Below are positions 1 through 28,269 of a DNA stretch of 28,269 bases, piece by piece. The translations under genes and the position numbers were made by a program. Origin of the DNA: a virus. How positions within the stretch are numbered: position 1 is the stretch's first letter; every line of letters starts with the position of its first letter. The stretch is taken from positions 1 to 28,269 of IMG/VR virus record IMGVR_UViG_3300032304_001272. The stretch is one strand, 5' to 3'. The notes under the pieces were generated by a model that saw only the letters and a program-made list of their open reading frames with translations, searched no databases and was not told where the DNA came from.

Positions 1-1194
1 ACTGGGACTGTGCAATCAATAACTGCTACCAATAATGCACTAACTGTGAATGCTTGGAGTCATGTGGCTGTGACTCGCAGTGGTTCAACATATCGATTGT
101 TTGTCAACGGAGTTCAAACATCATCTACAGGAACCATAACCAACGCTGCAAGCACCAATGGTAATACCATGCATGTGGGTGGAGTTAATTTTACAGGTGC
201 TTTACAATACCTATCTGGATTTATCAGCAATCTGCGTGTGACCAGTGGTGCAGCATTATATACCGCAGGCTTTACTCCAAGTACCACACCATTGACAACC
301 TCACCGGGGTCTGGAACTGTTCAGCTGTTGTTGCCGTTGAGTGCGTTACCATTCACAGATTCAAGTGCCAATGCATTAAATGTTACCAACATTGGTACAA
401 CTCCATTGGCCAGTTCAGGTCCGTTTACACAAACGATCACTGCTGCAACTTTTGATACTCTATCACCATATGTGAGTCCAGCACCTGTAATGGATCTACG
501 GGTAGCACCTGCTACAGCCACAGTTGGTACTGTATGGCCCGATGCCTCAGGCAATGGCAACAACGGAACGCTGACTGGCAACAACTCATTTATGAGTCGT
601 ATAAACACAAACGGTGGTGCCATCAGACTGGCCACTGGTGCCAGCACAACAGCTAATGCTTCCTTCATCACTACACCGTTTACGCTCAGTACCACCAGCT
701 TTACGGTCAGCATTATATATTCCCTAGAGGGCAGCGTGGCCAATGGTTCACCGGCGGGCATTTGGGATAACAGTAGTATTACAGCAACTAGAGGTTATAG
801 AGGATTTTGGGGCCGGACTGATATCAATCAAATGGGTGCTCGTATCGGCGGTAGTGCCTATTCCTTTACTCCTATGTTAACTTCAGGTGGCAGTACCGCT
901 ACAATATTCAATACAATTTATGAAGCAACTTGGGTGGTTAGATCTGACCTTATCTACTTGTATATAAACGGACAAATAACAAACGTCAACAACATACAAA
1001 ATGCCGCACTGCCAGCCGCGGGCTTTGCTACCAATACCATGTTGTTTGGAGCAATGCGTGGTGACGATGGAACAACGGCTCCTAGTAGGAGCCTAGGCTG
1101 TACCTTGTATAATATGCGTGTTTATAACACAGCTTTAACACAAGCACAGGTAATAGCAAACTATAATTCGTACCGTGGTAACTACGGAATCTAA
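1..1194 (+). CDS. LamG/ConA-fold virion protein, 5' truncated
   Basis: The reading frame is open from the first base, so the true start lies outside the window. About 397 residues are visible. They form two beta-sandwich repeats of the LamG/concanavalin type. The first ends near FISNLRVTSGAALYTAGFTP and the second closes with LYNMRVYNTALTQAQVIANYN; 'NxRVYNxALTxxQ' is a typical end of a LamG domain. The protein is rich in Thr, Ser, Ala, Asn and Gly with few charged residues, as phage fibre proteins often are. It sits just upstream of other structural genes. The likely role is a tail-fibre or surface adhesin that binds glycans, inferred from fold and context. The exact virion location is unknown. 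Confidence 0.7.
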   Translation, partial: TGTVQSITATNNALTVNAWSHVAVTRSGSTYRLFVNGVQTSSTGTITNAASTNGNTMHVGGVNFTGALQYLSGFISNLRVTSGAALYTAGFTPSTTPLTTSPGSGTVQLLLPLSALPFTDSSANALNVTNIGTTPLASSGPFTQTITAATFDTLSPYVSPAPVMDLRVAPATATVGTVWPDASGNGNNGTLTGNNSFMSRINTNGGAIRLATGASTTANASFITTPFTLSTTSFTVSIIYSLEGSVANGSPAGIWDNSSITATRGYRGFWGRTDINQMGARIGGSAYSFTPMLTSGGSTATIFNTIYEATWVVRSDLIYLYINGQITNVNNIQNAALPAAGFATNTMLFGAMRGDDGTTAPSRSLGCTLYNMRVYNTALTQAQVIANYNSYRGNYGI

Positions 1195-1199
1195 TAAAC

Positions 1200-1207
1200 G
1201 GTAAATA
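1200..1207 (+). promoter_or_regulatory. Possible T4-type late promoter (GGTAAATA)
   Basis: GGTAAATA lies 18 bases before the start codon at 1226, in the short gap after the LamG gene. It resembles the T4 late consensus TATAAATA and the related xxTAAATA motifs of marine relatives. Only a short A/T-rich motif supports it. Confidence 0.3.
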
Positions 1208-1225
1208 TACTAAAGAGAGCAGACT

Positions 1226-1801
1226 ATGACAGTACAAACAATTAATATCGGCAATGTGGTAAATGATGGCCTAGGCGATGATCTACGCACCGCGTTTCAA
1301 AAGGTAAATGCCAACTTTGCAGATCTAAGCACTCAGCTAACTATCACTGCCACTAACGTCGGCGCAACCGGTGTGGGTGTTTTCAAAGAAAAAGTAGGTG
1401 CCGATCTACGATTTAAAAAATTAGTGTCTGGCACAAAGATGCTGTTGAATGAAAACACAGACACTATTACTGTTAACAACACTGCTCCAGATGCTTTTAT
1501 CAGAATAGACACTGACGCTGGTGTCATGCTGGCCAGCACACATCAACAGATCACCATGGCAGGAGTAGCTGCTCCGGGTTCTACTACCAGCCGAAAAGAC
1601 ATCGAAGTCAATGCTTTTGGATCTACTATAAGTTTTAAAACTATTGTTCCGGTTACAGACATCTTAACTTCCTACGACTTTGGAACTATCACTGGTTCAT
1701 ACACTAATGCCATGCAGGTAGCTTTACAATCTGCAAACATAGACTTTGGCACTGTTCTACTGCCTGGACGCATAGATATAGACTGCGGTAGTATTCTTTA
1801 A
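1226..1801 (+). CDS. Small T4-like structural protein
   Basis: This 191-residue protein begins with a motif around INIGNVVNDGLGDDLRTAFQ followed by KVNANFADL. That N-terminus recurs in structural proteins of marine T4-like phages. The same type of N-terminus appears in the protein at 4284 (FRDNFDTIKANFSAA), so the two look like distant paralogues. The rest is beta-rich and lacks charged low-complexity tracts. An AGAG-rich ribosome binding site precedes the ATG. It lies between the LamG protein and the Ig-repeat protein, in the same direction. A baseplate, neck or fibre-associated role is inferred; no catalytic motif is visible. Confidence 0.6.
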   Translation: MTVQTINIGNVVNDGLGDDLRTAFQKVNANFADLSTQLTITATNVGATGVGVFKEKVGADLRFKKLVSGTKMLLNENTDTITVNNTAPDAFIRIDTDAGVMLASTHQQITMAGVAAPGSTTSRKDIEVNAFGSTISFKTIVPVTDILTSYDFGTITGSYTNAMQVALQSANIDFGTVLLPGRIDIDCGSIL

Positions 1802-1812
1802 GGATCGATCGC

Positions 1813-4287
1813 ATGATATCATGGATCACACCCGCAGGCAGTTTAGGTTTATTAACGGAACGCATCACTGTAGATATCGCTGTATCAGCAACGTCTAACG
1901 TAGGGGCAGTGACATATTCTTTGATAGCAGGCGCACTGCCTAGAGGGCTGAAACTGATCAATGGTGCTATCAAAGGTAGCCCCACTGAAGTAAGAGTGTA
2001 TACTAACAGTAGGTTTGTAATACGTGCTGCTGATGGAGTTGATGTTGAGGATCGAACTTTCAGTATAGCAGTAGATGGATCTGATAGACCGATATGGTTG
2101 ACCAACGAGGGATTTTTAAATGTAGGTCCTGCAGAAGCATATTTTGTCTTAGATAATTCTCCTGTGAATTTTCAACTAGAAGCCCGTGACTCTGATGTAA
2201 TTGCCGGCGATATATTAGAATTTTACCTTATTCCTAATGGCGGTCTATTACCTCCCGGACTCAGTCTTAGTAAAACTGGTTTGATATCGGGATTCACTGA
2301 TCCTGTATTTGCAGTAGAATATACTAGAGAAACTTCAGGTGGATATGACACTGCACCTCTGGATGTGTTTCCCATAGACTTTGTAGAAGCAAGATCCAAC
2401 GGCTTTGATACATTTCTCTATGATACCGTAACATTCGACTATAACGAACCTAGTCGAACACCTAGAAGACTAAGCAGGATTTATAATTTCGTAGTAGCGA
2501 TCACTGATGGTGTGTATACTGAAAATCGTCTGTTTAAGATATATGTAGTCACTGAAGAATTTCTTCAAGCAGATAACAGTATTGTGCAGGTCGATACCAA
2601 TCTTTTTCAGGCCGATTCGTCTAGTACTAGAAATCCTATTTGGATTACCGGCAGCGATCTTGGTAGGTTCCGTGCCAACAACTATGTGACTATATTCCTA
2701 GATGTATACGATCCGCCGACACTGTCGGGAACTATCACTTATTTTTTACTACCTTTCAATCCCGATAACTCTGCCAGTGAACTACCACCTGGGATGGTCT
2801 TGGACAGCGTCACTGGCGAGATAGCCGGTAGTGTTCCTTATCAGGCCAGAATCTCAAGAACATACACATTTACTATAAGAGCGGTAAACTATCCAGCCAC
2901 ACTGGCCTATGTAAATTATATTTACAAAGGCACTTGGAACAACAGCACCACTTATATTGTCAATGATGCTGTGGAGTTTCAAGGAGTCACTTATATCTGC
3001 ATAGTTGCACATTTGAATCGATTACCCACAGACGATAATTTCTGGCGAGCAGGAACTTCCAAAGCTGAAAAAACTTTCACTGTGGTCACTATAGGTGAGA
3101 TAGAAAGCGCAATAAATTGGATCACTGACAGTGATCTAGGCACAATAAAGCCCAACCTACCCAGTCAAAAATACCTCGAAGCTGAAAGTCTATTATATGG
3201 CGGGCGGGTCAGCTATGAGTTCATTACCGGAGTATTACCTCCAGGTCTGACATTTCTACCAAATGGTATCATTCAAGGCAAGGTCAAACAGTTTGCAGAC
3301 GACGCTGGTCCAGGATTGACACGATTCTACGAGCGGGCTGACAGTCTTGCACCAGCGGAAGACAGTTCTACTCTTTCTAGAGATTTCTCTTCAACATTCG
3401 ATTCCGGTGATACCAGCTTTGATAAAAAATTCAAATTCACAGTACGAGCTCGAGACAGTGTGAATTTTTCAGCAGTGGATCGAGAATTCACTGTCACTGT
3501 GATCGCAGACAACAACAAAACATTTGCCAATCTCTATGTCAAAGCTTTCCAGACTAAATCCAAGAGATTGGCCTGGTATGATTTCATCACTGATGCTACT
3601 ATATTTCGATCTTCAGATCTATATAGATATGGAGACGCAAACTTTGGTGTCCAGACTGCACTAAATGTCTTGATATTTGCAGGCATAGAAAGTGTCTCTG
3701 CGGTAAAATATGTACAGGCTATGAGCCGTAATCATTATCACAAACGTTTAAAATTCGGCAATGTTAAGGTAAGTGAAGCCAAAGATCCAACAACTCAAAA
3801 CACTGTGTACGAAATCGTATACGTAGACATAATCGATGACCTAGAAAAAGACGGACGCAGTATCAGCCAAACTGTAGAGTTACCTAATAACATCAACAGC
3901 AAAGTGTTGATCAGTTATGACAGTATCAGAGTAGACAGCGATATTCCGTTTGTCAGCGACAGCGATCATCAAAGAGTATTTCCAAATTCAATCAAGAATA
4001 TGCGCAAACGAATACAAGCGGTGGGAAATCGAGATAGAGAATTTTTACCGTTATGGATGCGCAGCATTCAAGATAACGGCAGCGTTGAACCCGGATATGT
4101 AAAAGCATTACCCTTGTGTTTCTGTAAGCCGGGATCTTCTCCGGCAGTTGTAGCAAGAATCAAGGCCAGCGGATTTGATTTTAAAACCATTGATTTTGTA
4201 GCAGATCGTTATATAATAGATATTATAGACGGAGAAATAGAGGATAAATACCTTGCATTTCCGCAACGTGGAGAAAAACTACCGTGA
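1813..4287 (+). CDS. Large virion protein with putative-Ig repeats and CBM-like insert
   Basis: The 824-residue product has four recognisable He_PIG-like (putative Ig) segments. Each has an (E/T/S)Y.L..G.LP.GL.L...G.I.G core: near residues 35-60, 130-160, 310-345 and 465-495. Between repeats three and four, about residues 371-413, is a module reading YKGTWNNSTTYIVNDAV, then a YICI..H strand and an FWRAG end. It resembles the aromatic-rich type 5/12 carbohydrate-binding modules of chitinases. The C-terminal 250 residues are mixed alpha/beta with no Ig motif and may anchor the protein to the particle. The gene overlaps the next one by four bases (GTGA). A tail-fibre, adhesin or baseplate spike role is inferred from domains and neighbours. 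Confidence 0.65.
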   Translation: MISWITPAGSLGLLTERITVDIAVSATSNVGAVTYSLIAGALPRGLKLINGAIKGSPTEVRVYTNSRFVIRAADGVDVEDRTFSIAVDGSDRPIWLTNEGFLNVGPAEAYFVLDNSPVNFQLEARDSDVIAGDILEFYLIPNGGLLPPGLSLSKTGLISGFTDPVFAVEYTRETSGGYDTAPLDVFPIDFVEARSNGFDTFLYDTVTFDYNEPSRTPRRLSRIYNFVVAITDGVYTENRLFKIYVVTEEFLQADNSIVQVDTNLFQADSSSTRNPIWITGSDLGRFRANNYVTIFLDVYDPPTLSGTITYFLLPFNPDNSASELPPGMVLDSVTGEIAGSVPYQARISRTYTFTIRAVNYPATLAYVNYIYKGTWNNSTTYIVNDAVEFQGVTYICIVAHLNRLPTDDNFWRAGTSKAEKTFTVVTIGEIESAINWITDSDLGTIKPNLPSQKYLEAESLLYGGRVSYEFITGVLPPGLTFLPNGIIQGKVKQFADDAGPGLTRFYERADSLAPAEDSSTLSRDFSSTFDSGDTSFDKKFKFTVRARDSVNFSAVDREFTVTVIADNNKTFANLYVKAFQTKSKRLAWYDFITDATIFRSSDLYRYGDANFGVQTALNVLIFAGIESVSAVKYVQAMSRNHYHKRLKFGNVKVSEAKDPTTQNTVYEIVYVDIIDDLEKDGRSISQTVELPNNINSKVLISYDSIRVDSDIPFVSDSDHQRVFPNSIKNMRKRIQAVGNRDREFLPLWMRSIQDNGSVEPGYVKALPLCFCKPGSSPAVVARIKASGFDFKTIDFVADRYIIDIIDGEIEDKYLAFPQRGEKLP

Positions 4288-4865
4288 CAAGCAATATTAA
4301 TTTCGCAGCAATAAATGAAAACTTTCCTGTGGCTGGACAGGACAACGATACTCAAACGTTCAGAGACAACTTTGATACTATCAAAGCTAACTTCTCTGCT
4401 GCTAAGACTGAGATCACAGATCTGCAGGATAACTCAGCTCGAACAGATCAAGACAACGATTTCTTATACAATGTAGTGGGATCTCTGACTTTACAAGACG
4501 CTTATCTACGTAAAAAAGATTATGGTGCGGCTATTGTAGCAGGCACACAGGATATCAGTTTCAAACAGGCCATGTACCATGTAGTGAAGGTTGGAGCAAA
4601 TACCAGCTTGTCATTCACAGAATTTCCTACCGAATTAGTGGATATCACTGGGCTTGGAAAGATTGGTAAAGCCACTATAGAACTCTACGGAGATGGCACC
4701 GCTAGAACCATCACATTCACAACCACAGGTGCCACAGTGATTAAAAAATCTCCAGGATTTCCTCCATCAGTAACTGTCACCTCAGATACAAACCCTGTGA
4801 TCATCGAAGTATGGCAACACAGTACCGCTGTAATTTTCTTGAATTATCTAGGATTATACAGCTGA
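4284..4865 (+). CDS. Small T4-like structural protein, paralogue of 1226 gene
   Basis: The 193-residue protein starts at a GTG overlapping the previous stop. Its N-terminus (INFAAINENFPVAGQDNDTQ, then FRDNFDTIKANFSAAKTEI) shares the 'N-(D/E)-x-x-T-x-F-(R/Q)-x-N-F' pattern seen at the start of the protein at 1226. A short helical section follows (residues 38-60) and then a beta-rich C-terminus ending in YLGLYS. Proteins of this kind occur among virion genes of marine T4-like phages. A fibre or baseplate accessory role is inferred; function is not established. Confidence 0.55.
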   Translation: MTSNINFAAINENFPVAGQDNDTQTFRDNFDTIKANFSAAKTEITDLQDNSARTDQDNDFLYNVVGSLTLQDAYLRKKDYGAAIVAGTQDISFKQAMYHVVKVGANTSLSFTEFPTELVDITGLGKIGKATIELYGDGTARTITFTTTGATVIKKSPGFPPSVTVTSDTNPVIIEVWQHSTAVIFLNYLGLYS

Positions 4866-5095
4866 TGTTTCATCCCCTAAGTGGCGATTTGTCAGAATAC
4901 AAAGATCAAGATATTGAAAATCGCCTTATTGAATTGAATAAAAAATATCATGCTGCTGCAAGAATGGGCAGCAGAGATCTCTTGACACAACTATCAACAT
5001 TTGTTACAATATACAGAGAAGAACTCGCTAAGAGACATGCTCAGAAATTGAAACAGGCAGATGGTGATTTAGGTCAATTGATCAATGTGGACTAA
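4865..5095 (+). CDS. Conserved-type small hypothetical protein
   Basis: This product has 76 residues. The ATG at 4865 overlaps the previous stop by one base (TGATG), which suggests translational coupling. It is preferred over an in-frame ATG at 4811 that would lie deep inside the previous gene. The protein is mostly helical and charged, with a coiled-coil-like stretch (ENRLIELNKKYHAAARMGSR, then TIYREELAKRHAQKLKQ). There is no membrane segment or recognisable motif. Its function is unknown. It begins a run of small accessory and replication genes after the structural block. Confidence 0.6.
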   Translation: MFHPLSGDLSEYKDQDIENRLIELNKKYHAAARMGSRDLLTQLSTFVTIYREELAKRHAQKLKQADGDLGQLINVD

Positions 5096-5546
5096 TACAA
5101 CTCAACAACTTATCCAAGGTGTGATGCAGCATGGCCCAGATATACTGAGTCACTGCGTGACCGCTGACGATCTTTCACAGTATGTGAACCGATTACATCA
5201 AGAGCATTTAAACTACCCAATCCCCCCAGCCGACTTAGACTGTACTGAATGGTTCATTCCCAAAGAATATCAACACATGGACATAGAAGAATTTTTAGTA
5301 ACTAACTGTCCAAAACAGAATTATGATAGACTAATACAAGAACTTGATCTATATAAAAGCCACAATCTGCTGCCTGTACTGAGAGCAATGAAATATATAG
5401 TAGACACACTCAGAAACAATAATATAGTATGGGGAGTAGGTCGAGGCAGTTCTGTAGCCAGTTATGTGTTGTTCATAATCGGCATACATAAAATAGACAG
5501 CGTTAAATACAAACTACCAATCAACGAATTTTTTAAAGGAGACTAA
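5085..5546 (+). CDS. DnaE-like (C-family polymerase) fragment, probably non-catalytic
   Basis: This protein has 153 residues. Residues 113-151 (core NIVWGVGRGSSVASYVLF, then IDSVKYKLPINEFF) match the segment of bacterial DNA polymerase III alpha with the pattern GxGRGSxxxSxVxYxxxIxxIDxxxYxLxxxxFL. In DnaE this segment comes just before the catalytic aspartate motif (PDFDxDF). Here the protein ends at FFKGD, so the catalytic aspartates are missing, as are the PHP, fingers and clamp-binding parts. Residues 1-110 are helical and not recognised. It overlaps the previous gene by 11 bases. It may bind a nucleotide or a partner but cannot be a polymerase alone. A decoy or regulatory role is speculation. 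Confidence 0.65.
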   Translation: MWTNTTQQLIQGVMQHGPDILSHCVTADDLSQYVNRLHQEHLNYPIPPADLDCTEWFIPKEYQHMDIEEFLVTNCPKQNYDRLIQELDLYKSHNLLPVLRAMKYIVDTLRNNNIVWGVGRGSSVASYVLFIIGIHKIDSVKYKLPINEFFKGD

Positions 5547-5547
5547 A

Positions 5548-5778
5548 ATGGGTCTAACACACACCTCAATGAGAGGCAAAGAGATTGACATGGAAAAGAT
5601 GAGCATGAGATTTGAAAAAACTCCGGCTGTGGGTAATATGAAAGTAAATGCTCGTGGTGATGAGATAGGCGAAGGTGGCAAGGTCATCCGCACACGTGAA
5701 CAGGTGTTGGCAGACTACTATGCACAAAATCCCAATGCTTTGCGAGAAGAAGTATCAACTCGCAGTAATAAAAAGTAA
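5548..5778 (+). CDS. Small hypothetical protein of marine T4-like type
   Basis: The 76-residue product has a strong ribosome binding site (AAAGGAGACTAAA) before the ATG. It contains the stretch AVGNMKVNARGDEIGEGGKV followed by IRTREQVLADYY, a pattern that resembles small conserved proteins of marine T4-like phages. It is hydrophilic with no membrane segment or cysteines. Its position directly before the GroES-like gene suggests co-transcription. Function is unknown. Confidence 0.6.
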   Translation: MGLTHTSMRGKEIDMEKMSMRFEKTPAVGNMKVNARGDEIGEGGKVIRTREQVLADYYAQNPNALREEVSTRSNKK

Positions 5779-5786
5779 GGACTATA

Positions 5787-6185
5787 ATGGCTACGCAATT
5801 CGAAGCACGACAAATGCAGGTACGTCCCCTGTCGAAAGATATTTTAGTCAGCGATATGGACATGGGTGAACAGATCACCGCCAGTGGCATTGTGATCAAA
5901 AGTGATGACGGGAAAGCTCATGGTGTTAGGCCACGTTGGGCTCGAGTTTATAAAATCGGCGACAGCTGTGAATTAGACGTCAAGATAGGTCAGTGGATTT
6001 TAATTGAACACGGTCGATGGACTCGCAAGATCAAAATCGACGACGGCGAAAGCATCAAAGAAATTCAAAAGATAGAAATTTCTGCGGTGCTGGCTGTCAG
6101 CGATTCGCGACCCAGTGATGTTCACATTGGCGAGGAATTCAACCACGGTAGTAGTGCAACATTCAGTCCTGATCAATTTTTATAA
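5787..6185 (+). CDS. GroES-like co-chaperonin (T4 gp31 analogue)
   Basis: The 132-residue protein has the GroES plan: VRPLSKDILV at residues 12-21 forms the first strand and a flexible Gly-containing loop at about 25-40 follows. That loop ends in SGIVIKSD; the hydrophobic IVI (35-37) corresponds to the GroEL-binding tripeptide of the mobile loop. Then come RWARVYKIGD and a conserved 'GQWILIEHG' strand, like 'GDxVLF' in GroES. It is longer than host GroES (about 97) and T4 gp31 (111) because of a C-terminal tail from about residue 105. The expected role is to replace GroES on host GroEL to fold the major capsid protein, as T4 gp31 does. No GroEL gene is present here. Confidence 0.75.
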   Translation: MATQFEARQMQVRPLSKDILVSDMDMGEQITASGIVIKSDDGKAHGVRPRWARVYKIGDSCELDVKIGQWILIEHGRWTRKIKIDDGESIKEIQKIEISAVLAVSDSRPSDVHIGEEFNHGSSATFSPDQFL

Positions 6186-6424
6186 TGGGTTTTAAGAAAA
6201 GTTGGGAAGTCGGTGACATTGCTTCCCAAGTACATAGTCTTGCCAGAGAAATCTCTAGTCCGTACAACGACGGATTCACTCAGTGGTACTGCAAACAGGA
6301 TCTTTATCAAATTAAACAGATAGTAGATCAGGCCTTGGCTAAATCTCCCAACTTCGGGGAATTAGAACAAGAGTGGTTGCATGAACAAGAAAAAAAGCAT
6401 ATAATAAAAATACTAAAGTCTTGA
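6185..6424 (+). CDS. Small hypothetical protein
   Basis: This 79-residue product starts with a TAATG overlap on the GroES-like gene, so the two are probably translated together. It is predicted to be helical and contains several aromatic residues (W7, Y27, W34, Y35, W64). There is no signal peptide, membrane segment or recognised motif. Function is unknown. Confidence 0.55.
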   Translation: MGFKKSWEVGDIASQVHSLAREISSPYNDGFTQWYCKQDLYQIKQIVDQALAKSPNFGELEQEWLHEQEKKHIIKILKS

Positions 6425-6433
6425 AGGAGTTAT

Positions 6434-6796
6434 ATGACTAATCCGTTTCGTGATCAAGAAAAATTCATGCGAGCATGCGATCAATCAATAGACACAATGA
6501 ATGAATCACAGTACGCAATGTACAAGAGTTTGATTGAAGAGGAGTTTGGAGAACTGCAATCAGCACATGATATGGAAGCAGAACTAGATGCCTTGATCGA
6601 TATTCTAGTTGTTACTATTGGTGCTATACATTCAGCAGGGTTCGATGCCGAAGGTGCATGGCGCGAAGTCATGGCCACTAACTTTGCCAAGATTGATCGT
6701 GAAACTGGCAAGGTACGCAAACGTGAAGATGGCAAAGTACTGAAACCTACCGGATGGCATCCACCTGTGTTGTCACCGTTCCTAACTAGAAAATGA
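6434..6796 (+). CDS. MazG-like / PRA-PH family NTP pyrophosphohydrolase
   Basis: The 120-residue protein has the all-alpha NTP pyrophosphohydrolase signature: EExxE at residues 36-40 (within IEEEFGEL), then an acidic helix MEAELDALIDILVV at 48-60, which supplies the second set of metal-binding acids. The N-terminus DQEKFMRACDQ is typical of phage members of this superfamily. An AAGGAG site precedes the ATG. These enzymes hydrolyse (d)NTPs to monophosphates. In marine phages MazG-like proteins have been proposed to adjust nucleotide pools or the stringent-response nucleotide level; the substrate here is not known. It lies directly before the clamp-loader gene. Confidence 0.7.
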   Translation: MTNPFRDQEKFMRACDQSIDTMNESQYAMYKSLIEEEFGELQSAHDMEAELDALIDILVVTIGAIHSAGFDAEGAWREVMATNFAKIDRETGKVRKREDGKVLKPTGWHPPVLSPFLTRK

Positions 6797-6814
6797 TCGG
6801 AGAGGATTAATACA

Positions 6815-7738
6815 ATGAAAGAATTATGGGTAGAAAAGTACAGACCGAAAACAGTTGATGGCTACGTTTTTAGAGATGATCACCAACGTAAACAAATCGC
6901 TACATGGATCAAGGATAAAAGTATCCCGCATCTTTTATTAAGTGGTGTTGCTGGCATCGGCAAGACTACTTTGGCTAAAATATTAATCAATGAAATAGGC
7001 ATTGAAGAATATGATGTTCTAGAGATCAATGCATCTCGAACCAACTCAGTAGATGATGTACGAGATAAAATTACTAACTTCGTGTCAATGATTCCGTTTG
7101 GTCCGTTTAAAGTGGTATTACTGGATGAGGCTGATTATCTTTCTCCTAATGCTCAGGCTGCACTACGAGGAGTTATGGAAGACTATCATGCCACTGCTAG
7201 ATTTTTATTGACTTGTAATTATCCTAATCGTATTATTCCAGCAATACATTCGAGATGTCAGGGATTCCACATCGAAAAAACTGATATGACTGAGTACACT
7301 GCCAGAGCTGCTACTGTGCTAGTCGAAGAAGGTATTGAATTTGAGTTAGATACATTAGACAGCTATGTCAAAGTAGCATATCCTGATCTTCGAAAATGTC
7401 TGCAATTACTACAACAGAACAGTCAAGACGGAGTGTTATCAGCGCCAACTCAGGGAGATAGCGGTGCGGCTGATTGGAAATTTGACATGGTAGAATTATT
7501 TAAAACTGGAAAGCTACAAGAAGCAAGGAAACTGTTGTGCGGCAAACTGCGAGCAGAAGAGATGGAAGATGTATACGTGTGGTTGTATAACAACCTAGAT
7601 ATTTTTGGCAGTGAAGAAAATCAAGACAAGGCTCTCATGATCGTCAAGCAAGGTATGGTAGATCATACTTTGATCTCAGACCCCGAAATTAATCTTGCTG
7701 CTACATTGGTGAAATTATCCAAGATCAATGCCAGATAA
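6815..7738 (+). CDS. 44: Sliding-clamp loader ATPase subunit (T4 gp44-like)
   Basis: The 307-residue AAA+ protein starts VEKYRPKTVDGYVF, a hallmark of gp44 and RFC small subunits. It has Walker A GVAGIGKT (44-51), Walker B VVLLDEAD (100-107), sensor 1 FLLTCN (130-135) and the SRC arginine-finger motif (SRCQ, 146-149). The C-terminal third is the helical collar. It is close in length to T4 gp44 (319). With gp62 it would load the gp45 clamp for gp43. No obvious gp62 follows: the next gene is DUF2452-like. The start is supported by GGAGAGGA upstream. Confidence 0.9.
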   Translation: MKELWVEKYRPKTVDGYVFRDDHQRKQIATWIKDKSIPHLLLSGVAGIGKTTLAKILINEIGIEEYDVLEINASRTNSVDDVRDKITNFVSMIPFGPFKVVLLDEADYLSPNAQAALRGVMEDYHATARFLLTCNYPNRIIPAIHSRCQGFHIEKTDMTEYTARAATVLVEEGIEFELDTLDSYVKVAYPDLRKCLQLLQQNSQDGVLSAPTQGDSGAADWKFDMVELFKTGKLQEARKLLCGKLRAEEMEDVYVWLYNNLDIFGSEENQDKALMIVKQGMVDHTLISDPEINLAATLVKLSKINAR

Positions 7739-8219
7739 AAAATCTAATACTGCCAAAGGAAGAAACAGTTATGATTCAGAAAGCACAGGATCATTAATAC
7801 CTTTCTTTAATCGTAACGTGACTCCTTACGCTACAGAGGCAGGAGGTCCTAAGTTTGATCTTGTTCCGGTTACCCAGCAAAAAGACATAATGATCAATCA
7901 TGCTAGGATGTATGCTCAACAAGAATATAACCGGATAATGGAATTAGTTACTGTACTACAAAAACAAGCAGACGGTATTAAAAGACGTTTAGATGTCACC
8001 GACACTGTGCATACAGCCGAATACCAGTTTCAAATTGTTATGGGTCAGTATTATTGGATTGTTTGGGATAAAAGAAAAGAAAAAACTCTGTTAGTTCACA
8101 CAGGACCCAATGAGTGGAGCACCGGTGCTCCTGATGATTATCAATATCAAATGCGTGTAAAATACATGGGCGATCACACATGGTTAGAAGTAGACAATGA
8201 AGGAAATCCTGTAGAATGA
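7728..8219 (+). CDS. DUF2452-like protein
   Basis: This product has 163 residues. The central stretch (VTPYATEAGGPKFDLVPV, then INHARMYAQQEYNRIMELV and IKRRLDVTDTVHTAEYQF) matches my recollection of the DUF2452 family found in T4-like phages and some bacteria. That is followed by an aromatic-rich region (GQYYWIVWDKRKEKTLLVHT) and a C-terminal GDHTWLEVDNEG strand. The start overlaps the gp44 stop by 11 bases. No catalytic motif is apparent and function is unknown. The family assignment is from memory of the pattern. Confidence 0.6.
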   Translation: MPDKKSNTAKGRNSYDSESTGSLIPFFNRNVTPYATEAGGPKFDLVPVTQQKDIMINHARMYAQQEYNRIMELVTVLQKQADGIKRRLDVTDTVHTAEYQFQIVMGQYYWIVWDKRKEKTLLVHTGPNEWSTGAPDDYQYQMRVKYMGDHTWLEVDNEGNPVE

Positions 8220-8458
8220 ATGAACGTTATATGATTGTTACCTATATCAAAAAACCCAACGGTATGTGGGATGAGGTAACTGAATTCAAAAACAAAATTA
8301 AAACAAAACATATTCAATCTGCTAAAGTTGTTTTAGATTTTAAAGAAAAGAAATGTGTAGTAAACAGCCTTAATCGAGAAGCGAGTTATGAAGATATGAT
8401 TGAATTTTATAAAAGAATGTTGGGGGATCGTTTGACCCCCCACCTCCCTGAAGATTAA
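8216..8458 (+). CDS. Small hypothetical protein
   Basis: The 80-residue product starts with an ATGA overlap on the DUF2452-like gene. It is a short alpha/beta protein (RYMIVTYIKKPNGMWDEV, then a Lys-rich stretch) without recognisable motifs. The pattern could fit a small fold with beta strands up to residue 55 and a C-terminal helix YEDMIEFYKRML. Its 3' end converges on, and overlaps by four bases, the minus-strand phoH-like gene. Function is unknown. Confidence 0.55.
   Translation: MNERYMIVTYIKKPNGMWDEVTEFKNKIKTKHIQSAKVVLDFKEKKCVVNSLNREASYEDMIEFYKRMLGDRLTPHLPED
8422..8440. terminator. Possible bidirectional hairpin at convergent gene ends
   Basis: GGGGG-a-TC, loop GTTT, GA-CCCCC forms a seven-pair stem with one bulged A. 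It lies just before the stop of the plus-strand gene and just beyond the stop of the minus-strand phoH-like gene. No T tract follows on either strand, so it may slow RNA decay or serve as a weak terminator. Confidence 0.35.
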
Positions 8459-9195
8459 GAATCGCCGTAGATTGCTAGTATTTCTTTAACAGCTTCATGT
8501 CTTTCGACATCTTGCACGTCAAACTTTACCAGATCCACATATCTATTATTTTCAAAATTATTGAACAATTGTAAAAACTCTAGTAGTCCGTTACCGCTAG
8601 GGCGATCTGCTTGTTGTAAATCTCCTGTCACAACCATCTTCGAATTATGCCCTAACCGTGTCAGCAACATTTTCATCTGACTAGGTGTGGCATTTTGCAT
8701 TTCGTCGGCGATCACTACAGAATTTTTAAAAGTTCTACCTCGCATGTATGCCAAAGGACTGGTTTCTATCACCCCCTCTTTTACAAAATTTTCTATTTCT
8801 CTGGCATTGAAGTTTTCACTAAGAACATCAAAAATCGGTTTGGTCCAGGGAGCCATTTTTTCGTTTAGGTCCCCGGGCAAGAATCCGTGTTGCTCGTCAA
8901 CACTCACAGCAGGTCGAGTAATTATGATTTTATCTGCAGATCCGTATTTGAGTTGATCAACCGCCCACTGTACAGCCAACATGGTTTTACCCGTACCGGC
9001 TGGGCCGATAGCGAATACAATCATTTTGTTGGGATCGTTTAGTTTAAGTAGATAAGTCTCTTGACTTAGACTCTTGGGATAAATCTGTACTCTTCTGCGT
9101 TTCTCATTTAATCTATGATCAATATTTATTACGTTGTTGGGAAATCGTGGATCATATTGCTCTTTTTGCTGAACTTGCACTCTTTTTCGCTTCAT
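8455..9195 (-). CDS. phoH: PhoH-like ATPase
   Basis: The 246-residue protein has Walker A GPAGTGKT (64-71), the PhoH signature ITRPAVSVDEQHGFLPGDL (about 92-110) with NEKMAPW following, and Walker B VVIADEMQN (160-168). It ends with a sensor region (MVVTGDLQQADRP) and a C-terminal helix. The length is typical of phage PhoH. A clear AGGAGGG ribosome binding site precedes the ATG. It is the only minus-strand gene in the window. PhoH is widespread in marine phages. The host protein is phosphate-starvation induced, but the phage role is unsettled (RNA metabolism or stress are proposals). A structured leader lies upstream at 9223-9254. Confidence 0.9.
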   Translation of the reverse strand: MKRKRVQVQQKEQYDPRFPNNVINIDHRLNEKRRRVQIYPKSLSQETYLLKLNDPNKMIVFAIGPAGTGKTMLAVQWAVDQLKYGSADKIIITRPAVSVDEQHGFLPGDLNEKMAPWTKPIFDVLSENFNAREIENFVKEGVIETSPLAYMRGRTFKNSVVIADEMQNATPSQMKMLLTRLGHNSKMVVTGDLQQADRPSGNGLLEFLQLFNNFENNRYVDLVKFDVQDVERHEAVKEILAIYGDS

Positions 9196-9222
9196 ATAAG
9201 GTTAGCCCTCCTGTAAGTGTTA

Positions 9223-9254
9223 GGCACGGACCTCAAACCGTAGTGTCCGTAGCC
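9223..9254 (-). other. Stem-loop in phoH leader
   Basis: GGC-ACGGAC pairs with GTCCGT-a-GCC, giving nine pairs with one bulged A and a 13-base loop. It lies 28 to 59 bases upstream of the phoH ATG, read on the minus strand. No T tract follows, so it does not look like an intrinsic terminator. The loop contains GGUU, which could pair with AACC between the ribosome binding site and the ATG. It could be an RNA regulatory element or a stabilising hairpin; the class is not recognised. Confidence 0.45.
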
Positions 9255-9313
9255 GAACACAAAACTATTTAACATCTGGTTGAAAAAGTAATGTGTTATG
9301 TTTGTATTTTGAC

Positions 9314-9321
9314 GATAAATA
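9314..9321 (+). promoter_or_regulatory. T4-type late promoter (GATAAATA)
   Basis: The sequence GACGATAAATA lies 15 bases upstream of the ATG at 9336, in an intergenic region. It matches seven of eight positions of the T4 late -10 consensus TATAAATA. The same ten-base core precedes the gene at 17779. The transcript would have a very short leader. A weaker TTGAAA with 17-bp spacing to TGTATT lies at about 9280-9308. Confidence 0.45.
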
Positions 9322-9335
9322 CAAAGGGAGATATT

Positions 9336-9869
9336 ATGGCAGACATCAAAGACATTATCAGCAATATTGAACAGATCTACGGGTCTAACAACAGTCTTAA
9401 CCTTCTCAAGGACTTTGAAAGGGTCATTGACGAATTAGATGTATATGTGTACGATAACTGGATCGACGGCGAGCTAGTAGATGGCCCGAGAGAAAGCAGA
9501 TACCACGTTGAATGCACATTTATGTGGCCAAAAGAACAACTTCCTGAACCCAAGGGCGGCAAACGATTGTTAGAATACGGGTGCAGAGTACAGGTAGCGG
9601 AAAGTCAAATAGCTAAAGTTAGAAAGATCAAAACAGCCGACGATATTCGTCCAGGTACACGCAAGGGCAAGATAGATCACAAAGATATATGGATGATCAA
9701 GATAGCAATGCCTAAGAAACTGATGAGTGACATTAATAGAGGCTACACAGAACTTGATAAAAATAAAATCGAAGATATTGTTAACGCCAACAGCATTAAC
9801 ATGACAATTGATCCGGCAGAACAACAAACACAGGAAATGGCAAATGCAGAACAACCAGCAGCTCAGTGA
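9336..9869 (+). CDS. Hypothetical protein of T4-like phage type, possible structural
   Basis: This gene has 177 residues. The ATG at 9336 is chosen because an AAAGGGAG ribosome binding site sits at the right distance and a late-promoter-like motif lies just upstream; an in-frame ATG at 9291 would place the promoter inside the gene. The protein has a helical start, a middle with YDNWIDGELVDGP and FMWPKEQLPEPKGG, and a C-terminal Gln/Ala-rich tail. No enzyme motif is seen. It is coupled to the next gene by a 26-base overlap. A late gene role is inferred from the promoter. Confidence 0.6.
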   Translation: MADIKDIISNIEQIYGSNNSLNLLKDFERVIDELDVYVYDNWIDGELVDGPRESRYHVECTFMWPKEQLPEPKGGKRLLEYGCRVQVAESQIAKVRKIKTADDIRPGTRKGKIDHKDIWMIKIAMPKKLMSDINRGYTELDKNKIEDIVNANSINMTIDPAEQQTQEMANAEQPAAQ

Positions 9870-10587
9870 AGGTTTGAGAGCCAAGGATCTCAAAGAAATG
9901 GTCTATGACACATTTGAAGTTGATGCCTTTAGATCAAAGATGGGAGAGGATCAAGATGTTTGCGTGGTCAGCTTCAAGGTCAAAGATCGCTCGCCGGCCA
10001 AGGATCTCATGGAATTTATCGAAAAAGGTTATAACTTTGTCTTAGATGCAGATGTGAGTTCTGGAGAAAACAAAGACGGTGAGTATTCTGTGTTTGTAGA
10101 AATTTCTCGCAGCGATAAACTAGCAGAGCATATCGAAGAACTAACCTACGGTGTGAAAAAACTCACAGGTATAGATTCATTTAAATTCAAATACTATAAA
10201 CAATCTGCAATACACGAAGCTACCAAAGATAAATTTAATGAAAAAATTCCGTCTAGTGTAGGAGAATACAAACGTTTCATAGATCGAACAAAAACTGAAG
10301 ATATCAAACAATTCTTCAGCAAGACACTTATGGACGACCTTACGCTGAACGGCAATATCATAACCATACACAAACCTTTTGATAAAAAAGTACAGTTAAA
10401 AATGGTCAAAGATTCCGATACTGAATCTGTGCTTGAAGGCATAGACGATGGATATTCTGTCGATCAAGCTGCGACCAGTGAAGTGTTTTGGCTGACAAAG
10501 GTTTTAGGAGATTATGGTATTAATAAGATTGGAGACAATTTTGTTTTCAGTAATGGCAATCGTTCTATGTTACTAAAGAGGATATAA
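9844..10587 (+). CDS. Hypothetical protein paired with 9336 gene
   Basis: The 247-residue product is given the ATG at 9844 (MQNNQQLSEGLRAKDLKEMV), with AGGA nine bases upstream. A more distant in-frame ATG at 9808 lies deeper in the previous gene and has no good site. The protein is mixed alpha/beta, acidic and Lys-rich, with YKRFIDRTKTEDIKQFF in the middle and a C-terminal helix-strand portion (VFWLTKVLGDYGINKIGDNF). No catalytic motif or membrane segment is visible. It lies between the 9336 gene and the lysis cassette and may be a virion protein. Function is unknown. Confidence 0.6.
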   Translation: MQNNQQLSEGLRAKDLKEMVYDTFEVDAFRSKMGEDQDVCVVSFKVKDRSPAKDLMEFIEKGYNFVLDADVSSGENKDGEYSVFVEISRSDKLAEHIEELTYGVKKLTGIDSFKFKYYKQSAIHEATKDKFNEKIPSSVGEYKRFIDRTKTEDIKQFFSKTLMDDLTLNGNIITIHKPFDKKVQLKMVKDSDTESVLEGIDDGYSVDQAATSEVFWLTKVLGDYGINKIGDNFVFSNGNRSMLLKRI

Positions 10588-10589
10588 AA

Positions 10590-11219
10590 ATGAGCTTTAC
10601 ATTTAACTTTGATAAAAACCAACTGAAAGAGATGATCCCGCGCAATCCCTATGTGAATCAATGGTACGACGCGATATCAGAGATACTACCGGAATACGGC
10701 ATCAACACTCCACAGCGTGTGGCTGCTTTCTTAGCACAGTGCGCTCACGAAAGCGGTGGGTTTGTATTCTTAAAAGAGAATCTCAACTACAAGGCTCCTA
10801 GTCTAAGAAAAGTATTTCCCAAATACTTTCAAGACGACGCCACAGCAGCAGCCTATGCTAACAAGCCAGAAAAAATTGCCAACAGAGTCTATGCTAACCG
10901 CATGGGTAACGGCGATGAGTCATCAGGCGATGGTTGGCGTTATTGCGGACGTGGATTGATTCAGCTCACAGGCAAAGACAACTATACATTCTTTGCAGCA
11001 TCTCTAGACATACCTGTTGAAGAGGCGGCAGAGTATCTTCAGACATTTGAAGGTGCTGTACAAAGTGCCTGCTTCTTCTGGGAACAGAACAATCTCAACC
11101 AATGGGCAGACAAGGGCGATATCCTTACGCTGACCAAACGCATCAACGGTGGAACCATCGGCCTAGAAGATAGAATCAAACACTACGAACACGCTCTGCA
11201 TATCTTTGGAGCACATTGA
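10590..11219 (+). CDS. GH19 chitinase-fold endolysin
   Basis: The 209-residue protein is a single glycoside hydrolase family 19 domain without signal peptide. Key features are AQCAHESGGF with the likely catalytic Glu at 54, NRMGNGDESSGDGWRY with a second acidic candidate at E110, and the family motif YCGRGLIQLTGKDNY (118-132). GH19 proteins of this length are common phage endolysins that cut the glycan strands of peptidoglycan. It is followed immediately by spanin-like and holin genes, which supports a lysis role. It would need the holin to reach the cell wall. Confidence 0.88.
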   Translation: MSFTFNFDKNQLKEMIPRNPYVNQWYDAISEILPEYGINTPQRVAAFLAQCAHESGGFVFLKENLNYKAPSLRKVFPKYFQDDATAAAYANKPEKIANRVYANRMGNGDESSGDGWRYCGRGLIQLTGKDNYTFFAASLDIPVEEAAEYLQTFEGAVQSACFFWEQNNLNQWADKGDILTLTKRINGGTIGLEDRIKHYEHALHIFGAH

Positions 11220-11689
11220 TCGTGTGGCAATTTCAGTGGATGCTTAGTTTAATCCCCGACAGTTTATTTGTTTGGGTTACCTATATTCTCATGATCCTAG
11301 GAGCTGGGCTATATGTGGCCAGCAAACTGGTCACATGGATTCCTCTAATGCGCCAATACAAACTGCCTGCAGAATTAGTAGGCATTGTGATTTTAATGAT
11401 GGGCATATATGTGTTCGGTGGGTACGGTGTTGAGATGTCGTGGCGAGACAAAGTTCGAGAATTAGAAGAAAAAGTCAAGGCAGCTGAAACTAAGAGCCAA
11501 GAAGTCAAGGTTGAAATACAGAAAAAAATCATATACAAAACCAAGATAGTCAAACAGAAAGAAACCGTGTATGTAGATCGCATCAAAGAAATAGCCAAAG
11601 AAGTAGATGCTAAATGCGAAGTTGATCCTAGAGTTATTGAAGAACTCAACAAGGCATCTGAAGATCCGTTCAAAGGAGATGCTAAATGA
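11216..11689 (+). CDS. Inner-membrane spanin-like protein (Rz-like)
   Basis: The product has about 157 residues. The start is TTG at 11216, overlapping the endolysin stop, or GTG at 11222; neither is certain. Two hydrophobic segments (about 14-38 and 52-70) are followed by a long Lys/Glu-rich coiled coil from WRDKVRELEEKVKAAE to about residue 135 and a C-terminal DPRVIEELNKA. A membrane anchor plus periplasmic coiled coil next to a small lipoprotein gene is the plan of a two-component spanin. Having two membrane segments rather than one is unusual for an i-spanin. The pair would connect and fuse inner and outer membranes after endolysin action. Confidence 0.6.
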   Translation: MIVWQFQWMLSLIPDSLFVWVTYILMILGAGLYVASKLVTWIPLMRQYKLPAELVGIVILMMGIYVFGGYGVEMSWRDKVRELEEKVKAAETKSQEVKVEIQKKIIYKTKIVKQKETVYVDRIKEIAKEVDAKCEVDPRVIEELNKASEDPFKGDAK

Positions 11690-11952
11690 AATATCTAATT
11701 TTAGCATTTGCAGTGTTATTAACAGGATGCAGTACAACTGCTCCTGTGGTAATGAAATTCCCAGAAGTGCCAGAAGCACTGATGCAACAGTGCGACCCGT
11801 TGGACAAAATACCTGCAGATACCAAGCAACTCAGTGTTACTGCTGAAACTGTAATCAAGAACTATGGCAAATATCACGTGTGCAGGATCAAAGTAGAAGA
11901 ATGGCAGGAATGGTACCGAGCTAATAAGAAAATTTACGAATCTGTTAAATAG
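11686..11952 (+). CDS. Outer-membrane lipoprotein spanin (Rz1-like)
   Basis: This 88-residue protein has a lipoprotein signal: MKYLILAFAVLLTGC with lipobox LTGC and Cys15 as the lipidated residue. Pro-rich mature N-terminus (STTAPVVMKFPEVPEAL) and a C-terminal helix ending VEEWQEWYRANKKIYE follow. There are two further cysteines. It overlaps the upstream spanin-like gene by four bases (ATGA), as coupled spanin pairs often do. The likely role is the outer-membrane half of the spanin complex. The presence of an outer-membrane lipoprotein points to a Gram-negative host. Confidence 0.7.
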   Translation: MKYLILAFAVLLTGCSTTAPVVMKFPEVPEALMQQCDPLDKIPADTKQLSVTAETVIKNYGKYHVCRIKVEEWQEWYRANKKIYESVK

Positions 11953-11973
11953 TATTTTAATAAGGAGTGATAG

Positions 11974-12537
11974 ATGAGTGCTGTAGACACAATTCTCAAA
12001 ATGATTACCAAAGAAGCCAAAGACCCAGATGCGCCTAAGCCGCCAGCAGGATCCCGCTCAGAGAGAGAAGCAAAGATCAAAGACAAAGCTGGCATGGTTA
12101 TTTCTGTGTTTGCTCTGCTGTTAGCAGTCAATAGTTGGTACGGTGGTAAGTTATCTAGCACAGTATTAAACAATACCCTGGGTGCTAACAACAAGTGGGC
12201 GCAATATCAAGCCAAGAACGGACGCGGTGTCAGCTACGAAATTGCAGCTAAGACCACTAGTGATCCAAAATTGAAAGCAGAGTTCATGGCAGAGAAAGAA
12301 CGCATGGACAGTGACAAGAAAGAAATCATGGCTGAAGCACGAGCAATGGAAGCGACCCGTGAAGAAGCCAAGAAAGGTAGTCCTTGGATCGGATATGCCA
12401 GCACAGCATATCAACTAGCCATTGTAGTGCTGTCAGCTAGTATCTTAGCTGTGAGCATGCCTATGTTTTGGGGTAGTTTTATCGTAGCCATTGCCGGAGT
12501 ACTTTTAAGTGCTCAAGGTGTATGGTTGTTTATGTAG
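11974..12537 (+). CDS. DUF4337-like membrane protein
   Basis: The 187-residue product has a hydrophobic segment at about 38-56, then NNKWAQYQAKNGRGVSYEIA, a charged helical region (about 98-135), and two more hydrophobic segments at about 147-163 and 167-185. The order TM, 'KWAxYQAK...', charged helix, TM-TM matches the DUF4337 family as I recall it. That family has no assigned function. AAGGAG precedes the ATG. It lies between the spanin-like pair and the holin, which suggests a lysis-linked role such as an accessory membrane protein or antiholin. That is context only. Confidence 0.6.
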   Translation: MSAVDTILKMITKEAKDPDAPKPPAGSRSEREAKIKDKAGMVISVFALLLAVNSWYGGKLSSTVLNNTLGANNKWAQYQAKNGRGVSYEIAAKTTSDPKLKAEFMAEKERMDSDKKEIMAEARAMEATREEAKKGSPWIGYASTAYQLAIVVLSASILAVSMPMFWGSFIVAIAGVLLSAQGVWLFM

Positions 12538-12556
12538 ATTATAATAGGAGCGACAA

Positions 12557-13039
12557 ATGAGCGAAGAAGTCAAAAGCGAAAGCGAAAAGAAAAAAGAAGA
12601 TTGGATGAACAGCAAATGGCGTCCAATGATGGGTTGGATGTATATGGTAGTGTGTATGTTTGACATGATAGTATTTCCGATATTATGGAGTCTATTACAA
12701 ACAGTAACTCACACTCCTATCACTCAATGGAATCCGTTAACACTACAAGGTGCTGGACTATTCCACATCGCGATGGGTGCGGTACTTGGTATTGCAGCAT
12801 TTGGTCGCACACAAGAAAAACTAAATGGAGCAAACAATGGCGGACTCAACACAGCCCCAACAAGCCCACCTGCAACAAGCTTTGGTAGCAGTCCAACAGT
12901 TGGAACAGGATCGTTTGGAACGGCGTCGGCAGCAAGCATTGGCGGAAGCAGCTTTGGAGGCGCACCTAAATCAGCAGCGCCGGCATTCAGCAGCTCAGGT
13001 AAACCCATGCCAGTCCAACCCGAACAACCAGAACTATAA
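12557..13039 (+). CDS. Holin, 3TM GTA-type
   Basis: This 160-residue protein has an N-terminal charged tail, then NSKWRPMMGWMYMVVCMFDM with a hydrophobic run to about residue 48 and a second segment at about 62-82 (LQGAGLFHIAMGAVLGIAAF). GRTQEK closes the conserved part. This matches the 'holin of 3TMs, for gene-transfer release' family. Residues 92-160 are a Gly/Ser/Ala/Pro-rich tail ending QPEQPEL. TAGGAG lies upstream of the ATG. The expected role is to open the inner membrane for the GH19 endolysin. The low-complexity tail region is also open in a second frame (12837-13049), described separately. Confidence 0.75.
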   Translation: MSEEVKSESEKKKEDWMNSKWRPMMGWMYMVVCMFDMIVFPILWSLLQTVTHTPITQWNPLTLQGAGLFHIAMGAVLGIAAFGRTQEKLNGANNGGLNTAPTSPPATSFGSSPTVGTGSFGTASAASIGGSSFGGAPKSAAPAFSSSGKPMPVQPEQPEL

Positions 13040-13049
13040 GGATAAATGA
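12837..13049 (+). CDS. Possible overlapping coiled-coil ORF inside holin 3' end
   Basis: An open frame of 70 residues runs in another frame across the holin's low-complexity tail. Its translation is a Gln/Ala/Glu/Arg-rich amphipathic helix (LQQALVAVQQLEQDRLERRR and onward), and the C-terminus is polar. GGAG lies five bases before the ATG. Its TGA at 13047-13049 overlaps the ATG of the next mini-gene at 13046 (ATGA), the same coupling used by real gene pairs here. Against it, the holin frame ends in a plausible QPEQPEL tail, and Ser/Gly/Ala-rich DNA can give false helical frames. Dual coding is possible, not shown. Confidence 0.3.
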   Translation: MADSTQPQQAHLQQALVAVQQLEQDRLERRRQQALAEAALEAHLNQQRRHSAAQVNPCQSNPNNQNYKDK

Positions 13050-13174
13050 ATATGTTAGATATCGTATTATGGATAGCAGTAGGTGCATTTGTAGGATGGA
13101 ATTTTCCACAGCCCTTCTGGGCCAAGGCCATGCAAGAAAAACTACAGGCCATGTTGGCTAAAAAGGTAGCTTAA
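13046..13174 (+). CDS. Small membrane protein (42 residues)
   Basis: The ATG has AAGGA seven bases upstream in the holin stop region. The 42-residue product MNMLDIVLWIAVGAFVGWNF continues with PQPFWAKAMQEKLQAML and a basic end. It has one hydrophobic segment (residues 4-18) and an amphipathic cytoplasmic-type tail. Position after the holin suggests a lysis-associated small membrane protein, but function is unknown. Confidence 0.5.
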   Translation: MNMLDIVLWIAVGAFVGWNFPQPFWAKAMQEKLQAMLAKKVA

Positions 13175-13175
13175 T

Positions 13176-13226
13176 ATGATTGCACAAGAACCATGTGGCC
13201 AGTGTGGCCATACTCACCCTAAATAA
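13176..13226 (+). CDS. Tiny CxxC peptide (16 residues), tentative
   Basis: ATG at 13176 begins MIAQEPCGQCGHTHPK and stops at 13226. AAAGG lies about nine bases upstream. The CxxCxHxH arrangement could bind a metal ion. An ORF this short may be chance; the well-placed ribosome binding site and the dense Cys/His content are the reasons to list it. Confidence 0.25.
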   Translation: MIAQEPCGQCGHTHPK

Positions 13227-13238
13227 CAAGGAGATACC

Positions 13239-13460
13239 ATGAAACACATTATTCTAGCACTAGGTCTAGCTTTTTCACTTGTAGGCCATAGCTATGCAGC
13301 AGATGCAGCTAAACCAGAGACCAAGAAAGTCTGTGTAGATGCACAAGGCAAAGACGGCAAACCTGTCATTGATCCCAAGACCAAAAAACCCAAACAGAAC
13401 TGCAAAGAAGTCAAAGTGCATAAAAAGCATGAAGGCACAGCAGTTCCTGTAAAAAAATAA
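13239..13460 (+). CDS. Small secreted basic protein
   Basis: The 73-residue protein has a Sec-type signal peptide: Lys2, a hydrophobic core (IILALGLAFSLVG) and likely cleavage after SYA at residue 20. The mature 53 residues are Lys-rich with two cysteines (C32 and C55) that could form a disulfide in the periplasm. AAGGAG precedes the ATG. It is the last gene before a strong terminator and follows the lysis cassette. A periplasmic role late in infection is plausible. No family is recognised. Confidence 0.6.
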   Translation: MKHIILALGLAFSLVGHSYAADAAKPETKKVCVDAQGKDGKPVIDPKTKKPKQNCKEVKVHKKHEGTAVPVKK

Positions 13461-13485
13461 TTCACACAGTAAATCTGCATTAAAT

Positions 13486-13515
13486 AAAAGGACTACTTGA
13501 CGTAGTCCTTTTTTT
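13486..13515 (+). terminator. Strong intrinsic terminator
   Basis: AAAAGGACTAC, loop TTGAC, then GTAGTCCTTTT make an 11-pair stem followed by a run of seven T (13509-13515). It ends the lysis-side gene block. It physically overlaps the -35 element of a sigma70-type promoter. Confidence 0.9.
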
Positions 13516-13525
13516 ATCATATAAT
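13497..13525 (+). promoter_or_regulatory. sigma70-type promoter embedded in terminator
   Basis: TTGACG (13497-13502) lies in the loop and 3' arm of the terminator hairpin; TATAAT lies at 13520-13525, exactly 17 bp away. Five of six -35 bases and all -10 bases match. The predicted start, about seven bases after TATAAT, coincides with the ATG at 13532 of the dnaJ-like gene. Confidence 0.75.
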
Positions 13526-13531
13526 ATAACT

Positions 13532-14374
13532 ATGGATTATTACGCAACTTTAGGTTTAAAAAGAAATGCATCGGATGCTGAAATAAAAAAAGCATATCGA
13601 GGACTAGCTATGAAACATCATCCAGATCGAGGTGGTGATGAAAAGCGATTTAAGGAAATATCACAGGCCTATGATTTTCTCAGTGACCCAGAGAAAAAAC
13701 AGATCATAGATCTAGGTGGTGATCCCAATGCACAACCAGGCATGGGTGGATTTAATCAAGGACCATTTGAATTTCATTTCAATACCGGAAATATCAACGA
13801 CATGTTTGGTAATTTTGGATTTGGTGGCTTTGGCAGACAGCCGCAGAGACGCAATCAATCGCTGTCAGTGAATGTAGAAATAAGCTTAGAAGATGTGTTG
13901 AACGGCAAAGATCTAAATGCGGAAGTTTCAATTCCCGGTAAAGCAAAAATGATCAACATACAGATACCCCCGGGCATAGAACATGGTCAACAAATAAGAT
14001 ACGAAGGAATGGGGGATCATTCTATTACCAATCTCAAACCAGGAGACCTATTGGTAAATGTGTTTGTGAAAGAACACAGTATTTTCAAAAGAGAAAATAC
14101 ATCACTGATACTAGATAAGGAACTTGATGTATGGGATGCTATTCTCGGCACATCTATAGAAATCTTGACCTTAGACAAAAAGACTTTAACTATTACTGTA
14201 CCGCCAGGCACACAACCTGACACAGTACTAAGCTGTCGTGGTGAGGGCTTACCGAATATGCGCACACGTCAGCGAGGCAATCTTTTGATTAAAATCAAAG
14301 TTGTTGTGCCTAGATTACTAAACAGCGATCAAATAGCACTGATTAAAACAATCAAACAAGGAAATGTAAAATGA
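13532..14374 (+). CDS. dnaJ: DnaJ/CbpA-like co-chaperone
   Basis: The 280-residue protein has a J domain (about 1-60, MDYYATLGLKRNASDAEIKK, HPD at 30-32), a Gly/Phe-rich linker (66-103) and two beta-rich substrate-binding domains (about 110-185 and 190-262, with IPPGIEHGQQIRYEGMGDH and VPPGTQPDTVLSCRGEGLP). The CxxCxGxG zinc-finger repeats are absent, so it is class B (CbpA-like). It would recruit host DnaK through the HPD motif. The start has no visible Shine-Dalgarno and lies where transcription is predicted to begin. It is fused in an ATGA overlap to the ClpA-like gene, which suggests one functional unit. Confidence 0.88.
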   Translation: MDYYATLGLKRNASDAEIKKAYRGLAMKHHPDRGGDEKRFKEISQAYDFLSDPEKKQIIDLGGDPNAQPGMGGFNQGPFEFHFNTGNINDMFGNFGFGGFGRQPQRRNQSLSVNVEISLEDVLNGKDLNAEVSIPGKAKMINIQIPPGIEHGQQIRYEGMGDHSITNLKPGDLLVNVFVKEHSIFKRENTSLILDKELDVWDAILGTSIEILTLDKKTLTITVPPGTQPDTVLSCRGEGLPNMRTRQRGNLLIKIKVVVPRLLNSDQIALIKTIKQGNVK

Positions 14375-16722
14375 TCGAACCAAGTCAAAATCTACAAGAA
14401 ATTTTTGAAAAATCCGTAAATGTGGCTAAAGGCCTAGGACATGAGTATATCACCATTGAACACCTCATATTCAGTATCATGGACGACGAGGACTCTTATA
14501 AACTACTAGAAAGTTTTGGTGCTGATGCGGCATTTATTAAAACCAATATAGAACACTATCTAAAAAACAGTCTTAACGATATCAAGATTGCAGGACCTAA
14601 TAACAAACCAAAAAAAACCAATTCTGTTGAACGATTGCTTAATCGCTGTTTTACACAAGTACTATTCAGCGGTAGGCAACGCATGGAGATAGCAGACGTT
14701 ATTGTCAGTGTGCTATCAGAAAAAAATAGTTTCGGTTATTACTTTCTCACCAAAGGCGGTGTGACCAAAGAAAAATTCATAAAGTATTTCCAAGAAAATG
14801 TACAGATCACTGAAGAAGAAACTGTGGAAACTAGAGTAGTGGCATCAAATCAAATAGATCGTATCCTGAATCAATTCTGTACTAATCTCAGTCTCAAAGC
14901 CAAACAACGCAAGATCGATCCAGTTATTGGTCGCGAAGAAGAAATAGAAAAAATACAATTAGTATTAGCTAGAAGAAATAAAAGCAATGTGTTGATGGTA
15001 GGTGATCCCGGTGTTGGTAAGACTGCTATTGCAGAAGGTCTTGCTAAAAAAATCCATGATAAAAAAGTACCTAAATTTATACAAGACCATCAGGTATATA
15101 CGTTAGACATCAGTGCATTATTGGCAGGGTCTAAGTATCGTGGAGATTTTGAAGAACGTGTAAAGGCTGTGTTTGCTGCACTAGAAAAGAAAGGCAAAAT
15201 TATTCTGTTCATTGACGAAGCGCACATGATGCAAGGAGCAGGATCATCCAGTCAAGGCTCTAATGACATGGCAAATATGTTGAAGCCTATGCTGACCAAA
15301 GGGGTGATCAAACTGATTGCATCTACTACTTGGGAAGAATATCGCAAACATTTTGAAAGTGACCGTGCGCTGATGAGACGCTTTCAACGTGTGACCATCG
15401 ATGAGCCTACTGCTGAAATGGCTGTGAAAATTCTCAAAGGACTGAAAAAGTACTACGAATCTCATCATAATGTAAAAATATCAGATGCTGCCATTGATCA
15501 GGCTGTGAAATTAAGTGTGAAATATATGGCTGATAAAAAACTTCCGGACAAGGCCATTGACATTATAGACTGTGCATCGGCAAGATATAAACTCAAAGAT
15601 GACGAGAGCATGGAGGGTGTGGAACAGATCGTAGACATAGAACAGGTCACATACGAACTATCTAAAATGATTAACATGCCTTTGGAAACTGTAACCCAGA
15701 AAGAAAGTAAAAATCTCAGCGATCTTGATCAACAGATGAAGGGAGTGGTATATGGACAGGACAAAGCAGTAGAAGGATTACTAGATAAAATTTTTGTTTC
15801 GCAGGCAGGTATGAAAGCACCTAATAAACCCATAGGCTCATTTCTGTTCCTTGGTCCCACAGGCTGCGGCAAAACTGAAACTGCCAAGCAGCTAGCAGAC
15901 AAGATGGGCATGCAGTTAGTGAGATTTGACATGGGAGAATATCAGGAACAGCATTCTGTAGCTAGATTAATAGGAGCTCCTCCAGGATATGTTGGCTACG
16001 AGGACAATGCAGGTGCACTGATAACTAAACTGCAAGAACATCCTAATTGTATTCTACTACTGGACGAAATAGAAAAAGCTCATCCAAATGTCAGTAATGT
16101 ATTGTTGGCTTTCATGGATAATGGTTTTGTCACTGGATCTAACGGCAAAGTTGCTGATGGACGCAACAGTATACTGATAATGACCAGTAATCTTGGTGCT
16201 GCGGATAACGAACGAAACACTATTGGATTCGGTGATCTAGAACGAGAGGGTGAGGACGACAAGGCTATTAAAAAATATTTCAGTCCAGAATTTCGTAATA
16301 GATTAGACGCAGTAATTAAATTCTCAAAGCTATCCAACGAAACTGTGTTACAGATAGTAAAGAAATTTGTTGCCGATCTTAATACTCAACTCAAGGACAA
16401 AGGCATAGAAATCTTGCTTAATGCCAAAGCTATTAGGTGGTTAGCTGATCGAGGCTATGATAAAAAAATGGGTGCAAGACCGTTGGCAAGATTGATTGAT
16501 CAGGAAATCAAGAGCCCGTTGAGTCGTCGAGTATTGTTTGGGGATCTAGTCGACGGCGGCAGAGTCACTGTTGATGTTGTAGATGATAATCTCAGCTTTA
16601 CTGTGACTGAGATTCCAAAACCGTTGACCAAAGAACAGAAAAAACTTCTTAGAATCAATAGAGCTGCGACAACCAAGGACAGTGAAGATGTTGAAGTACA
16701 AAACCAAATCAACCAGTCGTAA
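14371..16722 (+). CDS. clpA: ClpA-like AAA+ unfoldase
   Basis: This 783-residue protein has a Clp N-domain (EPSQNLQEIFEKSVNVAKGL, then EYITIEHLIFS) and two AAA+ modules. First: Walker A GDPGVGKT at 211-218, Walker B with D282-E283. Second: Walker A GPTGCGKT at 495-502, Walker B LLLDEIE at 562-568. There is no long coiled-coil M domain, which separates it from ClpB. An IGF tripeptide at 618-620 (NTIGFGD) sits just before YFSPEFRNRLDAVI, the position of the ClpP-docking loop (IGL) in ClpA. It therefore should pair with host ClpP; no ClpP gene is seen. It may feed host or phage proteins to proteolysis. Length fits ClpA (758). Confidence 0.88.
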   Translation: MIEPSQNLQEIFEKSVNVAKGLGHEYITIEHLIFSIMDDEDSYKLLESFGADAAFIKTNIEHYLKNSLNDIKIAGPNNKPKKTNSVERLLNRCFTQVLFSGRQRMEIADVIVSVLSEKNSFGYYFLTKGGVTKEKFIKYFQENVQITEEETVETRVVASNQIDRILNQFCTNLSLKAKQRKIDPVIGREEEIEKIQLVLARRNKSNVLMVGDPGVGKTAIAEGLAKKIHDKKVPKFIQDHQVYTLDISALLAGSKYRGDFEERVKAVFAALEKKGKIILFIDEAHMMQGAGSSSQGSNDMANMLKPMLTKGVIKLIASTTWEEYRKHFESDRALMRRFQRVTIDEPTAEMAVKILKGLKKYYESHHNVKISDAAIDQAVKLSVKYMADKKLPDKAIDIIDCASARYKLKDDESMEGVEQIVDIEQVTYELSKMINMPLETVTQKESKNLSDLDQQMKGVVYGQDKAVEGLLDKIFVSQAGMKAPNKPIGSFLFLGPTGCGKTETAKQLADKMGMQLVRFDMGEYQEQHSVARLIGAPPGYVGYEDNAGALITKLQEHPNCILLLDEIEKAHPNVSNVLLAFMDNGFVTGSNGKVADGRNSILIMTSNLGAADNERNTIGFGDLEREGEDDKAIKKYFSPEFRNRLDAVIKFSKLSNETVLQIVKKFVADLNTQLKDKGIEILLNAKAIRWLADRGYDKKMGARPLARLIDQEIKSPLSRRVLFGDLVDGGRVTVDVVDDNLSFTVTEIPKPLTKEQKKLLRINRAATTKDSEDVEVQNQINQS

Positions 16723-17365
16723 ATTCTATAAAAAATGGGTATATAAAATCGGTCTCAAAATCGAAGGCTGTGTTATTCTACGAGGTCGTCCTATAAGTAC
16801 CGTGAAATCTGTGTTTGGTCAAGACATGGATGAAAAAGTATTTTATCCTCAATGGCGGAATAGATCTTACGTAGATCGACAAGGCATTATTCGATTCTGT
16901 GATTTTATGGAAAAATTTCCTACAGACAGCTATGCTGTGAGAATAGAAGATAATAGATTAGATGTGTATACAAATGATCAAGATCTGTACGAAACGCTGT
17001 CGTTGACCTGTGAAGAAAACATCATTCACAGATTCTATCCAGATACAGATGATCTACGCCTATTAAACAGTTCACCGCATGTAATTGTTGTTAATAAACT
17101 TCCTAAAAATAGATATAATTATAGGGTGTATTTGCTGCCCCACAAGATGATCAGAGAAGATAAAAACAAATACATAGATTGGATCAAAGCACAGGATTCT
17201 AGAATAACATGTACTCCTGCTCTAGAAAGATGGTTTTACGCTACTGATTGGAACTGGGATCGAAGATATGTGTTAGTTGAAGATGAAGCCACTGTGTTAA
17301 TGATGAAACTGCGCAACGCTGAGGTTGTTGGCACAGTATATAAGTTTGTGATCAGCGATAAATAA
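16688..17365 (+). CDS. Hypothetical protein
   Basis: The product has 225 residues. The ATG at 16688 is preferred over a GTG at 16682 because AAGGA lies about eight bases upstream. It overlaps the clpA-like gene by 35 bases. The N-terminus is very basic (MLKYKTKSTSRKFYKKWVYK), and the remainder is alpha/beta with many aromatic residues (FYPQWRNRSYVDRQG, ERWFYATDWNWDRRYVLVED). No membrane segment or enzyme motif is recognised. Its co-transcription with dnaJ and clpA suggests early expression; it could be an adaptor or an unrelated rider gene. Confidence 0.6.
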   Translation: MLKYKTKSTSRKFYKKWVYKIGLKIEGCVILRGRPISTVKSVFGQDMDEKVFYPQWRNRSYVDRQGIIRFCDFMEKFPTDSYAVRIEDNRLDVYTNDQDLYETLSLTCEENIIHRFYPDTDDLRLLNSSPHVIVVNKLPKNRYNYRVYLLPHKMIREDKNKYIDWIKAQDSRITCTPALERWFYATDWNWDRRYVLVEDEATVLMMKLRNAEVVGTVYKFVISDK

Positions 17366-17368
17366 CAG

Positions 17369-17734
17369 ATGAGCAGAGAAACCATTGTAATACTGTCAAA
17401 TATAGCCGACGATAGTCAGCCTTCTACATGGCAGTATAGTAACAAACATATAGGCGCAGGCTACTATAAGAACGGCAATGGCGTTCATACTATGACCTTT
17501 GAGCTTAATGATTTCAAAGGCAGTATTAAAGTACAGGCTACTCTAGACCTAAATCCTGGAGTCAACGACTGGTTTGATGTAGTATACGATTCTGCAGATG
17601 TGAATCTCACAGCTCTTGACAGCACCCCGCTTAACTCTAACGCAGCCTGCACATTTACAGGCAAATTTGTGTTTATACGTGTGGCCTATCAGTTAGAACA
17701 AGGCACAATCACCGAAATCCGGTATAATCAGTAA
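17369..17734 (+). CDS. Small beta-rich hypothetical protein
   Basis: This protein has 121 residues. The ATG lies five bases after the previous stop. The sequence is beta-rich, with MTFELNDFKGSIKVQATLDL and FTGKFVFIRVAYQLEQGTI, like a jelly-roll or fibre-associated domain. There is no signal peptide or cysteine pair. It could be a virion surface protein or a ligand-binding domain; function is unknown. It is the last gene before a late-promoter-like motif. Confidence 0.55.
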   Translation: MSRETIVILSNIADDSQPSTWQYSNKHIGAGYYKNGNGVHTMTFELNDFKGSIKVQATLDLNPGVNDWFDVVYDSADVNLTALDSTPLNSNAACTFTGKFVFIRVAYQLEQGTITEIRYNQ

Positions 17735-17746
17735 ACTGTTTCAGAC

Positions 17747-17754
17747 GATAAATA
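17747..17754 (+). promoter_or_regulatory. T4-type late promoter (GATAAATA)
   Basis: GACGATAAATA stands in the 44-base gap before the gene at 17779 and repeats the core found before 9336. It matches seven of eight bases of TATAAATA. It would start the internal-protein-like block. Confidence 0.5.
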
Positions 17755-17778
17755 TAGTATGACCTCCCGAGGAATACT

Positions 17779-19353
17779 ATGAGAGACTTGTTATCTAAGT
17801 TAGACGCTATTGTTAGCGAAACAGAATTAAAAAATCCTAAAAATCTTCAGGATAAACTCAACGCATTAGCAGATCTTGAAAAGGATCCTGTAGCCAGCGA
17901 CGATCCAGAAATCAGCAGCGCAATTACACAAAAAAAATCAGATCTTGAACGTGAAGCCAAATCCAAAGGATTTGAGGAATCATTTGAAGTAGGCGATGAG
18001 TTTGGTATTAGTTTTTCTGAAGATCACGAAATCGCTACTACTATTGTAGACATCCTAGAAGACGGTATTGTTATTGAGCTAGATGACACAGCATTAGATA
18101 TGCTGACTAATGAAGGTTTGAATTTCTTAGAAGGTGAACTAGAAGAAAGTGTAGCTGGTCCTAAAAAATGCTGGAAAGGTTATAGAAAGACTGGTACACA
18201 ACCTGGTACCGGTAAGAACGCAGGCAAGCGTGTAAACGACTGCGAAAAGATCGGTGAAGATGCTGTAGAAGAAAGTGGTCTTCAATACTATACCGGAGTT
18301 AAGAAACACGGTGAAGAATACATGAAGAAGGCTGCGGCTGCAGGTCGTGCAGGTGCCAGCCAGAAAGAACTTGGCGCACTCAAAGACAAGTACAGTAAAG
18401 CTCATAAAAATGAAGATCACGGTCCGGAGAATCCAGATGCACCTGTAAACTACGGCGAGTATGATCGTGAAGGCGACATGGCCAAGGATGATTTGCGCAC
18501 CATCGACGATGCTGTCGAAGAACTATACAGCATTCTACGAGCAGATGACAATCTTCCAGAATGGGTACAAAGCAAGATCACCAAAGCTGTAGACTACATT
18601 GACACAGCTCGTGATTATATGAAAGCACAGAAATACGAAGAAGGTGTGGACGAAGATTCTTTAGATTCCATAAGAGATAAATTACGAAACCAAGGGTTAG
18701 GCAGTCCGAGGTCTTCAAATGATTTAGATCGATTTGAAAAAGAAAAAGATTTGCGTACCGACTATACTCTAAATTCTATAGCTAACCGTTCTAAAGAGGA
18801 CAATGCTCGAACTCAACACGAAATTGATGTTCTAGCACATAAACTTAAGAGAATGGACAGAGATGATGATGATTGGAAAAAAACTTTTGACATGATGAGA
18901 GATAGAATTAATAGATATCAATGGTCAAGTCAACGCGATGTAGATCCAGAACAATTAAAGAAAATTACCGATATAAAATATGAGCCACAAAAGCAAAATG
19001 AAGCTGCCCAGGCCAAGACTGATGATAAGTTGCGTCAATACTATGCTGACTTGAAAGCAAAGAAACAAGCCGAAAAAGATAAACAACAAGGTGTGGCGGA
19101 AGGCGATGTCGACGAAGCCAAATATCAAGGACGTGAAGTTCCACTGGGCAAGAAGATGGCCGGCGATGTCAAGAAGTCCAAAGTATATGTACGCAAGCCC
19201 AACGGCAATATTGTCAAAGTAAACTTTGGCGATAAAAAAATGCGTATCAAGAAAAGTAATCCTGCACGTAGAAAATCATTCCGTGCCCGCCATAACTGTG
19301 CCAATCCAGGTCCTAGACACAAAGCCAGGTACTGGTCTTGCCGGAGCTGGTAA
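17779..19353 (+). CDS. Modular charged virion/internal protein
   Basis: The 524-residue protein is hydrophilic and built of modules. The N-terminal MRDLLSKLDAIVSE resembles that of the protein at 23434 and may be a targeting peptide. Residues 131-155 form a Cys-bounded basic module (CWKGYRKTGTQPGTG, ending in NDC). Residues about 174-210 (YMKKAAAAGRAGASQKELGA) are helical, and the middle is coiled-coil-like. Then comes a GVAEG linker (438-442) and a C-terminal basic module with NPARRKSFRARHNCANPGP and a W-S-C end, which I recall from many marine T4-like phage proteins. AGGAATA precedes the ATG. A capsid-internal or core protein is inferred. It overlaps the next gene by one base (TAATG). Confidence 0.6.
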   Translation: MRDLLSKLDAIVSETELKNPKNLQDKLNALADLEKDPVASDDPEISSAITQKKSDLEREAKSKGFEESFEVGDEFGISFSEDHEIATTIVDILEDGIVIELDDTALDMLTNEGLNFLEGELEESVAGPKKCWKGYRKTGTQPGTGKNAGKRVNDCEKIGEDAVEESGLQYYTGVKKHGEEYMKKAAAAGRAGASQKELGALKDKYSKAHKNEDHGPENPDAPVNYGEYDREGDMAKDDLRTIDDAVEELYSILRADDNLPEWVQSKITKAVDYIDTARDYMKAQKYEEGVDEDSLDSIRDKLRNQGLGSPRSSNDLDRFEKEKDLRTDYTLNSIANRSKEDNARTQHEIDVLAHKLKRMDRDDDDWKKTFDMMRDRINRYQWSSQRDVDPEQLKKITDIKYEPQKQNEAAQAKTDDKLRQYYADLKAKKQAEKDKQQGVAEGDVDEAKYQGREVPLGKKMAGDVKKSKVYVRKPNGNIVKVNFGDKKMRIKKSNPARRKSFRARHNCANPGPRHKARYWSCRSW

Positions 19354-19688
19354 TGTTATTAAAAGAAATGTTCAGTGCCATTGGTGCACCCAAAGACGAG
19401 CAACAAGAAATCGATTGGCTGGATGATTTAAAATTTTTCATCGACAACGATTCGAAAATGCTTGACCAGTATTTTTTCCCTGCAGTGCAGCGTCATTGTG
19501 CGCACAGAGGCAATCCCAATGTGTTCAAGGTATATATCCGGCCGTTAGAAAAGTGCATGGGTCATTATTGCGACAAATACGATGTTGATGATGCAGAACA
19601 AAAGTTTCCCAAAGACAAGCTAATAGACTTGGCCAAACGCATTGCCGACGAACAAGAAAAACACATAGAAAAAGGCGACTACGATTAA
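19353..19688 (+). CDS. Hypothetical protein of marine T4-like type
   Basis: This protein has 111 residues. The ATG at 19353 overlaps the previous stop (TAATG) and is preferred over an upstream TTG. It begins MLLKEMFSAIGAPKDEQQEI and contains DWLDDLKFFIDNDSKMLDQY and FFPAVQRH, a pattern I recall from marine T4-like phages. Three cysteines occur in the middle and a helical Glu/Lys tail follows (LAKRIADEQEKHIEKGDYD). It is mainly helical. The MLLKEMF start resembles MLLRQLFEA in the next protein. Function is unknown. Confidence 0.6.
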   Translation: MLLKEMFSAIGAPKDEQQEIDWLDDLKFFIDNDSKMLDQYFFPAVQRHCAHRGNPNVFKVYIRPLEKCMGHYCDKYDVDDAEQKFPKDKLIDLAKRIADEQEKHIEKGDYD

Positions 19689-21157
19689 TGCTGTTACGAC
19701 AACTGTTCGAAGCTGAAACCAAACATGTGACATTCTGCTTTGGCCGGATGAATCCACCTACCATCGGTCACAAGCAGGTGCTTGATACCATGAAAAGCCA
19801 AGGCGGAGAAATGAAAATCTTTGTAAGTCAAAGTCAAGACAAAAAGAAAAATCCACTGGACTATGGTACTAAAATAAAGTTTATCAAGGCGATGTTTCCT
19901 CAATATGCCAAGGATGTGGTAGAGAATTCAGCTCTAAACACTATTGGCAAAGTAGCCAGCTATCTACATGAACAGGGATATAACGCTGTAACATTCGTTG
20001 CAGGGTCAGATCGCCTAGAGGACATGAAAAATCTTCTCACACAGTATAATGGCGTGGAAGGCAAAGCGCACGGATTTTATAAATTTGATGTTATTGATTT
20101 CGCCAGCAGTGGAGACCGTGAAGATGGTGCTGAAGGTGTAGCAGGAGTCAGTGCCAGCGGCGCTCGATCAGCTGCTGCCAACAATGACTTTGAAGGTTTC
20201 CAAGAAGCCACAGGTGCCGGAGAACTTGCCAAACCGTTGTTTGCTGCGGTACGTAAAGGCATGGGCATTAAGGGAGAAGTAGAAGAAGATATTAGTCGCA
20301 GGAGCTTTTTAAGGGGAGCAGGAGCATTAGCAACAGGTGCTGCACTAGGAGCCACAGGTGCTAACGCTCAAACTTCAGGTGAAGACTTTCTTCCAGACAT
20401 TGTTGCTCATGTAAGATTCAAAGTTGATGGTAAAGAAATTACAAAAGATATTAATTTAGGAACAACATATAAATCTCCAAGAGAAGCGTCAGAAGCTCTT
20501 GAAAAATTCTTAAAGTCTAAAGGTATTAAATATTACGAATATGATCTCGAACGTGTAAAACCCAAAGACGATGACTATTTAGATAAAACTCCATATGCCG
20601 GCAATGGCGCGGGCCGTATTGACAAGACTCCTGCGGTTGGTAATAAATCTAACAGAAATTACATGTCTGCAGAAGATTGGTTCGGTGGATACAAATCTAC
20701 CGGCAAATGGTTTTTAAAGAAAGACGGCGATGTGATTCGCACCGTAAACGGTGAACCATTTACATTCAAAAGTAAGGAAGATGCACTTAAATGGGCAATG
20801 AAAAACTACAAAGTCAGTTATGAAAAACAACGCATTATCCCAACTACAAATCCTGATAAAAATTTAATAACTACAGAAGCTCCGATTGAAATGGATCCTA
20901 CTGATCCAATGGATCCGATGATTTACGGACACGATAAAGCTAATCCTGCAAAACTAAAATATCGTATGTTACGTGCTGCTGGACAACTAAAAGATCTTGC
21001 GGCTCGTGCAGAGAATGCTGACCCCAGCGAATGGCAGATCATGGCTCGTCAATTTGAAGAATTAAAAATGAACATAGAACAGATTCGTCATGCTTTAGAA
21101 GAATTAGGTAAAATCAAAAGCAAAGGCGGCATACGATCACGAGGCATTACATTATGA
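19688..21157 (+). CDS. Nucleotidyltransferase fused to Tat-like segment and phage modules
   Basis: The 489-residue protein has three parts. Residues 1-195 are a nucleotidylyltransferase of the cytidylyl/NMN-adenylyl type: FGRMNPPTIGH at 18-28 (T-x-G-H-like motif), FVAGSDR at 103-109, and VSASGARSAAANNDFEGF at 154-171 in the place of the usual ISGTKMR motif, although the 'SGT' is altered. Residues 203-227 read SRRSFLRGAGALATGAALG and end ATGANA, a textbook twin-arginine (Tat) signal. Residues 228-489 are phage modules, ending in a helical segment (KLKYRMLRAAGQLKDLAARA). The start MLLRQLFEAE may be a capsid-targeting peptide. It overlaps the previous stop (TAATG). Substrate and location are unknown. 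Confidence 0.6.
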   Translation: MLLRQLFEAETKHVTFCFGRMNPPTIGHKQVLDTMKSQGGEMKIFVSQSQDKKKNPLDYGTKIKFIKAMFPQYAKDVVENSALNTIGKVASYLHEQGYNAVTFVAGSDRLEDMKNLLTQYNGVEGKAHGFYKFDVIDFASSGDREDGAEGVAGVSASGARSAAANNDFEGFQEATGAGELAKPLFAAVRKGMGIKGEVEEDISRRSFLRGAGALATGAALGATGANAQTSGEDFLPDIVAHVRFKVDGKEITKDINLGTTYKSPREASEALEKFLKSKGIKYYEYDLERVKPKDDDYLDKTPYAGNGAGRIDKTPAVGNKSNRNYMSAEDWFGGYKSTGKWFLKKDGDVIRTVNGEPFTFKSKEDALKWAMKNYKVSYEKQRIIPTTNPDKNLITTEAPIEMDPTDPMDPMIYGHDKANPAKLKYRMLRAAGQLKDLAARAENADPSEWQIMARQFEELKMNIEQIRHALEELGKIKSKGGIRSRGITL

Positions 21158-21618
21158 GAGCTAGAGAGTTTATCGTAGACGCTATTTCTTTAGATAAACT
21201 AAGGTCAGCTAGCGGTCCAGCAAGTCAGGATAGTAAAGATCTTGTCTCTAGACTCAAGCAAAGCATGCCATCGAAGCCACGCAATTTTATTGCCAAAAAT
21301 GCTACCAAAGGCGGTGCTGGTGCACACAAAGATAAAAAACGGGCAGATAAGCGAGGTGACGTTAAGCACAAGCAGAAACAGTTTGCTGAAGGTGTGGCGG
21401 AAGGTAAAAGTCTTCAAGACTACGTAGAAGCAGGTGTATGCCCCATATGTCATGGAGACATGGTCTCAGAAGACCAACTTGAAGAAGGCAAAAAAGATGC
21501 CTGCTATCACAAGATCAAAGCTTCGTCTAAGGTTTGGCCTAGTGCATATGCGTCAGGACGGTTGGTACAGTGTCGCAAAGCCGGTGCTGCCAATTATGGC
21601 AAGGGCAAGAAGAAGTGA
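21154..21618 (+). CDS. Modular Cys-containing internal-protein candidate
   Basis: This 154-residue protein starts with an ATGA overlap. The N-terminus MRAREFIVDA is like the capsid-targeting peptide of T4 internal proteins. A basic stretch (about 44-77) leads to a GVAEG linker (80-84). Then come a possible metal site, CPICHGD (96-102), and a C-terminal module CYHKIKASSKVWPSAYASGR with a second Cys (LVQC, 140). This C-terminal module recurs in marine T4-like proteins as I recall. DNA binding or zinc binding is possible. A packaged-protein role is inferred. Confidence 0.55.
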   Translation: MRAREFIVDAISLDKLRSASGPASQDSKDLVSRLKQSMPSKPRNFIAKNATKGGAGAHKDKKRADKRGDVKHKQKQFAEGVAEGKSLQDYVEAGVCPICHGDMVSEDQLEEGKKDACYHKIKASSKVWPSAYASGRLVQCRKAGAANYGKGKKK

Positions 21619-21983
21619 GAGCATACGAGTTTGTCACTGAGAAGTGGACTAAAAAATATAAAAAGTCCATAAACTGTTCTAACCCCAAAGGGTTCAGTCA
21701 ACGAGCTCACTGCCAAGGTCGTAAAAAATCAGAAGACATAGAACCCATAGATGAAAATCTGCGTAAGTGGTTCAAAGACAAATGGGTCCGCTTTGGTCCA
21801 GATGGCAAGATACGTGGCGACTGTGCTAGAGATAGTGAGAAAGAAGGCAAGCCCAAGTGTCTACCACAGAGCAAGGCTCACGCACTAGGCAAAAAAGGTC
21901 GTGCCACTGCTGCTGCTCGCAAACGTCGTGAAGATCCTAATGCTAATCGTAAAGGAGCAGCTAAAAATGTCAGAACTAAATGA
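21615..21983 (+). CDS. Small basic modular protein, DUF5872-like C-terminus
   Basis: This 122-residue protein is read from GTG at 21615 (GTGA overlap with the previous stop), which gives [20 protein letters not shown]. That N-terminus matches the neighbouring MRAxEF starts, so it is preferred over upstream in-frame codons. Next is the module [19 protein letters not shown] and then [20 protein letters not shown] with [17 protein letters not shown], which resembles the DUF5872-type basic domain. The C-terminus is a Lys/Arg-rich tail. With its positive charge it could bind DNA and be packaged in the capsid; both are inference. Confidence 0.6.
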
Positions 21984-22320
21984 ACTAGAAAAAATGGTTG
22001 AGATCACAGAATCAGCAAAGCACAAAGTAATAGATCTTCTCATGGAAGAAAATAATCCCAATCTCATGTTGCGCACATTTGTGCAAGGTGGCGGGTGCAG
22101 TGGATTTAGTTATGGATTTACATTTGATGAAATACAAAATGAAGATGATTTTGAATTTTCACTTAATGAACAATATAAGGTAGTGGTTGATGCTATGAGC
22201 ATGCAATATCTACAAGGTGCCGAAATTGATTATCAAGAAGATATCACAGGTAGTCAGTTTGTGATTAAGAATCCCAATGCACAATCAACCTGCGGTTGTG
22301 GAAGTTCATTCTCAGTATGA
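21967..22320 (+). CDS. A-type Fe-S cluster carrier (HesB/IscA/ErpA)
   Basis: The 117-residue protein has the A-type carrier signature: Cys44 in [13 protein letters not shown], and Cys109/Cys111 in STCGCGSSF near the C-terminus. AITESAxxKV-like start ([15 protein letters not shown]) and [16 protein letters not shown] are also typical. The ATG at 21967 has AAAGGAG ten bases upstream. It overlaps the previous gene by 17 bases. These proteins bind a [2Fe-2S] or [4Fe-4S] cluster and pass it to client enzymes, or bind iron. In the phage it is an auxiliary metabolic gene, perhaps supporting host Fe-S enzymes during infection. It sits inside the internal-protein-like block, which is an odd place. Confidence 0.85.
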
Positions 22321-22508
22321 AACAATACAGAGTCACATACAAAGTAGATACCGGAGAAGGAGACGATTGCGTCTTAGATCCCAATGATTCGTTGAATAAA
22401 ATCAAAGATCAAATGTTTTTAGGCAAGGTACCTGGTATTGATGTTTATGAAGTTTATCCGGAGGACAATGGGTATGACACTCCAAAAAATCCTTACAGCG
22501 GCGTATAA
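22317..22508 (+). CDS. Small hypothetical protein
   Basis: This 63-residue product starts with an ATGA overlap on the A-type carrier gene. It reads [18 protein letters not shown], then [20 protein letters not shown] and [10 protein letters not shown], a compact alpha/beta pattern without recognised motif. One Cys is present. The tight coupling to the Fe-S carrier might indicate a joint role, but nothing in the sequence shows it. Confidence 0.5.
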
Positions 22509-22561
22509 TAATTTCATTGATGCATTGACTCGCTTTGGATGCGGCCTAGGAGGAATCCCCT

Positions 22562-23206
22562 ATGAGGGCTAGTGAGTTTGTCACTGAAAGACGTAAGCGA
22601 CGTAGACCGCGTTGGGCTGCTTATGGCCCAGGTCCTTACGGCGGCTACGGATATGCTACTGGGTACAGTGGAGATAGTGGGGCTGGAGATGGTGGTGGTG
22701 GTGTAGGCGAAGATCAACATCCTAACGAAAAACCTAGACCGGGGACTAAACCAACAATGCCGGCTGGCACAGTAAAAGTAGATGTAAGCGATGTCTACGA
22801 TTGGTATAAACTTGGACAACATATAAGCGATTTAGATGGACTAGGAAAGCATGATTTTGGCAAAGGGCCACCTAGTACTATCATGGCTTTTGGCAGTGAA
22901 GAGGAAGAACACGAGTACATCAAAGCTCTACAAAAGACTGGACTTACAACCACTGATATTGACCCTGTTGATCCTAATCAACCTAAGGGTATGAAAAAAC
23001 AAAAAGTCGATCCAACATATAACGTGGAAAACTTTGCTGACGGAAAGAATCCCGGTCGCAAAGGGTTAGCCAAACGTTCAGGTGTTAATACCAAGGCCAG
23101 TGTTAGTGATCTACGAAAGACTGCTAAAAACAGCACAGGCGAAAAAGCTCGCATGGCACATTGGCTAGCAAACATGAAAGCAGGCCGTGCTAAGAAGAAT
23201 AAATAA
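22562..23206 (+). CDS. Modular internal-protein candidate
   Basis: The 214-residue protein begins MRASEFVTERRKRRRPRWAA, close to the T4 capsid-targeting peptide. AGGAGGAATCCCC precedes the ATG. A Gly/Tyr-rich segment follows (about 21-49, AYGPGPYGGYGYATGYSG and onward), then an alpha/beta module (VKVDVSDVYDWYKLGQHISD, with PPSTIMAFGSEEEEHEYI), and finally a basic module (NPGRKGLAKRSGVNTKASVS, ending AHWLANMKAGRAKKNK). Each of the last two resembles modules in other marine T4-like proteins. Packaging inside the head is inferred. Function after injection is unknown. Confidence 0.6.
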   Translation: MRASEFVTERRKRRRPRWAAYGPGPYGGYGYATGYSGDSGAGDGGGGVGEDQHPNEKPRPGTKPTMPAGTVKVDVSDVYDWYKLGQHISDLDGLGKHDFGKGPPSTIMAFGSEEEEHEYIKALQKTGLTTTDIDPVDPNQPKGMKKQKVDPTYNVENFADGKNPGRKGLAKRSGVNTKASVSDLRKTAKNSTGEKARMAHWLANMKAGRAKKNK

Positions 23207-23210
23207 CACT

Positions 23211-23396
23211 ATGAGAATATCAGAAATCCTAGAATCCGCCACAGCAGGTGCTACCACTGCTGCTAATGTGGGCATAGGTGCTGTTTATAAAAACAAACCC
23301 GGAAAAACAGCAAAAAACAAAGACGGTACTGCTAAAAACGCTCTAGATCTCAAAGGCACGAATCTGCTAACTGGCGGGTCTTTGGTAAAAAGATAA
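23211..23396 (+). CDS. Small internal-protein-like protein
   Basis: The 61-residue product is read from the ATG at 23211 (MRISEILESATAGATTAANV). Its start fits the MRxxE pattern of neighbouring genes. The rest is Gly/Ala/Lys-rich (VYKNKPGKTAKNKDGTAKNA). It is basic and lacks a membrane segment or motif. There is no strong ribosome binding site directly upstream; it starts four bases after the previous stop. A packaged small basic peptide is inferred. Confidence 0.5.
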   Translation: MRISEILESATAGATTAANVGIGAVYKNKPGKTAKNKDGTAKNALDLKGTNLLTGGSLVKR

Positions 23397-23399
23397 ATA
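23392..23399 (+). promoter_or_regulatory. Possible T4-type late promoter (GATAAATA)
   Basis: AAAGATAAATAC spans the stop codon of the preceding gene and lies 34 bases before the ATG at 23434. Match is seven of eight to TATAAATA. Because the motif includes a Lys-Arg-stop context, chance is possible. Confidence 0.35.
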
Positions 23400-23433
23400 C
23401 AATACGACTTTAAAAGTTAAGGAACTTATAAAA

Positions 23434-24801
23434 ATGGACTTCAAATCACTAATCAGCAAACTAGACAGCATGGATGCACCACCAAAGACTCCAGCTGCAC
23501 CTACCATTGACAAAGCTGTGCAACTCAACGAAGATGCACAACTTCGTGTTCTAGCTGGACAAACAACCTATGTTTCGGAAGCTAAGAAAAAGAAAGACGA
23601 AGAAGTCAAAGAAGAAATGAAAGCTGGAGATAAAAAACCCAGTAGCACAGGTGGTACCATAGAAAAGACTGCTACAGGTGTCAAACACCATGCTGGTAAG
23701 AATTATGGTGGCAGCAAAGCTGAAGTTGATGATAACGAAGATGACAAGCCAGCTAAGAAAAAAGCCAAGAAAGAAAGCATTGAGCCCGAATTTAAAAGCA
23801 AGTTTATGAAGATGGTTGAAGCCAAGAAAGAAGAAGCTGATAAGAAGAAAGCTGACAAGAAAAAGAAAATGGAAGAAGGATCTAAGCCAGACTTCCTAGA
23901 CCTTGACAAAGACGGCGACAAGAAAGAGCCAATGAAAAGTGCAGCTGACGACAAAGGTGGTGACAAGCCAGCTGGCAAGAAAGGCATGAGTGACAAGCAG
24001 GCCAAATACTTTGGTAAGAAAACAGAAAGCGCAATGATGCCAAAAGGCAAGAAGCGTCCAGTTAAGGAAAGTGTAGAAACTAAACTATCATTCAAACAGA
24101 TGGTACAGTTGGTACAAGAAAGCGGTGGCCAACAACAGATCGATCCTGTAGACAAAGCTCTGTTTACCTGGGCTGAACGTGTGGCCAAGAACAAACTAGG
24201 CGAAGGCATGAAAGCTGATCTATACGCAGGTTTGGTCTATGAACGCAACGGCGGTGTGTTTGAAATGTACGATGTACTAAGCGAGTCGAAAAAAAGAATT
24301 AATGAAAGTCAGTTAGACGAAGGCATGATGGACAAAGTCAAAAGTGTATTAATGTCTAAACTAGCGCCAAAGCTTTCAGATCAAGAAAAATCTAAAATGG
24401 CAGATGTTGCTAAACAAGTTTTAGGCAAAGACCGTGCAGATTCAAGCGATTTTACATTAGCAAATATCAAAGCAATTTCTAAGGCACTAGGCGCTAAACC
24501 AGAAGCTGCGAGTGAATCCATTGAAGAAGGTCCAATGGATATGATAAAAGATGCCGGAAAGAAAGTCGGTGATTTCTTTGGTCAAAAGAAAGTAGATCCA
24601 AAGAGCGGTATGGGAACTATTGGCGGAATCAATGCATATCATAAAGATGCGACCTTAGGCGAAAAACTTGTCAGCCTAACCGGTGCATTGGGTGGCGCTG
24701 CTGCAACTATAGCTGGATTCTTTGGTGGCCCAGCTTGGTTAATAATTCCAGGCATACTAGCACTTATGATCATGTCGCAAGTTGGATTGACCAAAGATTA
24801 A
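23434..24801 (+). CDS. Large charged protein with acidic/basic repeats and C-terminal membrane hairpin
   Basis: The 455-residue protein starts MDFKSLISKLDSMDA, like the start at 17779. Residues about 50-210 are Lys/Glu/Asp-rich (KKKKDEEVKEEMKAGDKKPS, ADKKKKMEEG) and include DLDKDGD (157-162), an EF-hand or dockerin-like calcium loop core. The module MSDKQAKYFGKK (185-196) follows. A folded helical portion spans about 217-360. The C-terminus has hydrophobic Gly/Ala-rich segments (LVSLTGALGGAAATIAGFF and GPAWLIIPGILALMI), which suggests membrane insertion. AAGGA lies upstream of the ATG. A head-internal, core or membrane-acting injected protein is inferred. A terminator closes the block just after this gene. 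Confidence 0.6.
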   Translation: MDFKSLISKLDSMDAPPKTPAAPTIDKAVQLNEDAQLRVLAGQTTYVSEAKKKKDEEVKEEMKAGDKKPSSTGGTIEKTATGVKHHAGKNYGGSKAEVDDNEDDKPAKKKAKKESIEPEFKSKFMKMVEAKKEEADKKKADKKKKMEEGSKPDFLDLDKDGDKKEPMKSAADDKGGDKPAGKKGMSDKQAKYFGKKTESAMMPKGKKRPVKESVETKLSFKQMVQLVQESGGQQQIDPVDKALFTWAERVAKNKLGEGMKADLYAGLVYERNGGVFEMYDVLSESKKRINESQLDEGMMDKVKSVLMSKLAPKLSDQEKSKMADVAKQVLGKDRADSSDFTLANIKAISKALGAKPEAASESIEEGPMDMIKDAGKKVGDFFGQKKVDPKSGMGTIGGINAYHKDATLGEKLVSLTGALGGAAATIAGFFGGPAWLIIPGILALMIMSQVGLTKD

Positions 24802-24818
24802 GTTATCTTTCGGTAAAC

Positions 24819-24850
24819 AAAAGCCAGTCATAGGTTGACTGGCTTTTTTT
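24819..24850 (+). terminator. Strong intrinsic terminator
   Basis: AAAAGCCAGTCA, loop TAGGT, TGACTGGCTTTT make a 12-pair stem followed by a run of seven T (24844-24850). It ends the 17779-24801 block and overlaps a sigma70-type promoter. Confidence 0.92.
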
Positions 24851-24863
24851 ATGACTATATAAT
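24835..24863 (+). promoter_or_regulatory. sigma70-type promoter embedded in terminator
   Basis: TTGACT (24835-24840) is in the loop and 3' arm of the hairpin; TATAAT is at 24858-24863, exactly 17 bp away with the T tract in the spacer. All -10 and five -35 bases match. It would start transcription near 24870, just before the ribosome binding site GGAGAG of the dsbA-like gene. Same design as at 13497-13525. Confidence 0.8.
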
Positions 24864-24883
24864 AGTCGTATAGGAGAGACAAC

Positions 24884-25144
24884 ATGACTAAAATGTACGG
24901 GCCTGAAGAAAAAGCCAAATTAGAAAGATTGATCAACGAAGGATCAAATGTACTTCGTGAAGTAGAAGATCTACAAGAAGGCCTAAAAGAAACTGTAAAA
25001 GCTGTCGCTGAAGAACTACAGGTCAAACCCAGTATCATTAACAAAGCCATCCGTATTGCACACAAAGACAATTGGAAAGATCACGAAGCTGAGTGGAACG
25101 AAATCGAAATGATTCTCGGAGTCACGAAACGCTTGCCCGAATGA
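24884..25144 (+). CDS. dsbA: DsbA-like dsDNA-binding / late transcription protein
   Basis: This 86-residue protein is helical and reads MTKMYGPEEKAKLERLINEG, then ...QVKPSIINKAIRIAHKDNWKD and HEAEWNEIEMIL. The end matches T4 DsbA (HKDNRDVFEAETEEV) in position and composition, and the length is near that of T4 DsbA (about 89). T4 DsbA is a small double-stranded DNA-binding protein associated with late promoters. A strong ribosome binding site (TAGGAGAG) precedes the ATG. It is the first gene after a sigma70-type promoter, so it is likely expressed early. The assignment relies on the C-terminal match from memory. Confidence 0.7.
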   Translation: MTKMYGPEEKAKLERLINEGSNVLREVEDLQEGLKETVKAVAEELQVKPSIINKAIRIAHKDNWKDHEAEWNEIEMILGVTKRLPE

Positions 25145-25431
25145 TAGATTTATTTAAACCAACCTTTGATTGGATAAAAGATGACTACGATACTCATCCT
25201 TTCCGTTTTATTGTTGAGCTTCTTGCTTGGGCGGTATCTATCGGCTGTGCCATTACCATGGCAGTCACTGTACCAAACCCTCCATTATTCGCTTTATATC
25301 CTGTTTGGATCGCTGGTTGTGCTATGTATGCTTGGGCTGCTTATACTAGGAAATCATTTGGCATGCTGGCTAACTACATATTGCTGACCACAATAGATAC
25401 TGTTGGTCTGGTAAGAATGTTAAGTATATAA
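25141..25431 (+). CDS. Three-TM membrane protein of marine T4-like type
   Basis: The 96-residue protein starts with an ATGA overlap. Three hydrophobic segments are visible: about 22-45 (FIVELLAWAVSIGCAITMAV), 50-68 (FALYPVWIAGCAMYAWAAY) and 74-92 (MLANYILLTTIDTVGLVRML). The N-terminus is polar (FKPTFDWIKDDYDTHP). The pattern recurs next to replication genes in marine T4-like phages as I recall. It may act at the inner membrane as a small transporter-like or immunity protein; function is unknown. Confidence 0.6.
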   Translation: MIDLFKPTFDWIKDDYDTHPFRFIVELLAWAVSIGCAITMAVTVPNPPLFALYPVWIAGCAMYAWAAYTRKSFGMLANYILLTTIDTVGLVRMLSI

Positions 25432-25498
25432 GATGACGGTCGGCGGGCCATAAACCGCATATTGGTATTTGCAAGCCTAAAATTGCATAGGAGAACAA

Positions 25499-28168
25499 AT
25501 GAGTTTCGTGGACGCATACTACGATCGCGACGATGACATGATACGTGTCGTTGAGCGTGATGACAAAGGGCAGAGACATTTCAAAGACTACGCTGCCAGG
25601 CATATATTCTACTACAACGACCCCAAAGGCAAGTTCCAATCCATCAAAGGTGAACCCCTTAGTCGTGTAAGTTCAAAAAATGTCAAAGAACATCGCAAAG
25701 AACTTGCTATACATTCAAACAAAAGACTCTACGAGTCAGACATCAATCCCATATACAGATGTCTAGAAGATCATTATCTCAATCAAGATGCTCCAAAACT
25801 GAATGTAGCATTTTTTGACATTGAGGTAGACTTTGATCCAGAGCGTGGCTATGCATCACCCGATGATGCATTTATGCCAATTACTGCCATTGCTGTGTAT
25901 CTACAATGGATGCAGACAATGGTATGTTTGGCTATTCCTCCTAAAACACTGAGTATGGAGGAAGCAATCAAGGCAGTCGCAGAATTTCCAAATACCATGC
26001 TGTTTGATAATGAAGCAGACATGTTAAATACTTTCTTGGATCTAATACAAGAGTCGGATGTGCTAAGTGGATGGAACTCAGAAGGCTTTGATATTCCATA
26101 TACTGTTAATCGTGTTACCAAAGTTCTCAGCAAAGAGGATACTAGACGTTTTTGTCTATGGGATTGTTTTCCCAAGAAACGTGAATATGAAAAGTTTGGT
26201 AAAACTGCTACCACGTATGATTTCATAGGTCGTGTTCATATCGATAGTCTAGAATTATATCGCAAGTACACATACGAAGAACGGCATACCTATCGATTAG
26301 ATGCTATTGCTGAATACGAATTAGGTGAGCGTAAAACACAATACGAAGGCACGTTGGATCAATTATACAATAATGACTTCAAGACATTCATTGAATATAA
26401 CATCAATGACTGTATGCTTCTCGAGAAGCTCGATAGGAAATTAAAATTTATCGACTTAGCCAATACAATTGCACACGAAAACACAGTGCTGTTAGCAACT
26501 ACCATGGGTGCAGTAGCAGTGACTGAACAGGCTATTATAAACGAAGCTCATCGAAGAGGTATGATAGTTCCTAATCGTAAAAAGATGGAAGAACATGGCG
26601 ACACACAGGCAGCAGGAGCATATGTAGCATATCCCAAGAAAGGTATCCATGAGTGGATTGGCTCATTAGATATTAACAGTCTTTATCCTAGTGCGATCCG
26701 TGCGCTGAATATGGGTCCCGAGACTATTGTAGGACAACTACGTCAAGATGGAACCAAAGACTTTGTTGCTGCAGAAATGGCCAAAGGAAAATCATTTGCG
26801 TCAGCTTGGGAAGGCATTTTTGGTAGTCTTGAATATTCCGCAGTGATGAACAAAGAAGTAGGGCGTGAGATCAATATCGACTGGGAGGGTGGTGGCTCAG
26901 ATAATCTAAGTGCTGCTCAAGTATACGATCTTATTTTTGAAAGTAATCAACCCTGGGTGCTGAGTGCAAATGGTACTATATTCACTTATGAAAACGAAGG
27001 TGTGATATCAGGACTTTTAGCTCGTTGGTACAAAGAACGTAAAGAAATGCAGGCCAAACTGCGAGAATGTATCCAAGCCGGTAACAAGATTGAAGAAGAA
27101 TACTGGGATAAGCGACAACTGGTCAAGAAGATTCTACTAAACAGTCTATATGGTGCGATTTTAAATCCGGGCTGTAGATTCTTTGATAACAGGATCGGAC
27201 AATCGACTACACTAACCGGTCGACAAATTGCCAAACACATGGCATCAAAAGTTAACGAAATTATCACCGGTGAATATGACCATGTAGGCAAAGCGGTCAT
27301 ATACGGTGACACAGACTCTTGTTATTTTTCAGCGTATGCTACCCTGAAAAAAGACATTGAGAAAGGATTGATTCCCTGGAACAGAGAATCAGTAGTTGAG
27401 CTTTATGATACCATAGGAGAAACTGTAAATGGCACATTTGTCAAATTCATGCAGGACGCATTTCATGTCCCTCGAACCAGAGCTGAGGTCATCAAAGCAG
27501 GTCGCGAAATTGTTGCAAGCAAAGGACTGTTCATCACTAAAAAGAGATACGCAGTACTCTACTACGACAAAGAAGGCAAACGTTCCGATACAGAAGGCAA
27601 ACCAGGCAAGATCAAAGCCATGGGTCTTGACCTCAAGCGTTCAGATACCCCGGTTGTTATACAAGACTTCTTGAGTGAGGTACTGACTAAAACACTGACC
27701 GGTGTGACCAAAGAAGAGATACTACAATACATTACTGATTTCCGCACAGAGTTTAAAACTCGACCAGGTTGGGAAAAAGGTAGCCCTAAACGTGCTAACA
27801 ATATCACAGAGTACGCTGCCAAAGAAAAGAAAGCAGGTAAGACTAACATGCCTGGTCATGTCAGAGCTTCATTGAATTGGAACACTTTGAAGCGTATGAT
27901 GGATGACAAATACTCAATGCAGGTAGTAGATGGCATGAAAGTAATTGTATGCAAGATCAAAGACAATCCTATGGGATATACTTCTGTAGCCTATCCTGTG
28001 GATGAACTGAGATTACCGCAGTGGTTCAAAGATCTGCCTTTCAATGATGCAGAAATGGAAATCACTGTGATAGATGAGAAGTTAGAAAACCTTATTGGTG
28101 TTTTGGAATGGGACATTAGTTCAACAAGGTCGGATAATACATTCAACAAACTGTTTGATTTTGAGTGA
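25499..28168 (+). CDS. 43: DNA polymerase (T4 gp43-like, family B)
   Basis: The 889-residue family B polymerase has complete active sites. Exonuclease: Exo I AFFDIEVDFDP with D107/E109, Exo II GWNSEGFD (191-198), Exo III YNINDCMLL (300-308, D304). Polymerase: motif A DINSLYPSA (from D391), motif B ILLNSLYGA (N548 to G552), motif C YGDTDSCYF (D604 and D606), and TKKRYAVLYYD (KKRY) after it. The C-terminus NTFNKLFDFE could be a clamp-binding tail. It is slightly shorter than T4 gp43 (898). TAGGAGAAC precedes the ATG. It would replicate the phage genome with gp44 and a clamp. All key residues are present. Confidence 0.96.
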   Translation: MSFVDAYYDRDDDMIRVVERDDKGQRHFKDYAARHIFYYNDPKGKFQSIKGEPLSRVSSKNVKEHRKELAIHSNKRLYESDINPIYRCLEDHYLNQDAPKLNVAFFDIEVDFDPERGYASPDDAFMPITAIAVYLQWMQTMVCLAIPPKTLSMEEAIKAVAEFPNTMLFDNEADMLNTFLDLIQESDVLSGWNSEGFDIPYTVNRVTKVLSKEDTRRFCLWDCFPKKREYEKFGKTATTYDFIGRVHIDSLELYRKYTYEERHTYRLDAIAEYELGERKTQYEGTLDQLYNNDFKTFIEYNINDCMLLEKLDRKLKFIDLANTIAHENTVLLATTMGAVAVTEQAIINEAHRRGMIVPNRKKMEEHGDTQAAGAYVAYPKKGIHEWIGSLDINSLYPSAIRALNMGPETIVGQLRQDGTKDFVAAEMAKGKSFASAWEGIFGSLEYSAVMNKEVGREINIDWEGGGSDNLSAAQVYDLIFESNQPWVLSANGTIFTYENEGVISGLLARWYKERKEMQAKLRECIQAGNKIEEEYWDKRQLVKKILLNSLYGAILNPGCRFFDNRIGQSTTLTGRQIAKHMASKVNEIITGEYDHVGKAVIYGDTDSCYFSAYATLKKDIEKGLIPWNRESVVELYDTIGETVNGTFVKFMQDAFHVPRTRAEVIKAGREIVASKGLFITKKRYAVLYYDKEGKRSDTEGKPGKIKAMGLDLKRSDTPVVIQDFLSEVLTKTLTGVTKEEILQYITDFRTEFKTRPGWEKGSPKRANNITEYAAKEKKAGKTNMPGHVRASLNWNTLKRMMDDKYSMQVVDGMKVIVCKIKDNPMGYTSVAYPVDELRLPQWFKDLPFNDAEMEITVIDEKLENLIGVLEWDISSTRSDNTFNKLFDFE

Positions 28169-28176
28169 TTTCTAGG

Positions 28177-28205
28177 TTGCTTTTTACTCAAGATCTAAAT
28201 ATAAT
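28177..28205 (+). promoter_or_regulatory. sigma70-type promoter after gp43 gene
   Basis: TTGCTT (28177-28182), a 17-bp spacer and TATAAT (28200-28205) form a near-consensus promoter. CTAAATA, a marine late-promoter-like motif, overlaps at 28195-28201, so the site could also be read by late machinery. ACAGGAG and an ATG follow. Confidence 0.6.
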
Positions 28206-28228
28206 CTTAATATACAGGAGAATTCTTA

Positions 28229-28269
28229 ATGAAAGATATACTACAAGACATCGTTAGCCACACACAGAA
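28229..28269 (+). CDS. Start of next gene, 3' truncated; possibly sliding clamp gp45
   Basis: Only 13 residues are visible: MKDILQDIVSHTQ. A CAGGAG site lies eight bases upstream, and a sigma70-type promoter is in front. The position next to gp43 and my recollection that some T4-like clamps begin MKDIL.DIV.HT suggest gp45, but this is weak. The gene runs past the window end. Confidence 0.4.
   Translation, partial: MKDILQDIVSHTQ

Follow-up and report, generated by a model that had tools for sequence, protein, structure and literature searches.

Can one and the same stretch of 40 bases end the transcript of one gene block and begin that of the next? The question is raised by positions 13486–13525 of the window, as we call the whole analysed stretch of 28,269 nucleotides from an IMG/VR virus record, for which a sequence-only reading had proposed a terminator and a promoter fused into a single element that closes a lysis block and opens dnaJ-clpA. 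The window belongs to an uncultured giant T4-like phage, with families of gp43 (polymerase), gp44 (clamp loader), DsbA, PhoH and baseplate wedge proteins being found in it, and the closest named polymerases are those of the giant phages Phosso (49%), Atu_ph07 (46%) and 121Q (43%). Family and sequence comparison identified virion structural, endolysin and holin-like genes upstream of the element. The block at 10590–13460 (+ strand) includes the endolysin (10590–11219), a DUF4337 gene (11974–12537), a holin-like gene (12557–13039) and a small ORF (13239–13460), all on the + strand. The name lysis block is thus fairly right, with virion structural genes to be added to it. Inside this block TAAATA, the central motif of T4 late promoters, is matched at 11946 and 13220. 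After a gap of 71 bp behind the small ORF follows dnaJ (13532–14374, + strand), an ORF of 280 aa with the Pfam domains DnaJ and DnaJ_C, and then a gene for a clpA-like ATP-dependent protease ATPase of 783 aa (14371–16722, + strand).

Reading the letters of the element directly, we found every part that had been claimed for it. The hairpin AAAAGGACTAC-TTGAC-GTAGTCCTTTT at 13486–13512 (+ strand) consists of 11 pairs and a 5-base loop with a folding energy of -13.5 kcal/mol, and the T7 tract (13509–13515) shares the last stem pairs, so that three T stand beyond the 11-pair stem. The -35 box TTGACG (13497–13502) is made up of the hairpin loop and part of the 3' arm, the -10 box TATAAT (13520–13525) lies 17 bp further downstream and 6 nt 5' of the dnaJ ATG, and the T tract between the two boxes forms part of the spacer. 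The same layout is present in a second copy at 24819–24863, as had also been stated, with a hairpin of 12 pairs and -17.4 kcal/mol (24819–24847), the -35 box TTGACT (24835–24840), which spans the end of the loop and part of the 3' arm, and the -10 box TATAAT (24858–24863), all on the + strand. The stems of element 1 and element 2 have no sequence in common. Element 2 is followed by the gene for a dsbA-like transcription regulator (24884–25144, + strand), whose leader carries a normal Shine–Dalgarno sequence, by a 112-aa ORF and by the gp43 DNA polymerase gene (25499–28168, + strand).

From these data and those described below we regard each element as a putative composite of an intrinsic terminator and a sigma70-type early promoter, a cassette similar to the PeSLs of other T4-like phages, and we put the probability of this reading at roughly 85%. 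One piece of DNA could serve both roles because the loop and 3' arm contain the -35 box and the 17-bp spacer takes in the T tract. Most likely, transcripts of the late block stop at element 1 and those of the dnaJ-clpA operon begin there by means of the host sigma70 polymerase: RNA coming from the upstream structural and lysis genes would fold into the hairpin and come free at the T tract, and on the same DNA the sigma70 form of the host RNA polymerase would begin a new transcript. Initiation at element 2 would give a short leader with a Shine–Dalgarno sequence for dsbA-gp43. Such a fusion would shield an early operon against transcripts arriving from upstream while taking up hardly any DNA.

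Taken on its own, the promoter match is weak evidence and was set aside, since 45 promoter-like sites were observed in 20 kb vs 47.4 expected by chance, even if elements 1 and 2 rank as the top two. With the total at chance level, what is exceptional is the coincidence of the features, and a promoter match as such is not. No + strand terminators of the window other than those in the two elements pass a cut of -7 kcal/mol. Counting as a composite any terminator that carries an 11-of-12 promoter in the overlapped register, we obtained none when the window was shuffled 200 times by dinucleotides and none when a 281-kb relative was shuffled 20 times, vs 2 observed in each of them. In this relative the 2 are the counterparts of both sigma70 composites, and nothing else of the kind was convincing there; a weak candidate at its position 38692 (TTGGCA/AAGAAT) was judged to be due to chance. 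A search against Rfam matched nothing in the window. The sole other strong terminator of the window, the hairpin TGGGGGGTCAAACGATCCCCCA at 8421–8442 on the - strand, is located directly after phoH.

DnaJ relatives are encoded at 32 IMG/VR loci, for 31 of which the sequence preceding dnaJ was inspected. Hairpin, T tract, TTGAC, -10 box and N6-ATG are all retained in 27 of the 31, the -10 box of these 27 being TATAAT or, in four cases, TATACT, and its distance to the dnaJ ATG is exactly 6 nt in nearly all relatives. Aligned as ten variants, of which nine carry TTGAC, the sequences show the top of the stem changing from CTAC/GTAG to CTG/CAG via G-U forms around a loop that is almost invariant, an outer pair changing from A-U to U-A and the T tract following directly 3' of the stem in every variant. 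Five alignment cells were changed on both sides vs 1.8 in shuffles and 95% of the cells are paired, a modest covariation obtained from ten variants of related sequences. For element 2 a double change from A-U to G-C was found in two variants, the covariation there being that of one pair in two sequences. At one locus (L020, in G009) both TTGAC and TATAAT are lost and a perfect hairpin of -14.0 kcal/mol is retained. Since this hairpin has outlasted both promoter boxes, it appears to be kept for its own sake, and terminator and promoter seem to be separable by evolution. What speaks against the composite reading is that L029 and L033/L034, the relatives furthest removed, have no hairpin 5' of dnaJ. 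The contig of L034 (G014) carries a third composite on its - strand (L058:521–549) with TATAAT-N6-ATG, and the gene behind it looks like an endonuclease III relative, judging from its translation.

Both elements are single-copy and fixed, one 5' of dnaJ-clpA and the other 5' of dsbA-gp43, with the same gene order in all contigs spanning them. The small genes directly 5' of element 1 vary among the relatives and its 3' side is constant. The proposal that conservation concerns the design rather than the sequence therefore holds between the two copies and between different viruses, but not within each locus, where the sequence is conserved as well. The sequence-only reading had also staked its claim on further instances in relatives, and these do exist.

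In order to see how widespread the design is, we scanned IMG/VR viral contigs for TTGAC-N7-T6-N5-TATAAT and obtained at least 120 stretches, with 116 distinct matches among those listed. Among these listed matches, the hairpin rule found a hairpin ending at the T tract in 83 of the 116 (72%) and missed about nine further, nested ones. With TTCAG in place of TTGAC a hairpin was found in 1 of 54 listed matches (2%), and with TAATAT in place of the -10 box in 27 of 92, the latter control being imperfect as four of its six positions are still promoter-like. The stems are unrelated among the matches listed and the loop is mostly TTGAC or CTTGACA; several of the listed carriers are T4-like by their gp43. 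A cyanomyovirus composite (L149, L164, L167, L200, L267 and others) has the nested form GAGGGGC-AA-CTGG-CAAAAT-CCAG-TTGAC-GCCCCTC-T6 and is located before the gp43 operon; its CTGGCAAAATCCAG recurs in many contigs and similar DNA is present in 262 records of named Synechococcus phages and their relatives. It resembles element 2 in having the -35 box in the hairpin, the T tract in the spacer and the gp43 operon downstream, and differs from it by the nested hairpin with CTGGCAAAATCCAG and by a different first gene. The fused terminator-promoter might thus be a common solution that environmental phages have built on unrelated stems, and more than a family of repeats confined to a few T4-like genomes.

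A fused terminator-promoter is already known in some T4-like phages under the name PeSL. PeSLs (promoter-early stem-loops) were reportedly described by Arbiol et al. in 2010, and Comeau et al. are said to have treated them in 2014 as 'Composite conserved promoter-terminator motifs' of T4-like phages, reportedly with nt-1 and KVP40 as the phage pair. In the genomes of these two Vibrio phages we found seven forward GGGTTGAC-N4-GTCARCCC hairpins each, followed by a T-rich run and a TATTAT-like -10 box in the same register as in the window; in the example AAAAGGGTTGACAGATGTCAGCCCTTTTTTGTATTAT the -35 box is within the hairpin and the T-rich run within the spacer. The design of a small sigma70-like early promoter joined to a terminator stem-loop is therefore shared. 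The predicted promoters of the window, TTGACG/T-17-TATAAT, agree in 11 of 12 positions, each is fused with a conserved hairpin that encloses the -35 box and that in element 1 ends in the T7 tract, the phage is T4-like and the register is that of nt-1 and KVP40. Unlike the PeSLs of these two phages, whose seven forward copies per genome form one sequence family carrying TTGAC in the 5' arm, the window elements are two single copies with unrelated stems and with TTGAC in the loop or 3' arm, located at fixed core loci and, in element 1, with the -10 box positioned for a predicted leaderless dnaJ. Elements 1 and 2 are not members of a repeated family in hyperplastic regions mediating shuffling, and as each occurs once, is unrelated to the other and keeps its place in a syntenic context, they are better described as a PeSL-like variant than as plain PeSLs. 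RB49 is similar in that a terminator is followed closely by an early promoter in tandem (11 cases), but there the promoter mostly lies past the T tract, its TTGACA being some 17 nt further down, and is clear of the stem. With the features of both functions conserved in relatives and the same arrangement present in KVP40, nt-1 and more than 100 viral contig stretches, the fused reading is well supported, and what goes beyond it here is the predicted leaderless start of dnaJ, the TAAATA 5' of hairpin 1 and the recurrence in metagenomes. On the reverse strand the PeSLs of KVP40 (L109–L121) and nt-1 (L123–L135) also form a T-tailed hairpin, with CTGAC replacing TTGAC, and may in addition stop converging transcription.

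Whether the overlap is of any use is a separate matter. Terminator and promoter could be ordinary neighbours pushed into each other by scarce intergenic space, with no benefit from the fusion. The gap of 71 bp and the tandem arrangement in RB49, where promoters stand just past terminators, agree with this idea, but we consider it rather doubtful as the overlapped register recurs on unrelated stems in many viruses and the hairpin disappears from the listed matches once the -35 box is changed (the 1 of 54 mentioned above). If instead the composite is functional as such, the overlap may be useful in that polymerase does not leave the DNA after letting go of its transcript and can restart at nearby promoters, as observed in vitro (PMC6978380). 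Polymerase released at the terminator might then restart immediately at the fused promoter, and the element would be a natural test bed for such a restart, so far seen in vitro.

Two further explanations have much less in their favour. PeSLs of T4-like phages are described as modular shuffling sites (cited in PMC4503421), and a mobile recombination cassette that chiefly shuffles genes would fit the variable small genes just 5' of element 1 next to a constant 3' side. With two copies only in the 281-kb relative, both at fixed places in full synteny and with unrelated stems, this role is improbable for the window elements. The overlap of the stem with the -35 box would also be expected from a hairpin that regulates the promoter as an RNA or DNA structure, an operator or cruciform for example, and is no terminator at all. 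This is the least probable of the explanations considered and a very improbable one, as the T tract follows the stem directly in all variants and the hairpin of L020 in G009 has been kept where the promoter is lost.

In the usual sigma70 geometry, transcription starts at the seventh base after TATAAT. For element 1 this base is the A of the dnaJ ATG (13532), and the dnaJ-clpA mRNA is therefore predicted to be leaderless. Consistent with this, dnaJ has no Shine–Dalgarno sequence and no earlier in-frame start, and its J-domain begins at residue 2, so that the dnaJ message is probably made from element 1 without a leader. Late genes seem to follow a similar scheme. TAAATA is located 4–6 bases before an ATG 21 times in G005 (L065–L079) and 16 times in G009 (L035–L044), and never before the genes of T4, RB49, KVP40 and nt-1, while other TAAATA-ATG spacings below 20 occur at background level only. 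Many of the genes with TAAATA-N4–6-ATG are structural, with tail tube, head-tail adaptor and baseplate wedge proteins among their products. When such late starts were counted against a control in Phosso, Atu_ph07 and 121Q, they were not clearly more frequent (3 vs 2, 15 vs 9 and 6 vs 11, respectively), and the closest named giant phages thus do not share the trait as a rule. We infer from the spacing of these motifs that the clade makes leaderless late mRNAs in addition to a leaderless early dnaJ mRNA. This points to leaderless mRNAs as a regular trait of one giant T4-like clade, which, if true, would make special demands on the host ribosomes.

The T4-type late promoter is a TATAAATA-like motif recognised by gp55, and a minimal match to it, TAAATA at 13481–13486 (+ strand), adjoins the 5' end of hairpin 1. 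As a tentative extension of the composite reading, and not as an alternative to it, this TAAATA could act as a late promoter too. Late RNA would then be initiated near position 13492 and miss six of the eleven bases in the 5' arm, which reduces the hairpin to -3.1 vs -13.5 kcal/mol, so that this RNA would pass without meeting a terminator and read into dnaJ-clpA, and terminator 1 would act solely on RNA coming in from upstream. TAAATA is invariant in all ten variants despite changing flanks and a changing distance to the stem (two have an extra base), and it is retained in G009 as well, where the sigma70 boxes are lost. It stands at this place in 7 of 7 copies of element 1 in the terminator set and in 2 of about 309 other distinct terminators, with a chance of about 0.4% per site, and the other intergenic TAAATA of the window stand before genes. 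Against a late promoter speak the A-rich 5' flank of terminators, which favours such matches, the 40-nt leader without a Shine–Dalgarno sequence that RNA from 13492 would carry, and element 2, upstream of which we looked for a late-promoter match and found none. A precedent is given by T4 gene e, where a late promoter and an inhibitory hairpin share one start region (PMC3014915). There, too, a late promoter at a hairpin lets the late RNA differ in structure from RNA reading through from upstream, but at gene e it is translation that is controlled, whereas at element 1, if the effect is real, it would be termination. It might even be, although we hold this to be slightly more doubtful still, that some 50 bases form a three-way switch of a late promoter escaping the terminator, the terminator itself and an early promoter for leaderless dnaJ-clpA, in a clade with widespread leaderless late structural mRNAs.

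A strong terminator with TAAATA close behind it and then an ATG was found at L067:5531–5559 and L067:604–627 in G005 (- strand) and at L040:12252, L042:8468 and L042:12691 in G009, and these units could be the late-promoter counterpart of the composite. In the window itself, GATAAATAACAG-ATG at 17359–17371, downstream of dnaJ-clpA, is a predicted leaderless late start of a 121-aa ORF at 17369.
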